A DNA stretch of 64,000 nt from Nocardioidaceae bacterium (GTDB taxonomy: Bacteria > Actinomycetota > Actinomycetes > Propionibacteriales > Nocardioidaceae). The stretch is taken from the NCBI GenBank assembly GCA_018672315.1, contig CP076053.1, forward strand, positions 2,219,827 through 2,283,826, given 5' to 3'. Of the stretch, positions 1-64,000 are shown one piece after another. Under the pieces are notes generated by a model. It ran no database searches, had not been told where the DNA came from, and saw only the letters and a program-made list of their open reading frames with translations. A program made the translations under genes and the position numbers. How positions within the stretch are numbered: the stretch's first letter is position 1; every line of letters begins with the position of its first letter.

Positions 1-718
1 CCCCGCCCTCCTTCTCGGTCGGGGTGGCCACGTCGGTGACCTCGCCGCCCTCGAGCTTGGCCTGCACCAGCGCCTCGAGAGCCTCCTCGTAGTCGTCGGT
101 GTACTCCGAGGCGTCGAAGTCCCCGGCCAACGTCTCGACCAGGAGCGAGGCCATCTTCTTCTCCTGGTCCTTCGCCTCCTCGGCCGGCTCGACGTCGAAG
201 TCGGGCTGCCGGACCTCGTCGGGCCACAGCATCGTCTGGAGCACGATCACCCCGTCGCGCACGCGGAGCACCGCCAGCGTCATGCGCTGCCGCAGCGACA
301 CCGTCACCAGTGCCACCCGGTCGGTGTCGACGAGCGCCTCGCGCAGCAGCGCGTACGCCTTCGTGCCGGCCTTGTCGGGCTCGAGGTAGTAGGACTTCTC
401 GAACCACAGCGGATCGACCTGGTCGCTCGGCACGAACTTCTCCACCGAGATCTCCCGACTGGAGCTGACCGGCAGCTCGGCGAGGTCCTCGTCGGTCAGG
501 ATCACCATCTTGCCGTCGTCGGTCTCGTAGCCCTTGGCGATGTCGGCGTACGCCACCTCCTCGCCGTCCACCTCGCACACCCGCTTGTAGCGCACCCGGC
601 CGCCGTCCTCGGCGTGCACCTGGCGGAACGTCACGTCGTGGCTCGACGTCGCGGCGTACAGCTTCACGGGCACCGAGACCAGCCCGAAGGAGATCGCACC
701 CTTCCAGATCGCCCGCAC
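1..718 (-). CDS. ku: Ku DNA end-binding protein (C-terminus beyond window)
   Basis: Bacterial Ku forms a homodimeric ring on double-strand break ends and recruits LigD for non-homologous end joining. The GTG start at 718 gives MRAIWKGAISFGLVSVPVKL, the typical start of bacterial Ku, followed by the conserved core (YKRVCEVDGEEV, then PLWFEKSYYLEPDK). About 239 residues are visible, including the bridge and a charged region ending in TEKEGG; the stop lies left of the window. A purine-rich stretch complementary to 726-733 serves as ribosome binding site. It is divergent from the ligase gene at 802, so one short intergenic region (719-801) drives both. Confidence 0.93.
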   Translation of the reverse strand, partial: MRAIWKGAISFGLVSVPVKLYAATSSHDVTFRQVHAEDGGRVRYKRVCEVDGEEVAYADIAKGYETDDGKMVILTDEDLAELPVSSSREISVEKFVPSDQVDPLWFEKSYYLEPDKAGTKAYALLREALVDTDRVALVTVSLRQRMTLAVLRVRDGVIVLQTMLWPDEVRQPDFDVEPAEEAKDQEKKMASLLVETLAGDFDASEYTDDYEEALEALVQAKLEGGEVTDVATPTEKEGG

Positions 719-801
719 CGTGTGGCCCCTCCCTGTCGCTCGCCGCCGCCGTGGACGGCCGAGGCCGTGCACGTCACGGCTCCTGAGGACAGGATGTACC
801 C

Positions 802-1764
802 GTGCGACCGATGCTTGCCACCTCCGGCACCCGCGTACCCACCGACCCGGGGTGGGCGCACGAGGTGAAGTGGGACGGCATGCGTGCCCTGGTCGACGTC
901 TCCGGCGCCCGCGAGCGGCGTACGCCCCGCCTCACGACCCGCACCGAGCGCGACGTCACCGTGGCGTTCCCCGAGCTCGGGGTCGTCGACGGGGCCCTCG
1001 CCGGCCGCGACCTTTTGCTCGACGGCGAGGTCGTCGCGATGGTCGAGGGCCGACCGTCGTTCGCCGGTCTGGCCGACCGCTTCCACGTCACCGACGCGCG
1101 CCGGGCGGCGAGGCTCGCGGCGGCCGCCCCGACGACGTACCTCGCCTTCGACCTGCTGCGTCTCGACGGCGAGGACCTGATCGGACGGCCCTGGGCCGAG
1201 CGTCGCCGCATGCTCGACGACATCGCCGCCACCGCGCTCGACGACGGCGGCTGGCCGCGACTCTCGGTGCCCCCGGTCTACGACGACGGCGAGGTGCTCC
1301 ACACCGCCACCGCCGCGCAGGGCCTCGAGGGCGTGGTGAGCAAGCGGGTCACCTCGCCCTACCGTCCCGGTCGCCGCAGCGAGGAGTGGCTGAAGTTCCC
1401 GCACCGGCCGACCCGTTCGTACGTCGTCGGCGGCTGGCGGCCCGAGAAGGACGGCCGCGGGCTCGGCGCGGTGCTCGTCGGTGAGCCCTCGACCGCGGGA
1501 CTGGTCTACCGCGGCCGGGTCGGGTCCGGCCTCGCCGGGGCCGCCGGACGGCGTCTGCTCGACCTGCTGCTCCCGTTGACCACCCACGAGGTGCCCTTCG
1601 CGACCGAGGTGCCGCCGACCGACGGCGACGTCGCGACGTGGGTACGCCCCGAGGTCGTCGTCGACATCGCCTCCCTGGGTCTCACCGGCGGCGGGCGGCT
1701 GCGGCAGCCCTCGCACCAACGCGTACGCCCCGACCTCACCCCCGACGACGTCATGGGCGCCTGA
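802..1764 (+). CDS. ATP-dependent DNA ligase, LigD ligase-domain type
   Basis: Seals nicks at the end of non-homologous end joining. The adenylation motif EVKWDGMR lies at residues 21-28, with Lys23 as the predicted AMP-accepting lysine; further conserved blocks are LLLDGEVV and LEGVVSKR, and an OB-fold region follows. At 320 residues it is only the ligase module; the polymerase module is the next gene and no phosphoesterase domain is seen, unlike the fused mycobacterial LigD. The GTG start at 802 gives MRPMLA, typical of the family. One base separates its stop from the next start, so the two are co-translated. Confidence 0.9.
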   Translation: MRPMLATSGTRVPTDPGWAHEVKWDGMRALVDVSGARERRTPRLTTRTERDVTVAFPELGVVDGALAGRDLLLDGEVVAMVEGRPSFAGLADRFHVTDARRAARLAAAAPTTYLAFDLLRLDGEDLIGRPWAERRRMLDDIAATALDDGGWPRLSVPPVYDDGEVLHTATAAQGLEGVVSKRVTSPYRPGRRSEEWLKFPHRPTRSYVVGGWRPEKDGRGLGAVLVGEPSTAGLVYRGRVGSGLAGAAGRRLLDLLLPLTTHEVPFATEVPPTDGDVATWVRPEVVVDIASLGLTGGGRLRQPSHQRVRPDLTPDDVMGA

Positions 1765-1765
1765 C

Positions 1766-2710
1766 GTGGCTGCCCGCCACGAGCAGCGCGTCGCCGTCGA
1801 CGGCCGGACCCTCGTCATCAGCAACCTCGACAAGGTGCTGTACCCGCGCACGGGCACGACGAAGGGGGAGGTGCTGCACTACTACGCCCAGGTCGCGCCC
1901 GTGCTGCTGCCGCACCTGGCCGACCGGGCGGTGACGCGCATCCGCTGGCCCCACGGGGTCGCCGAGGGGTCGTTCTTCGAGAAGAACCTGCCGACCGGTG
2001 CGCCGTCGTGGCTGGCCCGGGCGCAGATCACCGGGCACGGCTCCCGCAGCGGCACGGAGGGCGGCGAGACCGTCACCTACCCGGTGGTCGACGGGCTCGC
2101 GGCGCTCACCTACCTGGTCAACCTGGCATCCCTGGAGCTGCACGTGCACCAGTGGCGGGTCGACGTCGATGCGGACGGGGTGGGCGCCCCGCGTACGCCG
2201 GACCGCCTCGTCGTCGACCTCGACCCGGGACCGGGGGCGGGCCTGCACCAGTGCGCCCAGGTGGCCCTGATGGTGCGGCAGGCGCTGGCGGAACACGACC
2301 TCGACTGCGTGCCGGTCACGAGCGGCTCCAAGGGTCTGCACCTGTACGCCGCCCTCCCGTCGCCGACGGACGGGACCGAGAGGAGGACGTCCGCGGACGT
2401 GCGCGACCTCGCGAAGCAGGTGGCCCAAGCACTGGAGCGGGAGCGGGGCGACCTGGTGACCTCCACGATGACCAAGGCCAAGCGCAAGGAGAAGGTCTTC
2501 CTCGACTGGTCGCAGAACACCGCGGCCAAGACGACGATCACGCCGTACTCGCTGCGTGGCCGTGACCGTCCGCTCGTCGCCGCGCCGCGCACGTGGGCGG
2601 AGATCGAGGAGGGCGCCGAGGACGTCATGGCGCTCGACCAGTGCACGTGGGGCGAGGTGCTCGAGCGGGTCGGGACCTACGGCGACCTGTGCGAGCCCCT
2701 CCTGCCGTGA
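1766..2710 (+). CDS. LigD-type polymerase/primase domain protein
   Basis: A primase-polymerase (archaeo-eukaryotic primase fold) that fills gaps and adds nucleotides at broken ends during end joining. The family start ISNLDKVLYP is at about residues 20-29. The catalytic metal-binding DLDPG motif sits near residue 152, and SGSKGLHLY follows near residue 190. At 314 residues it matches a stand-alone polymerase domain. GTG start one base after the ligase stop. It ends ten bases from the end of the convergent ung gene. Confidence 0.9.
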   Translation: MAARHEQRVAVDGRTLVISNLDKVLYPRTGTTKGEVLHYYAQVAPVLLPHLADRAVTRIRWPHGVAEGSFFEKNLPTGAPSWLARAQITGHGSRSGTEGGETVTYPVVDGLAALTYLVNLASLELHVHQWRVDVDADGVGAPRTPDRLVVDLDPGPGAGLHQCAQVALMVRQALAEHDLDCVPVTSGSKGLHLYAALPSPTDGTERRTSADVRDLAKQVAQALERERGDLVTSTMTKAKRKEKVFLDWSQNTAAKTTITPYSLRGRDRPLVAAPRTWAEIEEGAEDVMALDQCTWGEVLERVGTYGDLCEPLLP

Positions 2711-2719
2711 GCCGAGGCC

Positions 2720-3412
2720 TCAGACGACGCGCCATTCGATCGCGTCCGCTCCCTGGGCCTCGAGCGCTGCGTTCACCTGGCTGAACGGACGCGAGCCGAA
2801 GAACCCCCGGTGCGCGGACAGGGGTGAGGGGTGCGGGGACTCCACGCACGGCACGTCGCCGAGCCGCGCCCGCAGCGATCGCGCCGGGTTGCCCCACAGC
2901 AGGCCGACGAGCGGACCGCCGCGAGCGGCCAGCGCGTCGATGGCGCACTCGGTCACGGCCTCCCACCCCTTGCCGCGGTGCGAGTTCGCCTCACCCGGCC
3001 GCACCGTCAGCACCCGGTTGAGCAGCAGCACGCCCCGGTCGGCCCAGGCGGTCAGGTCGCCGTGGGGCGCAGGCGCGACGCCGAGGTCGTCGGAGAGCTC
3101 GGTGTAGATGTTGCGCAGGCTCGCCGGCACCGGAGTGCCGCGCGCCGCCGAGAAGCTCAGGCCCACCGGCACCCCGGGGGTGGGGTAGGGGTCCTGGCCG
3201 ACCAGCAGCACGCGTACGCCCGCGAGGGGTCGCTCGAAGGCGCGCAGCACCAGCTCGCCCGCCGGCTGGTAGCCACGGCCGGCCGCCACCTCCGCGCGCA
3301 GGAAGTCGCCCATGCGGGCGATGTCGGGCCCCACCGGAGCCAGCGCCTCGGCCCAGTCGGCGGCCATCAGTCCGCGCTCGACGAGCGAGTCGAGCGAGCC
3401 CGGCGCCGTCAT
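2720..3412 (-). CDS. ung: Uracil-DNA glycosylase (family 1)
   Basis: Removes uracil from DNA, opening base excision repair. The catalytic water-activating motif GQDPYPTP has Asp at about residue 74; [12 protein letters not shown] and LLWGNPA follow, and the C-terminal [18 protein letters not shown] carries the catalytic His. The 230-residue length is normal. The ATG start overlaps the stop of the upstream esterase gene by four bases (ATGA), so it is the last gene of a three-gene operon with the hydrolase at 4341-5582. Confidence 0.96.
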
Positions 3413-4344
3413 GAGCCCGCCCGCGCCGCGTCGCGAACGAGCGGCTCGAGCAGTCCCGCCACCGCCTGCTGCTCGACGGCGAAGGGGTGCAGGGCCAGTG
3501 CCTCGCCGCGGACGGTCTCCACGCCGTTGACCCAGGGCTCCTCGGCGCAGATGTCGTGGTCGGCAGACGGCTCGTAGAGGTCGAGGAAGAGCGCGTCGGA
3601 CTGCTCGGCGGCGGCCTCCACGGCGTCGCTCAGGCCCCGCACCGCGTCGTCCAGCCGACCGAGTGCTGCCTCGGGCACCGGCAGCTCGGGGCAGGTCCCC
3701 GACTCAGGGGCCAGGCGGGGATAGCCGACGAGCACCACGACCGCGTCCTCGGCGACCTGCTCGCGCGTGAGCTCGACGACATCGATGAGGTTCTCGGTCA
3801 CGGTGGCGAAGGAGTCCTCGAGACCGCCGTCGTCCAGCGCGGCCTCGCAGTCCTCCGCGGAGGCCCGGGCGCAGGCGCCCGTGATGCGACCGAAGATGCC
3901 CTCGTCGTTGCCGCCGAGCCCGATGGTCACCAGGTCGGTCTCCTCGGTCAGGGCCTCCTCCTGCGGCGGGATCTCGACGGTCTCACCCGTCGGCACCTCG
4001 AAGGTCTGCTCACCGGTCACGTCGTCGGTGTCCGCACCCGAGCACGACACGTCGACGAGGCGTACGCCGAGCTGCTCGGCCAGGAGCGCCGGGTAGTTCT
4101 GCGTCGACCGCAGGCACCCACCGGCCAGGTCGGTGCCCGGCGTCAGGGGGGCGGCGGTGTAGGAGTCGCCCAGCGCCGCGTAGGCGTCGAACGGCGACGG
4201 GGGGCCTGCGGGCTCCGGCGACGCGGTCTGTGTCGTCGCGGTGCCCGAGGACGTCCCGGGGTCACCCGGCTCGGCGGTCCCACCGCCGGCGCTGCACCCG
4301 GCAAGGCCGAGCGCGAGCACGCCAGCCAGCGCGGCGGCCTTCAG
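3409..4344 (-). CDS. Secreted SGNH/GDSL-family esterase lipoprotein
   Basis: Predicted cell-surface lipid-anchored hydrolase. Block I GDSY (ALGDSYTAA) and block III GGND (GLGGNDEG) are clear; a C-terminal LHPFA could supply the catalytic His. If translation begins at the CTG at 4344, the N-terminus is [17 protein letters not shown], a textbook lipoprotein signal with lipobox LAGC at residues 14-17. No ATG, GTG or TTG lies in frame near it; the nearest are GTG codons at 4530 and 4548, which would add over 60 arginine-rich residues read inside the upstream gene. The CTG overlaps the upstream stop as CTGA. A Ser/Pro/Thr-rich linker follows the lipobox. 311 residues with the CTG start. Confidence 0.85.
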
Positions 4345-5582
4345 CGCGCCAACCCCCGCGACCCGGCGGAGGAGTAGCGCCGGGTCGGGTTGGAGCCGAT
4401 CTTGCCGCGGTCGGGCATCGGCTCGACCTCGGTCGAACGGGCCTTGGCGACGGTGCGCCGGTCCACCCGCTCGGCCGGCGTCGGCTGGGCGGGGGTCGTC
4501 TTCTGCACGCTCTGGTGCGCGTCGAGCCACTCGTCCAGGATGACCCACGTGGTCGAACGCGACTCACGCCCGGTGATCATGCCGAGGTGTCCACCCGGCA
4601 CGACCTCGAAGCGCACCTCGGCCGCGCCGGTCAGCAGGTCCACGAGGTGGCGTACGGACCGCACGGGGGCGATCGAGTCGTTGCCGCCCGCGAAGACCAG
4701 CGTCGGCGCCGTCACCGCCGCGACGTCGACGCTGCGCCCCCCGATGCGCATGCGTCCTCGCTTGAGCTGGTTGCCGCGGATGAAGTGGTGGTACAGCTGC
4801 CCGAACGAGCGCCCGGGGTAGGCGATCATGTGGTCGGTGAAGCGGTCCACCGCCTCGATCTGCGCGAGGAACTCGCGGTCGTCGAGGTTGAGCGCCAGCG
4901 CGAGCGGCTTGGTGATGACCTTGTGCACGCTGGAGAGCTGGAACGCCTTCTTGACCAGCGGCTTGGGTGCCCCGCCGAGCAGACGGTAGAGCGGGGTCAC
5001 CGGGCCGCGCCCGCGCGCCGCGACGATGAGCGGGCGCAGCGGGGCGATCAGCGGCACCTGCGAGACGTCGAACGGTGAGCCCACCACGGTCAGCGACGCG
5101 ATCGGGAGATCCTCGGCCTCCGCGGCGACCAGGGCAGCGAAGATGCCGCCCAGGGACCAGCCGACCAGGTGCACCGGTCGCCGACCGGCGTGCTTGTGGA
5201 CCGCACGGATCGCGGCGGGCACGACCTCGTCGACCCAGTGCTCCATGCCGAGGTCACGGTCCTTGAAGGCGACCTCGCCGTACTCCACCAGATAGGTCGG
5301 GCGGCCGCCCTTGACCAGGTGCTCGACGAGTGAGCAGCCACGACGCAGGTCGAAGCAGATCGACGGCGCCGCCAGGGGAGTCACCAGCAGCACGGGGTCC
5401 CCGACACTGCGTACGCCCGACTGCGGCCGGTAGTGGTAGACCTCCCGGAGCCGACCGTCGTCGATCAGCGTGCGCGGCATCGGCCGGGTGTCGGCCAGAC
5501 CGCCGTAGAGCAGCTTGTGCGCCACGTTGCTGGCCGCCGAGACGACCTGGTCCGGCTTCGGGATCAGATCCATGCCGCGCAT
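4341..5582 (-). CDS. Alpha/beta hydrolase related to PHA synthase (PhaC-like)
   Basis: 413-residue cytoplasmic protein of the alpha/beta hydrolase fold resembling class III PHA synthases: a VLLVTPLAAPSICFDL block, the nucleophile elbow HLVGWSLGG, a late Asp (FAGGNDSIAP) and a late His (VPGGHLG). The elbow has Ser where true PHA synthases have Cys, so polyester synthesis is unlikely and hydrolase or acyltransferase activity fits better. The substrate is unknown. The last 50 residues are basic and probably disordered. It heads a convergently transcribed trio with the esterase and ung. On the minus strand a GATCCT hexamer lies seven bases before the ATG, suggesting a leaderless start. Confidence 0.8.
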   Translation of the reverse strand: MRGMDLIPKPDQVVSAASNVAHKLLYGGLADTRPMPRTLIDDGRLREVYHYRPQSGVRSVGDPVLLVTPLAAPSICFDLRRGCSLVEHLVKGGRPTYLVEYGEVAFKDRDLGMEHWVDEVVPAAIRAVHKHAGRRPVHLVGWSLGGIFAALVAAEAEDLPIASLTVVGSPFDVSQVPLIAPLRPLIVAARGRGPVTPLYRLLGGAPKPLVKKAFQLSSVHKVITKPLALALNLDDREFLAQIEAVDRFTDHMIAYPGRSFGQLYHHFIRGNQLKRGRMRIGGRSVDVAAVTAPTLVFAGGNDSIAPVRSVRHLVDLLTGAAEVRFEVVPGGHLGMITGRESRSTTWVILDEWLDAHQSVQKTTPAQPTPAERVDRRTVAKARSTEVEPMPDRGKIGSNPTRRYSSAGSRGLAR

Positions 5583-5615
5583 GGTACGCAGGATCGGCCC
5601 CGCCGGCGGTGAGGC

Positions 5616-7130
5616 TCAGTCGCTGCCGGCCGGGCGGTCCTGCCCGAGCAGGTCGAGGAACGCCGAGGCCCACGCCGCGACGTCGTTGTCGGCCACCGTG
5701 CGCCGCATCGCCCGCATGCGGCGACGCCGGTCGTCGCGGTCGGCCGAGGAGGCCTCCATCATCGCGGCCTTCATGCCGTTGATGTCGTACGGGTTGACCA
5801 GGTACGCCTGGCGCAGCTCGTCGGCGGCCCCGGCGAACTCGCTGAGCACGAGCGCGCCGTCGTCGTCGTAGCGGCACGCGACGTACTCCTTGGCCACGAG
5901 GTTCATGCCGTCGCGCAGCGGCGTGACGACCATGACGTCGGCGGCGCGGTACAGCGCCGCCAGCTCCTCGCGCGGGTAGGAGTTGTGCAGGTACGAGATC
6001 GCCGGCTTGCCGATCTTGCCGAGGTCGCCGTTCACCATGCCGACGAGCTGGTTGATCTCGTTCTTGAGCGCGACGTACTCCTCCACACGCTCGCGCGAGG
6101 GCGTGGCGACCTGCACGAAGACGGCGTCCTCCACGTCGAGCTGGCCCTCCTCGACGAGCTCGGCGAAGGCGCGCAGCCGGGCGAAGATGCCTTTGGTGTA
6201 GTCGAGTCGGTCGACGCCCAGGAACACGGTGCCGGGGTTGCCGAGGGCCTCGCGGATCTCCTTGCTGCGCTGCTCGACCTTCTCGTCCCGGGCGAGCTCG
6301 ACGAAGTCGTCGTAGTCGATGGAGATCGGCAGCGCCTGGGCGCGGACGACCCGGCCGTCGGGCAGGTGGACCCGGTCGCGGTGGGTCTTGTGGCCGACGC
6401 GCTGGCGCACGAGGCGTACGAAGTTGGCGGCCCCGCCGGGCAGCTGGGTGCCCACGAGGTCGGCCCCGAGGAGGCCCTCGAGGATCTGGCGCCGCCACGG
6501 CAGCTGCTGGAAGAGCTCCGGCGGCGGGAACGGGATGTGCAGGTAGAAGCCGATCGTCACATCGGGGCGGGACTCCCGCAGCATCTGCGGCACGAGCTGC
6601 AGTTGGTAGTCCTGCACCCAGACCGTGCCGCCGTCGGCGACGACCTCGGCGCAGCGGTCCGCGAAGCGCTGGTTGACCGTGACGTACGCGTCCCACCACT
6701 CGCGGTGGAACTCCGGCTTGGCGACGAGGTCGTGGTAGAGCGGCCACAGGGTCGCGTTGGAGAAGCCCTCGTAGAACTCCTCGACCTCCTGGCCGGACAG
6801 GCGCACGGGCACCAGGTCGAGCCCGGCGTCGTGGAACGGCTCGACCTCCTCGTCGGCGATGCCGGGCCAGCCGATCCAGGCGCCGTCGTTCTCCCGCATC
6901 ACCGGCATCAGGGCGCTCACGAGACCGCCGGGGGAGGTGCGCCAGTCCACGGAGCCGTCGTCGTGCACGACGCGGTCGACCGGCAGTCGGTTGGCCACGA
7001 CGACGAGGTCGGCGGAGCGTGCTCCACCGATGCGGGCGAGGCCGTTCGGGTCGTCCGTGCTCACGGTCGTCACCGTAACCCCGCCGTGACCGCCGTATGC
7101 CTTCCGCGCGTCGAACCACACCGTTGTCAT
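5616..7130 (-). CDS. otsA: Alpha,alpha-trehalose-phosphate synthase (UDP-forming)
   Basis: GT20 glycosyltransferase making trehalose-6-phosphate from UDP-glucose and glucose-6-phosphate. Family landmarks are present in order: VVVANRLPVD, SPGGLVSAL, WIGWPG, VWVQDYQLQLVPQMLR, FYLHIPFPP, FLGVDRLDYTKGI, and near the end TPLRDGMNLVAKEYVACR. 504 residues from the ATG at 7130; GTG codons about 20 residues in are alternative starts, because the conserved region begins only near residue 40. The partner phosphatase otsB lies at 8170 on the other strand, so the pathway is clustered but not one operon. Confidence 0.95.
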   Translation of the reverse strand: MTTVWFDARKAYGGHGGVTVTTVSTDDPNGLARIGGARSADLVVVANRLPVDRVVHDDGSVDWRTSPGGLVSALMPVMRENDGAWIGWPGIADEEVEPFHDAGLDLVPVRLSGQEVEEFYEGFSNATLWPLYHDLVAKPEFHREWWDAYVTVNQRFADRCAEVVADGGTVWVQDYQLQLVPQMLRESRPDVTIGFYLHIPFPPPELFQQLPWRRQILEGLLGADLVGTQLPGGAANFVRLVRQRVGHKTHRDRVHLPDGRVVRAQALPISIDYDDFVELARDEKVEQRSKEIREALGNPGTVFLGVDRLDYTKGIFARLRAFAELVEEGQLDVEDAVFVQVATPSRERVEEYVALKNEINQLVGMVNGDLGKIGKPAISYLHNSYPREELAALYRAADVMVVTPLRDGMNLVAKEYVACRYDDDGALVLSEFAGAADELRQAYLVNPYDINGMKAAMMEASSADRDDRRRRMRAMRRTVADNDVAAWASAFLDLLGQDRPAGSD

Positions 7131-7226
7131 TCGCGGGACCTATCGTGTCGGTGGCGGGGTGTGTCCACCGGACAGGTGGTGCGGCCCGGGCAGACGGCGG
7201 AGCACAGGTGAGACGGAGGAGGCGCG

Positions 7227-7538
7227 ATGGAGGCCGACGAGGCAGCCGCGCGGGCCGAGCAGGCACCGGACCGGTCCGGTGAGGCGGCGGGTCTGAGTGA
7301 GCGCGACCGCAGGATCCTGGACTTCGAACGGCAGTGGTGGAAGTTCCACGGCGCGAAGGAGCAGGCGGTCCGCGAGATGTTCGACATGTCGAGCACGCGG
7401 TACTACCAGGTGCTCAACGCGCTGATCGACCGTCCCGACGCCCTCGAGCACGATCCTCTGCTCGTCCGTCGTCTCCGCCGCCTCCGCGCGGCACGGCAGC
7501 GGGCGCGCTCGGCCCGCCGCCTCGGGTTCGAGGTCTGA
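7227..7538 (+). CDS. DUF3263 family protein
   Basis: 103-residue actinobacterial protein. The DUF3263 core (SERDRRILDFERQWWKFHGAKE) runs from about residue 27, followed by EMFDMSSTRYYQVLNALIDRP, which looks like a helix-turn-helix, and then an arginine-rich tail. The family is uncharacterised but probably binds DNA. A GGAGG site precedes the ATG. The next gene starts two bases after its stop, so the two form an operon, an arrangement common in actinobacteria. Confidence 0.88.
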   Translation: MEADEAAARAEQAPDRSGEAAGLSERDRRILDFERQWWKFHGAKEQAVREMFDMSSTRYYQVLNALIDRPDALEHDPLLVRRLRRLRAARQRARSARRLGFEV

Positions 7539-7539
7539 G

Positions 7540-8118
7540 ATGAGGTCTGCCATGTGGTCTGTCAGAACAGCGTTTCCGTCGGCTCCGCGGGGTGCTCGCC
7601 GCAGCGATCGAGGGGTGGTGCTCCCCGGGGCGATCGCGATGCTGGGAGCCGGTGGCGTCCTCGCCGCGGGCGCGCTCCTCGTGCTGACCGAGCCGGGTGG
7701 TGCGGACCAGGCCGCGGCGGTCGCGCCGGCGGCGCCGTCGGCTCCCCGGCAGACGCAGGACCTGCAGGTCGCGGACCCGTCGGACGAGCAGAGCACCGGC
7801 GTACGCGTGCTCTCGGGCGAGCAGCTGAGCAAGAAGAAGCCGCCGAAGATCGTGCGGTCCGAGGAGTACGTCGAGATCTACAACAACACCGGCATCGTCG
7901 GGCTCGCCGCCGACTCGGCGTCGCGTGCGCAGGGCGTGGGCTGGAACGTCGTGGCCGTGGACAACTGGTACGGCACGATCGTCGACACCACCGTCTACTA
8001 CCCCTCGGGGATGCGCCGGCAGGCGAACCTGCTCGCCACCGACCTCGGCATCGACCGGGTGGTGCCGGCGGTCGACCCGATGAGCGGTGACCGGCTCACC
8101 GTCATCCTCACCGGCTGA
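7540..8118 (+). CDS. Membrane protein with LytR C-terminal (LytR_C) domain
   Basis: 192 residues: a basic N-terminus, one membrane helix (GAIAMLGAGGVLAAGALLVL, about residues 28-47), a Pro/Ala-rich linker, then an extracytoplasmic LytR_C domain (VEIYNNTGIVGLAA to the end). This domain accompanies LytR-CpsA-Psr cell-wall ligases; there is no catalytic LCP domain here, so it is likely an accessory cell-envelope protein. ATG at 7540, two bases after the DUF3263 stop. Confidence 0.85.
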   Translation: MRSAMWSVRTAFPSAPRGARRSDRGVVLPGAIAMLGAGGVLAAGALLVLTEPGGADQAAAVAPAAPSAPRQTQDLQVADPSDEQSTGVRVLSGEQLSKKKPPKIVRSEEYVEIYNNTGIVGLAADSASRAQGVGWNVVAVDNWYGTIVDTTVYYPSGMRRQANLLATDLGIDRVVPAVDPMSGDRLTVILTG

Positions 8119-8169
8119 GCGAGTCGCTCGAGCAGGTCTGAGCCTCCCGCGGTGCGGCATGCTCCTGGC

Positions 8170-9000
8170 ATGGAGCAGCTGAGCGGGAGCCGTTGGACGC
8201 GCATCGTCGAGAGCGCCGGCGAGCTCGTCGTCGGACTCGACTTCGACGGGGTGCTGGCGCCGATCGTGGACGACCCCGAACGCGCGGTCATCCACCACCG
8301 GGCGCCGGCCCTGCTGGCCAGGCTCGGAGCTCGCGTGCGCGCCATCGCCGTCATCACCGGTCGACCTGCCGGTCAGGCCCTGGCCCTCGGCGGACTCGAG
8401 GCCGTGGGTGAGCAGGTGCGGGCGTCGGGCGGTGTGCTGCGGGTGCTGGGCCAGTACGGCAACGAGCGGTGGAGCTCCGAGGAGCCCGTCGTCGTGACCC
8501 CCGATCCGCCCGCCGGCGTCGCGGCCCTCCTGGACGAGCTCCCCGCCCTGCTCGCCGACGCCGACGCCTCCGGTGCCTGGGTCGAGGAGAAGGGTCTTGC
8601 GGTCGGCGTGCACACCCGGCGGCTGCAGGACGGCGCCGCGGCGTACGACCGCCTCGAGGGCCCGTTGCGCGAGGCGGCCGAGCGCCACGGCCTGCACCTC
8701 GAGCCGGGCCGCATGGTGCTGGAGCTGCGTGCCCCGGGGGCCGACAAGGGCGATGCGGTGCGCGAGGCGGTGACCGACCACGACGCCGGGGCGGTCCTCT
8801 ACGCCGGGGACGACCTGGGCGACGTGCCCGCCTTCGACGCCGTCGAGGCGCTCGCGGGCGAGCAGCACCTGCCGGGCTTCCTCGTCTGCTCGGGATCGGG
8901 CGAGCAGCAGGCCCTCGTGGGACGAGCCGACGTCGTCGTGGAGGGCCCCGACGGGGTCATGGACCTTCTGGAGCGTCTCGCCGAGGCGATCGGCGCGTGA
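8170..9000 (+). CDS. otsB: Trehalose-6-phosphate phosphatase
   Basis: HAD-family phosphatase converting trehalose-6-phosphate to trehalose. HAD motif I DFDGVLAPI carries the nucleophile Asp about 20 residues from the start; then VITGRPA (motif II), GADKGDAV (Lys of motif III) and YAGDDLGDVPAF (acidic motif IV). 276 residues from the ATG at 8170, chosen because CATGCT lies six bases upstream, the leaderless pattern seen across the window. A GTG at 8152 would add six residues. Confidence 0.93.
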   Translation: MEQLSGSRWTRIVESAGELVVGLDFDGVLAPIVDDPERAVIHHRAPALLARLGARVRAIAVITGRPAGQALALGGLEAVGEQVRASGGVLRVLGQYGNERWSSEEPVVVTPDPPAGVAALLDELPALLADADASGAWVEEKGLAVGVHTRRLQDGAAAYDRLEGPLREAAERHGLHLEPGRMVLELRAPGADKGDAVREAVTDHDAGAVLYAGDDLGDVPAFDAVEALAGEQHLPGFLVCSGSGEQQALVGRADVVVEGPDGVMDLLERLAEAIGA

Positions 9001-9074
9001 CCGGCGGGTGACCTCGGTCTCGCATGTCGGTCTCGACGTGCGCATCGTGAGACACCTGCCTAGCATTGGGCTTG

Positions 9075-9215
9075 CTCATCGAGAGGGGCAGAGGGATACG
9101 GCCCGCTGAAGCCCCGGCAACCGCCCGATCGACGTCCACGCCAGAGTGGGGCGCGTCGAGGGGAAAGGTGCCAAGTCCGTCTCGTCACCGAAGGTCGGTC
9201 GGCGGGAAAGATGAG
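9075..9215 (+). ncRNA. SAM-I (S-box) riboswitch
   Basis: The segment carries the S-box core. P1 pairs CTCATC (9075-9080) with GATGAG (9210-9215); between them are GAGAGGGGCAGAGGGA, the GAAGCCCCGGCAACC block, and AAAGGTGCCAAGTCCG. The pattern fits class SAM-I rather than SAM-IV. The ribosome binding site of the next gene (AGGAGG, 9216-9221) directly abuts the 3' strand of P1. When SAM closes P1 the site would be occluded, so translational control is plausible. No terminator stem with a U-run is visible between aptamer and start. A TAGCAT hexamer at 9061-9066 could be the -10 element. Confidence 0.9.
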
Positions 9216-9227
9216 AGGAGGCCCTCC

Positions 9228-10499
9228 TTGAGCACCCTCACCGCCCCCGAGAACACCGGGCTCGACCTGCGCCCGGGCGCGTTCGGCAACGCCACGGCAC
9301 TGACGTGCCGCGAGTGCGGGCACCAGCGCGAGCTGGGTCCGTTCTACGCCTGCGACGAGTGCTTCGGCCCGCTCGAGATCGCGTACGACCTGCCGCGCCT
9401 GACCCGGGGCGACATCGCCGCCGGGCCCGCGAACATGTGGCGCTACCGCGAGCTGCTGCCGGTGCCCACCGACATCACGTCCTCGCCCAACATGGAGGCC
9501 GGCTTCACCCGTCTCGTCGGCGCGGGCAACCTCGCCCGTGAGCTCGGCATGCGCTCGCTGCACGTCAAGGACGACTCCGGCAATCCGACGCACTCCTTCA
9601 AGGACCGTGTCGTCGCCGTCGCCCTCTCGGCGGCCCGCGAGTTCGGCGCGAAGGTCTTCGCGTGCCCCTCGACCGGCAACCTCGCCAACGCCGTCGCCGC
9701 CGCCGGTGCGCGCGCCGGCATGCGCACGGTCGTCTTCATCCCCGAGAACCTCGAGCGACCCAAGATCCTCACCACCGCGGTCTACGGCGGCACGCTCGTG
9801 GCCGTCCGCGGCAACTACGACGACGTCAACCGGCTGGCCGGCGAGATCGCCGGCGAGGAGGAGGGCTGGGCGTTCGTCAACGTCAACGTGCGCCCCTTCT
9901 ACGCCGAGGGCTCCAAGACGCTGGCGTACGAGATCGCCGAGCAGCTGGGCTGGAGGCTGCCGAAGCAGATCGTCATCCCCGTGGCGTCCGGCTCGCAGCT
10001 GACGAAGATCGACAAGGGTTTCGCCGAGCTCATCGAGCTCGGTCTGGTCGAGGCCGACGAGTACCGCATCTTCGGCGCCCAGGCCGAGGGCTGCTCCCCG
10101 GTCTCGCAGGCCTTCCGTGACGGGCACCAGGTCGTCCGCCCGGTCAAGCCCGACACCATCGCCAAGTCGCTGGCCATCGGCAACCCGGCGGACGGCCCGT
10201 ACGTGCTCGACGTCGTGCGTCGCACCGGTGGGGCGGTCGCGGACGTCACCGACGAGCAGGTCAAGGACGGCATCCAGCTGCTGGCCCGCACCGAGGGCAT
10301 CTTCGCCGAGACCGCGGGCGGGGTGACCGTGGGCGTGCTGAAGAAGCTCGTGGAGTCCGGTCAGCTCGACCCCGACGCCGAGACCGTCGTGCTCAACACC
10401 GGCGACGGCCTGAAGACCCTGGACGCGATCGGCGACCGGGTGGGCCCGTCGGCGACGATCGACCCGTCGTACGCGCAGTTCGCCCGCGAGGTGCTCTGA
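9228..10499 (+). CDS. thrC: Threonine synthase
   Basis: PLP enzyme converting O-phosphohomoserine to threonine. An N-terminal zinc-ribbon-like CRECGHQRELGPFYACDECF precedes the PLP domain; the PLP lysine is Lys125 in SGNPTHSFKDR. SGSQLTKI and NTGDGLK are further family blocks. The start is the TTG at 9228, six bases after AGGAGG and just after the riboswitch; an upstream in-frame start would translate the aptamer. 423 residues, normal for the actinobacterial form. SAM control of a threonine enzyme suggests a role in balancing homoserine flow between threonine and methionine. Confidence 0.93.
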   Translation: MSTLTAPENTGLDLRPGAFGNATALTCRECGHQRELGPFYACDECFGPLEIAYDLPRLTRGDIAAGPANMWRYRELLPVPTDITSSPNMEAGFTRLVGAGNLARELGMRSLHVKDDSGNPTHSFKDRVVAVALSAAREFGAKVFACPSTGNLANAVAAAGARAGMRTVVFIPENLERPKILTTAVYGGTLVAVRGNYDDVNRLAGEIAGEEEGWAFVNVNVRPFYAEGSKTLAYEIAEQLGWRLPKQIVIPVASGSQLTKIDKGFAELIELGLVEADEYRIFGAQAEGCSPVSQAFRDGHQVVRPVKPDTIAKSLAIGNPADGPYVLDVVRRTGGAVADVTDEQVKDGIQLLARTEGIFAETAGGVTVGVLKKLVESGQLDPDAETVVLNTGDGLKTLDAIGDRVGPSATIDPSYAQFAREVL

Positions 10500-10525
10500 G
10501 GCGGGACCTCGCACGAGGCCCCTGA

Positions 10526-10584
10526 GACGGGATTGGCCGGAAGCACATCTCACGAGTGAGCGTGCCTCCGGCCAGAACCCCGTC
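10526..10584. terminator. Long hairpin after thrC
   Basis: A long interrupted stem: GACGGG pairs near the base with CCCGTC, GGCCGGA with TCCGGCC, GCAC with GTGC, and CTCAC with GTGAG around a GA tip. There is no U-run, as is usual for GC-rich actinobacterial terminators. It lies 27 bp after the thrC stop. The rest of the gap 10500-10720 shows no convincing gene. Confidence 0.65.
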
Positions 10585-10720
10585 GCACCCACAGGGCTCC
10601 CGCTCAGCCTGACCGGTGCCGTCACGGACGGTCAACGGTTGCGGTCGAGGTCGGGCCCACCGGCGGGACAGAAGGGGACCAAAGGCCCGTACGCACATGT
10701 CGGACGCCCCGCGACGCGGG

Positions 10721-10747
10721 TTTGCACTCGACCATGCCGAGTGCTAG
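10721..10747. promoter_or_regulatory. CIRCE operator 1 (HrcA) overlapping a promoter
   Basis: TTGCACTC, nine bases, GAGTGCTAG: a close match to the CIRCE consensus (TTAGCACTC-N9-GAGTGCTAA), the binding site of the heat-shock repressor HrcA. TTGCAC (10722-10727) and TAGAAA (10745-10750) are 17 bases apart and could be the -35 and -10 elements, so HrcA binding would block the promoter. Confidence 0.88.
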
Positions 10748-12535
<1,788 letters not shown>

Positions 12536-12570
12536 TCCACCCGCAGGTGCACTGACGCATCACCCAGAAA

Positions 12571-12604
12571 GAGGCCCCGCGAGCACAGAGCTCGCGGGGC
12601 CTCT
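12571..12604. terminator. Strong hairpin terminator after groL
   Basis: A perfect 14-bp GC-rich stem (12571-12584 with 12590-12604 region) around a short ACAGA loop, followed by TTCG rather than a U-run. It lies 35 bases after the groL stop and before the convergent dioxygenase gene, so it may act in both directions. Confidence 0.85.
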
Positions 12605-12717
12605 TCGCGTCCGGGTCCTCGGCTCGGCGGTAAGCGCGACGGCCTTCTTCACCGGTGCGCACGGCACCCGTGCGGGGTCGCGGAGGTGTCAGACGTACCA
12701 GTCAGTCCGCCAGCGCT

Positions 12718-13374
12718 TCAGCGCACACCGCGCGTACGCAGCTGCACGCTGATGCGGGGCCCGACCGGCGCCGCGGTTTTGAGCACGGCGTGCTCCCAGG
12801 TGCGCTGGCACGAGCCGCCCATGACGACCAGGTCGCCGTGCCCCATCGTGAAGGACGTCGACTCCCCGCCGCCGCGCGGTCGCAGGCTCAGCCGCCGCGG
12901 GTCGCCGAGCGAGACGATCGCGACCATCGTGTCCTCGCGCGCCGCCCGCCCGATGGTGTCGCCGTGCCAGGCCACGGAGTCCCGGCCGTCGCGATAGTAG
13001 GCGAGACCGGCCGAGACGAAGACCTCACCGAGCTCACCGGCGTAGAACGCGTCGAGCCGGTGCTTCGCCGCCGCCACCGCCGGGTGGGGCACCTCCTCGG
13101 CGGAGTCGTAGAACCGGGTCAGGCGCGGCACGTCGACGACCCGGTCGTACATCTGGCGGCGCTCGGCCTGCCAGTCGACATCGGCGACGAGGCGGGCGAA
13201 CAGGTCGTCGGCGCCGCGCAGCCACCGCGGGCGCACGTCCACCCACGCGCCGCGGGACAGGTGCGTACGTCCCACCTCGCCGTCGAGGCCACCGAAGGTG
13301 ACCTCGTCGGCGGCACCACCGGGGTCGGACTCGTCGACGGTGAGGTCGAGCAGGGAGGGCTGGAAGTCGAGCAC
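12718..13374 (-). CDS. AlkB-like 2-oxoglutarate/Fe(II) dioxygenase
   Basis: Predicted DNA/RNA dealkylation enzyme that oxidatively removes methyl groups from damaged bases. The iron-binding HxD is WHGDTIG (His137, Asp139 from the start used here); a later WEHAVLK supplies the second His, and RISVQLR the Arg that binds 2-oxoglutarate. 218 residues from the GTG at 13374, which directly precedes LDFQPSLLDL, the usual family start; a GTG at 13404 would add ten residues. It is divergent from the ABC transporter operon. Confidence 0.87.
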   Translation of the reverse strand: MLDFQPSLLDLTVDESDPGGAADEVTFGGLDGEVGRTHLSRGAWVDVRPRWLRGADDLFARLVADVDWQAERRQMYDRVVDVPRLTRFYDSAEEVPHPAVAAAKHRLDAFYAGELGEVFVSAGLAYYRDGRDSVAWHGDTIGRAAREDTMVAIVSLGDPRRLSLRPRGGGESTSFTMGHGDLVVMGGSCQRTWEHAVLKTAAPVGPRISVQLRTRGVR

Positions 13375-13436
13375 GACGAGAGCGTACCCGCGACTCGAAC
13401 ACACGTTCTAGTCAGCGTTTGCGGCATCCTGTCCTC

Positions 13437-14180
13437 ATGAGTACGGGCAGCGGCGCCGCCGCACGCGTGGTCGACCTCCGCAAGACGTACGGCACCGGCG
13501 GGGCCGAGGTGGTCGCCCTCGACGGCGTCACGCTCGAGTTCGCCACGGCCGAGTTCACGGCCGTGATGGGGCCGTCGGGCTCGGGCAAGTCGACGCTGAT
13601 GCACTGCGCGGCGGCCCTGGACAGCGCCGACTCCGGCGAGGTCTGGGTCGGCGACACACAGCTGGGCACGCTGGGCGACAAGGAGCTCACCCGGCTCCGA
13701 CGCGACCGCATCGGGTTCGTCTTCCAGGCCTTCAACCTCGTGCCGACCCTGACCGCGGAGGAGAACATCACGCTGCCGCTGGCCATCGCTGGACGCAAGC
13801 CTGAGGCCGAGTGGCTCCAGTCGGTCGTGTCCGCGGTCGGACTCGAGGGCCGTCTCCACCACACGCCCGCGCAGCTGTCCGGGGGGCAGCAGCAGCGGGT
13901 CGCGGTGGCGCGAGCGCTGACCAGCCGGCCCGACGTCGTCTTCGCCGACGAGCCCACCGGCAACCTTGACTCCACCTCGGGCGCGGAGGTGCTGCGGCTG
14001 CTGCGTCGGTCGGTGGACGAGTTCGGCCAGACCGTCGTGATGGTCACCCACGACCCGGTGGCCGCGGCCTGGTGCGACCGCGTCGTGTTCCTCGCCGACG
14101 GGGCGGTGGTCGAGGAGCTCCGTGACCCGGACCGCGACGGCGTGCTCGAGGCGATGTCGCGCCTCGCGGGCGAAGGCTGA
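13437..14180 (+). CDS. ABC transporter ATP-binding protein (MacB/LolD type)
   Basis: ATPase subunit of an ABC system with the FtsX-type permease that follows. Walker A GPSGSGKST at residues 45-53, Q-loop FQAFNLVPTLTAEEN, signature LSGGQQQRVAVARAL, Walker B VVFADEPTGNLDS, and switch His in MVTHD. 247 residues. A CATCCT hexamer six bases before the ATG suggests a leaderless transcript. Ten bases separate it from the permease. Confidence 0.94.
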   Translation: MSTGSGAAARVVDLRKTYGTGGAEVVALDGVTLEFATAEFTAVMGPSGSGKSTLMHCAAALDSADSGEVWVGDTQLGTLGDKELTRLRRDRIGFVFQAFNLVPTLTAEENITLPLAIAGRKPEAEWLQSVVSAVGLEGRLHHTPAQLSGGQQQRVAVARALTSRPDVVFADEPTGNLDSTSGAEVLRLLRRSVDEFGQTVVMVTHDPVAAAWCDRVVFLADGAVVEELRDPDRDGVLEAMSRLAGEG

Positions 14181-14190
14181 GGGCGGCGTC

Positions 14191-16740
14191 GTGCGCAGGG
14201 CCACCTGGCGCTCCCTGCTCGCCCGCAAGGCGCGCCTGCTGCTCTCGACCTTCGCGATCGTGCTCGGCGTCGCCTTCGTCGCCGGCTCCTTGATCTTCAC
14301 CGACACGCTCGAGCGCAGCTTCACCGCTGTCTTCTCCGCGACCGTCGGCGACGTCGTGGTCTCGCCCGAGGGTGGTACGAGCGCCGAGGGGTCGCCGACC
14401 GCGCGCACCGTCGGCGCCGACCTGGTCGAGGAGCTCGCCGAGGTCGACGGCGCCGCGGGCGCCGAGGGCCACGTGGACGCGGTCGGCGTCTTCGTCGTGG
14501 ACCGCGAGGGGGAGGCGGTCGGCGGATTCGGCCCCCCGGGACTCGGCACCAACTACACCTCCGGTCCCGCGGCCGACGGACAGACCGGGCTGACGCTCGT
14601 GGCGGGCCGCGCGCCATCCGGCGACGACGAGCTGGCGCTCGACGAGAGGGCCGCCGAGGTCGCGGGCTACGAGATCGGCGACGAGGTGCCGGTGGTGACG
14701 GCGTCGCCGCAGACCCCACGCCTGACCGGCGAGCTGGTCGGCCTGCTCGGGTTCCCCGACGGCGGGTCGACCAACGGCGCGACGATCGTCGCGCTGGACA
14801 CGCCCACTGCCCAACAGGTGTTCCTCGGCGGGCAGGACGCCTTCAACTCCATCTGGGTCACGGCCGCCGACGGTGTCTCCCAGGCGGAGCTGGCGTCGTC
14901 CGTCCGCGAGGTGCTGCCCTCGGGGGTCCTGGCGCGGACGGGCGAGGTCGCCGCCGACGAGGACGCCTCGGACCTGCTGACCGCGATCAGCTTCATCACG
15001 ACCTTCCTGCTCGTCTTCGCCGGGATCGCGCTGCTGGTGGGGTCGTTCCTGATCGTCAACACGTTCTCGATGCTCGTGGCGCAGCGGGCGCGCGAGCTCG
15101 CGCTGCTGCGAGCCCTGGGGGCGAGCCGGGGGCAGGTGACCCGGTCGGTGCTGACCGAGGCCGTGATCCTCGGGGTCCTCGGCTCGACGCTGGGCCTCGC
15201 CCTGGGCCTCGGTCTCGCGTTCGCGCTGCGGGCGCTGTTCGGGCAGTTCGGTCTCGACCTGTCCGGGCAGCCCCTGGTCTTCTCGGCGACGACGGTCGTC
15301 GCGGCGTACGCGGTCGGTGTGCTCGTCACCCTCGTCGCCGCCTACCTGCCCGCGCGCCGGGCGGGACGTACGGCCCCGGTCGCGGTGATGCGCGAGGGCA
15401 CCGGCGGCAGCGAGCGCGGACTGGGTCGCCGCGCGGTGCTCGGTGTGGTCGCCGCGGTCGCCGGCGTCGCCGCCCTGGTGACCGGCCTCGTCGCTCCCGT
15501 TCCCGGCCTGATCTGGTGGATCGGCCTCGGCGCGCTCTCGGCGCTCCTCGGCGTCGCCGCCGCCAGCCCCGTGCTGGGCCGGCCGGTGCTCGCAGCCAGC
15601 GGCGCGCTGTCGACGCGCCTGTTCGGGGCTCCCGGGCGGCTCGCGGCGCAGAACGCCCAGCGCAACCCCCGGCGTACGGCCGCGACCGCGTCGGCCCTGA
15701 TGATCGGCTTGGCGCTGGTCACCACGCTGGCGACCGCCGGCGCGAGCGCCAAGGGGTCGGTCGACCAGGTGATCGAGGAGAGCTTCGCCGGCGACGCGGT
15801 GATCTCGAACATCACCAACCAGCCGTTCAGCCCCGAGATCGCGCGTCAGGCGCGCGAGCTGCCGCAGGTGGAGGAGGTGACCGCGCTGCAGTTCGTCTTC
15901 GCCCGGGAGGGGGAGAGCCGGGTCGGCGTCATCGGTGCAGACGTCGACGGCCTGGTCGAGGCCGTCTCGCTCGAGGTCGTGGAGGGGTCCGCGCAGGACC
16001 TCGACGCCGGCACGATGCTGCTGGCCGTGGACCAGGCGCGTTCCGACGGTGTGGGGATCGGTGACGAGCTGACGTACGAGACCCCCGAGGGCGACCGGTC
16101 CTGGCGGGTGGTCGGCCTCTTCGAGCGCAATCCCCTGCTCGGGTTCCCACGCGTGGTGTCGCTGGGGACGCTGGTGGACTCGGGGTGGCAGCGCACCGAC
16201 AGCCTCGTGGTGGTCACACGGGCCGTCGGTGCGCCACAGCGAGCGATGCTGCGTGGCCTGGAGGACATCGTCGCGGACCAGCCGACGGTCACCGTCAAGG
16301 ACCAGGCCGGGTTCGCCGAGGAGCAACGCGGCCCCATCGACCAGCTGCTGCTGCTTGTGTACGCCCTGCTCGGCCTGGCCCTGGTCATCGCCGCCCTGGG
16401 GGTCGTGAACACCTTGGCCCTGGCGGTGGTCGAGCGCACCCGCGAGGTCGGGCTGCTGCGCGCGGTGGGCCTGTCCCGTCGTCAGCTGCGCGGCATGGTG
16501 GCGCTGGAGTCGATGGCGATCGCGCTGCTCGGGGCGGTGCTCGGTGTCGCCCTCGGTCTGCTCTTCGGGGTGGCCCTGATGCGGTCGCTGCGCGACCAGG
16601 GCCTCGAGGTGGTGACCGTGCCCGTCGGCCAGCTGGTGCTCTTCGTCGTCGTGGCGCTGGTCGTGGGTCTCCTCGCCTCCGTCCTCCCGGCGCGCCGGGC
16701 TGCGCGCATGGACGTGCTGGAGGCGATCGGCAGCGCATGA
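14191..16740 (+). CDS. ABC transporter permease with two FtsX domains
   Basis: 849-residue membrane protein. An N-terminal helix (LLSTFAIVLGVAFVAGSLIF) is followed by a large extracytoplasmic domain, then a three-helix FtsX domain (about residues 265-400), a central hydrophobic pair, a second extracytoplasmic domain and a second FtsX domain at the C-terminus (residues about 725-849). This duplicated form is typical of MacB/LolCE-like systems that extrude or extract substrates without full import, such as antimicrobial peptides or lipoproteins. Substrate unknown. GTG start at 14191. Confidence 0.9.
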   Translation: MRRATWRSLLARKARLLLSTFAIVLGVAFVAGSLIFTDTLERSFTAVFSATVGDVVVSPEGGTSAEGSPTARTVGADLVEELAEVDGAAGAEGHVDAVGVFVVDREGEAVGGFGPPGLGTNYTSGPAADGQTGLTLVAGRAPSGDDELALDERAAEVAGYEIGDEVPVVTASPQTPRLTGELVGLLGFPDGGSTNGATIVALDTPTAQQVFLGGQDAFNSIWVTAADGVSQAELASSVREVLPSGVLARTGEVAADEDASDLLTAISFITTFLLVFAGIALLVGSFLIVNTFSMLVAQRARELALLRALGASRGQVTRSVLTEAVILGVLGSTLGLALGLGLAFALRALFGQFGLDLSGQPLVFSATTVVAAYAVGVLVTLVAAYLPARRAGRTAPVAVMREGTGGSERGLGRRAVLGVVAAVAGVAALVTGLVAPVPGLIWWIGLGALSALLGVAAASPVLGRPVLAASGALSTRLFGAPGRLAAQNAQRNPRRTAATASALMIGLALVTTLATAGASAKGSVDQVIEESFAGDAVISNITNQPFSPEIARQARELPQVEEVTALQFVFAREGESRVGVIGADVDGLVEAVSLEVVEGSAQDLDAGTMLLAVDQARSDGVGIGDELTYETPEGDRSWRVVGLFERNPLLGFPRVVSLGTLVDSGWQRTDSLVVVTRAVGAPQRAMLRGLEDIVADQPTVTVKDQAGFAEEQRGPIDQLLLLVYALLGLALVIAALGVVNTLALAVVERTREVGLLRAVGLSRRQLRGMVALESMAIALLGAVLGVALGLLFGVALMRSLRDQGLEVVTVPVGQLVLFVVVALVVGLLASVLPARRAARMDVLEAIGSA

Positions 16741-16990
16741 GCGCGAGTTGGCCGGTCTCGACCACTGCGCTAATAACATGCTGTAACCTGGACATCAAAG
16801 GTCCTGAAATGGACAATCAGGGCACAGAGACTCACCGTGAGGGACGGAAGTCTCCATCACCTGCGAACAGCAGCCACCGAGGGCCGGCCGAGGGTACGAT
16901 CTACCCGCGGCGACGGGTCCGGAACGGGCCGGCGCGCCACCTGGTGGCTCCCGGATGCTGCGCCGACCACCACTTCTGGGAGGAACACCG
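16741..16990. promoter_or_regulatory. Promoter/leader region of the gntR operon
   Basis: 250 gene-free bases. The first part (about 16768-16822) is clearly richer in A/T than its surroundings and carries GGAC, GTCC and GGAC blocks spaced by six or seven bases, which form small dyads that a GntR-family dimer could bind. TACGAT at about 16896-16901 is a possible -10 element. GGGAGGA just before the ATG at 16991 is the ribosome binding site. Operator assignment is inference. Confidence 0.45.
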
Positions 16991-17752
16991 ATGATCCCGT
17001 CGCGCGAGGCCCCGGCAGAACCCCAGCGCACGCTCAAGCACGTCAAGGTGCGCGAGTTCGTACGCAACCTGGTGGGCGACGCCGACCCGGGCACGCTGGC
17101 CCCCTCGGAGCGCGAGCTCGTCGAGCGCTTCGGTGTCGCGCGCATGACCGTCCGGCAGGCGCTCGACGCCCTCGTCTCCGAGGGTCTGCTCGAGCGCGTC
17201 CCCGGTCGCGGCACGTTCGTCGCCGACCGTCGTCGCGGCTTCTCGGCCGGCGGTCAGATGCTCAGCTTCTCCGAGGACATGGCCCGTCGGGGTCTGACGC
17301 CCTCCTACCGCACGCTGCTGGCCCGGGTGGAGCCGGCCGGCGCCGGCGTCTCGCGCGCCCTGGAGTGCGAGGCCGGCAGCGCCACCACCCGGTGGCAGCG
17401 GCTGCAGCTCGCCGACGGGGCCCCGATGTGTCTGCAGGACGTGTGGGTGCTCGAGCGTACGGCGCCCGGACTCGTCCGCGAGACCGAGCTCGGCCGTGGC
17501 TTCTTCGAGCTGCTGCGCTCCCACGGCGTCGTCCCGACCTGGGGCGAGGACGCCGTCGAGGCCGGCGTCGCCAGCACCGAGGAGGCGCAGGTGCTGGGCG
17601 TCCCCGAGCACGCGCCCATCCTCCGCATCTCGCGCATGGTCTACACCGACGACGGTCCCGTCGCCGCGATGCGCTCGACGTTCCGCGCCGACCGGTACTC
17701 GCTGCGCAGCAAGGTCACCCGCGGCGGCGTCCCCGAGCCGCGACGCCCCTGA
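16991..17752 (+). CDS. GntR-family (HutC/UTRA) transcriptional regulator
   Basis: 253 residues. An N-terminal winged helix (LAPSERELVERFGVARMTVRQALDALVSEGLLERVPGRGTF, about residues 36-78) is followed by a UTRA ligand-binding domain (about residues 100-240), which in this subfamily senses small metabolites. A ribosome binding site precedes the ATG. Its stop overlaps the start of the nucleotidyltransferase gene (CTGA), so it is co-translated with molybdenum-hydroxylase accessory genes and may control that locus. Confidence 0.9.
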   Translation: MIPSREAPAEPQRTLKHVKVREFVRNLVGDADPGTLAPSERELVERFGVARMTVRQALDALVSEGLLERVPGRGTFVADRRRGFSAGGQMLSFSEDMARRGLTPSYRTLLARVEPAGAGVSRALECEAGSATTRWQRLQLADGAPMCLQDVWVLERTAPGLVRETELGRGFFELLRSHGVVPTWGEDAVEAGVASTEEAQVLGVPEHAPILRISRMVYTDDGPVAAMRSTFRADRYSLRSKVTRGGVPEPRRP

Positions 17753-18375
17753 CCGGCTCCCGCCCCGCCGGCCTCGTTCTCGCCGCGGGCGCCGGGCGGC
17801 GCATGGGTGGGCCCAAGGCGCTGCTCATTGAGCCGGGTGGCCGGCCGTGGCTCCAACGTGCGGTCGAGGTGCTGCAGGGGGCCGGGATCGACGACGTCGT
17901 GGTCGTGCTCGGTGCCGCCCCGCACGCAGCGGATCTGCTCGCGCCCCGCGTACGCGCCCAGGTGCGCGTGACCGTCGCCGAGGACTGGAGCGACGGACCC
18001 GACGCGACCCTGCGCGCTGGACTGCTCACGCTCGCCCAGGACGCGCTCGTCACCAGCGCCGTCGTCTCGCTCGTCGATCTCCCCGACCTCGTGCCTCCGG
18101 TCGTGCGCCGCGTGCTCGACGCCACGGGCGGCGCCACGACCGCCCTCGGCCGAGCCACCTACGGCGGCCGGCCGGGACATCCGGTCGTGCTCGGCCGCGA
18201 CCACTGGGAGGCCGCTCCGGCCTCCCGACGCGCGCTGCTCGCCGGGGCCGATGCCGTCCGGGTGGAGTGCGGGGACCTGGCCACCGGAGCGGACCTGGAC
18301 CGTCCGACCGACCTGCCCCCCGGCACGACGAGGGCACGAGCGGGCGCGGACCTACCCCGGACCAACCGCCCGTGA
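17749..18375 (+). CDS. MobA/MocA-like nucleotidyltransferase
   Basis: Probable CTP or GTP:molybdopterin nucleotidyltransferase that makes the dinucleotide cofactor of a molybdenum hydroxylase. The nucleotide-binding signature LVLAAGAGRRMGGPKAL is at residues 9-25; LVDLPDLVPP and GHPVVLGRDHW follow, as in MocA. 208 residues. No ATG, GTG or TTG lies in frame before the signature; the only sensible start is the CTG at 17749, which overlaps the gntR stop as CTGA. Placed next to CoxD-, CoxE- and XdhC-like genes, MocA function (cytidylation for the CoxL-type enzyme) is the best guess. Confidence 0.83.
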   Translation: MTGSRPAGLVLAAGAGRRMGGPKALLIEPGGRPWLQRAVEVLQGAGIDDVVVVLGAAPHAADLLAPRVRAQVRVTVAEDWSDGPDATLRAGLLTLAQDALVTSAVVSLVDLPDLVPPVVRRVLDATGGATTALGRATYGGRPGHPVVLGRDHWEAAPASRRALLAGADAVRVECGDLATGADLDRPTDLPPGTTRARAGADLPRTNRP

Positions 18376-18391
18376 CCTAGCCTGCGACCTC

Positions 18392-19282
18392 ATGAGCGCC
18401 TCGTACGCCGACCGCCTCGGATCCGCCGATGCCGTCGCGGAGACGCTGGCCGCGACCGGCTACCTCACCGACGAGGCCCTGGCGACGACGGTGTTCCTCG
18501 CCGCGGCGATGCAGCGCCCGCTGCTGCTCGAGGGGGAGCCGGGCACGGGCAAGACGGCGCTCGCCGAGGCGCTGGCAGAGGGTCTGGACGTGCCGCTGGT
18601 GCGGCTGCAGTGCTACGAGGGCATCGACGTCGAGCAGACCCTCTACGACTGGGACTTCGCCCGGCAGGTGCTGCACCTGCGCGCGCTCGAGGCAGCCGGC
18701 GACGTCGACGTCGCCACGGCGGAGAAGTCCCTCTACGACGAGCGGTTCCTCCTCGAACGGCCGGTGCTGCGCGCTCTTCGCCGCGCACCGGCGGTGCTGC
18801 TCGTCGACGAGGTCGACCGCGCGGACGACGCCTTCGAGGCGTTCCTCCTCGAGACGCTGTCGACCTGGTCGGTCACGATCCCCGAGCTCGGCACGGTCAC
18901 CGCCGCCGAGCCGCCCCTGGTGGTGCTGACCTCGAATCGCACGCGCGACGTGCACGACGCGCTCAAGCGTCGCTGTCTCTACCTGTGGGTCGACCACCCC
19001 GGCCTCGAGCGCGAGGTAGGCATCATCACCGGCCGTGCCCCGGAGGTGCCCGAGACCCTGGCGCGTTCCTGCGCCGCTGTCGTCGCCGAGCTGCGGCGCA
19101 GCGTCGACCTCGTCAAGCCGCCCGGCGTCGCGGAGACCCTCGACTGGGCGCGGGCGCTGCAGCGGCTCGGCGCCACCGAGGTCGACCTCGCCTCGGCGGC
19201 GGTGACGCTGGGTGCCCTGGTGAAGTACCGCGAGGACACCGAGCGCGTCGCCCACGCCGTCGACCGGATGCTCGCCCGATGA
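18392..19282 (+). CDS. MoxR-family AAA+ ATPase (CoxD-like)
   Basis: 296-residue AAA+ ATPase. Walker A GEPGTGKT at residues 48-55, Walker B VLLVDEVDRAD, sensor 1 LTSNRTRDVHDALKRRC. In CO dehydrogenase clusters CoxD partners with the VWA protein CoxE to mature the active-site metal centre of CoxL. ATG at 18392; TAGCCT (18378-18383) eight bases upstream suggests its own leaderless promoter. It overlaps the VWA gene by four bases (ATGA). Confidence 0.9.
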   Translation: MSASYADRLGSADAVAETLAATGYLTDEALATTVFLAAAMQRPLLLEGEPGTGKTALAEALAEGLDVPLVRLQCYEGIDVEQTLYDWDFARQVLHLRALEAAGDVDVATAEKSLYDERFLLERPVLRALRRAPAVLLVDEVDRADDAFEAFLLETLSTWSVTIPELGTVTAAEPPLVVLTSNRTRDVHDALKRRCLYLWVDHPGLEREVGIITGRAPEVPETLARSCAAVVAELRRSVDLVKPPGVAETLDWARALQRLGATEVDLASAAVTLGALVKYREDTERVAHAVDRMLAR

Positions 19283-20469
19283 CGTCCGTCCCTGAGCCGC
19301 CTGAGCGGCCTGCGCCGTTCGGGCCGACAGTGGGGGGCGGGGGCGCCCGCACCACGGAGGTCCTCGTCGGCTTCACCACCGCCCTGCGCCACGCCGGGGT
19401 CGCCGTGACCGCCGACCGCACCCGGGCGTACGTCGAGGCCGTCGCCCTGCTCGGCCTCGCCGACCCCGACCGGCTGCGCTGGGCCGGCCACGCGACGTTG
19501 TGCGCCGGGCCCGACGACGTGCTGCGCCACGACCAGGTCTTCGAGGCCTGGTTCACCGCCGAGGAGGGTCTGCCGCGTCGACGGCCGCGGGAGCGTACGC
19601 CGCTTCGTTCCTCGCGCCTGCCCGATCTCGGTGGGGGACCCGAGGAGACCGCGCAGGCGACGCAGCCGGACGAGGACCCGGCCGTGATCACGGCGCGGGC
19701 CAGCGACGTCGAGACGTTGCGGCACCGCGACGTGGCCTCGATGGACGCCGCCGAGCGCGCCCTCCTGCACGCGATGCTCGCGGCCCTGCGACCGCGGCCA
19801 CCCCGGCGCCGCAGCCACCGGCGTACGCCTGCCCCACGCGGCGGTGTCGACGCCCGTCGCACCGTGCGCGCGATGCTCCGCCGCGGCGGGGAACCCGCAC
19901 GCCTCGAACGACGCGCGCGACGACCACGACCGCGTCCGGTCGTGATGCTGGTCGACGTCTCGGGCTCGATGTCGCTCTACGCCGACACGCTCCTGCGCCT
20001 GTGCCACCGGCTGCACGGGGCGGCGTACGCGACGGGCGGGCACGTCGAGGTCTTCAGCGTGGGCACCCGCGTGACCCGCCTGACCGGTCCGATGGGTCAC
20101 CGCGACCCCGAGCGGGCGCTGGTCGAGGCCGGTCGGACGGTGCCCGACTGGTCCGGGGGTACCCGGCTCGGTGAGTCGCTGCAGGTCTTCCTCGACCGGT
20201 GGGGCCGCCGTGGTCTGGTGCGGGGGGCGGTCGTGGTCGTGATGAGCGACGGGTGGGAGCGGGGTGACGCGTCGCTGCTGGGGGAGCAGGTCGCCGCGCT
20301 CTCGCGACTCGCCCACCGCGTGGTGTGGATGAACCCCCACCGCGGCCGCGCCGGCTACGCACCGGTGCAGAACGGGGTGCTCGCGGTGCTGCCCCACGTC
20401 GACGACTTCGTGGCGGGACACAGCCTGGCCGCGTACGCGGAGCTGCTGGAGGTGGTCGCGGATGCGTGA
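19279..20469 (+). CDS. VWA-domain protein (CoxE-like)
   Basis: 396 residues. A poorly conserved N-terminal half is followed by a von Willebrand A domain with MIDAS motif DVSGSMS (Asp226, Ser228, Ser230) and WSGGTRLGESL. Matches the CoxE family that works with MoxR/CoxD ATPases to insert metals into molybdenum hydroxylases. A basic stretch (about residues 175-222) separates the halves. ATG overlaps the moxR stop, and its own stop overlaps the xdhC start by eight bases. Confidence 0.88.
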   Translation: MTSVPEPPERPAPFGPTVGGGGARTTEVLVGFTTALRHAGVAVTADRTRAYVEAVALLGLADPDRLRWAGHATLCAGPDDVLRHDQVFEAWFTAEEGLPRRRPRERTPLRSSRLPDLGGGPEETAQATQPDEDPAVITARASDVETLRHRDVASMDAAERALLHAMLAALRPRPPRRRSHRRTPAPRGGVDARRTVRAMLRRGGEPARLERRARRPRPRPVVMLVDVSGSMSLYADTLLRLCHRLHGAAYATGGHVEVFSVGTRVTRLTGPMGHRDPERALVEAGRTVPDWSGGTRLGESLQVFLDRWGRRGLVRGAVVVVMSDGWERGDASLLGEQVAALSRLAHRVVWMNPHRGRAGYAPVQNGVLAVLPHVDDFVAGHSLAAYAELLEVVADA

Positions 20470-21613
20470 GGTGCTCGACGAGCTGATGGAGCTCTACCGC
20501 GCCGGCGAGACCGTCGCCCTGGGCACGGTCGTGGCCACCTTCCGCTCGGCGCCGCGTCCGGCCGGCGCGTCGATGGTGGTGACCGGCGACGGACGCGCCA
20601 TCGGCAGCGTCTCCGGCGGGTGCGTCGAGGGCGCGGTGTACGAGCTTGGCTCGGAGGTCCGGGTGAGCGGCGCGCCCGAGCTGGTGCGCTACGGCGTCTC
20701 CGACGACGACGCGTTCGCGGTGGGGCTGACCTGCGGTGGGATCCTCGACGTGTACGTCGAGAAGGTCGACCAGGAGGCCTGGCCGGAGCTGGAGACGATC
20801 GCCGCGGACGTGACCGGCGGCCGCGCGGTGGCGGTGGCGACCGTGGTCGACCACCCGGACACCGCGCGGATCGGGCGCCGCATGCTGGTGCGCGCGGTCG
20901 ACGACGCCGAGCCGCGGTCCGGCACGCTGGGCGGGCGGCGCGTCGACGACGCCGTGGCGGACGACGCCCGCGGACTCCTGGCCACCGGGCACTCGGCGAC
21001 CCTCACGTACGGGCCCGACGGTGAGCGCCGTGGCGAGGGCATGCGGGTCTTCGTGTGGGCTTTCGCCCCGCCGCCACGGATGCTCGTCTTCGGCGCCATC
21101 GACTTCGCCGCCGCCGTGGCACGCACGGGTGTCTTCCTGGGCTACCGCGTGACCGTCTGCGACGCGCGTCCGGTGTTCGCGACCGCGACCCGCTTCCCCG
21201 ACGCGCACGAGGTGGTCGTGGACTGGCCGCACCGCTACCTGCGCGCCGAGGCCCGGGAGGGCCGCGTCGACTCCCGCACGGTGATCTGCGTGCTCACCCA
21301 CGACCCGAAGTTCGACGTGCCGCTGCTCGAGGTGGCCCTGCGGCTGCCCGAGGTCGGCTACGTCGGGGCGATGGGGTCGCGGCGCACCCACGCCGACCGG
21401 GAGGAGCGGCTCCGGGAGGCCGGCCTGGCCGAGGCGGAGATCGCCCGGCTCTGCAGCCCGATCGGCCTGGACCTGGGGGCGCGTACGCCGGAGGAGACAG
21501 CCGTCTCGATCGCCGCGGAGATCATCGCCCGACGCTGGGGCGGTGCGGGGCAGCCGTTGGGCGCGCTCGACGGCCCGATCCACGCCGACCGGCCGCCGAC
21601 CCTCGGCGCGTAG
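20462..21613 (+). CDS. XdhC/CoxF-family molybdenum cofactor chaperone
   Basis: 383 residues with an N-terminal XdhC/CoxI domain (ALGTVVATFRSAPRPAGASMVV, then GSVSGGCVEGAV) and a C-terminal Rossmann domain (MLVFGAIDFAAAVARTG, VTVCDARPVFATATRFP, GYVGAMGSRRTHADR). XdhC proteins bind the molybdenum cofactor, promote its sulfuration and deliver it to xanthine-dehydrogenase-family enzymes. The stop at 21613 is followed by 60 bases and a separate promoter. Confidence 0.92.
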   Translation: MREVLDELMELYRAGETVALGTVVATFRSAPRPAGASMVVTGDGRAIGSVSGGCVEGAVYELGSEVRVSGAPELVRYGVSDDDAFAVGLTCGGILDVYVEKVDQEAWPELETIAADVTGGRAVAVATVVDHPDTARIGRRMLVRAVDDAEPRSGTLGGRRVDDAVADDARGLLATGHSATLTYGPDGERRGEGMRVFVWAFAPPPRMLVFGAIDFAAAVARTGVFLGYRVTVCDARPVFATATRFPDAHEVVVDWPHRYLRAEAREGRVDSRTVICVLTHDPKFDVPLLEVALRLPEVGYVGAMGSRRTHADREERLREAGLAEAEIARLCSPIGLDLGARTPEETAVSIAAEIIARRWGGAGQPLGALDGPIHADRPPTLGA

Positions 21614-21673
21614 GGGACGCTGCGGGCGCGTCGGGTCTACCGCAGTGGCCGTGCCGCTCGATAGCGTCCGGCC

Positions 21674-23041
21674 ATGCCGCACGAGACGCCGAAGAAGATC
21701 CTGCTCGACGAGTCCGAGATCCCCACGCAGTGGTACAACGTGGTCGCCGACCTGCCCGAGCCCCCGCCGCCGGCCCTGCACCCCGGCACCCACGAGCCGG
21801 CCGGCCCGGAGGACTTCGCCCCGCTGTTCCCGACGGCGCTCATCGAGCAGGAGGTCTCGACCGACCGCTACATCGACATCCCCGGCGGCGTCCTCGACGT
21901 CTACAAGGTGTGGCGGCCCAGCCCCCTCTTCCGCGCCCGCCGTCTCGAGCAGATGCTCGACACCCCGGCCCGGATCTACTACAAGTACGAGGGCGTCAGC
22001 CCGGCCGGCTCCCACAAGCCCAACACCGCGGTGCCGCAGGCCTGGTACAACCACCAGGAGGGCATCACCCGGCTGACCACCGAGACCGGTGCCGGCCAGT
22101 GGGGGACGAGCCTCGCCTTCGCCACGTCGCAGTACGGCATGGAGTGCGAGGTCTGGCAGGTCGCCGCCTCCTACCGGCAGAAGCCGCAGCGGCGCACGAT
22201 GATGGAGCTGTGGGGTGCCACCGTGCACGCCTCACCGAGCCGCGAGACCGACTTCGGCCGCCAGCTGCTCGCGCAGGACCCCGACCACCCCGGCTCGCTG
22301 GGCATCGCGATCTCCGAGGCCGTGGCCGCCTGCGTCGCCGACGAGAAGGCGCGCTACGCCCTCGGGTCCGTGCTCAACCACGTGCTGCTGCACCAGACCG
22401 TCATCGGCGAGGAGGCCCTGCTGCAGCTCGCGAAGGTCGAGGAGGTCCCCGACGTGCTGGTGGGCTGCACCGGCGGCGGCTCGAACTTCGGCGGGCTGGC
22501 CTTCCCGTTCCTGCGGGAGAAGCTCGCCGGCCGCATGGACCCCACGATCCGGTGCGTCGAGCCCGCTGCGTGCCCCACGTTGACCAAGGGGGAGTACCGC
22601 TACGACTTCGGCGACACCGCCGGCATGACGCCGCTGATGAAGATGCACACGCTCGGCCACGACTTCGTGCCGGAGCCGATCCACGCGGGCGGGCTGCGCT
22701 ATCACGGCATGGCGCCGCTGGTGTCGCACCTCTACGAGCTCGGCATGCTCGAGGCGATCAACATCCCGCAGCGCGAGTGCTTCGCCGCGGCCCTGCAGTT
22801 CGCGCGGACGGAGGGCATCGTGCCGGCGCCCGAGCCCACCCACGCCGTGGCCGCCGCGATCCGCGAGGCGCTGGCGGCGAAGGAGGCCGGGGAGGAGCGC
22901 GTCATCCTCACGGCGCTGTGCGGTCACGGGCACCTCGACATGGGGGCGTACGCGCACTACCTCTCCGGCGAGATGGTCGACCACGAGCTCGGCGACGAGG
23001 AGATCGCCGCGGCGATGCGGTCGGTGCCGGTCCTCTCCTGA
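21674..23041 (+). CDS. Tryptophan synthase beta-like protein, TrpB2 type
   Basis: 455-residue PLP enzyme of the TrpB2 branch. The PLP lysine lies in [28 protein letters not shown] and the glycine-rich [11 protein letters not shown] follow. The N-terminal extension and lack of a neighbouring trpA are typical of TrpB2, which can condense indole or O-phosphoserine substrates on its own. Its place between the cox accessory genes and their regulator has no obvious metabolic reason. TAGCGT six bases before the ATG marks an independent leaderless promoter. Confidence 0.9.
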
Positions 23042-23152
23042 GGGTCGCCTGAAAGGACTCCTCGGGACCTGGTGCGGGACACCGCCACCGGCGTACGGTG
23101 ACCGCGATCACACGTGGTCGTCGACTGCGTGGTCCACACCCGAGGGGGCGCG

Positions 23153-24415
23153 ATGGCAGCCGCGGACAGCGACCTGGCAGGGCGGCGACGCGAGGTCTCG
23201 CGTGCGTGGAGCACCTTCGTCGAGCAGGGCGGCTCGCCGCGTCACGTCAGACCCGAGATCCTGCACAGCTGGCAGCTCTCCCTGGTCCCCGACCACGAGG
23301 GCGCCGGTGACCCGGCCCTGCGCTCGCAGGCGCCGATGGCGGACGAGGCCGAGGTCCTGGCCGCCTGGCAGGGGTCGCCCCTGCAGGTGGCGGTCTCGCG
23401 GGTCGAGGACGAGCTGCGGCGCACGGCGGACGACGGCGACCTCGTGGTCGCCGTGACCGACCCGGGCACCCGCATCCTGTGGACCTACGGCGGACGCCTG
23501 ATGCGGCGGGCGGCGGAGTCGGTGAACTTCGTCGCGGGAGCGCGGTGGGACGAGGCCTCCATCGGGACCAACGCCCTGGCACTGGCCAACCGCACCGGAC
23601 GGGCCGCCTCGGTCTTCAGCGCCGAGCACCTCGCCCCCGCGGTGCACAACTGGGTGTGCTGGGCGGCGCCGGTCGTCGACCCGGTCAGCGGCGCGCAGCT
23701 AGGTGTCGTCGACCTGTCGACGACGTGGGAGCGTACGCACCCCGTGGGGCTCGCCACCGCCCGTCTGCTCGCCCGGATGGTCGAGCAGGCGCTACCCCGC
23801 ACCGACGAGCCGCACCCCACGGGGGCGGTCCCGGCCGCGGCTGCACCGGTGGCGACGACGGGGCTGGACGTACGCCTGCTCGGTGGGGCCACGGTGCACC
23901 TCGACGGCCGTGAGCTGTCCCTGACCCGCCGTCAGACCGAGATCCTCGCCCTGCTGGCCACGCACCCCGAGGGGCTGGGCCTGGACCGGCTCCACGCCCT
24001 GCTCTACGGCGACAAGCCCGTGAGCTTCTCGACGCTCAAGGCGGAGGTCAGCCACCTCCGGGGCGCCCTGGGCGGCGCGGTCGCCTCGCGGCCCTACCGC
24101 CTCTCGGTGCCGGTGCAGGTCGACACGGGCAGGGTGCTGGCCCGCGTGGCCGAGGGCGATGTCGACGGGGCGGTGGCCGCGTACGCCGGCGAGCTCCTGC
24201 CGGGCACCGACAGCCCGGCGCTGACCGAGCTGGGGGAGTACGTCGCCGTCGCCGTGCGCGAGGCCCTGCTGCGCGACCCGCGGCCCGCGACGGTGCTGCG
24301 CTACTCCGAGCGCGTCCCGTACGACACCGAGGTGCTCGAGCGCGCCCTCGCCGCCCACCCCGACCACGTCGCCGCGCCGCTGCTGGCGGCCCGACTGGCA
24401 GCCGCGCGGGCCTGA
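23153..24415 (+). CDS. GAF-domain regulator with C-terminal winged helix
   Basis: 420 residues. A GAF-like sensor occupies roughly residues 30-215 (SVNFVAGARWDEASIGTNAL, HNWVCWAAPVVDPVSGAQLG). From about residue 240 a short domain resembles an OmpR/AfsR-type winged helix (VRLLGGATVHLDGRELSLTRRQTEILALLATHP) followed by a helical tail. The first part resembles acetoin-type activators (AcoR), but there is no AAA+ sigma-54 domain. ATG 23153 has a GAGGGGG site; a GTG at 23114 is weaker. It immediately precedes the repeat block and coxSLM, so it is the prime candidate regulator. Confidence 0.82.
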   Translation: MAAADSDLAGRRREVSRAWSTFVEQGGSPRHVRPEILHSWQLSLVPDHEGAGDPALRSQAPMADEAEVLAAWQGSPLQVAVSRVEDELRRTADDGDLVVAVTDPGTRILWTYGGRLMRRAAESVNFVAGARWDEASIGTNALALANRTGRAASVFSAEHLAPAVHNWVCWAAPVVDPVSGAQLGVVDLSTTWERTHPVGLATARLLARMVEQALPRTDEPHPTGAVPAAAAPVATTGLDVRLLGGATVHLDGRELSLTRRQTEILALLATHPEGLGLDRLHALLYGDKPVSFSTLKAEVSHLRGALGGAVASRPYRLSVPVQVDTGRVLARVAEGDVDGAVAAYAGELLPGTDSPALTELGEYVAVAVREALLRDPRPATVLRYSERVPYDTEVLERALAAHPDHVAAPLLAARLAAARA

Positions 24416-24429
24416 CCCGCCGCCGAGGC

Positions 24430-24590
24430 GTCGATTCCCGCGAGAGGTCACTTCCCGCGAGACGTCAATTCCCGCGAGACGTCGATTCGCGCGACGTACG
24501 TCGGGACCGGACGCAGATCGCGGGCTCGCGAAAAGTGACCCCTCGCGGGAAGTGACCCTTCGCCAAAAGTGACCCCTCGCGGGAAGTGAC
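24430..24590. repeat. Two-armed array of 17-bp repeats before coxS
   Basis: Four head-to-tail 17-bp units (24430, 24447, 24464, 24481; type GTCACTTCCCGCGAGAG, the fourth degenerate), a 25-bp spacer (24498-24522), then four head-to-tail units of the reverse complement (24523, 24540, 24557, 24574; type CTCTCGCGGGAAGTGAC), with a partial fifth at 24591. The whole block is an imperfect inverted repeat of about 160 bp. It sits between the GAF-regulator stop (24415) and coxS (24679). It could be a clustered operator, or a dispersed intergenic repeat able to form a long hairpin. Confidence 0.92.
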
Positions 24591-24678
24591 CTCTCGCCAA
24601 CCTTCGGCCAACCGTGACGCACCTAACGTCAGGCCCACGTGTTGTACCGATCGTGAGCGTCCCAGGAGGCATCTGCCC

Positions 24679-25155
24679 ATGACCCGCATCAACGTCCGCG
24701 TCGACGGCGCGAACTACACCGACGAGGTCGAGCCCCGCACCTCGCTGGTCCACTACCTGCGCGAGCAGTGCGGCAAGACCGGCACGGTCGTCGGCTGCGA
24801 CACCTCCAACTGCGGTGCCTGCACCGTCCACCTCGACGGCCGCAGCGTGAAGAGCTGCAACGTGCTGGCCGTGCAGGCCGATGGCCGCGAGGTCACCACC
24901 ATCGAGGGCCTCGCCGAGAACGGCGAGCTGCACCCGGTGCAGCAGGCCTTCCACGAGTGCCACGCCCTGCAGTGCGGCTACTGCACCCCGGGGATGATCA
25001 TGCAGAGCGTCGACCTGCTGAACGAGAACCCGGACCCCTCCGAGCACGAGATCCGGCACGGGCTCGAGGGCAACCTCTGCCGCTGCACGGGCTACCAGAA
25101 CATCGTCAAGGCCGTGCAGCAGGCGGCCGGCCAGAGCGCGAAGGCGGGTGCCTGA
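24679..25155 (+). CDS. coxS: Molybdenum hydroxylase small [2Fe-2S] subunit (CoxS-like)
   Basis: 158 residues that carry electrons from the molybdenum site to FAD. Plant-type cluster cysteines at 40, 45, 48 and 60 ([10 protein letters not shown]), and the second cluster at 99, 102, 134 and 136 ([18 protein letters not shown]). AGGAGG nine bases before the ATG. It overlaps coxL by one base (TGATG). First gene of a tight S-L-M order followed by two coxG-like genes. Confidence 0.95.
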
Positions 25156-27665
25156 TGACCACCGAGACCCCCGAGGCCGTCACCGGTCACGACGTCGCGC
25201 CGGCCACCGAGCCGGACGCGGCCCGCGAGATCGGCCAGGCGCGCCGCCGCAAGGAGGACCGCCGCCTGATCACCGGGCGTACGCGCTGGACCGACAACAT
25301 CGTGCTGCCCGGCATGCTGCACATGGCGATGGTGCGCAGCCCCTTCGCCCACGCGAAGATCACCGCGATCGACACCAGCGCCGCGAAGGACGCAGCCAAC
25401 GTCGTCGCCGTCTACACCGGCGCCGACCTCGGCGCCGAGCAGGGCTCACTGCCCAACGCCTGGCCGATCACCCCCGACCAGGTGACGCCGCCCCACCCGC
25501 CGGTGGCCATCGACAGGGCGACCTTCGCCGGGGAGATCGTCGCCGTCGTCGTCGCCCGCTCCGCCCGCGAGGCGCGCGACGCCGCCGACCTGGTCGACGT
25601 CGACTACGAGGAGCTCCCCGCGGCGCTCGACCTCAAGGAGGCGGCGGACGACAAGGTGCTGGCGCACCCCGACCTCGGCACCAACAAGTCGGCGTACTGG
25701 GTCTTCGACTCCGGCGACGCCGGCACCGGTGAGCCGATCGACGACGTCATCTCCGCCGCCCGCGACGGCGGCATCGTGCTGGAGCGGGAGTACCGCCAGC
25801 AGCGCCTCATCCCCGCCTTCATGGAGCCGCGGTCGGTGGTGGTCGACCCGACCGGGGAGCAGGTCACCTGCTGGTCGGCGACCCAGATCCCGCACATCCT
25901 GAAGTTCCTCTTCGCGGCCGTGCTCGGCATGCCCGAGAACAAGATCCGGGTCATCGCCCCCGACGTCGGCGGCGGCTTCGGCGGCAAGCTGCAGACCACG
26001 CCGGAGGAGTTCGCGACGATGGTCATCGCGAACCGCCTCGGCAAGCCCGTGAAGTACACCGAGACCCGCTCGGAGTCCCTCCTCGCCGGCCACCACGGCC
26101 GGGACCAGTGGCAGAAGCTGACGCTCGCCGCGGAGAAGGACGGCACGGTCACCGGGCTCAAGGTCGAGCTCCTCGCCGACCTGGGCAGCCACGTCTCGCT
26201 GATCGGCGGCGGCGTGCCCGTGCTGGGCGCCTTCATGTTCAACTCGATCTACAAGTTCAAGGCCTACCACTTCGCCTGCCAGACGGTGCTGACGAACAAG
26301 ACGTGGACCGACGCCTACCGCGGCGCGGGCAGGCCCGAGGCCACGTTCGGCATCGAGCGGATCATGGACGACCTCGCCGCCGAGCTCGAGATGGACCCGC
26401 TGGAGCTGAGGGCGAAGAACTGGATCGGCACCGAGGAGTTTCCCTTCACCACGGTGGCCGGTCTGGAGTACGACTCCGCGAACTATCCCGCCGCCACCGA
26501 GAAGGCGAAGGAGATGTTCGGCTACGACGCCCTGCGCCGCGAGCAGAAGGAGCGTCGCGACCGCGGCGAGACCGTCCAGCTGGGCATCGGCGTCTCGACG
26601 TTCACCGAGATGTGCGGTCTGGCGCCGAGCCGGGTGCTCGGGTCGCTGGACTACGGTGCCGGCGGCTGGGAGCACGCGAGCGTACGCATGCTGCCGACCG
26701 GCAAGGTCGAGGTGCTCACCGGCGCCTCGGCGCACGGCCAGGGCCACGAGACGGCCTTCAGCCAGATCGTCGCCGACAGGCTCGGGGTGGCCTTCGAGGA
26801 CGTCGAGGTGCTGCACGGCGACACCCAGGTCGCGCACAAGGGCCTCGACACGTACGGCTCGCGTTCGCTGGTGGTCGGCGGTGAGGCGCTCGTACGCGCC
26901 ACGGACAAGGTCATCGAGAAGGCTCGCCCGATCGCGGCGCACCTGCTCGAGGCCTCCGCCGACGACCTCGAGTTCACCGGCGGCCGGATGCAGGTCAAGG
27001 GCACCGACCAGGGCCTGAGCATGGCCGAGATCGCCCTCGCGACCTTCGCCGCGCACAACTTGCCCGACGGGGTCGAGCCGTCGCTCGACAGCGATGCCAC
27101 CTACGACCCGGTGAACTTCAACTACCCGCACGGCACGCACCTGTGCGCCGTCGAGATCGACACCGAGACCGGTCAGGTCACGATGCGCAAGTACGCCTGC
27201 GTCGACGACATCGGCAACGTCATCAACCCCTTGATCGTCGAGGGCCAGGTGCACGGTGGGCTCGTCCAGGGCATCGCCCAGGCGCTGTTCGAGGAGGCCG
27301 TCTTCGACGAGTCCGGCACGCTCGTGTCCGGCTCCTTCGTCGACTACCTCGTGCCGACCGCGGCCGACCTGATCAGCTTCGACACCGCGCACCACCAGAC
27401 CCCGTCGCTGACGAACACGCTCGGCACCAAGGGCGTCGGCGAGGCCGGCACCATCGCCTCGACGCCGGCCGTCGTGAACGCCGTGCTCGACGCCCTGCGC
27501 CCCTTCGGGGCGAAGGACATCCTCATGCCCTGCACCCCCGAGCGGGTCTGGAAGGCCGTGCAGGCCGGCCAGGCCGGTGCTCACGACACCACCGAGGGCG
27601 CCGCCGGTGCCCACTTCGACCCCGCCGCCGACGCCAACCAGGCCCCTCAGGGAGGTTCGCTGTGA
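25155..27665 (+). CDS. coxL: Molybdenum hydroxylase large subunit (CoxL-like, form II)
   Basis: 836-residue molybdopterin-binding catalytic subunit of the CO-dehydrogenase/xanthine-dehydrogenase family. The diagnostic loop is AYRGAGR (residues 387-393), the form II signature; proven CO dehydrogenases (form I) have AYxCSFR with a cysteine that binds copper. The catalytic base of the superfamily is present (Glu763 in KGVGEAG), as are GGGFGGK and AHGQGHETAFSQI. So this is a real molybdenum hydroxylase, but CO oxidation is not shown; an aromatic, heterocyclic or aldehyde substrate is possible. The stop overlaps the coxM start by four bases (GTGA). Confidence 0.92.
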   Translation: MTTETPEAVTGHDVAPATEPDAAREIGQARRRKEDRRLITGRTRWTDNIVLPGMLHMAMVRSPFAHAKITAIDTSAAKDAANVVAVYTGADLGAEQGSLPNAWPITPDQVTPPHPPVAIDRATFAGEIVAVVVARSAREARDAADLVDVDYEELPAALDLKEAADDKVLAHPDLGTNKSAYWVFDSGDAGTGEPIDDVISAARDGGIVLEREYRQQRLIPAFMEPRSVVVDPTGEQVTCWSATQIPHILKFLFAAVLGMPENKIRVIAPDVGGGFGGKLQTTPEEFATMVIANRLGKPVKYTETRSESLLAGHHGRDQWQKLTLAAEKDGTVTGLKVELLADLGSHVSLIGGGVPVLGAFMFNSIYKFKAYHFACQTVLTNKTWTDAYRGAGRPEATFGIERIMDDLAAELEMDPLELRAKNWIGTEEFPFTTVAGLEYDSANYPAATEKAKEMFGYDALRREQKERRDRGETVQLGIGVSTFTEMCGLAPSRVLGSLDYGAGGWEHASVRMLPTGKVEVLTGASAHGQGHETAFSQIVADRLGVAFEDVEVLHGDTQVAHKGLDTYGSRSLVVGGEALVRATDKVIEKARPIAAHLLEASADDLEFTGGRMQVKGTDQGLSMAEIALATFAAHNLPDGVEPSLDSDATYDPVNFNYPHGTHLCAVEIDTETGQVTMRKYACVDDIGNVINPLIVEGQVHGGLVQGIAQALFEEAVFDESGTLVSGSFVDYLVPTAADLISFDTAHHQTPSLTNTLGTKGVGEAGTIASTPAVVNAVLDALRPFGAKDILMPCTPERVWKAVQAGQAGAHDTTEGAAGAHFDPAADANQAPQGGSL

Positions 27666-28513
27666 TCCCCGCACCGTTCGACTACGCCGCCCCCACCAGC
27701 GTCGCCGACGCGCTCAGCCTGCTGCGCGAGCACGGCGACGAGGCGAAGATCCTGGCCGGGGGCCAGAGCCTCATCCCGGTGCTCAGGCTCCGCCTGAACG
27801 CCCCCTCGATGGTCGTGGACCTCGGCAAGATCGACACCCTCCGGTCGATCACCGACGACGGCGACACGATCACCATCGGATCCATGGCTCCGTACGCGGA
27901 CGTGCTGGCCTCCGAGCTCGTGGCCGAGCACGCCGCGGTTCTCAGGCACGCCGTCGCCGAGGTGGCGGACCCGCAGATCCGTCGCCGCGGCACGGTCGGC
28001 GGTGCCCTCGTGCACGCCGACCCCGCGGGTGACGTCGGTGCCCCCGCGATGTGCCTGGACGCGGAGATGCTCATCACCGGCGCAGGAGGCGACCGCAGCG
28101 TCTCGATCCACGACTTCTTCGAGGGCTTCTTCACCACGGCGGTGGGGGAGGACGAGATCCTCACCGGCATCAGGATCCCCAAGCTCACCGGGTGGGGTGC
28201 GACGTACGAGAAGTTCGTGCGCGTGCAGCACCAGTGGTCCATCTGCGCCGTCGCCGCGACGGTGAAGATGGACGGCGACCAGATCGCCGAGGCGCGCATC
28301 GGCCTGACGAACATGGGACAGACGCCGATGCGGGCGACCGCGGTCGAGGAGGCCCTGGTCGGCGGCGACGTCTCACCCGAGCGCGTCGCCCGGGCGGCGG
28401 CGAAGGCCGCGGAGGGCACCGACCCGCCGAGCGACCTCAACGGTGACGCCGACTACCGCCGCCACCTCGCCACGGTGCTCACCAGGCGTGCCGTGCTCGC
28501 GGCGGCGGGCTGA
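27662..28513 (+). CDS. coxM: Molybdenum hydroxylase FAD subunit (CoxM-like)
   Basis: 283-residue FAD-binding subunit that passes electrons on to the respiratory chain. FAD motifs AKILAGGQSLIPVL (about residues 28-41) and RRRGTVGGALVHADP are present; the C-terminal CO_deh_flav_C domain covers roughly residues 175-280. GTG start overlaps the coxL stop. A 13-base gap follows to the first coxG-like gene. Confidence 0.94.
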   Translation: MIPAPFDYAAPTSVADALSLLREHGDEAKILAGGQSLIPVLRLRLNAPSMVVDLGKIDTLRSITDDGDTITIGSMAPYADVLASELVAEHAAVLRHAVAEVADPQIRRRGTVGGALVHADPAGDVGAPAMCLDAEMLITGAGGDRSVSIHDFFEGFFTTAVGEDEILTGIRIPKLTGWGATYEKFVRVQHQWSICAVAATVKMDGDQIAEARIGLTNMGQTPMRATAVEEALVGGDVSPERVARAAAKAAEGTDPPSDLNGDADYRRHLATVLTRRAVLAAAG

Positions 28514-28526
28514 GGAGCGCGCTGCC

Positions 28527-29303
28527 GTGGACCTCAAGCACGAGTTCACCGTCCCGACGAGCCCGACGGCGACGTGGGAGGCCTTCGGCGACATCAAGGA
28601 GGTCGCCCAGTGCTTCCCCGGTGCGACCGTGAGCAACGCGGACGAGGAGACCTTCGAGGGGATCGTCAAGGTCAAGCTCGGTCCCGTGTCCCTCGTCTAC
28701 ACCGGCGAGGGCCGCTTCACCGAGCGCGACGAGGCCAGCCGCACCATGAAGCTGACCGCGAACGGCAAGGACAAACGCGGCAACGGCACGGCCGGGGCGG
28801 ACGTCGTCCTGACCATGACGGAGGCCGACGGGGGGCGTACGGCGGTCTCGGTGAGCACCGACCTCAAGATCACCGGCAAGCCGGCGCAGTTCGGTCGCGG
28901 CATGATCCAGGACGTCTCCGACAAGCTCCTCGGACAGTTCGTCTCCTGCCTCGAGCAGCGGCTCGTCGAGGACCCGGCCGAGGGGGCGGAGGAGACCAAC
29001 GGGCTCGGTCCCTCGGGCGCGGCGATCGCGGCCAACCGGGCAGGCGGCGACACGGACCAGCCGCTCTCGGCCTCGGCCGACCCGATCGGCGACGAGGCGT
29101 CGGGCGCGGCCGAGCCGCGCCCGGCCCCCAAGGACGCCAACCGATCCGGTGGGCACCTGCGCCCGATCACCGACGTGGACACCTCGGGTGAGGCGATCGA
29201 CCTCGGCGCGGCGGTGCTGCCGGCCATGGCCAGGCGCTACGGCCCGTACGCCGCGGTGGTCGTGGTGCTCCTGGTGCTGCTGCGTCGCAGGCGCCGCGCC
29301 TGA
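28527..29303 (+). CDS. coxG: CoxG-like SRPBCC membrane-anchored protein, copy 1
   Basis: 258 residues: an N-terminal CoxG/SRPBCC lipid-binding domain (about residues 1-150, FTVPTSPTATWEAFGDIKEVAQCFPGA), a polar linker, and a C-terminal membrane helix (YGPYAAVVVVLLVLL) ending in RRRRRA. CoxG links CO dehydrogenase to the membrane; recent work attributes quinone delivery to it. GTG start at 28527, 13 bases after coxM. Paralogous to the next gene along its whole length, including the linker words NGLGPS and DQPLSAS. Confidence 0.9.
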   Translation: MDLKHEFTVPTSPTATWEAFGDIKEVAQCFPGATVSNADEETFEGIVKVKLGPVSLVYTGEGRFTERDEASRTMKLTANGKDKRGNGTAGADVVLTMTEADGGRTAVSVSTDLKITGKPAQFGRGMIQDVSDKLLGQFVSCLEQRLVEDPAEGAEETNGLGPSGAAIAANRAGGDTDQPLSASADPIGDEASGAAEPRPAPKDANRSGGHLRPITDVDTSGEAIDLGAAVLPAMARRYGPYAAVVVVLLVLLRRRRRA

Positions 29304-29352
29304 GCGCGGGAGATGAGTGCACGAGTGTCGTGAAACTGGGTAGTGCCCCCTC

Positions 29353-30207
29353 ATGGAGATGACCCACGACTTCACCGTGCACACCAGCCCCGACGCGACC
29401 TGGACGGCCTTCGGCGACTTCAAGGAGATCGCCCAGTGCTTCCCCGGCGCCACCGTCACCAGCATGGACGGTGACGACTTCGACGGGATCATGACGATCA
29501 AGCTGGGGCCCCTGTCGCTGGTGTACCGCGGCGACGGCTCCATCACCGAGCGCGACGACGCGTCCCGCACCGTCAGCCTCACGCTCCAGGGTGAGGACAA
29601 GGACGGCCACGGTTCCGCGAGGGCCGACGTGACGGTGACGCTGAGCGAGGATCCCTCGGGCACGAAGGTGGAGGGTCTGACCGACCTGACCGTCTCCGGC
29701 AAGGCCGACCAGGTGGGCGAGCAGGTCGTCCGCGACGTGCTGGCGACCCTGGTCGAGGAGTTCGGCACCACCCTCGACCAGCGTCTGGTCGAGGACCCCT
29801 CCCAGGGCAGCGACGAGGTCAACGGGCTCGGACCGTCCTCGGCAGCGCTCGCGGCGATGCGGTCCGGGGGCGACAAGGACCAGCCGCTCTCGGCGAGCGC
29901 GAACCCGATCGGCGAGGAGATGAAGGAGCGCGGGGCCGATCTCGACCACCTCGACGGCGCGGTCGGCTCGAAGGCCCCGTCGGCCGAGGAGGTCGCGGCG
30001 TACACCGAGAAGACCGAGCCCGTCGACCCGAACAAGTCCGGTGGTCACCTCAAGTCCATCACCGAGACCGACACCCAGGGCCGCGCGACCGACCTGACCA
30101 CGACCGTCATGCCGTCGCTGGCCAAGGACAACTCGACGCTGATCGCCACGTCGGTGGGTGCGGCGCTGCTGGTGCTCGGCTTCGTCCGCAGGCGTCGCAA
30201 CCGCTGA
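29353..30207 (+). CDS. CoxG-like SRPBCC membrane-anchored protein, copy 2
   Basis: 284 residues, tandem paralog of the preceding gene: SRPBCC domain (FTVHTSPDATWTAFGDFKEIAQCFPGA), a similar but longer linker, then one C-terminal helix (STLIATSVGAALLVLGFV) and basic RRRRNR end. ATG at 29353, 49 bases after copy 1. The retained linker words argue for a tandem duplication followed by divergence, with both copies under selection. It may give the enzyme two membrane docking or quinone-transfer partners. Confidence 0.88.
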   Translation: MEMTHDFTVHTSPDATWTAFGDFKEIAQCFPGATVTSMDGDDFDGIMTIKLGPLSLVYRGDGSITERDDASRTVSLTLQGEDKDGHGSARADVTVTLSEDPSGTKVEGLTDLTVSGKADQVGEQVVRDVLATLVEEFGTTLDQRLVEDPSQGSDEVNGLGPSSAALAAMRSGGDKDQPLSASANPIGEEMKERGADLDHLDGAVGSKAPSAEEVAAYTEKTEPVDPNKSGGHLKSITETDTQGRATDLTTTVMPSLAKDNSTLIATSVGAALLVLGFVRRRRNR

Positions 30208-30294
30208 ACCCCACCGCGCGGGCCGCACCCGCGCCCTCCCTCAGGCCGCCGGGCTCGCACCTCCTCTCGGGGAGGGCGGGCCCGGCGCTCCACG

Positions 30295-30693
30295 TCAGCC
30301 CTCGTAGCCGCCGAGGCGGTGACCGTGCTCCAGGTCGGCGAGGCCACCGACGGGCGCCACGGCCGTCGCGCTCGCCTCGCACACCCAGACCGGGTCGGGG
30401 CCGCCGAGGTCCGGGTCGACGTACAGCGCGTGCGTCGCGGGGCCGCCGTCCGGCTCGACGCACCAGGGGCACAGGGGCCAGCGGCCGGCGTGCTCGAGCA
30501 GCGCGTCCTGCACGTCCTGGGCGACCAGACCTGCGGCGTAGGCGCCTCCCTCGGGCCACTGCTCGACCCACCAGCGGCGCTGGCTCACGGCGTCCTCCAG
30601 GACGGACACCTCGTGCGGGCCGGCACAGCGGGTCGCCGTGAGGTCGCGCAACACGAGCGCGCGTGCGGCGAGCAGCGGGTCCTCCGATGTCAC
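30295..30693 (-). CDS. Hypothetical protein with CPWC motif
   Basis: About 132 residues; I do not recognise a family. Visible features are a helical acidic N-terminal half and a WPLCPWCVEPDGGPATHALYV segment with a CxxC pair and a later VWVCEA cysteine that could bind zinc. The GTG at 30693 is preceded by CACAAT with a seven-base gap, a leaderless pattern; an ATG at 30702 is the alternative. Divergent from cutC with almost no intergenic DNA. Composition matches the neighbours, so it is probably native. Confidence 0.65.
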   Translation of the reverse strand: MTSEDPLLAARALVLRDLTATRCAGPHEVSVLEDAVSQRRWWVEQWPEGGAYAAGLVAQDVQDALLEHAGRWPLCPWCVEPDGGPATHALYVDPDLGGPDPVWVCEASATAVAPVGGLADLEHGHRLGGYEG

Positions 30694-30703
30694 GATGACC
30701 ATT

Positions 30704-31456
30704 GTGAGCACGCCGTCGCAAGCGCCAGGGGCACCAGAGGTGTCGCGCGGTGCGCTGCTCGAGGTCGGCATCGCAGGCCCCCAGGACGTCGCAGGCGTGC
30801 AGGAAGGCGGTGCCGACCGGCTGGTGCTGGCGACCCCGGGCCCCGAGGGAGGTCTGTCGCCGACCCCGCAGCTGGTCCAGTCGACGTGTGCGGCGACGGA
30901 CCTGCCCGTACGCGTCGTGCTGCGCCTCAACGACGGCTTCTCCACCACCGGCGGTGAGCTGACGCGCCTGGTGGGCCTCGCCACCGACTTCCTGGACAGC
31001 GGCGCCGAGGGCCTGGTGATGGGTTTCCTCGACCGCGACCTGGAGATCGACACCGAGGTCTGCGCCGCGGTGCTGGAGCGGCTCCCCGGGGTGCGGTGGA
31101 CCTTCAGCCGGGCCATCGACCAAGGTCTCGACGCCCGCCGCTCGTGGCGGACGGTGCGGACCCTCCCCGGCGTGGACGCGGTGCGGACGGCCGGGTCCGT
31201 GCGCGGCCTCGAGCACGGGCTCGACGCCCTCGTGGCCCGCGCCGCGGCGGACCCCGAGATCGCTCGGCTCGTCCTCGCCTCGGGAGGCCTCACCCCCGAC
31301 CAGGTGCCGTGGCTGGTGCGGGCCGGCGTACGACAGGTGCGGGTCTCGACCCAGGTGAGGCCGAGCGGCTCGTGGGACAAGGCGTACGCCGACGCCGCCC
31401 TGGTGCGGTCGTGGCGGCTGCTGCTCGACGCGGAGGTCGAGGCGGCCCGACGCTGA
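30704..31456 (+). CDS. cutC: CutC-family protein
   Basis: TIM-barrel protein named for copper homeostasis in E. coli, though its biochemical role is disputed. Recognisable CutC elements: LLEVGIAGPQDVAGVQEGGADRLVL, DFLDSGAEGLVMGFLDRDLEID, TFSRAIDQ, VRTAGSV, LASGGLTP. 250 residues from the GTG at 30704, which has CACGAT seven bases upstream; a GTG at 30740 (MSRGALLEV) is closer to the usual family start. Confidence 0.85.
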   Translation: MSTPSQAPGAPEVSRGALLEVGIAGPQDVAGVQEGGADRLVLATPGPEGGLSPTPQLVQSTCAATDLPVRVVLRLNDGFSTTGGELTRLVGLATDFLDSGAEGLVMGFLDRDLEIDTEVCAAVLERLPGVRWTFSRAIDQGLDARRSWRTVRTLPGVDAVRTAGSVRGLEHGLDALVARAAADPEIARLVLASGGLTPDQVPWLVRAGVRQVRVSTQVRPSGSWDKAYADAALVRSWRLLLDAEVEAARR

Positions 31457-31570
31457 GGTCGCCCGGCGCCGAGTCCGCCCGGCGCCGAAGCCGTCGGCCT
31501 TCGCACAACGGTCCGCGACACGCCACCCGCCGTACACCGCGCGGACACCCGGGCAGCGCACCATTTTCCT

Positions 31571-32356
31571 GTGAGCACCCCGCTGGTCCTCCACCCCGGC
31601 TCCGATCTGCGCCCGCCGCGCACCGTGCGTGTGATCGCCCACCGCGGCGCCTCGGCGAGAGCCCCCGAGAACACCCTCGCCGCCCTGGCGGCCGCGGTGG
31701 CCGACGGCGCCGACCTGGTCGAGGTCGATGTGCAACGCACCGCCGACGGGGTGCTCGTGCTGCTGCACGACCCGCGGCTGGAGCGCACCACCGATGCCCG
31801 CTCGCGCTTCGGTGAGGGACGTGAGCTGTTGCTCGGCAGCACCGCGTACGACGACATCGCCCGCCTCGACGCCGGGTCCTGGTTCTCGCCCGCCTTCGCC
31901 GGTGAGCGCGTCCCGCGGCTGACCGACGCCCTGCACCTGCTCGTCGCCGCGCGCACCGGCCTCCAGCTGGAGCTGAAGCGTCCCGAGCTCTACCCCGGCG
32001 TCGTCGACCAGCTCGTCGCCGAGCTCGAGCGCGTGCGCGGCCGCATCCCCCTGCTGGTGCAGAGCTTCCACGAGCCGAGCCTGCGGGAGCTGCGTCGGCA
32101 GGCGCCCTGGCTCGAGCTCGGGCTGCTCGGTCGCCCGCACGCCCGACGCCTGGCCGAGCTCGGCACCTGGTTGCAGCAGGTCAACCCCCACCACCGTCGT
32201 CTGGACCGGCGCTACGTCGACGCCGTGCACGCGGCCGGGATGCGGTGCACGCCGTGGACCGTGGACCGCCGTTCGGCGATGCGCCGGGTCTGCGGCCTCG
32301 GGGTCGACGGAGTCATCACCGACCACCCGGCACGGTTGCACGAGGCGCTCGCGTAA
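31571..32356 (+). CDS. Glycerophosphodiester phosphodiesterase
   Basis: Hydrolyses glycerophosphodiesters to glycerol-3-phosphate and an alcohol. The GDPD signature HRGASARAPENTLAAL is followed by the metal-binding EVDVQ and the catalytic His in LLHDPRLERTTD. 261 residues, no signal peptide, so it is cytoplasmic. GTG start with CACCAT six bases upstream, suggesting a leaderless mRNA. The 114 bases before it contain two near-identical GCCCGGCGCCGA blocks and no gene. Confidence 0.92.
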   Translation: MSTPLVLHPGSDLRPPRTVRVIAHRGASARAPENTLAALAAAVADGADLVEVDVQRTADGVLVLLHDPRLERTTDARSRFGEGRELLLGSTAYDDIARLDAGSWFSPAFAGERVPRLTDALHLLVAARTGLQLELKRPELYPGVVDQLVAELERVRGRIPLLVQSFHEPSLRELRRQAPWLELGLLGRPHARRLAELGTWLQQVNPHHRRLDRRYVDAVHAAGMRCTPWTVDRRSAMRRVCGLGVDGVITDHPARLHEALA

Positions 32357-32466
32357 CGACTCGGACTCCGCCCGCGCGTCCCGGGGTGAAGCGGCGTCGT
32401 GTCGTCGCGCGGTGTGTGAAGATCCCGCTGTCCCGAACTGCCGGGGCCTCGTCACGGGAGAAGCCG

Positions 32467-34182
32467 GTGTCCATGTCGTCGTCCGTCCGTCGTCCGCGCG
32501 CACTCTCCCGAGTGGCAGTCGGGCTCTCCCTGGCGCTCGGCGTCGCCGGCCTCGCGGGCACCCCCGCGACCGCCGCGCCCGTGGTGCCGGCACAGCCGGT
32601 CGTGCAGCAGGCGGCGTACACCCCGCCCCCGATCGACTGGGGTCGGTGCACCGACGAGTTCCTCTCCTTCATCGGCATCGAGTGCGGCTTCCTCGTCGTG
32701 CCCCTCGACCACGACGACCCCACCGGTCGCACGATCGAGCTCGCCGTGTCGCGTCTCGAGCACACCTCGGCGCCGTCGCGCTACAAGGGCGTCATGCTCA
32801 CCAACCCCGGCGGCCCGGGCGGGTCGGGCCTGTCCCTGCCGATCATCGGCACGTCCGTGCCCTTCCGGGCGGGCAGCGAGTGGGACTGGATCGGCATGGA
32901 TCCCCGCGGTGTCAGCGGCTCGGTGCCCCGGCTCCGCTGCGACCCGTCCTACAGCGAGGCGCCGCGCCCGTCGTACGAGCCGAGCCTCGACGGTGAGGCG
33001 GCGCGGTGGATCGCCCGGGCGCAGGGGTACGCGCAGGCCTGCGGCGACGCCCCCGCGAGCGGTCTGCTCGAGCACCTGCGCACCGAGGACGTCGTCGCCG
33101 ACCTCGACCTGCTCCGCGTCGCGCTGGGCAAGGAGCAGGTGGGCTTCTACGGCTACTCCTACGGCAGCTACCTCGGTCAGGTGTACGCCACGCAGCACCC
33201 CGACCGGGTCTCACGGCTCGTGCTCGATGCCAACGTCGACGCCGACAAGGTCTGGTACGACGCGAGCCTGGAGCAGAGCCGGGCCTTCGACCGGTCGCTG
33301 CAGGCGTTCTTCGCCTTCGCCGGCCGCTATGACCGGGCCTTCGGCCTGGGCAAGGGCCGTCGCGCCGTCGAACGCACCTACCTGCGCCTGCGTGAGCGCC
33401 TGGACCGTCGCCCGGTCAAGGGGATCGGCGCGGCCGAGTTCGTCGACGCGGTCCAGGTGACCGCGTACACGACGCAGCTCTGGCCGCTGGTCGCCTCGGC
33501 GCTGGCCCGGCTGGACGACCGTGGCCGCGTCGGCCGCCTCAGGTGGTTCACACCGCGGCCCGGGCCCCGGTCGGACAACGCGTACGCCTCCTACCTCGGC
33601 ACCTTCTGCACCGACGCGCTGTTCCCGACCGAGCTGCGCACCTGGACCGACGACGCCATGGCCAATGCGGAGGTCGCGCCGCTGTCCACCTGGGGCAGCA
33701 CGTGGGCGAACCTGCCCTGCCGCACGTGGCCCGTCGCCGCGGAGCCGCCGGTGGAGGTCGACGGCTCCACCCTGGACGTGCCCGTGCTGCTGGCCGGGAC
33801 CACCGGCGACGCGCCCACGCCGTTCGCCTGGTCGCGAGCGACCCGCGAGCGCTTCCCGACCGCCTCGCTGGTCGCCGGCGTCGGCGGGCGCGACCACGGC
33901 TTCAGCCTCCAGGGCAACCGTTGCGTGGACGAGACGGTGGCCCGCTACCTGCGCCGCGGTGTGGTGCCCCCACGCCTGGCGGACGGCATGTTCGACAAGA
34001 CGTGCCGGGTGCAGCGGCCGACGTTGGACTTCTTCTTCGGGCCCACGTTCTTCCGCGAGGCCCCGGCGGGGGCGCGGGCCCGCGCGGGCAGCGCCGGGTC
34101 TGGTCGTGAGGAGATCGAGCTCACCCGTCGCCAGCAGGTCGAGTTCCTGCTCGACCGGGCGGCCATCCCCGGCCGCGGCTGA
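32467..34182 (+). CDS. Secreted alpha/beta hydrolase (TAP-like C-terminus)
   Basis: 571 residues from the GTG at 32467 (GGAG six bases upstream); ATG at 32473 is the alternative. A basic N-terminus and hydrophobic core ending AGTPATAAP form a signal peptide. The mature protein has NPGGPGGSG (oxyanion region), nucleophile elbow GYSYGSYLG, a late Asp (AGTTGDAPTP) and His (GGRDHGF), the layout of actinobacterial tripeptidyl-aminopeptidase-like secreted hydrolases. Substrate may be peptides or lipids. It converges with the DUF2236 gene with one base between stops. Confidence 0.87.
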   Translation: MSMSSSVRRPRALSRVAVGLSLALGVAGLAGTPATAAPVVPAQPVVQQAAYTPPPIDWGRCTDEFLSFIGIECGFLVVPLDHDDPTGRTIELAVSRLEHTSAPSRYKGVMLTNPGGPGGSGLSLPIIGTSVPFRAGSEWDWIGMDPRGVSGSVPRLRCDPSYSEAPRPSYEPSLDGEAARWIARAQGYAQACGDAPASGLLEHLRTEDVVADLDLLRVALGKEQVGFYGYSYGSYLGQVYATQHPDRVSRLVLDANVDADKVWYDASLEQSRAFDRSLQAFFAFAGRYDRAFGLGKGRRAVERTYLRLRERLDRRPVKGIGAAEFVDAVQVTAYTTQLWPLVASALARLDDRGRVGRLRWFTPRPGPRSDNAYASYLGTFCTDALFPTELRTWTDDAMANAEVAPLSTWGSTWANLPCRTWPVAAEPPVEVDGSTLDVPVLLAGTTGDAPTPFAWSRATRERFPTASLVAGVGGRDHGFSLQGNRCVDETVARYLRRGVVPPRLADGMFDKTCRVQRPTLDFFFGPTFFREAPAGARARAGSAGSGREEIELTRRQQVEFLLDRAAIPGRG

Positions 34183-34183
34183 G

Positions 34184-35113
34184 TCAGGCCGGGTGGCGTG
34201 CGGCCGCGTCGGCACCGCTCGCTGCGATCTCCGGCGGCGTCATGGCCCACCGGATGGTGCCGGTGGCGACGGATCCGAGGGCGCGTACGACGGTGCGCTC
34301 GGTGACGGGGAACAACGGCAGCCGTAGGGGCCACCGCGTCCACGCGGGCATCAGCGCGATCGCGGCGGCGCACAGCACGAGGTACGGCGGGCGTGCGGCG
34401 ATCGGCAGGTCGGGGTGCCACAGCAGGAACGAGACGGCGTCCCGGGCGGCCGGGGTGCCGCGGAGCTCGGAGCGGTAGCGCGCGAGCTGCTCGCGCAGCT
34501 CGGCCTCGGTCTGCGGCGGGTCGATGACACCGAGGCGGGCGGCGACCTCACCGGTCTGGCGTACGTACTCGTCGCGGCCGGCCTGGTCGAGGGGTTCCGC
34601 GCCGTAGGTCTGGTGGGCCAGTAGGAAGCTGTCGATCTCCGCGATGTGCACCCACATCAGCAGGTGGGGGTCGCTCGCGGCGTACGGGGTGCCGTCGGGC
34701 ATGGTGCCCACGACCCTGGTGTGGATGCTGCGCACCATGTCCACCGAGGCCTGCGCGTCGTCGGCGGCACCGAAGGTGGTGGTCGCGAGGTAGGTGGACG
34801 TGCGGGCGAGGCGTCCCCACATGTCGCCGCGGTAGCCGGAGTGGTCGGCCACGCCCTGCATCGCCGCCGGGTGCAGGGTCTGCAGCAGCAGCGCCCGGAT
34901 GCCGCCGATGAACATCGAGGCGTCGGCGTGCACCTGCCGGATCGCGGCGTCCTCGTCGAACCACCGCGGGCCCGGTCGGGAGTGGATCCGGTCGCGACGC
35001 TGCGGGCCCTCGTCGCCGGCGACCCGGTGGAAGAGCTCGGCGCCGAGCCGGTCACGTACGCCCCCGAGCGCGTCGCGGCCCCGGGAGGCGAGGGTGTCGA
35101 GCGTGGAGGTCAT
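34184..35113 (-). CDS. DUF2236 (MpaB/rubber-oxygenase-like) protein
   Basis: 309 residues matching the oxygenase MpaB-family DUF2236 domain, distantly related to the haem-binding latex-clearing proteins: RALLLQTLHPAAMQGVADHS, TSTYLATTTFGA, and a long helical core. Many members are annotated as oxygenases without proven activity. The ATG at 35113 has GACTGT six bases upstream on the minus strand. It is divergent from the MMPL transporter with a 67-base shared promoter region. Confidence 0.85.
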   Translation of the reverse strand: MTSTLDTLASRGRDALGGVRDRLGAELFHRVAGDEGPQRRDRIHSRPGPRWFDEDAAIRQVHADASMFIGGIRALLLQTLHPAAMQGVADHSGYRGDMWGRLARTSTYLATTTFGAADDAQASVDMVRSIHTRVVGTMPDGTPYAASDPHLLMWVHIAEIDSFLLAHQTYGAEPLDQAGRDEYVRQTGEVAARLGVIDPPQTEAELREQLARYRSELRGTPAARDAVSFLLWHPDLPIAARPPYLVLCAAAIALMPAWTRWPLRLPLFPVTERTVVRALGSVATGTIRWAMTPPEIAASGADAAARHPA

Positions 35114-35180
35114 GGGGCAACAGTCCCCGGGGTCGCCAACCCGCATGCGCACCTCCGGTCGGGCACGGAAGAGTGGGTCC

Positions 35181-37226
35181 ATGACGTCAACGCTTTCGCG
35201 AGCCCTGGAGCCCCGGCGTGCATGGGCGGTCGCCCTGCTGGGCCTCGTGCTGCTCGGGGCCGTGCTCGGCCTCGGTCAGGCCGAGCGTGACGCCTCGCCG
35301 ACCGACAACCTGCCGGCGGGCTACGACAGCACCCGGGTCGTGGAGCTGCAGCAGCGCTACGCCGCCGACGAGGCCTCGGTCGCGATGGTGCTCTTCACCG
35401 CGGGTGCGGCCGACTCCGACGCGTCGATCGGGCCTGAGCTGGGTGGGCTCCAGCAGGCGTACGCCTCCGCGATCGGGTCGCAGGTCCCCCTGCAGCCGAG
35501 CGAGGACGGCACCGCCGCGCTCGGGGTGGTGCCGGTCGACGGTCAGTCGGCCACGGAGGTCGCCGAGCAGGTGGAGACGCTGCGCGCCGACCTGCGGGGG
35601 GCCGCCCCCGACGGCGTACGCGTGCAGCTCACCGGCCCGGCCGCGATTCAGGCCGACCTGGCCGCGGTCTTCGACGGCGCGGACTTCCGGCTGCTCGCGG
35701 CCACCGCCGGCATCGTGGCGCTGCTGCTGCTCGTGACCTACCGCAGCCCGATCCTCTGGATCCTGCCCCTGGCGGTGGTGGGCCTCGGTGACCAGGCGGC
35801 CGCGGCCGCCGCGACCCGGGTGATGCGGGCGGTCGGCACGCCGTGGGACGAGTCGACCATCGGCATCCTGTCCGTGCTCGTCTTCGGCGCCGGCACCAAC
35901 TACGCCCTGCTGCTCATCTCGCGCTACCGCGACGAGCTCAAGCAGCACGAGGAGCGGGCCGTCGCGATGCGGGCCGCCTGGCGGCGTACGGCCGAGGCGG
36001 TGCTCGCCTCGGCCACCACGGTGGTCGTCGGTGTCCTCACGCTGGTGCTCTCGGTCGTGCCGGCCACCCGTGCGCTCGGCGTCGCCTCGGCGGTCGGCAT
36101 CGTCGTCGCGGTCTTCGCCGTGCTGGTCGTGCTGCCCTTCGTGCTCGTCGTGCCCGGCCGTTGGGTCTTCTGGCCCCTGGTGCCGAGGGTCGGGCAGACG
36201 ACGCTCGTGGAGAGCCGATCGATCTGGAGCCGCATCGGCGGCCTGGTCTCGGCCCGGCCGGTGGCGGTGCTCGTCGTCGCGGTGCTCGGCCTCGGCGTGC
36301 TGGCCGGCGGACTGACCCAGGTGCGGACGGGTCTGTCCGAGTCCGACCAGTTCCTCGACACCCCCGAGGCGATCGTCGCCGCGGGCCGGCTCGCGGCCTC
36401 CTACCCGGACGTGTCGTCCTCGCCCACCACGGTGCTCACGCGGGACGCCGTGGCGGCGCAGTCGTCGTTGGCCGGGTCCGACGCCGTCCGTGGCGTGGAG
36501 TCCGTCGGACCGTTGGGCGGTGGAGTGGAGCAGCTCGACGTCGTGCTGGCGTCGCCCCCGGGCAGCCAGGAGGCGCGGGAGGACGTACGCGCGGTCCGCG
36601 ACGCCCTCGCGGACGTGTCGGGCACCGTCGTCGGTGGCAGCGAGGCCGAGGCGGTCGACGCCGCCGACGCCGCCTCGCGGGACCGTCTGCTCATCGTGCC
36701 GCTCGTCCTCGTCCTGGTCGCGGGTGCGCTGGTGCTGCTGCTGCGCAGCCTCGTGACGCCGCTGCTGCTGGTGACCGCCGTCGTCGGCACCTACCTCGCG
36801 GCGCTCGGTGGGGCCTGGTTCGTCTTCACCGGCGTCTTCGGCTTCGAGCGGCTCGACGCGGGGGTGCCGCTCCTCGGGTTCCTCTTCCTCGTGGCGCTGG
36901 GCGTCGACTACTCGATCTTCCTCGTGACCCGGGCCGCGGAGGAGACTCCGGCCCATGGCGTACGCCGCGGCATGATCCGCGCGCTCGGCGCCACCGGTGG
37001 CGTCATCACCTCGGCGGGCATCCTGCTCGCGGCGGTCTTCGCGGTGCTCGGCGTGCTGCCGCTGGTGGTGCTGGCCCAGCTCGGCACGGTGATCTGTCTG
37101 GGCGTGCTGCTGGACGCCTTGGTGGTGCGGACGCTCGTCGTGCCCGCGCTCGCGGTGGCGCTGGGGGAGAAGTTTTGGTGGCCCCGCACGTTCGCCGACA
37201 TCGGAGACGCCCGTCCGACGGCTTAG
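35181..37226 (+). CDS. MMPL-family RND transporter
   Basis: 681-residue integral membrane protein of the MmpL class that exports lipids or other hydrophobic compounds using the proton gradient. Two halves, each with one helix, a periplasmic loop (about residues 36-170 and 390-510) and a five- to six-helix bundle; the helices carry the conserved FGAGTNYALLLISRYRDEL and LGVDYSIFLVTRAAEE motifs. It is shorter than mycobacterial lipid exporters and has no long C-terminal domain. Confidence 0.92.
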   Translation: MTSTLSRALEPRRAWAVALLGLVLLGAVLGLGQAERDASPTDNLPAGYDSTRVVELQQRYAADEASVAMVLFTAGAADSDASIGPELGGLQQAYASAIGSQVPLQPSEDGTAALGVVPVDGQSATEVAEQVETLRADLRGAAPDGVRVQLTGPAAIQADLAAVFDGADFRLLAATAGIVALLLLVTYRSPILWILPLAVVGLGDQAAAAAATRVMRAVGTPWDESTIGILSVLVFGAGTNYALLLISRYRDELKQHEERAVAMRAAWRRTAEAVLASATTVVVGVLTLVLSVVPATRALGVASAVGIVVAVFAVLVVLPFVLVVPGRWVFWPLVPRVGQTTLVESRSIWSRIGGLVSARPVAVLVVAVLGLGVLAGGLTQVRTGLSESDQFLDTPEAIVAAGRLAASYPDVSSSPTTVLTRDAVAAQSSLAGSDAVRGVESVGPLGGGVEQLDVVLASPPGSQEAREDVRAVRDALADVSGTVVGGSEAEAVDAADAASRDRLLIVPLVLVLVAGALVLLLRSLVTPLLLVTAVVGTYLAALGGAWFVFTGVFGFERLDAGVPLLGFLFLVALGVDYSIFLVTRAAEETPAHGVRRGMIRALGATGGVITSAGILLAAVFAVLGVLPLVVLAQLGTVICLGVLLDALVVRTLVVPALAVALGEKFWWPRTFADIGDARPTA

Positions 37227-37279
37227 GTGGCATCCGCTCCCGACCCAACGACGACCAGATGCCCCACAGGCGGAGTGGG

Positions 37280-38074
37280 TCAGAGGTAGATGTCGCCGCA
37301 GGCCTTCGCGGTCGCAGCGACGACTCCGACCGGCTCGGTGTCACCCACGCCGGGTCGCTGCTCGAGGTACCCCTTCACGGAAGCGACGTCCTCCAGGGTC
37401 GCGCACAGCTTCAACGTGCCTCGGCCCGTGACGGCAGCACCCGTGAGGCCGATCTCGCGGTCGACCGCGAGCGCCAACCGCTCCCGTGCCGCGGCGAGGG
37501 CAGGCCGTCCATTCACCCGATCTCGGATGAGCAGGAATCCCCCGGCAACGACCGTGACGCTGGTGATGTCGGGGCGACCGAGGTAGCTGTCTGCCGCGGC
37601 GAGCGCCGGTTCCAATCCAGGATCGTCGAGTTCGACATAGACCTCGCGCAGAACAGGAGCCGCCGTCCGGGCGTACGCGACGACATCAGGGTCGTCGCGC
37701 GCCTCGACGAGTTCCTCGGCCATGCGCTGGGTCGCGCGCGTGCTGGCACCGGTGGTCAGCGTGGCGGAGTCGTCATCGAGGAAGCCCAGCTCGATGCCGG
37801 TGAGGTCGTCGTCGTCGACATCGTCACCGAGTGCTTCGAATACGGCGAGAATCTGCTCGGCGGTGGCGTCGTTGACCATGACGATCTTCGCGCGGTGCGC
37901 CGGTCGAGAGAACGGGATGTCGGCTTCGCCGCCGTTCTTCGGTACCCGCACCTCGACGACACCGGGCAGATCGTCGACCCTGCCGCGGATGTCCTCGGCC
38001 GACGCGGCGCACGAGCCGGTGAGAGTCACGAGGCACAGTGCAACTGCCAGTGCTGCTCTGCGGCGGCCTGTCAT
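37280..38074 (-). CDS. Predicted lipoprotein of unknown function
   Basis: 264 residues. The N-terminus MTGRRRAALAVALCLVTLTGSC is a lipoprotein signal with lipobox TGSC, so the protein is probably anchored on the outer face of the membrane. No known domain is recognised; the rest is an acidic mixed alpha/beta sequence with two similar-looking halves of about 100 residues (an RVDDLPGVVEVRVP strand-like start is repeated in style). The DNA is slightly richer in A/T than its flanks, which may indicate recent acquisition. It lies ten bases from the end of the XPB helicase start region's operon and is transcribed in the same direction. Confidence 0.7.
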   Translation of the reverse strand: MTGRRRAALAVALCLVTLTGSCAASAEDIRGRVDDLPGVVEVRVPKNGGEADIPFSRPAHRAKIVMVNDATAEQILAVFEALGDDVDDDDLTGIELGFLDDDSATLTTGASTRATQRMAEELVEARDDPDVVAYARTAAPVLREVYVELDDPGLEPALAAADSYLGRPDITSVTVVAGGFLLIRDRVNGRPALAAARERLALAVDREIGLTGAAVTGRGTLKLCATLEDVASVKGYLEQRPGVGDTEPVGVVAATAKACGDIYL

Positions 38075-38084
38075 GAGTCATCCC

Positions 38085-39719
38085 TCAGATGTCGTCGGCG
38101 TCGACGATCTCGTACGCGTACCCCTGCTCGGCGAGGAACCGCTGCCGGTTGGCGGCGAACTCCGCGTCGATCGTGTCCCGGCTGACCAGGGTGTAAAAGC
38201 GCGCGGAGTGCCCGTCGTCCTTCGGTCGGAGCAGCCGTCCGAGCCGCTGGGCCTCCTCCTGGCGTGACCCGAACGAGCCGGAGACCTGGATCGCCACCGT
38301 CGCGCCGGGCAGGTCGACGGAGAAGTTCGCGACCTTGCTGACCACGAGCAGGTCGAGCTCGCCGGTGCGGAACTGCTCGAAGAGCTTCTCGCGCATCGGC
38401 ACGGTGGTCTCGCCCTTGATCACCGGTGCTCCCAAGGCCTCGCCGAGCTCGTCGAGCTGGTCGATGTACTGCCCGATCACCAGCGTCGGCTCGCCCTTGT
38501 GCTTCTCGACCAGCTTCTGGGCGAGCCGCGTCTTGGACCGGGTGGTGGAGGCGAGGCGGTACTTCTCCTCGGGCTCGGCCGTGGCGTACACGAGGCGCTC
38601 GGAGTCCGGCAGCGTCACCCGCACCTCGACGCAGTCGGCGGGCGCGATGTAGCCCTGGGACTCGATGTCCTTCCAGGGTGCGTCGTAGCGCTTGGGACCG
38701 ATCAGGCTGAAGACGTCACCCTCGCGGCCGTCCTCGCGCACCAGCGTCGCGGTGAGCCCGAGCCGTCGCCGCGCCTGCAGGTCGGCGGTCATCCGGAAGA
38801 TGGGGGCGGGCAGCAGGTGCACCTCGTCGTAGACGACCAGGCCCCAGTCGCGGGCGTCGAAGAGCTCGAGGTGGGTGTACGCACCCTTCCGCCGCGTCGT
38901 CATCACCTGGTAGGTCGCGATGGTGACCGGCTTGATCTCCTTGCGGGTGCCGGAGTACTCGCCGATCTCGTCCTCGGTGAGGGAGGTGCGGCGTACGAGC
39001 TCGTCCTTCCACTGCCTGGCCGACACGGTGTTGGTGACCATGATCAGCGTCGTGGCCTTGGCATGGGCCATCGCGGCGGCGCCCACGATCGTCTTGCCGG
39101 CGCCGCAGGGCAGCACGACGACACCGGAGCCTCCGTCCCAGAACGACTGGGCGGCCTCGGCCTGGTAGGGGCGCAGGTCCCAGCCGTCGGTCGCGAGGTC
39201 GATGGCGTGGGCCTCCCCGTCGACGTAGCCGGCCCAGTCCTCGGCGGGCCATCCGAGCTTGAGCAGCGCCTGCTTGAGGTTGCCCCGCTCGGAGGGGTGC
39301 ACGGCGACGGTGTGCTCGTCCACGCGGGCGCCCAGCATGCCGGCGACCTTCTTGGCGCGCAGCACCTCGGCGAAGACGGGTGCGTCCGTGCTCGAGAGCA
39401 CCAGGCCGTGCACCGGGTGCTTGTCGAGCGTGAGGCGTCCGTAGCGGTCCATCGTCTCGGCGATGTCGACCAGCAGCGCGTGGGGGACCGGGTAGCGCGA
39501 GTGGTCGATGAGCGCGGAGACGACCTGCTCGGCGTCGTGACCGGCGGCGCGTGCGTTCCACAGCGCCAGCGGGGTGATGCGGTAGGTGTGCACGTGCTCG
39601 GGGGAGCGCTCCAGCTCCGCGAACGGTGCGATCGCCTTGCGCGCCTCGGCGGCGTCGGCGTGGTCGACCTCCAGCAGGAGGGTCTTGTCGGACTGCACGA
39701 TCAGGGGGCCGTTGCTCAC
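38085..39719 (-). CDS. XPB-type DNA repair helicase
   Basis: 544-residue superfamily 2 helicase of the bacterial XPB/ERCC3 family. An N-terminal domain (about 1-170), then motif I LPCGAGKT (Walker A ending at Thr210), motif Ia, DEVH box (298-301), motif III LGLTATLVR, and the C-terminal RecA domain with SGSFGSRQEEAQRLGRLLRP. It unwinds DNA 3' to 5' and is implicated in nucleotide excision repair in mycobacteria. GTG start at 39719 with TAGGCT six bases upstream: leaderless. Its usual neighbour, the helicase-associated protein, is 2 kb away (41787). Confidence 0.95.
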   Translation of the reverse strand: MSNGPLIVQSDKTLLLEVDHADAAEARKAIAPFAELERSPEHVHTYRITPLALWNARAAGHDAEQVVSALIDHSRYPVPHALLVDIAETMDRYGRLTLDKHPVHGLVLSSTDAPVFAEVLRAKKVAGMLGARVDEHTVAVHPSERGNLKQALLKLGWPAEDWAGYVDGEAHAIDLATDGWDLRPYQAEAAQSFWDGGSGVVVLPCGAGKTIVGAAAMAHAKATTLIMVTNTVSARQWKDELVRRTSLTEDEIGEYSGTRKEIKPVTIATYQVMTTRRKGAYTHLELFDARDWGLVVYDEVHLLPAPIFRMTADLQARRRLGLTATLVREDGREGDVFSLIGPKRYDAPWKDIESQGYIAPADCVEVRVTLPDSERLVYATAEPEEKYRLASTTRSKTRLAQKLVEKHKGEPTLVIGQYIDQLDELGEALGAPVIKGETTVPMREKLFEQFRTGELDLLVVSKVANFSVDLPGATVAIQVSGSFGSRQEEAQRLGRLLRPKDDGHSARFYTLVSRDTIDAEFAANRQRFLAEQGYAYEIVDADDI

Positions 39720-39808
39720 CGGCCAAGCCTAGGCTCGCCGCCATGCAGGTCGGTGGGCAGGAGCGGATCGGGTAGAAGGGTGGAGGTGATGAGGGTAGAC
39801 TCATGCCC

Positions 39809-40072
39809 GTGAGCCTGAACATCAAGAACCCTCGCGTTCACGAGCTCGCGCGCCAGGCGGCACGCCTGCGCGGTACGAACCAGACGGCCGTGATCGAGGA
39901 GGCGCTCGAGCTGCTGCTCCGTCAGCACGGCGCCGACCCCGACGAGGCGAGCGCCCAGCGCAAGATCGATGCGGCGCACCGCATCGCAGCGGCGTACGCC
40001 CGCCCTCCGATGGGCGAGCCCGCCATCGTGCGCGTCGAGGACCTCTACGACGACAGTGGTCTCCCGCGGTGA
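39809..40072 (+). CDS. vapB: VapB-type antitoxin
   Basis: 87-residue antitoxin of the PSK/VapB group: SLNIKNPRVHELARQAARLRGTNQTAVIEEALELLL at the N-terminus is a ribbon-helix-helix-like DNA-binding segment, followed by an acidic C-terminal tail that would wrap the toxin. Start taken as GTG 39809, seven bases after TAGACT, which gives the family-typical MSLNIKN; an ATG at 39803 adds two residues. It overlaps vapC by four bases (GTGA), the usual translational coupling. Confidence 0.9.
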   Translation: MSLNIKNPRVHELARQAARLRGTNQTAVIEEALELLLRQHGADPDEASAQRKIDAAHRIAAAYARPPMGEPAIVRVEDLYDDSGLPR

Positions 40073-40458
40073 TCGTCGACTCCTCCGCGCTGATGGCGAT
40101 CCTGTTGGGGGAGCCGGAGGGCGAGGCCTGCCTGCAGGCCGCCTCGCGTCACGACTGCTCCATGTCGACGGCCACGTGGCTCGAGGTCGGGATCGTCGCC
40201 GACCATCGATCGACGGACCACGGCCAACGGCTTGACGACCTCGTCGATGCCCTCGAGATCGCCCAGGTGCCGGTCGACGCACGTCAGGCACGCGTCGCGC
40301 GGGCCGCCTACCGGCGCTTCGGGCGTGGCACCGGGTCTCCGGCACGACTCAACCTCGGTGACTGCTTCGCGTACGCGTTGTCGGTGACCGCAGGTGAGCC
40401 GCTGCTGTACGTGGGCGAGGACTTCGATCACACCGACGTCGTCCGCGCCGGTCGCTGA
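40069..40458 (+). CDS. vapC: VapC-type PIN-domain toxin ribonuclease
   Basis: 129-residue PIN-domain ribonuclease, the toxin of the pair. The acidic active-site residues are visible: Asp4 (MIVDSSAL), Glu in TATWLEV, Asp in LNLGDCFAYALS and Asp in GEDFDHTD. Members cleave tRNA or rRNA; the target cannot be told here. GTG start overlaps the vapB stop. It sits inside the XPB region together with the MerR/DUF4188 pair. Confidence 0.92.
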   Translation: MIVDSSALMAILLGEPEGEACLQAASRHDCSMSTATWLEVGIVADHRSTDHGQRLDDLVDALEIAQVPVDARQARVARAAYRRFGRGTGSPARLNLGDCFAYALSVTAGEPLLYVGEDFDHTDVVRAGR

Positions 40459-40489
40459 CGCCGCGTGCCCGCCGCACGTCCCGGTGGGG

Positions 40490-41053
40490 TCAGGCGTCCT
40501 GACCCAGGGTGCGATCGCCCGCCGACCCGTGCACCCGCGCGGTCACCGCGCCGGCCGCTGCGCCCAGGTCGACGCTGCCGTACGCCTTCGCGAGACCGAA
40601 GGTCGGCATGTTGCCGTAGAGCGCCTCGGTCGCCTCGCCCGAGACCGCGTACGTCTCGTGCCAGATGCCCACGTCGCCGGAGCCGGCGACTCGTCGGTTG
40701 AAGTCGCGCATGGCGGCTGCGTGCGGGTGGTCGGGATCGGAGGCGAAGGCCCCGAGCTCCTCGGCGGAGCGCCAGTGCTGCATCACCATGAGCACGCGAC
40801 CCGAGACCCAGGTGCGGGTGTCGAGCACGCCGGAGTCGGGGTCCTTCGCCTGACTGGTGAGCATGCGCGTCATGGCGCGCAGCACCGGGGCCCAGTGGCG
40901 TACGCGGCGCAGCCGGTGAATGCGCATGCCGGTCATGAAGAGCACCCCGTCCTGCTCGGCGGCAGGCAGGCATGCGCGGTTCATGCCGGCGACGACGCCT
41001 GCGGGGACACGGTCGACTGCCGGTCGGTATCGACGGGTGACTGTGCTGCTCAT
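40490..41053 (-). CDS. DUF4188 (monooxygenase-like) protein
   Basis: 187 residues of the DUF4188 family, which has a dimeric alpha/beta-barrel look (VLMVMQHWRSAEELGAFASDPDHPH, GIWHETYAV). Function unknown. The ATG at 41053 follows a GGAG site (leadered). It is divergent from a MerR regulator with a palindrome between them, so it is probably the regulated target, for example a response to a toxic small molecule. Confidence 0.83.
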   Translation of the reverse strand: MSSTVTRRYRPAVDRVPAGVVAGMNRACLPAAEQDGVLFMTGMRIHRLRRVRHWAPVLRAMTRMLTSQAKDPDSGVLDTRTWVSGRVLMVMQHWRSAEELGAFASDPDHPHAAAMRDFNRRVAGSGDVGIWHETYAVSGEATEALYGNMPTFGLAKAYGSVDLGAAAGAVTARVHGSAGDRTLGQDA

Positions 41054-41080
41054 GACGACTCCTGACGCGGTGGATAGCCA

Positions 41081-41100
41081 CACTCTCCAATAAGAGAGTG
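41081..41100. promoter_or_regulatory. Palindromic MerR-type operator
   Basis: CACTCTC, six bases (CAATAA), GAGAGTG: a perfect seven-base inverted repeat. It lies immediately upstream of a CAGTAT hexamer (41102-41107), itself six bases before the merR ATG. MerR-family dimers bind in the spacer between -35 and -10, exactly this position, so autoregulation and control of the divergent gene are likely. Confidence 0.75.
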
Positions 41101-41113
41101 GCAGTATCCGAAC

Positions 41114-41749
41114 ATGGCGTCAAGCACGTACGGACTGGCCGAGCTCGCCCGCGCGGCCGAGGTGTCCCCGACGACCGTGAAGTACTACCTGCGTGAGGGC
41201 CTGCTGCCCGCCGGTCGGTTGCGCAGCGCGACCCGCGCCGACTACGACGAGCACCACCTACGCCGTCTCCGGCTGCTCCGCGTGCTGCGCGAGGTCGGGG
41301 GCGTGCCGGTCGAGCGGCTCCGTGCCCTCGTCGAGGTGCTGGACGCGGGCGGGGACACGCTGGCGATGCTCGGGGCGGGCGCCGAAGCACTCCTCCCGCC
41401 CGGCGCGCGGGCCGACGACGCGGCCGCCGGACTGTGCGAGGAGGTGCTGCAGGCCCAGGGGTGGCAGGTCGCGCCCGACTCCCGCCTCGGGCTCGCCCTG
41501 CGCGAGTCGCTGAGCGCCGTCCTGGCCACGGCCTCGGCGGGGCCGGGGGAGGTGCGCGAGCAGGTGCTGCGCTACGCGAGGACCGCGGACCGGGTCGGCG
41601 CCGAGGACGTCGCCACCCTCGACGCCGACGACCCGGCCGACCTGCTCGCCCAGATGGTGGTCGGGCAGGTGGTCTACGGGCGCCTGCTGGAGGTCATGCG
41701 CCGGGTCGCGGAGGCGCACCACGCCGGGCGACGTTGGGGCCGTCCCTGA
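41114..41749 (+). CDS. MerR-family transcriptional regulator
   Basis: 211 residues. An N-terminal MerR winged helix (GLAELARAAEVSPTTVKYYLREGLLPAGR, residues about 6-34, then the LRRLRLLRVLREVGGVPV wing/helix) is followed by a helical effector domain without an obvious metal-binding cysteine cluster, so it probably senses an organic compound. Divergent from the DUF4188 gene with the operator in between. The ATG shows a leaderless pattern. Confidence 0.9.
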   Translation: MASSTYGLAELARAAEVSPTTVKYYLREGLLPAGRLRSATRADYDEHHLRRLRLLRVLREVGGVPVERLRALVEVLDAGGDTLAMLGAGAEALLPPGARADDAAAGLCEEVLQAQGWQVAPDSRLGLALRESLSAVLATASAGPGEVREQVLRYARTADRVGAEDVATLDADDPADLLAQMVVGQVVYGRLLEVMRRVAEAHHAGRRWGRP

Positions 41750-41786
41750 CTCGGCGGCTTGGTGGGGCGACAGCTGCAGGTGACGC

Positions 41787-43871
41787 TCAGGCCTCGACCG
41801 ATCGGACGGCGCTGATGCGGTGCAGCGAGAAGTCGCGCATCCGGTCGCTGCGGTGGTCCAGTGCCGAGACGATCCCGTCGCCCACGCGACGCGGTTCGAT
41901 GACCAGCTCACGCGTGCGCCCGTCGGCGTCGACGTACTGGATCCACACCGTCGACGCGGCCTCGGTGGCCTCGCGCAGCGCGGTGACCACCTCGGTCGGG
42001 GTCAGTCGTGTGCCCGTCGCATCGGCAGGACGGGACGCGGCCGCGGCGTCCCCTGCCCGCAACGCCCGCGTCGCTGCAACCGCGAGCGATGCGGGGTCCC
42101 CGGGCCGGGTGCGGACCTCGGCCGGTCGGCGGGGTCGCGGCGTACGCGCCCGCAGGGCGTCGGGGCGCGCGAGCCGCACGGTGCCGTCGGGGGACTCGAC
42201 GACCGGCGCCAGGCCCAGCTCCCGCAGGCGCGGCAGCAGCACCGGCACCGTCGTGTCGCTCACGACCACCGTCGGCGCGAGCAGACGCAGACCCCACGAC
42301 GACGCGCGCGGATCGTTCACCAGCGCGGCGAGGGCGGCCTCGTCGTCGGAGCGAAGGAAGGCCGCGGCGACCCCGACACGCAGCGTCCCGAAACGACGGG
42401 CCACGTCGTCGACCAGATAGGTCAGGGCCTGGGGCACCGGGGTGCGGGACCGCGTCCGCAGCAGCTCGTGCACGTCGGCAGCCGCCCACCCGACGTCCAT
42501 CGCCCGGCGCACGGAGGACGCGGTGAAGCGGTAGGTGGTGGCCGCACCGCGCGACTCCACGTCCGCCACTGCCGCGATCGCGTCGGCGAGGTCGTGCTCG
42601 AGGGGGCCCGGCGCGACGGCGGTGAGATCGGCCTGCAGCAGCACGTGGTCGACCGGCTCGGGCAGCAGGGGCGCCAGCACGTGCGCGGCGGCCTCGGGTC
42701 CCTCGTCGACCAGGGTGCGGCCGAACGACGTGGGAGCCCCGAGCCCGACCACCCCGTACGCGGCGAGGTCGGTCCAGGTGACGGCGACGGCCTGCGTACG
42801 CCCCGGCGGGCGCCGAGGTCGCCGCCACCGCACGCGCTCGAGCAGCGACTGCTCACCCGCCTCGCCGTCGAGCCCCTCGGTGGGGCCCAGCGTCATGACC
42901 TCCTCGAGCACCTCACGGCGCACGTCGACGAGCCACGCCCGCTCCGAGCCCGGCGCCAGCACGTGGTGCGGCTTGCGGTCGCGCCCGACCGCGCCACGCA
43001 GCCGGGGGGAGCCGAGCCACGCCGCCGCGAGGCGCCCCCACGCCTCGGCGACGTCGAGTCGACGCCAGCCGTCGTACGCGTCGGTGGGCAGCCACGCCGG
43101 GTCGCCGTCGCCGTCCGTGCCCTCGGCGAGCAGCCCCGCTGCTGCGGCCGTCTCCACCACCAGGGCTGCAAGGTCCTCCTCCAGACCCAGCGCACGGGCG
43201 GTGGCGCGGTGGTCGCGTACCGACAGCCCGCCCGACCGCAGCACCCCGGGCGGCCCGGGCGTCGGGCTGCCCCAGGACTCGAGCAGGTCAGCGACCAGAC
43301 GCACGATCTCGGCGGCGGCGCCGGCGCCCGCCTGGTCGACGATCCGAGCCGTGCGGGACGCCGTGACCAGCTCGGGTGGCTCGTCGACGGGCCTCGTGGT
43401 CGTGCGACCCCCGCGCTCGGCGAGCACGTCGTCGACGTCGGCCCCACGGGGCAGCTGGCCCAGTCTCTCGCCGAGTCCCGACAGCGCGGTGCCCACGACG
43501 TCGCGCAGGGTGCTCAGCGCCCGCAGGTCCTGCTCGGTGCCCCAGAGCAGGGCCGCGTCGCGGAGCCGGGCCGTCGCGTCCGCCACGGCCTCCTCGGAGG
43601 CGTGCACGACCTGCAGGAGTCGCGGCAGCGACACGCGGCCCTCGTGCAGCACCACCGCGTCGAGCACGGCCAGCTCGAGCAGTGTCAGACGGTCGACCGC
43701 CCGCACCACCGAGCTGCGCGTCCCGACCCGGGCAGCGAGCTGCGCGGAGTCCTGGGGGGCCGGCTGGGCCAGGTCCGGGCGCAGCTCCAGCAGGCGCGCC
43801 ACCCGCTCTTCGGGCCAGGCGCGCAGCTGCTCGGCGAGGGTTCGCGGCGCGTGGGAGGACATCCGCACCAT
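41787..43871 (-). CDS. Helicase-associated (XPB partner) domain protein
   Basis: 694 residues of the actinobacterial 'helicase C-terminal domain-containing' family (Helicase_C_3). The N-terminal half is winged-helix-like (TLAEQLRAWPEERVARLLELRPDL, VVRAVDRLTLLELAVLDAV). The Helicase_C_3 region is at about residues 395-520 (VDHVLLQADLTAVAPGPLEHDLADAI). A WYL-like C-terminus (VWIQYVDADGRTRELVIEPRRV) ends the protein. No Walker motifs, so it is not itself a helicase. It is the usual neighbour of the XPB helicase; here four genes separate them. Confidence 0.87.
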   Translation of the reverse strand: MVRMSSHAPRTLAEQLRAWPEERVARLLELRPDLAQPAPQDSAQLAARVGTRSSVVRAVDRLTLLELAVLDAVVLHEGRVSLPRLLQVVHASEEAVADATARLRDAALLWGTEQDLRALSTLRDVVGTALSGLGERLGQLPRGADVDDVLAERGGRTTTRPVDEPPELVTASRTARIVDQAGAGAAAEIVRLVADLLESWGSPTPGPPGVLRSGGLSVRDHRATARALGLEEDLAALVVETAAAAGLLAEGTDGDGDPAWLPTDAYDGWRRLDVAEAWGRLAAAWLGSPRLRGAVGRDRKPHHVLAPGSERAWLVDVRREVLEEVMTLGPTEGLDGEAGEQSLLERVRWRRPRRPPGRTQAVAVTWTDLAAYGVVGLGAPTSFGRTLVDEGPEAAAHVLAPLLPEPVDHVLLQADLTAVAPGPLEHDLADAIAAVADVESRGAATTYRFTASSVRRAMDVGWAAADVHELLRTRSRTPVPQALTYLVDDVARRFGTLRVGVAAAFLRSDDEAALAALVNDPRASSWGLRLLAPTVVVSDTTVPVLLPRLRELGLAPVVESPDGTVRLARPDALRARTPRPRRPAEVRTRPGDPASLAVAATRALRAGDAAAASRPADATGTRLTPTEVVTALREATEAASTVWIQYVDADGRTRELVIEPRRVGDGIVSALDHRSDRMRDFSLHRISAVRSVEA

Positions 43872-43923
43872 GCTAGTGACCGGCGCCCGGGGCCGGCGCC
43901 GGCGTCGGCTACGGTCGGGCGCC

Positions 43924-44514
43924 GTGAGCGAGGTCTGGTACGTCTCCTACGGCTCGAACATGTCCGCGGCACGCCTGCAGTGCTACCTGGTCGGAGGCTG
44001 TCCGCCGGGTGGACGGCGCGAGAATCCCGGTGCGCGCCTCGCGACGGCACCGACGAGGTCGGCGGCCGTGGAGCTGCCCGGGTCGGTCTACTTCGCGGGG
44101 GAGTCCCCGCAGTGGGGCGGCGGCACCGCCTTCTACGACCACGACACCCCGGGACCCGCCGCGGCCCGCGCCTACCTCGTCACGGCCGGTCAGCTCGCTG
44201 ACATCTTCCGTCAGGAGATGTATCTGGCGCCCTTCGACGGCGACCCCGTCGAGCGCGTGGCGGCGTCACTGCCCGACGACGACCGTCACGCCGCCGGTGA
44301 CGGCGTGTACGAGACCCTCGTCGCGGTCGGCCGCCTCGACGGCCTGCCGATGCTGACCTTCACCTCGCCCCACGGTGCGGCGGACGTGCCCCACACGGAG
44401 CCGGCGCCCGCGTACCTCGCCACGATGGCGACGGGACTGGTCGAGGCCCACGGCTGGGACGAGGAGCGCGCGTACGCCTACCTCGCCGGCCTCACTCCTC
44501 CGGGGCGGCGCTGA
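43924..44514 (+). CDS. Gamma-glutamylcyclotransferase-like protein
   Basis: 196 residues. The N-terminal YVSYGSNMSAARL resembles the YGSN substrate-binding motif of the gamma-glutamylcyclotransferase fold; a possible catalytic Glu is in FRQEMYLAP. Related actinobacterial proteins are often mislabelled as histone deacetylase. Substrate unknown. GTG start with TACGGT eight bases upstream. The last 23 bases overlap the convergent DUF421 gene. Confidence 0.65.
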   Translation: MSEVWYVSYGSNMSAARLQCYLVGGCPPGGRRENPGARLATAPTRSAAVELPGSVYFAGESPQWGGGTAFYDHDTPGPAAARAYLVTAGQLADIFRQEMYLAPFDGDPVERVAASLPDDDRHAAGDGVYETLVAVGRLDGLPMLTFTSPHGAADVPHTEPAPAYLATMATGLVEAHGWDEERAYAYLAGLTPPGRR

Positions 44515-45088
44515 CGGCGTCCGGGGTGCCCTTGCCGGTGCTCTGGTCACCGGGGATGTCGACCCCCGAGCGCTGCAGCGACCGACGGACGTCGTGGCCG
44601 TCGCCCGAGTCGGTGAACACCGACACGTCGCCGTGGGACTCCAGCACCATCGCCTTGACGTGGGAGAGCCGGTCGACGCCGTGCATCCGCATGAACATGA
44701 CGACCTCCTCCTCGACGATGCGCTCCTTGCGCATCGTGTCGGTCTGCATCTCGCCGTCGTAGACGAGCAGGCTCGGCTCGGACTTGATGAGACGACGGAA
44801 GCGGTGCGACCTGAGCGCGAGCAGCGAGACGAGCCAGTCGAGGAAGACCACCGCCGTCATCGCCATCGCCCCGTCCATGAGCCCGACGGTCTCCAGCACG
44901 ATCGTCGAGCTCAGCAGCGAGCCGATCGTGAAGGTCACGACCATGTCGTACATGTTGAACTTCGCGACCGTGCGCTTGCCGGACAGGCGCAGCAGCACGA
45001 CGACGAGGGCGAAGCCCATGAGCGCGAGGAGCGGCACCTGGTACCAGGTGCCTTCGGAGTCGGTCCACATGGCCAGGAGCGTGACCAC
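44492..45088 (-). CDS. DUF421 membrane protein (YetF/YcaP-like)
   Basis: 198 residues: three membrane helices in the first 90 residues (VPLLALMGFALVVVLLRLSG, FTIGSLLSSTIV, MAMTAVVFLDWLVSLLAL) followed by the cytoplasmic DUF421 domain (LLVYDGEMQTDTMRKERI, VKAMVLESHGDVSVF). Homologues are linked to spore or envelope properties, with no defined activity. GTG at 45088 or ATG at 45070. It overlaps the convergent preceding gene by 23 bases. Confidence 0.9.
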   Translation of the reverse strand: MVTLLAMWTDSEGTWYQVPLLALMGFALVVVLLRLSGKRTVAKFNMYDMVVTFTIGSLLSSTIVLETVGLMDGAMAMTAVVFLDWLVSLLALRSHRFRRLIKSEPSLLVYDGEMQTDTMRKERIVEEEVVMFMRMHGVDRLSHVKAMVLESHGDVSVFTDSGDGHDVRRSLQRSGVDIPGDQSTGKGTPDAVSAAPEE

Positions 45089-45137
45089 GCGCGACGCGCC
45101 GGAATCACACCGCCAGGGGTGGGCGAGGGACCGGGTC

Positions 45138-47426
45138 TCAGCGGGGGGAGGGGAGGAGCACCGTCACGGCGGGGACGGACCCCGACGTGGTCGTGACGGT
45201 CGAGCTCGCACCGCGTCGTGGGGCAGCGCGGGTGGCCGAGAGCTCCGAGGACCGCAGGGCGAGCGGCAGGCGTACGTCCGGGCGGGTGCTCGAGTCCCAC
45301 TCGAGCCGCCCGCCGACGAAGGAGCGGCTGCCCGGGGCCGGGACGATCCGCAGGCGTACGTCGACGCGTTCGCCGGGGGCGAGCGTCACCGACGCCGGCT
45401 GTGCGGTCACGCGGTAGCCGGGGACGCCCGTCGCGGCGAAGGTCCAGGTGGCGCGGCTGCCGCTGACGTTGCGCAGCGTACGCACAACCCGGGTCGGCGC
45501 GGTGACGTCACCGAGCACGAGGGAGGGGGTCTGCACGCGCGCGGGGGCACGGTCGCCGCGCAGCCAGCCGTCGAAGCCGGGGTCCTCGGCGCTGACGGCC
45601 AACCCGGGGTTGAGCACCCGACTCGGGTCGATCAGGCCGTTGCCCTGCGCGAGCGGCGAGGCGTCGCCCAGCACCTGGTAGCTCGTGGAGACGACCGAGG
45701 AGACGACCTCGTCGACGCTGCGGCCCGGACGGTCGCCCAGCAGCAGCGCGGCGGCCCCGGCCACGCGTGCGGCGGCGTAGGAGGTGCCGGAGACGAAGCC
45801 CCAGGACTCACCGTCGGTGGCGGGGGAGGTGGCGCTGAGCAGGTCGACGCCCGGGGCGAGGACGTCGGCACCCAGGAACTGCGGTCCGCGCGCGTCGTCC
45901 GAGGCCGTGCGCGAGGAGAAGTCGGCGAGCACGGGCGCCGGTACTGGCGCCGAGGCCCGCGGGTCCAGACGCGCGCGCACGTCCGACCTGGCCGAGAGGA
46001 CGGCCCGGAGCCGCTGCGCCTCGGCGACGGCGAGGTGCACGGTCGGCACCGAGTGCAGGTCGGCCGGGGTGTCGTCGGCCCCACCGGCCACGTTCGTCAG
46101 CACCATGCCGACGCCGCCGGCCTCGGCGACGGTGGCGGACTTCTCCACGCGCGGGTTGCCGCCGCGGTCGCAGAGCACGATGGCGCCGGCGGCCTCCGAC
46201 GACAGGCTGCCGGGACGGCACAAAGCCGCGGCGGTGCGGCCCACACCCCGGGCCCTCAGGTCGACCGACCGGAGGAGCGGGGCGGGACGGGAGAGGCCCT
46301 CGGCCACCATGGTGCCCTCGAGACGGGGACCGCCGCTCACGTCGACGCTGCCCGGCCGGGTCAGGGTGCGACTCGCACCCACGGTCAGCCCCCAGGGCAC
46401 GGCCTCGGTGATCGTCGCGCCGTTGCCGGCCGGGGTCACGGGCACGATCCCCGCATCGCGTACGCCGAGCAGGGCCCGCGAGACGGCGTCGCCGGCCCGA
46501 GTGCCGGCGGCGCCGTAGACGACCACGTCGACCCCGTCTGCCACCGCGGCGTCGAGGGCCGCCACGACGTCGGAGGTCGCACACCCGTCGTCGTCGGGGT
46601 CCGGAGCCGTCCAGCACGCCTTGTACACCGCCGCCGAGGCGGCCGGTGCGGCGCCGCGGACCTGTCCGAGCGCCGAGCGGCCCACACGCGCGACCACGTC
46701 CGCGTCGCCGACGGCGAGCGAGGCGACCTCGGTGCCGTGCCCGACCACGTCGCGAGGGGAGACCCTCTCGAGGCTGGAGAGCCCGCCGCGCCCGAAGCCC
46801 TCGACGAACCAACGAGCCCCCACGACCTTGTCGGTGCAGGCGGAGGACGGCCAGTCCGGGCCGGTCGCGCACGTCCCGGCGAAGGCGGCGCGGGCACCGC
46901 TCTGCGCGGGGACGGGCGCGAACACCGGGCTGTCGGGCCACAGCCCGGAGTCGACGAAGCCCACCACCACGCCGGCGCCGGCGCGTGAGCTGCCACCGAC
47001 GTTCGCGAACGCGGTGTCCAGCCCCGGCAGGTCACCGCGTGCGGCCGCCGTGAGGCGCGAAGGGCCCACCCCGGCGAGACGCTGGCGGACGACCGGTTCC
47101 AGGCGCACCACCCGGTCGTCGGAGGCGAGGCGACGGACGGCCGCGGCGTCGAGGTCGGCGGCGAAGCCGGACACGGCCTGCCCGTAGGTGTACGTCGGCT
47201 GCGCGCCGCTGCCGGCGAGCACGGCGTCGCGGTCCGCGACCGTGCGCGTGAGCACGATCCACGCACCGGCGGAGACCGGGGTGCCGGGGTCGAGCACGGA
47301 CCGACTCGTGGGTGCGACGGGCGTGACGGCGCCTGCGCTCGGAGCGCCGGAGACCAGCAGGCCGGAGACGCCCAGCAGCACGGTCAGGACACCCGTGGCC
47401 AGGCGCGAGGCGTACGTGCCGGTCAT
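45138..47426 (-). CDS. Secreted subtilisin-like serine protease (S8) with PA domain
   Basis: 762 residues. Signal peptide ([21 protein letters not shown], cut near AGA), an I9-like propeptide (about 53-115), then the S8 catalytic domain: Asp159 in GFVDSG, His230 in [10 protein letters not shown], oxyanion Asn335 in PAGNG and Ser549 in SGTSYAA. A protease-associated insert (about 365-480) interrupts the catalytic domain, and an Fn3-like domain forms the C-terminus. All catalytic residues are present, so it should be active outside the cell. No anchor is seen. GGAG site before the ATG at 47426. Confidence 0.92.
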
Positions 47427-47678
47427 GGGTGCTCCTCTCACTGTGCGGTTCGTGTGCGGGCAGGGTGGTGCCTCGGGTGTCTCCCGGACCATCCAGTGTC
47501 GCAAGTCACCGCGTTCGCGACAACCGAATGCGTCATCTCGGTGGACGACGCCTGCGCAGGTGCCGGCGAGCACCGTCACGAGGGGGTCTGCTCGTCCCGC
47601 TCGGTAAGGTGGAGGGCTGCGTCCCGACTCGGGCCGCGGTCACGATGCGGCCCTGTGGCCGCAGGAGGAGGCGAGACG

Positions 47679-48062
47679 GTGCCGACCGGCAAGGTGAAGT
47701 GGTACGACGCCGACAAGGGCTTCGGGTTCCTCGCACGCGAGGAGGGCGAGGACGTGTTCGTACGCTCCGACGCCCTGCCCACGGGGGTGACCACGCTGAA
47801 GCCGGGCACCCGCGTCGAGTTCGGCATCGCCCAGGGCCGTCGCGGCGACCAGGCGCTTCAGGTGCGCGTGCTCGACAAGACGCCGTCCGTGAGCCGCCGC
47901 GACCGCAAGAAGCCGGCCGACATGGAGCCGATCGTGGAGGACCTGATCCGCCTGCTCGAGGGCGTCCAGCAGGCCTACCGGGCCGGACGCCACCCCGACG
48001 CGCGCACGGCCGCCCCGACCGCGAAGTTGCTGCGGGCCCTCGCCGACGAGCTCGACGCCTGA
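47679..48062 (+). CDS. Cold-shock domain protein with C-terminal extension
   Basis: 127 residues. The first 67 are a cold-shock domain with RNP1 KGFGFL and RNP2-like DVFVRSDAL (the usual VFVHF is altered), binding single-stranded RNA or DNA; the rest is a helical extension ([25 protein letters not shown]) typical of the longer actinobacterial form. GTG start eight bases after AGGAGGAG. TAAGGT near 47605 is a possible -10. The 252 bases before it are the divergent promoter region shared with the S8 protease and hold no gene. Confidence 0.92.
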
Positions 48063-48075
48063 GGCGGCGCCCGGC

Positions 48076-49671
48076 TCAGTCGGGTCGTGACCCTCGCAGG
48101 TCCTCGTCGGCGAAACGCATCGGCGCCGTCGGCTCGAGGTCGTCGTGGGCGACGCCGGAGGCGGGTCGGGCGGCCTGGGCGCGTGTGGAGGTGACGGGGC
48201 CGTCGGGCAGGTCCTCGGACCGCGGGAGACCCGCCGCGGTGTGGGTGCTGCGCCAGCGCAGGGTCAGCACCAGCCACACCGCGAGCAGGCCCGCAGCCAC
48301 GCCGAGCCCGAGCCGCGGCACCAGGGGCAGCGCGATGCCGATGAACCCGCCGACCACCCACGACAGCTGCAGCAGCGTCTCCGACCGCGCGAACGCGCTG
48401 CTGCGCGACCGCTCGGGCACGTCGGACTGGATCAGGGCGTCCAGCGACAGCTTGCCCAGCGACTGGGCCAGGCCCGCGACCAGCCCCAGTCCCACGGCGG
48501 TGAGGAGGCTGTAGCCGAGCGCGGCGGTCGTGATGGCGGCTGTGTCGACCGCGAGTGCGGCCACCACGACGACCGTGGGCGTGAGCGTACGCAGCGCGGC
48601 CCCCAGCCCGAGACCGATCGTGTTGCCGAGGCCGGCGGCGCCGATGACGAGACCGAGCAGCAGCTCGGGACGGTCCGCCCAGCCGGCGAAGGGCTGGTCG
48701 CGCAGGAGGAAGGCCATGTACATCGTGAGGAAGCCGGACAGCAGCCGCAGGCCCGCGTTGCAGCGCAGCGCCAGCACCACCGACGCGGGCACCCGGGGGG
48801 GGCGCCGGGAGCCGCCGTCGGCGGAGCCGCCGATCTCGGCGTACGCGACGCGCACCTCGCCCTCCGCGGAGTCCACCCGGGACGGCAGCAGGATCGCCAG
48901 CACCGTGCCGAGCACGAACACCGCGAACGCGTAGCGCAACGACCACTCGGGCCCGATCAGCGACGCGCCCACCGCCAGCGGCGCCGAGATGCCGGCCCCG
49001 ACGACACCGGCGAGGGAGATGCGCGAGTTGGCCTTCACCAGGCTGAGGGTGTCCGGCAGCAGCCGCGGCACGGCCGCCGCACGGGTCACGCCGTACGCCT
49101 TGGAGGCCACCAGCACCCCCAGCGCCGCCGGGAACAGCGCCAGCGACCCGGTCGCGACCGCGTCGGCGAGCACCCAGCACAGGAACGCGCGGGTCGCGAG
49201 CGTCGCGCCGATGGCCCAGCGGCGTCCGTGGGAGACGCGGTCCAGCAGCGGACCGATCAGCGGCGCGACGACCGCGAAGGGCAGCATCGTCAGGCCGAGG
49301 AACAGCGCGACCTGGCCGCGGGCCTCGCCGGTGGGCACGGCGAAGAACAGGGTGCCGGCCAACGAGATCGCCACGGCGGCGTCGCCCGCGGCGGAGAAGG
49401 CGTGCATCTCGATCAGGCGGGACAGACCCGACTGCCCTGCACCCTCGGCGTGCGAGGCGCGTCGCGCCTGGCGCACGGCGTACGCCGCGGCTCGTGAGGA
49501 GCCCCGACCGGCCGCGGCGGCTCCCCGGGCGGCGCCGGCCGCCCCACGTGCGGTCGCCCGCGCGGCCCGCCCCACCCGACCACCGACCCGACCCCCGGGC
49601 TCGTCACGCTCGCCGGGCTCGTCGTCGGGGTGCTGCCAGGTCGGCGGACCGTCCTGGACGTCGGTGGGCAT
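48076..49671 (-). CDS. MFS transporter
   Basis: 531 residues: about 80 N-terminal disordered residues rich in Gly, Ala and Arg, then twelve predicted membrane helices from about residue 90 (MHAFSAAGDAAVAISLAGTLFF) to 490. The long charged tail is characteristic of the actinobacterial family near cold-shock genes (Rv0876c-like, from memory). Substrate unknown. The ATG at 49671 has CAGAAT six bases upstream on the minus strand. Confidence 0.85.
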   Translation of the reverse strand: MPTDVQDGPPTWQHPDDEPGERDEPGGRVGGRVGRAARATARGAAGAARGAAAAGRGSSRAAAYAVRQARRASHAEGAGQSGLSRLIEMHAFSAAGDAAVAISLAGTLFFAVPTGEARGQVALFLGLTMLPFAVVAPLIGPLLDRVSHGRRWAIGATLATRAFLCWVLADAVATGSLALFPAALGVLVASKAYGVTRAAAVPRLLPDTLSLVKANSRISLAGVVGAGISAPLAVGASLIGPEWSLRYAFAVFVLGTVLAILLPSRVDSAEGEVRVAYAEIGGSADGGSRRPPRVPASVVLALRCNAGLRLLSGFLTMYMAFLLRDQPFAGWADRPELLLGLVIGAAGLGNTIGLGLGAALRTLTPTVVVVAALAVDTAAITTAALGYSLLTAVGLGLVAGLAQSLGKLSLDALIQSDVPERSRSSAFARSETLLQLSWVVGGFIGIALPLVPRLGLGVAAGLLAVWLVLTLRWRSTHTAAGLPRSEDLPDGPVTSTRAQAARPASGVAHDDLEPTAPMRFADEDLRGSRPD

Positions 49672-49739
49672 GGGCTCATTCTGCCTCCGTCGCACACCGA
49701 GGTCCCGCAGGAGTCGCCGGGCGTGGGATGATCCCGGGC

Positions 49740-50513
49740 GTGACTCCCGCAGCGACACGCGTACGCCCCGACGCCACCACCGTCGGTGCCGTCGAGGAGG
49801 CGCGGGCCGCCCTCGTCGAGCTGACCGGTCTCGCCGCCCCCGACGAGGTCGGCGAGCACCTCGGGCACCGCCTCGAGGGCGACCGCGTCGTCACCCACCT
49901 CTTCGCCTGTGAGCGGCCCGGCTACCGCGGGTGGCAGTGGTCGGTGACCGTCGTCCGTGCGGCGCGGGCCAAGCAGATCACCGTGAACGACGTCGTGCTG
50001 CTGCCCGGCGAGGACGCCGTGATCTCGCCGACCTGGGTGCCGTGGCGCGACCGGCTGCAGCCCGGCGACCTGTCCCCGGGCGACCTGCTCCCCGTCGAGG
50101 ACGACGACCCCCGCCTGGTGGCGGGGTCGTTCGTCGGCGACGAGCCCGCCGACGCCGTCCGCGAGGTCACCCGCGAGGTGGGACTGGGCCGCGAACGGGT
50201 GCTCTCGCTGGAGGGTCGCGACGACGCGGCGCAGCGCTGGTACGACTCCGACCAGGGCCCGGAGTCCGCGGTCGCGAAGTCGGCGCCGGCACCGTGCCGC
50301 ACCTGCGGGTTCCTCGTGCTGCTGTCGGGACCGCTCTCGGGCATGTTCGGCGTCTGCGCCAACGCCCACGCCAACTCCGACGGCCGGGTGGTCTCCTTCG
50401 ACCACGGGTGCGGCGCCCACTCCGGGGCGCAGCTGAGCCGCAAGCAGCAGCCGCGACCCGTGCCCCCGCCCTCCCTCGACGAGTTCGACAGCCTGAGCGT
50501 CGAGGAGTTCTGA
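49740..50513 (+). CDS. DUF3027 family protein
   Basis: 257 residues of the actinobacterial DUF3027 family (Rv0883c-like). Conserved stretches: THLFACERPGYRGWQWSVTVVRA, DAVISPTWVPWRDRLQPGDLSPGDLLP, and a zinc-ribbon-like CRTCGFLVLLSGPLSGMFGVCANAHA. Function unknown; the four Cys/His residues suggest a metal site. Start chosen as GTG 49740, seven bases after GATGAT; ATG 49728 is the alternative. Divergent from the MFS gene. Confidence 0.87.
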   Translation: MTPAATRVRPDATTVGAVEEARAALVELTGLAAPDEVGEHLGHRLEGDRVVTHLFACERPGYRGWQWSVTVVRAARAKQITVNDVVLLPGEDAVISPTWVPWRDRLQPGDLSPGDLLPVEDDDPRLVAGSFVGDEPADAVREVTREVGLGRERVLSLEGRDDAAQRWYDSDQGPESAVAKSAPAPCRTCGFLVLLSGPLSGMFGVCANAHANSDGRVVSFDHGCGAHSGAQLSRKQQPRPVPPPSLDEFDSLSVEEF

Positions 50514-50578
50514 CCGCCCCCACGGGGTCGGGTGGGTGGCCCGGACGGCATGGGTGGCCCGGGTGGCATGGTTCTCCC

Positions 50579-52012
50579 GTGCTGGACAGGTACTTCGAGA
50601 TCTCCACCCGCGGCTCGACCCTCTCGCGCGAGGTGCGCGGCGGGATCGTGACCTTCGTGACGATGGCCTACATCGTCGTGCTCAACCCGCTGATCCTCAG
50701 TCAGGCGACCGACGTGGACGGCCAGTACCTCGGCGGCGGGACGGAGCCCAACACCGCCGCGATCGCCGCGGGCACCGCGCTCGTGGCCGGTCTGCTGACC
50801 ATCGCGATGGGTGTCGTCGCCAACTTCCCCCTCGCACTCGCCGCGGGGCTGGGACTGAACGCCTTCGTCGCCTTCTCCCTGGCCTCGCAGATGACCTGGG
50901 CGCAGGCGATGGGACTGGTCGTGGTCGAGGGCCTGGTCATCCTGCTGCTGGTGCTCACGGGCGTCCGACGCGCAGTGTTCAACGCCGTGCCCGCGCAGCT
51001 GAAGATCGCGATCTCGGTCGGCATCGGGCTGTTCATCACCCTGATCGGGCTCGTCGACGCCGGGTTCGTCCGCCGCACGGGCACCGGCCCGGTCCCTGTC
51101 GAGCTCGGCATCGGCGGCCAGCTCGCCGGGTGGCCGGTCGCGGTCTTCGCCGTCGGGGTGCTGCTGGTGACGGCCCTGTGGGTGCGTCAGGTCAAGGGCG
51201 CGATCCTCATCGCGATCGTGGTCACGACGGTGCTGGCGTTCGTGGTGGAGAAGGTGTTCTCGGTCGGCCCTGCGTTCCCGGCGGACGGCCCGCCGAACCC
51301 CGAGGGTTGGAACCTCGTCGTGCCCACGCTGCCCGACTCACTCGTCGACACCCCCGACTTCGGCACGCTCGGACAGGTCGACCTGCTGGGCGCCTTCGGC
51401 CAGGTGGGCCTGGTGGTCGCCGTGCTGCTGATCTTCAGCCTGCTGCTCGCGGACTTCTTCGACACGGTCGGCACGATGACCGCGGTCGGGGCCGAGGCCG
51501 GCCTGCTGGACGAGAAGGGCGCACCGCCGCGCTCGCAGCGGATCCTGGTCGTCGACTCGCTCGCGGCCGCCGCGGGAGGGGCGGCCGGGGTCTCGTCGAA
51601 CACGAGCTACATCGAGTCGGCCTCCGGCGTGGGCGAGGGGGCGCGGACGGGTCTCGCCAGCGTGGTGACCGGGGTGCTCTTCCTCGCGACCATCTTCTTC
51701 TCACCGCTGCTGACGGCGATCCCGTACGAGGCGGCCACGCCCGCCCTGGTGCTCGTCGGCTTCCTGATGATGCAGCAGGTCGGTGGCATCGACTGGAAGG
51801 ACACCGGCATCGCGATCCCGGCGTTCCTGACGATCGTGCTGATGCCGTTCACCTACTCGATCGCGGCGGGCATCGGCGCCGGGGTGGTGTCGTACGTGGT
51901 GCTCGCGGTCGTGCGCGGCGCAGGCCGCACCGTGCACCCGCTGCTCTGGGTGACCGCGCTGCTCTTCGGCGTCTACTTCGCGGTCGACCCCCTCACCTCG
52001 CTGCTCACCTGA
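50579..52012 (+). CDS. NCS2-family purine permease (AzgA-like)
   Basis: 477-residue permease of the AzgA (hypoxanthine/guanine) group: start MLDRYFEISTRGSTLSREVRGGIVTFVTMAYI, motif GLGLNAFVAF, and DFFDTVGTMTAVG/VSSNTSYIESASGV in the scaffold region. Twelve to fourteen helices. GTG start at 50579 with CATGGT six bases upstream. The short gap before it contains two copies of GGGTGGC repeats of no clear meaning. Confidence 0.93.
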   Translation: MLDRYFEISTRGSTLSREVRGGIVTFVTMAYIVVLNPLILSQATDVDGQYLGGGTEPNTAAIAAGTALVAGLLTIAMGVVANFPLALAAGLGLNAFVAFSLASQMTWAQAMGLVVVEGLVILLLVLTGVRRAVFNAVPAQLKIAISVGIGLFITLIGLVDAGFVRRTGTGPVPVELGIGGQLAGWPVAVFAVGVLLVTALWVRQVKGAILIAIVVTTVLAFVVEKVFSVGPAFPADGPPNPEGWNLVVPTLPDSLVDTPDFGTLGQVDLLGAFGQVGLVVAVLLIFSLLLADFFDTVGTMTAVGAEAGLLDEKGAPPRSQRILVVDSLAAAAGGAAGVSSNTSYIESASGVGEGARTGLASVVTGVLFLATIFFSPLLTAIPYEAATPALVLVGFLMMQQVGGIDWKDTGIAIPAFLTIVLMPFTYSIAAGIGAGVVSYVVLAVVRGAGRTVHPLLWVTALLFGVYFAVDPLTSLLT

Positions 52013-52102
52013 GCCGGGGAATAGTTGGGACTCGCAACAGGTTGGGCACAGTGATGAAACCACCGCGCTGACCTCGCGACCCGATCGGAGCACCCCCTCC
52101 AC

Positions 52103-53386
52103 GTGAGCCCCACCTTCCGCGCCCTGCACCACCGCAACTACCGGCTCTACGCCGCCGGGTCGCTCGTGTCGAACACCGGCACCTGGATGATGCGGATCGC
52201 GCAGGACTGGATGGTGCTCGTGCTCACCGGGTCCGGCACCGCGCTGGGCATCGTCACGGGCCTGCAGTTCCTGCCGATGCTCCTGATGAGCCCGTACGCC
52301 GGTGTCGTGGCCGACCGCTTCCCCAAGCGCCGCCTGCTCCAGGTCACCCAGGGCGCGATGGCCGCCAGCTCGGTGCTGCTCGGGGTGTTGGCGGTCACCG
52401 GCGCGGTCGAGGTCTGGCACGTCATGGTGCTCGCGTTCGTCTTCGGTGTCGGCACCGCCTTCGACGCACCGGCGCGCCAGGCGTTCGTCTCGGAGATGGT
52501 CGGACCGGCCGACCTCGCCAACGCGGTCGGGCTCAACTCCGCCTCGTTCAACGCGGCCAGGCTCGTCGGGCCGGCGCTCGCCGGCCTGCTCATCGCCGCG
52601 TGGGGCTCCGGCGCAGCGGCGGCCGGCTGGGTCGTGCTGCTCAACGCCGTGTCCTACCTCGCGGTCATCGCCTCGCTGGAGCGCATGGTCGTCAGCAAGC
52701 TGACGCCGTCGGTGCCCGCCGCCCGGGGAAGGGGACGGGTGCGCGAGGGGGTCCGCTACGTGCGCGACCGCCCGGATCTCGTGCTGGTGCTGACGATCGT
52801 CTTCTTCGCCGGCACCTTCGGGCTGAACTTCCAGATCACCTCGGCGCTGATGGCGACACAGACCTTCGGGCTCGGCGCGGGGGAGTACGGCCTGCTCGGC
52901 ACGATCCTCGCGATCGGCTCGCTCACCGGTGCGTTGTGGGCGGCGCGGCGGGAGCGTACGCGCCTGCGGCTCGTCGTCGGTGCCGCGCTGGCCTTCGGTG
53001 TCGTGGTCGTGGCCTCGGGTCTGATGCCGACGTACCTGACCTTCGCCCTGCTCGCCCCCCTGACCGGGTTCACGGCGCTGACGCTGATCACGAGCGCCAA
53101 CACCACCATCCAGCTCACGGTGGCGCCGGAGCTGCGGGGGCGGGTGATGAGCCTCTACCTGATGATCTTCATGGGCGGCACACCCGTGGGAGCGCCGGTG
53201 ATCGGGTGGATCGGGGAGACGTTCGGGGCCCGCTGGACGCTCGTGGTCGGGGGTCTGGTCGTGGTGGTCGGCACCCTGGTCGCGGCCGCGCTGTTCACCC
53301 GCGCCGAGCCGCGAGCACCGCAGCTGCCCAGCCGGCGGACGCGGCACGTCGAGCCGCTGCCCGAGTCCCCCGCGCTCGCTGCCTGA
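52103..53386 (+). CDS. MFS exporter (enterobactin/EntS-like)
   Basis: 427 residues with twelve membrane helices of the DHA3-type MFS group: LHHRNYRLYAAGSLVSNTGTWMMRIAQDWMVL, the loop ADRFPKRRLL, and GTAFDAPARQAFVSEMV. Members export siderophores or drugs; substrate not deducible. GTG start at 52103 with a GGAG site 16 bases upstream. The C-terminal tail is short and polar. Confidence 0.9.
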   Translation: MSPTFRALHHRNYRLYAAGSLVSNTGTWMMRIAQDWMVLVLTGSGTALGIVTGLQFLPMLLMSPYAGVVADRFPKRRLLQVTQGAMAASSVLLGVLAVTGAVEVWHVMVLAFVFGVGTAFDAPARQAFVSEMVGPADLANAVGLNSASFNAARLVGPALAGLLIAAWGSGAAAAGWVVLLNAVSYLAVIASLERMVVSKLTPSVPAARGRGRVREGVRYVRDRPDLVLVLTIVFFAGTFGLNFQITSALMATQTFGLGAGEYGLLGTILAIGSLTGALWAARRERTRLRLVVGAALAFGVVVVASGLMPTYLTFALLAPLTGFTALTLITSANTTIQLTVAPELRGRVMSLYLMIFMGGTPVGAPVIGWIGETFGARWTLVVGGLVVVVGTLVAAALFTRAEPRAPQLPSRRTRHVEPLPESPALAA

Positions 53387-53422
53387 GCGAACGGGGTGCG
53401 CCGTCCCCTCTAGGATCTGCCC

Positions 53423-53512
53423 GTGAACCCACGCGTCCGACGACTCCTCATCCCCACCGCGCTGGTGGCGCTGCTGGTGGTCGTGCTCGTCGCCGCGATC
53501 CTCGGCGGCTGA
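53423..53512 (+). CDS. Small 29-residue single-helix membrane protein
   Basis: MNPRVRRLLIPTALVALLVVVLVAAILGG in outline: a basic head and one membrane helix. Its GTG is exactly six bases after TAGGAT, a good -10 element, so it looks leaderless. It fits neatly between the MFS gene and the methyltransferase gene (seven bases on). Too short for certainty; the promoter and composition are the evidence. Confidence 0.6.
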   Translation: MNPRVRRLLIPTALVALLVVVLVAAILGG

Positions 53513-53519
53513 GCCACCG

Positions 53520-54761
53520 ATGGCCTCACGCACGCTGCCCCTGGCCGACGCGCTGGCCGAGGTCGCCGAGGCGCTCAGCGCGCACGACAGCCTCGTCCGG
53601 GCCGTGGCCTCGGGTCGACGACGAGGCGTCGAGCGGCCTGCGTACGAGCGGGTCGACGTGCGGCCGATCGATCTGCGCACCGGACCCCATCTGCAGTTCG
53701 CGGCGACCGCGGGCGACCAGGTCCTCACCTCCAACCACGCCCTCGGCGACGGCAGCGGGGCCGCGCAGCACGCGGTCGAGCAGCTCCTCGCGCAGCCGTG
53801 GGGCAACTGGCACGTCGAGACCACCAGTGAGATCCGGCAGCTGCGGGTGACGAAGAAGGGCGACGCGCAGGTCTCGGTCTCCACGCAGACGGCACCGGTC
53901 GTCGTCGACCGCTCCCACGACCGCGTCAAGCAGCGGCTGCTGAGCCCCGACCACCCGGTGCTGCGCACCCTGGGCATCTCCGACGCCCAGGGGCGGGTCA
54001 AGCCGACGCGGCAGGCGAAGTACCGGCAGGTCGAGGAGATGCTGCGGCTGCTCGCCCCCGCGCTGACCGAGGCGATCGCCGCGGGCCGGGTGCGCACACC
54101 GACGCCGCAGGAGCCGCTGCGGGTGGCCGACCTGGGCTGCGGCAACGCCTACCTCACCTTCGCCGCGTCCGCGCACCTGACCGAGGTGCTCGGCCTCCCG
54201 ACCCGGGTCATCGGAGTCGACGTCAAGCAGCAGTCCGCCGATCACAACACGCAGGTGGCCGCCGAGCTGGGCATCGACGCCGAGTTCGTCGTCGGCACCA
54301 TCGCCGAGGCGCGCGTGGACCCGGCGCCCGACGTCGTGCTCGCCCTCCACGCCTGCGACACGGCCACCGACGAGGCCCTCGCCCGGGCCGTGCACTGGGG
54401 TGCGGGCCTCGTGCTCGCCGCGCCCTGCTGCCACCACGACGTCGCGGCCCAGCTGCGTCGCGGTCGCGACGAGGCGCCCGCGGCGTACGCGTCGGTGCTG
54501 CGCCACGGCATCCTGCGCGAGCGCTTCGCCGACACGCTGACCGACGCGCTGCGGGAGAACCTGCTGCGCCGGGCCGGCTACCGGGTGGAGGTCGTGGAGT
54601 TCGTCGAGTCGGCCCACACGCCGCGCAACACCCTGCTGCGGGCCGTGCGGCGTACGGACCCGCGGGCGGCCGAGCAGGACCAGCAGCTGCAGGAGGCGTA
54701 CGAGCACCTGGTCGGAGCCTGGTCGGTGCGTCCGCGGCTCGCGGAGCTGCTGGATGGGTGA
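53520..54761 (+). CDS. Class I SAM-dependent methyltransferase
   Basis: 413 residues. The SAM-binding glycine loop VADLGCGNAYLTFAAS begins near residue 200; GVDVKQQSADHN and ALHACDTATDEAL (motif related to METTL25-type enzymes) follow, with APCCHHDV as a possible catalytic or zinc-contacting block. The first 180 residues are a family-specific N-terminal domain. Likely an RNA or protein methyltransferase; target unknown. Its last eight bases overlap the next gene. Confidence 0.85.
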   Translation: MASRTLPLADALAEVAEALSAHDSLVRAVASGRRRGVERPAYERVDVRPIDLRTGPHLQFAATAGDQVLTSNHALGDGSGAAQHAVEQLLAQPWGNWHVETTSEIRQLRVTKKGDAQVSVSTQTAPVVVDRSHDRVKQRLLSPDHPVLRTLGISDAQGRVKPTRQAKYRQVEEMLRLLAPALTEAIAAGRVRTPTPQEPLRVADLGCGNAYLTFAASAHLTEVLGLPTRVIGVDVKQQSADHNTQVAAELGIDAEFVVGTIAEARVDPAPDVVLALHACDTATDEALARAVHWGAGLVLAAPCCHHDVAAQLRRGRDEAPAAYASVLRHGILRERFADTLTDALRENLLRRAGYRVEVVEFVESAHTPRNTLLRAVRRTDPRAAEQDQQLQEAYEHLVGAWSVRPRLAELLDG

Positions 54762-55830
54762 CCCGCGGGCCCGGCTCGTCCGGATCGTGGCGGTCGCCGT
54801 CGCCGTCGCCGTTGCCCCGGTGCTGGGGCCCGCCGTGCCGGCGTACGCCGAGAACGACCGGGCCCGCACCGAGTTCACCTGGCCGGACGAGCGCATCAGC
54901 GAGTCCAGCGGGCTGGCCTTCGCCGGTGACCTGCTGGTGACGACGAACGACTCCGGTGACGACGCCGTCCTCTACGCCGTCGACCCCGACTCGGGTCAGC
55001 TGGCCGGGGTGACGTCCTACGACGTCGCTGCCGGCCTCGACCCCGTCGACGTCGAGGCCCTGGCTCCCACGCCGCGCGGTGAGGCCGTGTGGGTCGGCGA
55101 CATCGGCGACAACGGGCGGACGCGCTCGACCGTGGTGGTGCACCGTGTGCCGATCGCAGCGGGGGACCGCACGGTCGCGGCCCGCAGCGTCGTCCTCGCC
55201 TACCCGGACGGGGCGCACGACGCCGAGACGCTGCTGAGCGATCCGCGGACGGGCCGCCTCCACGTGGTCACCAAGGCGCTCTTCGGCGGCACCGTGTACG
55301 CCGCGCCGCGGGACCTCTCGCCGTACGTCGCCGATGCCGAGGGACGGCCCGCCTCCGGTGAGCCGGGGCTGCTGCGCGAGGTCGGACGGGTGCCCGGCTT
55401 CCTCACCGACGGGGTCCTGCTGCCGCGCGGCGCCGGGGTGCTGCTGCGCGACTACGCCGGGTCGACCGCGTACACCTGGCCCGAGCTGGAGCGCCTCACC
55501 CCGGTCGGCCTGCCGGCGATGCGGCAGGGGGAGGCGGTCGCCCTGCGCGGCGGACGTCTCTGGGCGAGCACCGAGGGGGTCGGGACCGCGGTCGTGTCGG
55601 TGCCCCTGCCGCCGGTGCTGCGGGCGCGGCTCGCCGGGCGCGACCCGGCGCCGGCGAGCCCGACGGACGACGCGGAGGAGGGGTCGGTGGCCGAGCAGCC
55701 GGCGTACGCCACGGAGCCCGGCGCGCTGCCGCCGTGGCTCGTAGGCCTGGTGCCCGCGGGGGCGGGCCTGATCGTCGTCGTGGCCCTGGGAGCCCTGGCG
55801 GCTCTGGTGCTGCGCCGCCGGCGCGGGTGA
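54754..55830 (+). CDS. Secreted membrane-anchored beta-propeller-like protein
   Basis: 358 residues. A signal peptide (RIVAVAVAVAVAPVLGPAVPAYA) leads to an extracellular domain with repeated strand motifs (SSGLAFAGDLLVTTNDSGDDAVLYAVDP, VWVGDIGDNGRTR) like a propeller, an acidic Pro-rich linker, and a C-terminal helix followed by RRRRG. Its function is unknown. ATG at 54754 lies inside the methyltransferase gene's end, so the two are co-translated. Confidence 0.75.
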   Translation: MGDPRARLVRIVAVAVAVAVAPVLGPAVPAYAENDRARTEFTWPDERISESSGLAFAGDLLVTTNDSGDDAVLYAVDPDSGQLAGVTSYDVAAGLDPVDVEALAPTPRGEAVWVGDIGDNGRTRSTVVVHRVPIAAGDRTVAARSVVLAYPDGAHDAETLLSDPRTGRLHVVTKALFGGTVYAAPRDLSPYVADAEGRPASGEPGLLREVGRVPGFLTDGVLLPRGAGVLLRDYAGSTAYTWPELERLTPVGLPAMRQGEAVALRGGRLWASTEGVGTAVVSVPLPPVLRARLAGRDPAPASPTDDAEEGSVAEQPAYATEPGALPPWLVGLVPAGAGLIVVVALGALAALVLRRRRG

Positions 55831-55888
55831 GGGCGCCCACCCGTCGGGGTCGGTTTCGCGTACGCCGTGTGCCGGGAATCCTCGACTC

Positions 55889-56938
55889 ATGCGACTGAGG
55901 CGGGCCGACCCCAACGGATCCGGGTGGACGCGGGTCCGTCACGGCACCGGCTTCAGCTATCGCGACGCCGACGGCGAGCTGCTGGACCGCAGCACGATCG
56001 CGGACCTGAAATCCCTCGCCATTCCCCCGGCGTGGACGGGCGTGTGGATCTGCCCCCAGCGCAACGGCCACATCCAGGCCACCGGGTACGACGCCGCCGG
56101 CCGCAAGCAGTACCTCTACCACCCGCAGTGGCGTGAGCAGCGGGACCGGTTGAAGTTCGACCGTGTGCTGGAGGCGGCGTCGCTGCTGCCGACCGCGCGG
56201 GCGACCTGGACCGAGCACCTCTCGCTGGAGGGCATGCCCCGGGAGCGCGCGACGGCGTGTGCGGTGCGGCTGCTCGACCTCGGCTACTTCCGCATCGGCT
56301 CCGACGCCTACACCGACAGCAACGGGTCGTTCGGTCTCACGACGCTGGAGAAGCGGCACGTGCGTCGCAGCGGCGACAGGCTGCTGTTCGAGTTCACCGG
56401 CAAGTCCGGGGTGGACCACCACGTGGAGATCGACGACCCGCTGGCCATCGAGGCGGTGGAGAAGATGCGGCGGCGGCGCAGCGGGTCCGAGCGGCTCATG
56501 GCCTACCAGGACGCGCACGAGTGGCTCGACCTGGATGCCGCGGACGTCAACGAGTACCTCCGGGTCGGCACGGGCGGCGACCTCACCGCGAAGGACTTCC
56601 GCACCTGGCACGCCACCGTCATCGCAGCGGTCTCGCTCGCGCTGACCGAGGAGCCCGGCTCCTCGAAGAGGTCGCGGCAGCGGGCGGTCAAGCAGGCCTG
56701 CGTCGAGGTCAGCGACTACCTCGGCAACACACCGACGATGGCCAAGAACTCCTACATCGACCCGCGCGTCATCGATCTCTACGAGGACGGGGTGACGATC
56801 CGCGCCGCGCTCGAGCGCGAGTACGACTCCGAGGTCGAGAAGCAGGTCGCCGTGGAGCGCGCGGTCTGCCGCATCGTCTCGGAGGACCCGGACTCGGTCG
56901 GCGGCGTGTGCGATCCGCAGACCGAGGCCGCCGCCTGA
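55889..56938 (+). CDS. DNA topoisomerase IB (poxvirus/bacterial type)
   Basis: 349 residues. Relaxes supercoils by nicking one strand through a 3'-phosphotyrosine link. N-terminal domain SYRDADGELLDRSTIADLKSLAIPPAW, catalytic-core words YFRIGSDAYTDSNGSFGLTTL, and the active-site tyrosine Tyr289 in AKNSYIDPRV. ATG has AATCCT six bases upstream. Its stop overlaps the ATG of the macro-domain gene (TGATG), making a TopIB-macro pair. Confidence 0.92.
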   Translation: MRLRRADPNGSGWTRVRHGTGFSYRDADGELLDRSTIADLKSLAIPPAWTGVWICPQRNGHIQATGYDAAGRKQYLYHPQWREQRDRLKFDRVLEAASLLPTARATWTEHLSLEGMPRERATACAVRLLDLGYFRIGSDAYTDSNGSFGLTTLEKRHVRRSGDRLLFEFTGKSGVDHHVEIDDPLAIEAVEKMRRRRSGSERLMAYQDAHEWLDLDAADVNEYLRVGTGGDLTAKDFRTWHATVIAAVSLALTEEPGSSKRSRQRAVKQACVEVSDYLGNTPTMAKNSYIDPRVIDLYEDGVTIRAALEREYDSEVEKQVAVERAVCRIVSEDPDSVGGVCDPQTEAAA

Positions 56939-57474
56939 TGGAGCAGGACCGCGCGCGCGAGCTGCGGGTCGTGCGCGGCGACCTCACCGAGCAACGCGTC
57001 GACGTCGTCGTCAACGCGGCGAACAACCGCATGCGCGGCGGTGGCGGGGTCGACGGTTCCATCCACCGGGCCGGCGGACCCGCGGTGATGACGAACTGCA
57101 TCGAGCGCTTCCCCCGCGGGCTCGCCACCGGCGACGCCGGGTGGACGACCGCGGGCGAGATGCCCGCCACCTGGGTCGTGCACACCGTGGGTCCCGTGCA
57201 CGGACGTGGCACGAGGGAGCAGCTCGAGTCCGCCTACCGGCGCTCGGTCGAGGTCGCCGAGGAGCTCGGGGCGACCTCGATGGCGTTCCCGCTCATCAGC
57301 GCCGGCGTGTACGGCTGGCCGCTCGAGGACGCCGCACGGTGCGCCGTGCAGACGGTCGCGGATTGCCCGGCCGGCGCGGTGACGGAGGTGCGGTTCGTGG
57401 CGTTCGGCGACGAGGCGTACGCCGCCCTCACCGATGCGCTCCGCACGGTCCAGGGCTCCCGCCCCGCCTCCTGA
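56938..57474 (+). CDS. Macro-domain ADP-ribose binding/hydrolase protein
   Basis: 178 residues. Macro domain with DVVVNAANNRMRGGGGVDGSIHRAGG (ADP-ribose loop 1) and ISAGVYGWP (loop 2), the MacroD-like signature. It removes or binds ADP-ribose and O-acetyl-ADP-ribose. Overlaps the topoisomerase IB stop, so both are co-translated; this pairs a DNA-nicking enzyme with ADP-ribose metabolism. Confidence 0.93.
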   Translation: MEQDRARELRVVRGDLTEQRVDVVVNAANNRMRGGGGVDGSIHRAGGPAVMTNCIERFPRGLATGDAGWTTAGEMPATWVVHTVGPVHGRGTREQLESAYRRSVEVAEELGATSMAFPLISAGVYGWPLEDAARCAVQTVADCPAGAVTEVRFVAFGDEAYAALTDALRTVQGSRPAS

Positions 57475-57560
57475 ACGCCCGCGTACGCGGTCCACCGCGA
57501 GCTCCTGCGGGGATGCAGTGCCGCGCAGGTCCCTGAACACCCGCGTACGCGGGCGTCCGG
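57470..57560. repeat. Two direct copies of a CCCGCGTACGCGG element
   Basis: A CTGAAC-x-CCCGCGTACGCGG block occurs at about 57472 (spanning the macro gene's stop) and again at about 57532. Each holds the palindrome CCGCGTACGCGG, so each can form a hairpin and may act as a terminator between the convergent macro and serC genes. The spacer is about 40 bp. Confidence 0.7.
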
Positions 57561-57577
57561 GAGTGGGGGCGCAGACC

Positions 57578-59268
<1,691 letters not shown>

Positions 59269-59270
59269 CC

Positions 59271-59648
59271 GTGGCGGGAGACCTCGGGCCCGACTACGGC
59301 CACGACCGGGACCGGCGTCAGCGGCGCCGCAGGCTCGTCGGGCTCGTGCTGTTCGTGCTCGGCTGCCTGCTCGCCGGTCTCGGGGTCGGTGGTCTCCTGC
59401 CCGGCCGCGACGTGCCGCTCGCTGACCTGCCGGCCGAGCAGGTCCAGCGCGCCGTGGTCTTCCTCGCGGTCGGACTCCTCACGGCGGCGGGCGCGGTGTG
59501 GCTGATGGTGACCGGCTCCCAGGGGGGCGTCAGCGGCTTCTCCGCAGGCGAGAACGCACGGCGCCGACGGTGCCGCGCGTGCGACACCATGAATCCCTGG
59601 CACGCCGCGGTGTGCACGGCGTGCGGGCAACGGCTGCACGGAGTCTGA
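59271..59648 (+). CDS. Two-helix membrane protein with C-terminal zinc ribbon (2 of 3)
   Basis: 125 residues with a basic start, two helices (LVGLVLFVLGCLLAGLGVGGLL, VFLAVGLLTAAGAVWLMV) and the zinc ribbon CRACDTMNPWHAAVCTACG. Both it and copy 1 have SGFxxGE-like words before the ribbon, pointing to common origin. GTG at 59271, two bases after the stop of copy 1. Confidence 0.8.
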   Translation: MAGDLGPDYGHDRDRRQRRRRLVGLVLFVLGCLLAGLGVGGLLPGRDVPLADLPAEQVQRAVVFLAVGLLTAAGAVWLMVTGSQGGVSGFSAGENARRRRCRACDTMNPWHAAVCTACGQRLHGV

Positions 59649-59673
59649 GGTCCCGGCGGCGTACGCTCGAGCG

Positions 59674-60012
59674 GTGGAGGATCGAGCCGTGAGGGGCGCC
59701 GCTGTCTGGTGGCGTGTCGGGTGCGCTCTGGCAGCCCTGCTGGGTGCGTACCTGCTGATCAGTGGACTCGTGCGGATCACCGGGGACGGTGCCGTGGGCG
59801 GTCCGCTCGCGCGGTTGCTGGTCGGGCTGGTGCTGCTGTCCGCCGCCGCCGTGGCGTACGCCATCGGTCGTCGCCGCCCGGACCGCCCTGCGGGCCAGCC
59901 GACGTCGGCGCGTGCCGACGACGCGGCGGAGACGGTGACCTGTCCCGCCTGCGGGTCGGTCAACCCGCCGAGCAGGCAGCACTGCCTGCGGTGCGACCAG
60001 GCGCTGAGGTGA
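59674..60012 (+). CDS. Two-helix membrane protein with C-terminal zinc ribbon (3 of 3)
   Basis: 112 residues: two helices (CALAALLGAYLLISGLV, RLLVGLVLLSAAAVAYAIG) and the zinc ribbon CPACGSVNPPSRQHCLRCD. GTG start at 59674 with TACGCT six bases upstream (own leaderless promoter). The stop overlaps the GNAT gene start as GTGA. Confidence 0.8.
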   Translation: MEDRAVRGAAVWWRVGCALAALLGAYLLISGLVRITGDGAVGGPLARLLVGLVLLSAAAVAYAIGRRRPDRPAGQPTSARADDAAETVTCPACGSVNPPSRQHCLRCDQALR

Positions 60013-60491
60013 CGGCCCCGGCGCTGCGCATCGAGTCTGTGCCGATCACCCACCCCGACGCCGTCGCGCTGGTCGACGCCGTGCAGGCCGAGTACGTCGA
60101 GCGCTACGGCAGCCCCGACGAGACCCCGATCGGAGCCGACGACTTCGTGCTCCCGCGCGGCGCGTTCTACGTCGGCTACCTCGACGGGGTCGCTGTGTGC
60201 TCGGGCGCGTGGCGCGCGACCGAGGTGCGTCGGATGGGCGAGCGGGCGTACGAGGTGAAACGGATGTACGTGCTGCCGGCCTACCAGCGGCGCGGGATCG
60301 CCTCGGCGATGCTCAGTCACCTCGAGGACCTCGCCCGCGAGGGCGGCGCCGACCACCTGGTGCTGGAGACGGGTGAGATGCAGCCCGAGGCCATCGCGCT
60401 CTACCTCGCGCGTGGCTACGAGCCGGTGCCCGGGTTCGGTCACTACTGCGGATCCGAGCTCTCCCGGTGCTTCGGGCGCCGGCTCTCCTGA
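60009..60491 (+). CDS. GNAT-family N-acetyltransferase
   Basis: 160 residues. Acetyl-CoA binding motif A VKRMYVLPAYQRRGIASAMLSHLE near residues 80-103, then LETGEMQPEAIALYLARGY. Small-molecule or protein substrate unknown. GTG overlaps the preceding stop, so it belongs to the zinc-ribbon operon. It ends 12 bases before the left inverted repeat of the next unit. Confidence 0.9.
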   Translation: MTAPALRIESVPITHPDAVALVDAVQAEYVERYGSPDETPIGADDFVLPRGAFYVGYLDGVAVCSGAWRATEVRRMGERAYEVKRMYVLPAYQRRGIASAMLSHLEDLAREGGADHLVLETGEMQPEAIALYLARGYEPVPGFGHYCGSELSRCFGRRLS

Positions 60492-60503
60492 GCGCCCTGA
60501 CTC

Positions 60504-60577
60504 GCATGTAACCCCATGTTGTGGCCGCTCCGCGCGGCGCCGGGGCCGTGCGGAGCAACCACAGCGCCGTCGGAGTC
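60504..60577. repeat. Left 74-bp inverted repeat of the 60.5-61.8 kb unit
   Basis: 74 bp beginning GCATGTAACCCCATGTTGTG and ending CGCCGTCGGAGTC. It matches the reverse complement of 61734-61807 at 66 of 74 positions (eight mismatches by my alignment). It also holds an internal near-palindrome (GTTGTGG...GCTCCGCGCGGC with its complement), so a strong hairpin can form; it may terminate the GNAT operon. Confidence 0.9.
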
Positions 60578-60704
60578 GGCTCTCCCGGTCACCAGGGCGC
60601 GCCGACCGGGCCGGTTGTCGCCCCGGCACACCGGTGCAGCGCGTTGTCCACCGGCGCGTACGGCCCGCCTGGTCGTCGTGGCACCGCCGGAGAACCCTGC
60701 GGGC

Positions 60705-61718
60705 ATGCGACCACGACTCATGGCACACGCCCTCCGTCAGCACGGACTCGTCACGCGCAATCAGGCTTTGCGCTCCGGCTACTCCGCGAGCGAGGTGCGC
60801 GCCCTGACGGGGAGGGGGACCTGGCACACCGTCCGCCGAGGCGTGTACGCCGAGCGCACCCTCTGGGAGCAGTTCGACCGCGACGAGATGGACCGTCGAC
60901 GGATCCTCGCCGTCTTCCTGCAGGCCGAGCAGCCGCTGTACGCCAGCCACGGCTCCGGCGGTCTGCTGCAGCACCTGGCACTGCTCGAGGTCAGCAGGCG
61001 ACGCATCCACATGACGGCGCCGAGGATCGACGCCGGGCGGGGTGAGAACGGCGTGGTCTACCACCCGGCTCGGGTCAGCGCCGTCGACACCACGACGACC
61101 CCGTTCGGCCCCGTGACGTCGGTGGCGCGGACAGTGTGCGACATCGCGCGCTACGACGGGTACGACGCGGGCATCGTCGCGGCCGATCGCGCGCTGCGGG
61201 ACGGCCTGCCGCGCGAGGAGTTGGAGCGTGTCGTGTCCGGCATGCGCAACTGGCCCGGCGTACGCGCCGTGCGTGCCGTTGTCGAGGACGCCGACCAGGG
61301 CGCCGAGAACCCGGGCGAGAGCCTGCACCGGGTCGTCATCAGCCGTCTGGGCTGGGGCCGGCCGCGCCTGCAGGTGCGCGTGACCGACGGCGGGCGCACC
61401 GCGTACGTCGACGCGATGCTCGGATGCCACGCCTTCGAGTTCGACGGCTTCGGCAAGTACGCGCGTGCCCAGACCGCGGAGACGGGAGATGCTCCCGCGA
61501 GCGTGGTCTTCGAGGAGAAGCGCCGCGAGGACTGGCTGCGGTCACGCCCCGAGATCGCGGGATTGTCACGCTCGGTCTGGGACGAGGTCTGGGAGGAGGT
61601 GCGGTGCGCCGGCGAGGGGCCGCTCCTCCGACGATTCCGTACGCAGGTCGACGCAACGATCGCACGCGTCGGCATGGCCGCGTGGATGAGCAGCCTGGAC
61701 TCCTCGACGAGGGTCTGA
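60705..61718 (+). CDS. AbiEi-like winged-helix protein with DUF559-type nuclease fold
   Basis: 337 residues. The N-terminus (HGLVTRNQALRSGYSASEVRALTGRGTWHTVRRGVY) is the AbiEi-family antitoxin-type winged helix. The C-terminus has the restriction-like core of DUF559/Vsr relatives: Asp236 (AYVDAML), Glu245 and Asp247 (FEFDG) and Lys251. No toxin partner (AbiEii) lies next to it, so antitoxin function is unproven. It is the only gene between two 74-bp inverted repeats. ATG at 60705; no ribosome binding site or -10 stands out. The 127 bases before it hold no gene. Confidence 0.8.
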   Translation: MRPRLMAHALRQHGLVTRNQALRSGYSASEVRALTGRGTWHTVRRGVYAERTLWEQFDRDEMDRRRILAVFLQAEQPLYASHGSGGLLQHLALLEVSRRRIHMTAPRIDAGRGENGVVYHPARVSAVDTTTTPFGPVTSVARTVCDIARYDGYDAGIVAADRALRDGLPREELERVVSGMRNWPGVRAVRAVVEDADQGAENPGESLHRVVISRLGWGRPRLQVRVTDGGRTAYVDAMLGCHAFEFDGFGKYARAQTAETGDAPASVVFEEKRREDWLRSRPEIAGLSRSVWDEVWEEVRCAGEGPLLRRFRTQVDATIARVGMAAWMSSLDSSTRV

Positions 61719-61733
61719 TCGGCTCAGTCGGAC

Positions 61734-61807
61734 GACTCCGACGGTGTTGTGGTGGCTCCGCGCGGCGCCGGGGCCGCGCGGAGCAACCACAACATGGGGT
61801 TACATGC
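61734..61807. repeat. Right 74-bp inverted repeat of the 60.5-61.8 kb unit
   Basis: Reverse-complement partner of 60504-60577. It begins 15 bases after the AbiEi-like gene stop and ends 14 bases before the gltA stop on the other strand, so its internal hairpin is well placed as a bidirectional terminator. No target-site duplication is visible outside the pair. Confidence 0.9.
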
Positions 61808-61821
61808 GGCGATGGGGCCGC

Positions 61822-62964
61822 TCAGGCGTCCGCGCCGCCGACGAGCTCGTCGTCGACGGAGGAGTCGCCCCAGGCGGGGTTCCAGCCCTCGACGGAGTCG
61901 GCCGCGCGCGTGCCCGGTCCGACGTAGACGGCGGAGGGGCGGATCAGGCGGCCGGTGCGCTTCTGCTCCAGGATGTGCGCCGACCAGCCACCGGTGCGGG
62001 CGCAGGTGAACATCGTGGTGAACATGTTGGCCGGCACCTCGGCGTAGTCGAGCACGATCGCGGCCCAGAACTCGACGTTCGTCTCGAGCACCCGGTCGGG
62101 ACGACGCTCGCGCAGCTCGGCGAGAGCGGCCTTCTCCAGCGCCTCGGCGACCTCGTAACGCGGGGCGCCGAGCTCCTTCGCGGTGCGACGCAGCACCCGG
62201 GCCCGGGGGTCCTCGGCGCGGTAGACGCGGTGGCCGAAGCCCATCAGGCGCTCGCCGTCGTCGAGCAGCTTCTTGACGTACGCGCCCGCGTCGCCGGACT
62301 GCTCGACGTCCTCGATCATGCCGAGCACCCGCGAGGGGGCCCCACCGTGCAGCGGGCCGGACATCGCACCGATGGCGCCGGAGAACGCCGCGGCCACGTC
62401 GGCGCCGGTCGAGGTGATCACACGGGCGGTGAAGGTCGAGGCGTTCATGCCGTGCTCGGCCGCGGAGGACCAGTAGGCGTCGATGGCCTTGACGTGGTCG
62501 GGGTCGGCCTCGCCCTTCCAGCGGGTCAGGAACTTCTCCGCCAGCGTGCTGCCCTTGTCGACCTCGTGCTGGGGCACGATCGGCTTGCCGATGCCGCGGG
62601 CGGCCTGGCCGGCGTAGGAGAGCACCATGACCGCGATCCGCGCGAGGTCCTCGCGCGCCTGCTCGTCGGAGATGTCGTAGGTGTGGCGCATGCCCAGCTG
62701 CGGCCCGAGCATCGCCACGCCGGCCTGCACGTCGGCGCGCACGTCGCCGGTGTGGATCGGGATGTTGTACGGCTCCGCGGGCGGCAGGCCCGGGTCGTAC
62801 GCCCCGTCGATGAGGAGGCCCCAGACCTTCTCGAAGGGGACCCGGCCGACCAGGTCCTCGATGTCGACGCCGCGGTAGCGCAGCGACGAGCCCTCCTTGT
62901 CGGGCTCGGCGATCTCGCTCTCGAAGGCGACGACGCCTTCCAGGCCGTGGTGGACCTCGGTCAT
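61822..62964 (-). CDS. gltA: Citrate synthase
   Basis: 380 residues; condenses oxaloacetate and acetyl-CoA into citrate, entry of the TCA cycle. Short type II-like form typical of actinobacteria: LRYRGVDIEDLV, HGMNASTFTARVITST, GALHGGAP-like SGPLHGGAPSRV with active-site His, GFGHRVYR (second His), and NVEFWAAIVLDYAEVP with the catalytic Asp nearby. AGGAG before the ATG at 62964. A 2-methylcitrate role cannot be excluded by sequence alone. Confidence 0.95.
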   Translation of the reverse strand: MTEVHHGLEGVVAFESEIAEPDKEGSSLRYRGVDIEDLVGRVPFEKVWGLLIDGAYDPGLPPAEPYNIPIHTGDVRADVQAGVAMLGPQLGMRHTYDISDEQAREDLARIAVMVLSYAGQAARGIGKPIVPQHEVDKGSTLAEKFLTRWKGEADPDHVKAIDAYWSSAAEHGMNASTFTARVITSTGADVAAAFSGAIGAMSGPLHGGAPSRVLGMIEDVEQSGDAGAYVKKLLDDGERLMGFGHRVYRAEDPRARVLRRTAKELGAPRYEVAEALEKAALAELRERRPDRVLETNVEFWAAIVLDYAEVPANMFTTMFTCARTGGWSAHILEQKRTGRLIRPSAVYVGPGTRAADSVEGWNPAWGDSSVDDELVGGADA

Positions 62965-63140
62965 GGGTTCTCCTGTCGTCTCGACGCGAGCCGTACGGGT
63001 GGTCGGTCGCGTCCTCGTCGAACTGGTCGGTATCAGCGCTCCGGCGCATTCTGCCGTGCGCCGTCGAGCCCCGCAGCACCGGCCGCGATTCGTCCCCGCC
63101 ACGTCTCGCGAGGGATCACCGGGCCCACTAGCCTGGCGCC

Positions 63141-63794
63141 GTGCCCGACTACGAGGACCTGCGCGTCAGCTATTCACGTGACGAGCTCGACGAGACCTCC
63201 GCGCCGGCGGCCCCCTGGGAGCTGTTCGACCGCTGGTTCGACGCCGCGCAGGGCGCAGGGCTCCCCGAGCCCAACGCGATGACGCTCGCCACCGTCGACG
63301 GGCGCGGCCGGCCCCACGTGCGCACGGTGCTGCTGAAGGGGATGGAGCAGGTCGGCCCGTCCGATCGCGCACCGGTCTTCTACAGCAACCGTCGCTCCGA
63401 CAAGGGCAGCCAGCTCGCAGGCAACCCGGCGTGCGCGCTCCTGTTCACCTGGCTGCAGCTCGAGCGGCAGGTGCGCCTCGAGGGCACGGTGACCGAGCTG
63501 TCCGAGGAGCGCTCCGACGCGTACTTCGCGAGCCGGCCCCGCGGCTCCCAGCTCGGTGCGTGGGCCTCACCGCAGTCTCAGGTGGTGATGGGTCGTGAGG
63601 ACCTCGAGCGCCGCTACGCCGCGGTCGAGCAGCGGTACGCAGGCCAACCCGTGCCGCGTCCGGCCTACTGGGGCGGGTGGCGGGTCGACGTCGCCTGCAT
63701 CGAGTTCTGGCAGGGCCGTGGCAGCCGGATGCACGACCGGCTGCGCTACCGCCACGAGGCGGACGGGTGGCACCGGGAGCGCCTCGGGCCGTGA
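63141..63794 (+). CDS. pdxH: Pyridoxamine 5'-phosphate oxidase
   Basis: FMN enzyme oxidising pyridoxamine/pyridoxine 5'-phosphate to PLP, which supports the PLP enzymes in this window. 217 residues: AMTLATVDGRGRPHVRTVLLKG, FYSNRRSDKGSQLAGNP, and the C-terminal FWQGRGSRMHDRLRYR signature. GTG start exactly six bases after TAGCCT: leaderless. Divergent from gltA. Confidence 0.95.
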   Translation: MPDYEDLRVSYSRDELDETSAPAAPWELFDRWFDAAQGAGLPEPNAMTLATVDGRGRPHVRTVLLKGMEQVGPSDRAPVFYSNRRSDKGSQLAGNPACALLFTWLQLERQVRLEGTVTELSEERSDAYFASRPRGSQLGAWASPQSQVVMGREDLERRYAAVEQRYAGQPVPRPAYWGGWRVDVACIEFWQGRGSRMHDRLRYRHEADGWHRERLGP

Positions 63795-63871
63795 CGCGGT
63801 GATCTGGACCGCGGCACGATTCTCCGCCGCCGGGTGCGGGCACACCTCCAGGTGAATCCCCAGGAGGCTCC

Positions 63872-64000
63872 ATGGCAGACGACCTGCACCCCGACACCCC
63901 GACCGTCACGATCCGCCCGCGGTGGACCTGGGCGGGTGTCGCGCTGCTCGCGCTGGGAGTCGGCCTGCTCGGTGCCGCCGCCATCTCCTTGCTGTGGCCG
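63872..64000 (+). CDS. Small membrane protein, truncated by window end
   Basis: 43 codons visible from the ATG at 63872: a short polar start (MADDLHPDTPTVTIRPRW) and a membrane helix (AGVALLALGVGLLGAAAISLL). CAGGAGG at 63861-63867 is a good ribosome binding site. The rest lies outside the window, so no family can be named. Confidence 0.7.
   Translation, partial: MADDLHPDTPTVTIRPRWTWAGVALLALGVGLLGAAAISLLWP

Follow-up and report, generated by a model that had tools for sequence, protein, structure and literature searches.

A SAM-I riboswitch upstream of a threonine synthase-like gene

The window, the whole analysed stretch of 64,000 nucleotides from a Nocardioidaceae genome, carries on its forward strand a trehalose-phosphatase gene (8152–9000; TIGR00685, 96 bits against a cut-off of 68), a SAM-I (S box) riboswitch aptamer (9073–9217), a metM-like gene that starts with TTG and encodes 423 amino acids (9228–10499), and groEL (10910–12535; TIGR02348, 825 bits against a cut-off of 582). 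The aptamer was identified by cmscan of the whole window as a match to RF00162 of 74.2 bits (E 1.6e-15; gathering threshold 44.4 bits), which spans model positions 1–108 and is not cut off, and which is the single Rfam match at gathering level in the window; SAM-IV gave no gathering-level match there. It is also the only RF00162 match in the whole genome, a single contig of 3.6 Mb that is 99% complete. Scoring above the gathering threshold over the full model, the RNA is a SAM-I aptamer. A reading made from the sequence alone (hereafter the sequence-only reading) had placed a SAM-I riboswitch at 9075–9230, right to a few bases; assignment by a covariance model to a group outside the SAM families, the outcome that it had named as speaking against it, was not obtained.

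As read from the sequence and the cmscan alignment, P1 is formed by CTCATC (9075–9080) and GATGAG (9210–9215), and is abutted by the Shine-Dalgarno (SD) motif AGGAGG (9216–9221), which is placed alike in most related leaders. Six bases separate the motif from the start codon TTG (9228–9230), so that both elements lie where the sequence-only reading had seen them. According to the MFE fold, the SD motif can pair with the bases running up to the TTG in a small hairpin (9216–9228), which may have a functional role. The folding energy of the entire leader is no better than that of shuffled sequences (z -0.87; 39 of 200 shuffles equally good) and was dropped as proof of structure; the evidence for the aptamer is thus the covariance model and conservation. 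A terminator scan found no terminator-like site on the forward strand of the leader, its sole site being on the reverse strand (9228–9216), and a scan for sigma-70 promoters found none. The SD motif set against the 3' side of P1, together with a forward strand free of terminator-like sites, is the arrangement of direct translational control.

The compact translational layout proposed from the sequence alone is backed by comparison of 81 leaders. A canonical SD motif and a start codon could be placed by script in 68 of these, and 63 of the 68 motifs start 1–4 bases short of where the aptamer model ends. The remaining 13 leaders belong to a Kribbella type and show, at the equivalent place, a stretch resembling GAGGGG or GAGGAGGG. 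A hairpin between SD motif and start (-3 kcal/mol or lower) occurs in all nine leaders with a TTG start, the window included, in 11 of 66 with ATG and in five of six with GTG, and the rare TTG start may be tied to this hairpin. By eye, leaders L100, L101, L109, L113, L114, L115, L132, L133 and L134 have terminator-like stretches and no SD motif at P1. The switch mechanism may differ between metM lineages.

The gene behind the riboswitch groups with MetM-like proteins

The protein encoded at 9228–10499 is a PLP enzyme with a match to Pfam PALP, and scores 273 bits against the NCBIfam thrC model TIGR00260 (cut-off 167). Because of these two matches, an annotator's label for the gene would be thrC. 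Its predicted structure is confident (pLDDT 88.8) and has the threonine synthase fold, with top matches that name only threonine synthases. Since the thrC model is passed and the fold is that of threonine synthase, sequence and fold leave the reaction unsettled. The genome has another thrC, as the sequence-only reading had suggested checking, in a separate hom-thrC-thrB cluster 3' of homoserine dehydrogenase and 5' of homoserine kinase. This copy encodes 365 amino acids, is 33% identical to the window protein over the matched part and also passes TIGR00260 (282 bits).

In a tree of 84 rows, a chosen subset that comprises 16 of the 80 closest loci plus other sets, the window protein falls within a clade of 71 rows behind a branch with support of 100/100, and the 13 ThrC-like rows outside it include the genome's clustered thrC copy. 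Several ThrC-like rows are long-branched, so that relations among them are unsure. The clade is called MetM-like by the company of SAM-I and of metO, a gene for a ThiS-family sulfur carrier, the tree having been calculated without the characterised MetM sequence of S. albulus. Judged by its sequence, the window protein is of the MetM group and stands apart from ThrC; its gene neither groups with thrC nor adjoins hom and thrB. The protein would synthesise homocysteine from O-phosphohomoserine. The target named in the sequence-only reading, thrC, agrees with the TIGR00260 match, but the protein groups with the MetM-like clade and a separate ThrC is present. The suggestion in the same reading of a methionine-feeding homoserine branch in which the enzyme works is supported by the second thrC and by the placement in this clade.

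Distribution of the riboswitch and metO among relatives

A sample of 119 genomes of the phylum contained 60 places, in 58 genomes, that match the window protein at E 1e-50 or better. These split into 44 MetM-like genes (at least 49% identity and more than 370 bits, the window gene included) and 16 lower-scoring places (33–41% identity), the latter being the ThrC-like hits within E 1e-50, with ThrC genes below this threshold outside the count. RF00162 matches were counted as upstream if they shared the strand of the gene and lay between 60 bases inside the matched part and 600 bases before it. By this measure, a SAM-I riboswitch precedes 24 of the 44 MetM-like genes versus none of the 16 ThrC-like hits. 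Of the 20 MetM-like genes that lack it, those of G017 and G056 begin at a contig end, and upstream DNA is also scarce for one or two of the 16 lower places. With a MetO profile built from eight seeds, metO was detected in 30 of the 44 MetM-like loci; among the other 14, L129 has just 88 bases downstream. MetX-like hits were found in seven of the 44 genomes with metM versus 35 of the 75 without, at a cut-off of E 1e-40, chosen because no genome, controls included, passes 500 bits.

The closest loci, the best 80 of 353 and by title nearly all Propionibacteriales, all have an RF00162 match above gathering at metM, and in 76 of these 80 metO lies 3' of metM. A whole-genome search of 30 relatives found metM in 27, with metO beside it in 24 of the 27. 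Within 4 kb on each side of metM, a trehalose-phosphatase relative is present in 64 and a groEL match in 15 of the best 80 loci. The window shares both neighbours with its relatives, but its groEL begins 410 bases past metM and metO is missing. In two Mumia loci, TPP riboswitches were observed in this neighbourhood on the reverse strand (L023, 8493–8601; L025, 7722–7829).

A metM-like gene without metO

The spacer at 10500–10909 occupies the position that metO has in relatives. The MetO profile had no hit within the window, and a candidate metO remnant in the spacer was rejected, as tblastn matches were at chance level only; the metM-like gene of the window thus has no adjoining metO. The genome contains two genes of the ThiS family, one of CysO type, located between a JAB-domain gene and a CysM-type gene, and one encoding a MoaD-like protein of 109 amino acids. 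The CysO-type protein matches the MetO profile strongly (E 5.7e-36). A relocated metO elsewhere in the genome was likewise rejected, since the ThiS search returned only the CysO type and the MoaD-like gene, the latter without a MetO-profile hit. The CysO-type protein of L011 ends in GGAC, not GG; trimming may be required, for which the neighbouring JAB protein is a candidate. MetX gave no match above 30 bits in this genome (best match 30 bits) and MetA was not found.

The sulfur donor of MetM is reportedly thiocarboxylated MetO. Besides the window, metO is missing beside metM in L062, L068, L087 and L093, which form one clade, and in L151 and L161, so that absence beside metM is found at four places on the tree including the window, of which that of L151 is weakly supported. 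In the genome of the window, with no metO, the sulfur would most likely come from the CysO carrier or from free sulfide.

Residue 205 of MetM, which corresponds to window codon 9840–9842, is Gly in the window. Among 107 order-level sequences, all 100 that have metO carry Ser here, and the seven that lack it carry another residue; residue 209 has a weaker link to metO in the same set. Phylum-wide, residue 205 can also be A, T, G, M, V or I in the presence of metO, and 10 rows have Ser but no adjacent metO. Residue 205 was therefore rejected as a general mark of the carrier, holding just in the 107-row order-level set, and given this variation it is a lead, not a rule. It is conceivable, though we hold it doubtful, that MetM has lost its own carrier here and in three other Propionibacteriales lineages and takes sulfur from CysO, with the parallel change of residue 205 marking the carrier contact. 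If true, one carrier protein would serve both cysteine and methionine, the methionine branch still being under SAM control. Lineages without metO offer a natural experiment on the sulfur carriers open to MetM.

Proposed regulation and alternative explanations

We consider it likely that the SAM-I riboswitch provides feedback on MetM, which would make homocysteine from O-phosphohomoserine for methionine and hence for SAM. For this we infer that the RNA binds SAM and that the ligand switches expression off. When SAM is plentiful, the aptamer would be bound and P1 locked; with the SD motif flush against P1, ribosomes could not load and MetM would fall. When SAM is scarce, P1 would open and MetM would be made. 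The odd pairing of thrC with SAM would then be ordinary feedback, because by the published route the gene would belong to the methionine-making branch. In favour of this explanation are the RF00162 match, unique in the genome, its position at the ribosome-binding site, the placement of the protein in the MetM-like clade beside a separate hom-thrC-thrB cluster, the recurrence of SAM-I and metO around metM in relatives, the lower share of genomes with MetX among those with metM, the failure to find MetA or a MetX match above 30 bits in this genome, and the published precedents for a SAM riboswitch on metM and for direct translational control by SAM-I. We count against it that unconstrained folding does not favour P1, that 20 of the 44 MetM-like genes show no SAM-I upstream, that seven genomes with metM also have MetX, that the window gene has no metO, that the protein also passes the thrC model and is predicted to have the threonine synthase fold, and that a cyanobacterial relative is reported to be mainly a threonine deaminase. 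More broadly, genes labelled 'threonine synthase' that follow a SAM riboswitch in this phylum would be better read as part of methionine synthesis, which bears on annotation and on metabolic models.

Both the TIGR00260 match and the predicted threonine synthase fold would suit a true second threonine synthase repressed by SAM, whether to save O-phosphohomoserine, for instance, or to adjust threonine and methionine together. We regard this as unlikely, as a thrC is already present in the hom-thrC-thrB cluster, the tree separates the window gene from the ThrC-like rows, the gene of its relatives is accompanied by metO and SAM-I, and it is hard to see what the cell would gain by lowering threonine synthesis when SAM is high. 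It is very unlikely in our estimate that homocysteine is made by transsulfuration from O-phosphohomoserine, a use that plants make of this substrate, through one of the Cys/Met-metabolism PLP enzymes, and that the window gene has another role. The genome has two candidates, L005 and L006, strong members of this family (PF01053; 346 and 270 bits), but both stay below the curated cut-offs of all 25 top-ranking NCBIfam models listed for them, and the genome's only SAM-I riboswitch is located on the window gene, not on L005 or L006.

Feedback on MetM by occlusion of the SD motif also has to be weighed against a switch of opposite direction. The first bases of the aptamer, TGCTCA (9073–9078), are complementary to TGAGCA in the start region (9229–9234), and this alternative to P1 is common among related leaders. 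Without SAM, the 5' P1 strand (GCUCAU) would pair with the start region (AUGAGC; UGAGC in the window), and P1 formed on SAM binding would free the start. When folded without constraints, 58 of 81 leaders prefer the pairing between the start region and the 5' P1 strand to P1 itself; P1 has a mean probability of 0.18 over the 81, and openness of the start codon is 0.62 with P1 forced versus 0.27 without. A G precedes P1 in 72 of the 81 leaders and is associated with an AGC second codon (counts 68, 4, 3 and 6; p 5e-5, with kinship ignored), but similar leaders account for four of the six double exceptions (L065, L066, L073, L082), and related rows are counted repeatedly. A chance match is moreover likely given the P1 strand of SAM-I and the Met-Ser starts, the folding program is blind to SAM and to tertiary contacts, and several distant metM leaders seem, by eye, to be of terminator type with no start-region pairing. 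As it would be metabolically senseless for SAM to switch on a gene that contributes to its own supply, we judge this inverted logic highly improbable.

Comparison with known systems

The CysO-CysM route of actinobacteria, known from work on Mycobacterium tuberculosis, yields cysteine. Its likeness to the present genome lies in the adjoining JAB, CysO-type and CysM-type genes; it differs in that its product is cysteine, whereas here CysO may additionally serve MetM.

MetM is described, in PMC12172450 citing Hasebe et al. 2024 (doi 10.1128/aem.01247-24), as a homocysteine synthase acting on O-phosphohomoserine, whose gene is preceded in S. albulus by a SAM riboswitch. The locus resembles this MetM/MetO route of Streptomyces in having a threonine-synthase-like enzyme beside a SAM riboswitch, with metO downstream in most relatives, and differs from it in that metO was found neither at the window locus nor, as far as the searches reached, in the rest of the genome. 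A cyanobacterial relative that is 51.6% identical to MetM by the BLAST of the paper is reported in PMC12172450 to be mainly a threonine deaminase. In S. lividans TK24, PMC8079986, a re-annotation, gives RF00162 before the two-gene unit SLIV_16930-SLIV_16925, labelled threonine biosynthesis. The two loci are alike, on this account, in having RF00162 before a gene with that kind of label, but a two-gene unit stands there and a single gene in the window; SLIV_16930-SLIV_16925 are presumably metM and metO. SAM-I riboswitches with direct translation attenuation have been described before (Barrick and Breaker 2007, PMC2258182), and there the ribosome-binding site lies, as here, at the 3' side of P1, although the SD motif is inside P1 there, whereas that of the window starts just past the six core P1 pairs. 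Set beside these systems, a SAM-I riboswitch on metM is of a known kind, and the form without metO is the unusual part.

Follow-up and report, generated by a model that had tools for sequence, protein, structure and literature searches.

A winged-helix, nuclease-like gene between its own palindromic repeats, a probable REP/RAYT-like mobile unit of Actinomycetes

To our knowledge, RAYT (a HUH Y1 transposase) is the sole enzyme class that owns a REP-type repeat. The REP/REPIN–RAYT systems (REPtrons) of Pseudomonas and E. coli consist of extragenic palindromes and a single gene flanked by them (PMC3116915, PMC8049555, PMC8266576). In TIRtrons, terminal inverted repeats enclose a gene, and dispersed families are known for some of these repeats; the TIRYT enzyme is a Y1 tyrosine transposase, and REPs with a CGTC tag have been reported without an enzyme (PMC3733652). 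AbiEi of the AbiE type IV toxin–antitoxin has an N-terminal winged helix and is known to bind inverted repeats (PMC3985639).

The locus described here, from a 64,000-nucleotide stretch of a Nocardioidaceae chromosome (the window), shares features with each of these systems. In common with REP/REPIN–RAYT systems it has short extragenic palindromes, some of them inverted doublets with spacers; a candidate enzyme gene flanked by its own repeats, in cognate lineage-specific pairs; and vertical inheritance with near absence from plasmids. Like a TIRtron, it places its gene between terminal inverted repeats of a dispersed family. However, RAYT is a single-tyrosine (Y1) HUH transposase acting on GTAG-tagged hairpins and TIRYT is also a Y1 enzyme, unlike the protein found here. 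Nor do the repeats carry the GTAG or CGTC tag of REPs: the heads are CATGTAAC.. / GCATGTAACCCC, GTAACGC and AATGATCACGTT. Because the Y1 HUH enzyme is missing and the tag differs, the unit is not a member of the REP/RAYT family, though it would work like one. It shares the AbiEi winged helix, but AbiE systems have AbiEii, which is lacking here, and the C-terminus is different, with residues of nuclease type; a further difference is that the gene has repeats on both sides and solo copies elsewhere.

We think it probable that the unit belongs to a REP/RAYT-like family of small, mobile palindromic repeats, of which it is the copy that bears the gene, with a winged-helix PD-(D/E)XK-like nuclease as its enzyme. 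The evidence suggests that this kind of small mobile DNA has yet to be described and uses another kind of enzyme than is known for such repeats. We found no earlier description of such gene-plus-repeat units in the open-access literature. The unit would provide a second candidate enzyme class for REP-type repeats, and many natural enzyme–repeat pairs in which to study specificity, mechanism and function. Moreover, for many proteins the annotation as type IV antitoxin, and the count as a defence gene that AbiEi models give, are probably wrong.

Architecture of the unit and its protein

The initial annotation described inverted repeats enclosing one gene, and a repeat search bears this out. Two inverted arms of 76 nt, 89% complementary and 1154 nt apart, flank a single gene of 337 residues (ATG at 60705, stop at 61718), with GNAT and citrate synthase genes as the neighbours of the unit. 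Its features are as follows.

60503 to 60578, plus strand: left arm; head GCATGTAACCCCATGTTGTGG, GC-rich hairpin and CCGTCGGAGTCG; same family at seven other genomic places
60644 to 60653, plus strand: DnaA-box-like motif TTGTCCACCG (TTRTCCACAG with one mismatch), between left arm and start codon
60705 to 61718, plus strand: gene of 337 amino acids, with an AbiEi_4 winged helix followed by a C-terminus of PD-(D/E)XK-like type
60714 to 60851, plus strand: AbiEi_4 winged-helix segment, residues 4–49 (PF13338, E=3.7e-9, above the curated cut-off)
61317 to 61526, plus strand: putative nuclease core, residues 205–274 (E205, Q223, D236, E245-x-D247-G-x-x-K251, E271-K272-x-R274), invariant or nearly so in 50 and 34 homologues; fold predicted only
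61733 to 61808, minus strand: right arm, repeating the left arm in opposite orientation

The arm head GCATGTAACCCCATGTTGTGG has exact matches at 60504 (plus strand) and 61807 (minus strand), where shuffling gives an expectation of 0. The local inverted-repeat score of the unit is 112, compared with a best score of 34 among 142 control segments, each of one kilobase, from the window. Each arm reads as head GCATGTAACCCCATG, paired TTGTGG, GC-rich stem and then CCACAACACCGTCGGAGTCG, and is predicted by folding to form a hairpin on its own (−40 and −53 kcal/mol). No U-tract follows the hairpin at either arm of the unit; CGTTTTAG is present solely at the two single copies of the family described below. 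The only open reading frame is that of the AbiEi_4 protein, and the unit holds no known transposase, DDE or other. Directly upstream of the GNAT gene (window positions 58816–60012) lie tandem small membrane-type reading frames that end in zinc-ribbon-like CxxC pairs.

The AbiEi_4 winged helix (PF13338) is present in 27 of 34 homologues, and PADLOC AbiEi models match the N-terminal part (E=6e-22). There is no adjoining gene for an AbiEii nucleotidyltransferase and no methyltransferase in the unit. Because of the missing AbiEii gene, the locus falls outside the definition of an AbiE operon in PMC3985639, and we rejected an AbiE toxin–antitoxin as its identity.

The C-terminal part is where the protein departs from AbiEi. 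Six residues are invariant in 50 homologues (E205, Q223, D236, E245, G248 and R274), and D247 and K251 are conserved in 94% and 96%. Asp236, Glu245, Asp247 and Lys251, which the initial annotation had singled out, are all at the positions it gave. The conserved residues make up a PD-(D/E)XK/Vsr/DUF559-like pattern, from which a nuclease fold is predicted. The E...Q...D...ExDG..K pattern is shared with DUF559, MTES_1575 and Vsr-type endonucleases, although the DUF559 and MTES_1575 profiles score below cut-off; E205, D236 and E245 align with the Vsr region in a comparison with E. coli Vsr that is weak and non-significant by probability. A single-sequence structure model (pLDDT 36) is useless as evidence of fold, and a search for a solved structure of a relative found none. 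We know of no association of DUF559, MTES_1575 or Vsr-type endonucleases with a repeat family, and the open-access literature yielded no such link.

Ratios of dN/dS between orthologues (0.18–0.43) indicate that the gene is under purifying selection. It has no match in phages or viral contigs and one among 72,556 plasmid records. The tatB and mrp genes also lie on that replicon (NZ_LR134451.1, Tsukamurella 'plasmid 9'), which may be chromosomal DNA under a wrong label.

The repeat family and its cognate proteins

In the complete 3.6 Mb host genome, a search anchored on the head found it 14 times at 8 places. A covariance model tolerating altered heads returned the same 8 places and no other credible match. 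Besides the unit's own arm pair, there are three inverted doublets, each spanning about 200 bp and unrelated to one another in their spacers, two perfect palindromes of 76 bp, and two single units that end in AAACGTTTTAGATG. Since the gene is at the arm pair, seven of the eight copies have no gene inside. The initial annotation had held that an element found singly after many unrelated genes would be a common terminator family and its unit not mobile. Single copies there are, yet they do not refute mobility, because a REP-like family predicts solo copies.

The head is nearly invariant among copies, and the stem gathers unpaired changes and no compensatory ones, a pattern more in keeping with a sequence recognised as DNA than with an RNA under conservation. 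We rejected a structured RNA on the lack of compensatory changes in the stem, and a known RNA family because Rfam gave no credible match. A plasmid or phage origin of the repeat was likewise set aside (one chance plasmid match, no phage matches). The host genome has no above-threshold RAYT (HUH Y1 transposase, PF01797), the best score being 12.8 bits against a cut-off of 23.

The exact head turned up no such family in other genomes: the 16-mer gave 22 isolated single matches in 84,980 species and no family, nor was it found as a family among 150 genomes of the host's taxonomic family; one genome represents the host genus. The relaxed palindrome GTAAC-N5-GTT ... AAC-N5-GTTAC, by contrast with its reversed control (0), is present in 29 of these 150 genomes, with up to 14 copies each. 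When pairs of such palindromes about 1.2 kb apart were fetched from other genomes, all seven enclosed a homologue of the unit's protein (33–39% identity).

The converse search gave the same association. Among homologue loci of the host's order picked by protein alone, 32 of 41 testable loci have inverted repeats on both sides and 9 lack clear arms; none of 142 window segments does so, and the 99% level of the swap control was 39. Outside the order, flanking inverted repeats are found at 13 of 16 homologue loci. The spacing is regular in the order, where the left arm usually ends 70–160 bp before the start codon and the right begins 0–50 bp past the stop. These inverted-arm counts are too low, because palindromic arms may also stand in direct orientation, as at Tsukamurella tyrosinosolvens WP_074851054.1. 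The host genome also holds paralogues. One (L117, G000:C1:1948073-1948990) has 124-nt arms of unrelated sequence (GAACGCCCGCGTATGCGGGCA...), and at two others (L115 and L116) the arms, at the usual spacing, are no more than weak and may have decayed; two host-genome paralogues have unrelated arms.

Arms and proteins diverge together. Eight units, drawn from six genera and three families, supplied the arms for a search of the eight genomes that carry them. Each unit's arms had 28–60 matches in their own genome, at fewer places than matches because palindromes match both strands, and among the matches listed each genome matched only its own arms. In a comparison of 56 units, the closer the proteins are in identity, the more alike are the arms (Spearman 0.28, reached in 0 of 2000 permutations), a correlation to which shared species ancestry contributes. 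Arms can be aligned only where the proteins are more than about 50% identical.

Gain, loss and setting of the repeats

Both solo repeats and whole units are absent from some related genomes. For solo repeats in two related genomes, the joined flanks are uninterrupted in congeners at most sites tested; at one example, a repeat of G141, the matching G125 site is 91% identical, and the junction of one query (L194) was not interpretable. Some empty sites retain end-like bits (CTGTGACG..ACAGG) that could be either footprint or target. For all four whole gene units tested, the joined flanks are uninterrupted in several congeners each; one of these units sits between yebC and ruvC, as named from reading the flanks. 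No target duplication is visible at the solo empty sites, and the flanks of gene units are too diverged to give exact junctions. The empty site of the G087 unit (L254, G323:C1:1572731-1573228) contains a different perfect palindrome, CCGAGTCGGCAGTAATTACTGCCGACTCGG. In G087 itself, two identical palindromes 465 bp apart (L171, G087:C21:46536 and 47001) hint that the repeat was copied along with its surroundings in a local tandem duplication.

Five orthologous copies in two species groups are all collinear with their flanks; they therefore show no inversion, and across these related species the units are inherited vertically. The initial suggestion of a minimal mobile or invertible cassette divides accordingly: mobility gains from the recurrence of the unit with its own arms and from its absence at congener sites, and invertibility loses from the collinearity of the five copies.

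Solo elements keep to particular places. By a simple gene caller, 31 of 34 over the genomes are intergenic; none of these 31 has divergent neighbours, against 9 of 46 in the window (p=0.009), and 14 have convergent ones, against 8 of 46 (p=0.011). In several cases the element's TGTAA supplies the stop codon of the neighbouring gene. Indeed, at two host-genome copies (L009 and L007; G000:C1:1925268 and 3289356) two genes stop at the TAA within the repeat's ATGTAA.

Proposed mechanism, alternatives and leader motif

We propose that the palindrome flanking the gene, specific to its lineage, is what the winged-helix, PD-(D/E)XK-like protein recognises and would nick or cut, perhaps as an extruded hairpin. 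Repeat copies, alone or as inverted doublets, would thereby spread into intergenic DNA by gene 3′ ends, so that a protein binding and cutting the arms would be the cause of their dispersal. The gene unit itself would move or be lost rarely and be inherited vertically, with selection keeping the gene, as for RAYT genes. In its broadest form, the proposal is of a new class of mobile DNA, present throughout Actinomycetes, in which a winged-helix PD-(D/E)XK nuclease, widely annotated as AbiEi antitoxin, spreads its cognate palindromes by a replication-coupled, tyrosine-independent route; we regard that extension as evenly balanced between true and false.

The arms could instead be ordinary bidirectional transcription terminators on either side of a stand-alone gene. 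Strong hairpins, solo copies beside gene 3′ ends (14 convergent and none divergent of 31) and repeats that sometimes supply a stop codon are all what terminators would give. We nevertheless find this unlikely: most of the hairpins lack a U-tract, the stem has no compensatory changes while the unpaired head is nearly invariant, and one would not expect a terminator family to accompany a single protein family throughout the class, with a sequence particular to each lineage. The hairpins may also terminate transcription, but the earlier idea of a defence gene with its own terminators gets no support from the cognate dispersal of the arms. Another reading makes the protein a transcription factor only, with the arms and solo repeats as the operators of its regulon. 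AbiEi does bind inverted repeats at its own promoter (PMC3985639) and the winged helix is conserved here. One arm, however, lies past the stop codon, solo copies stand downstream of genes and never between divergent ones, the catalytic-type E/D/E residues are invariant, and whole units are gained and lost; we judge a pure regulon as improbable as the terminators.

The unit might also hold mere cargo, a nuclease of phage-defence or restriction type lying between repeats that something else mobilises, as the PADLOC matches to the N-terminal part and the nuclease-like residues would allow. This is still harder to credit, because the unit has neither an AbiEii partner nor a methyltransferase, every lineage of the protein comes with a repeat of its own, plasmids, phages and viral contigs are all but free of the gene, and the host genome offers no above-cut-off RAYT to mobilise the repeats. 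Least credible, to the point of being very nearly dismissed, is a cassette flipped by recombination between its arms. The arms are long and inverted, but the five orthologous copies from two species groups share one orientation, and in at least one named case, Tsukamurella, the arms are direct.

Our preferred reading, a gene-bearing copy of a mobile palindromic family, has one further component in the leader of the gene. Between the left arm and the start codon, at a median of 51 bp before the ATG, lies the motif TTRTCCACAG in a single orientation, which we take to match the DnaA box of high-GC actinobacteria. At a guess, it couples gene expression to replication. With at most one mismatch, the motif is present upstream of 45 of 71 homologues, compared with 0 of 69 downstream, 0 of 71 inside the gene and 2 of 752 window tiles.
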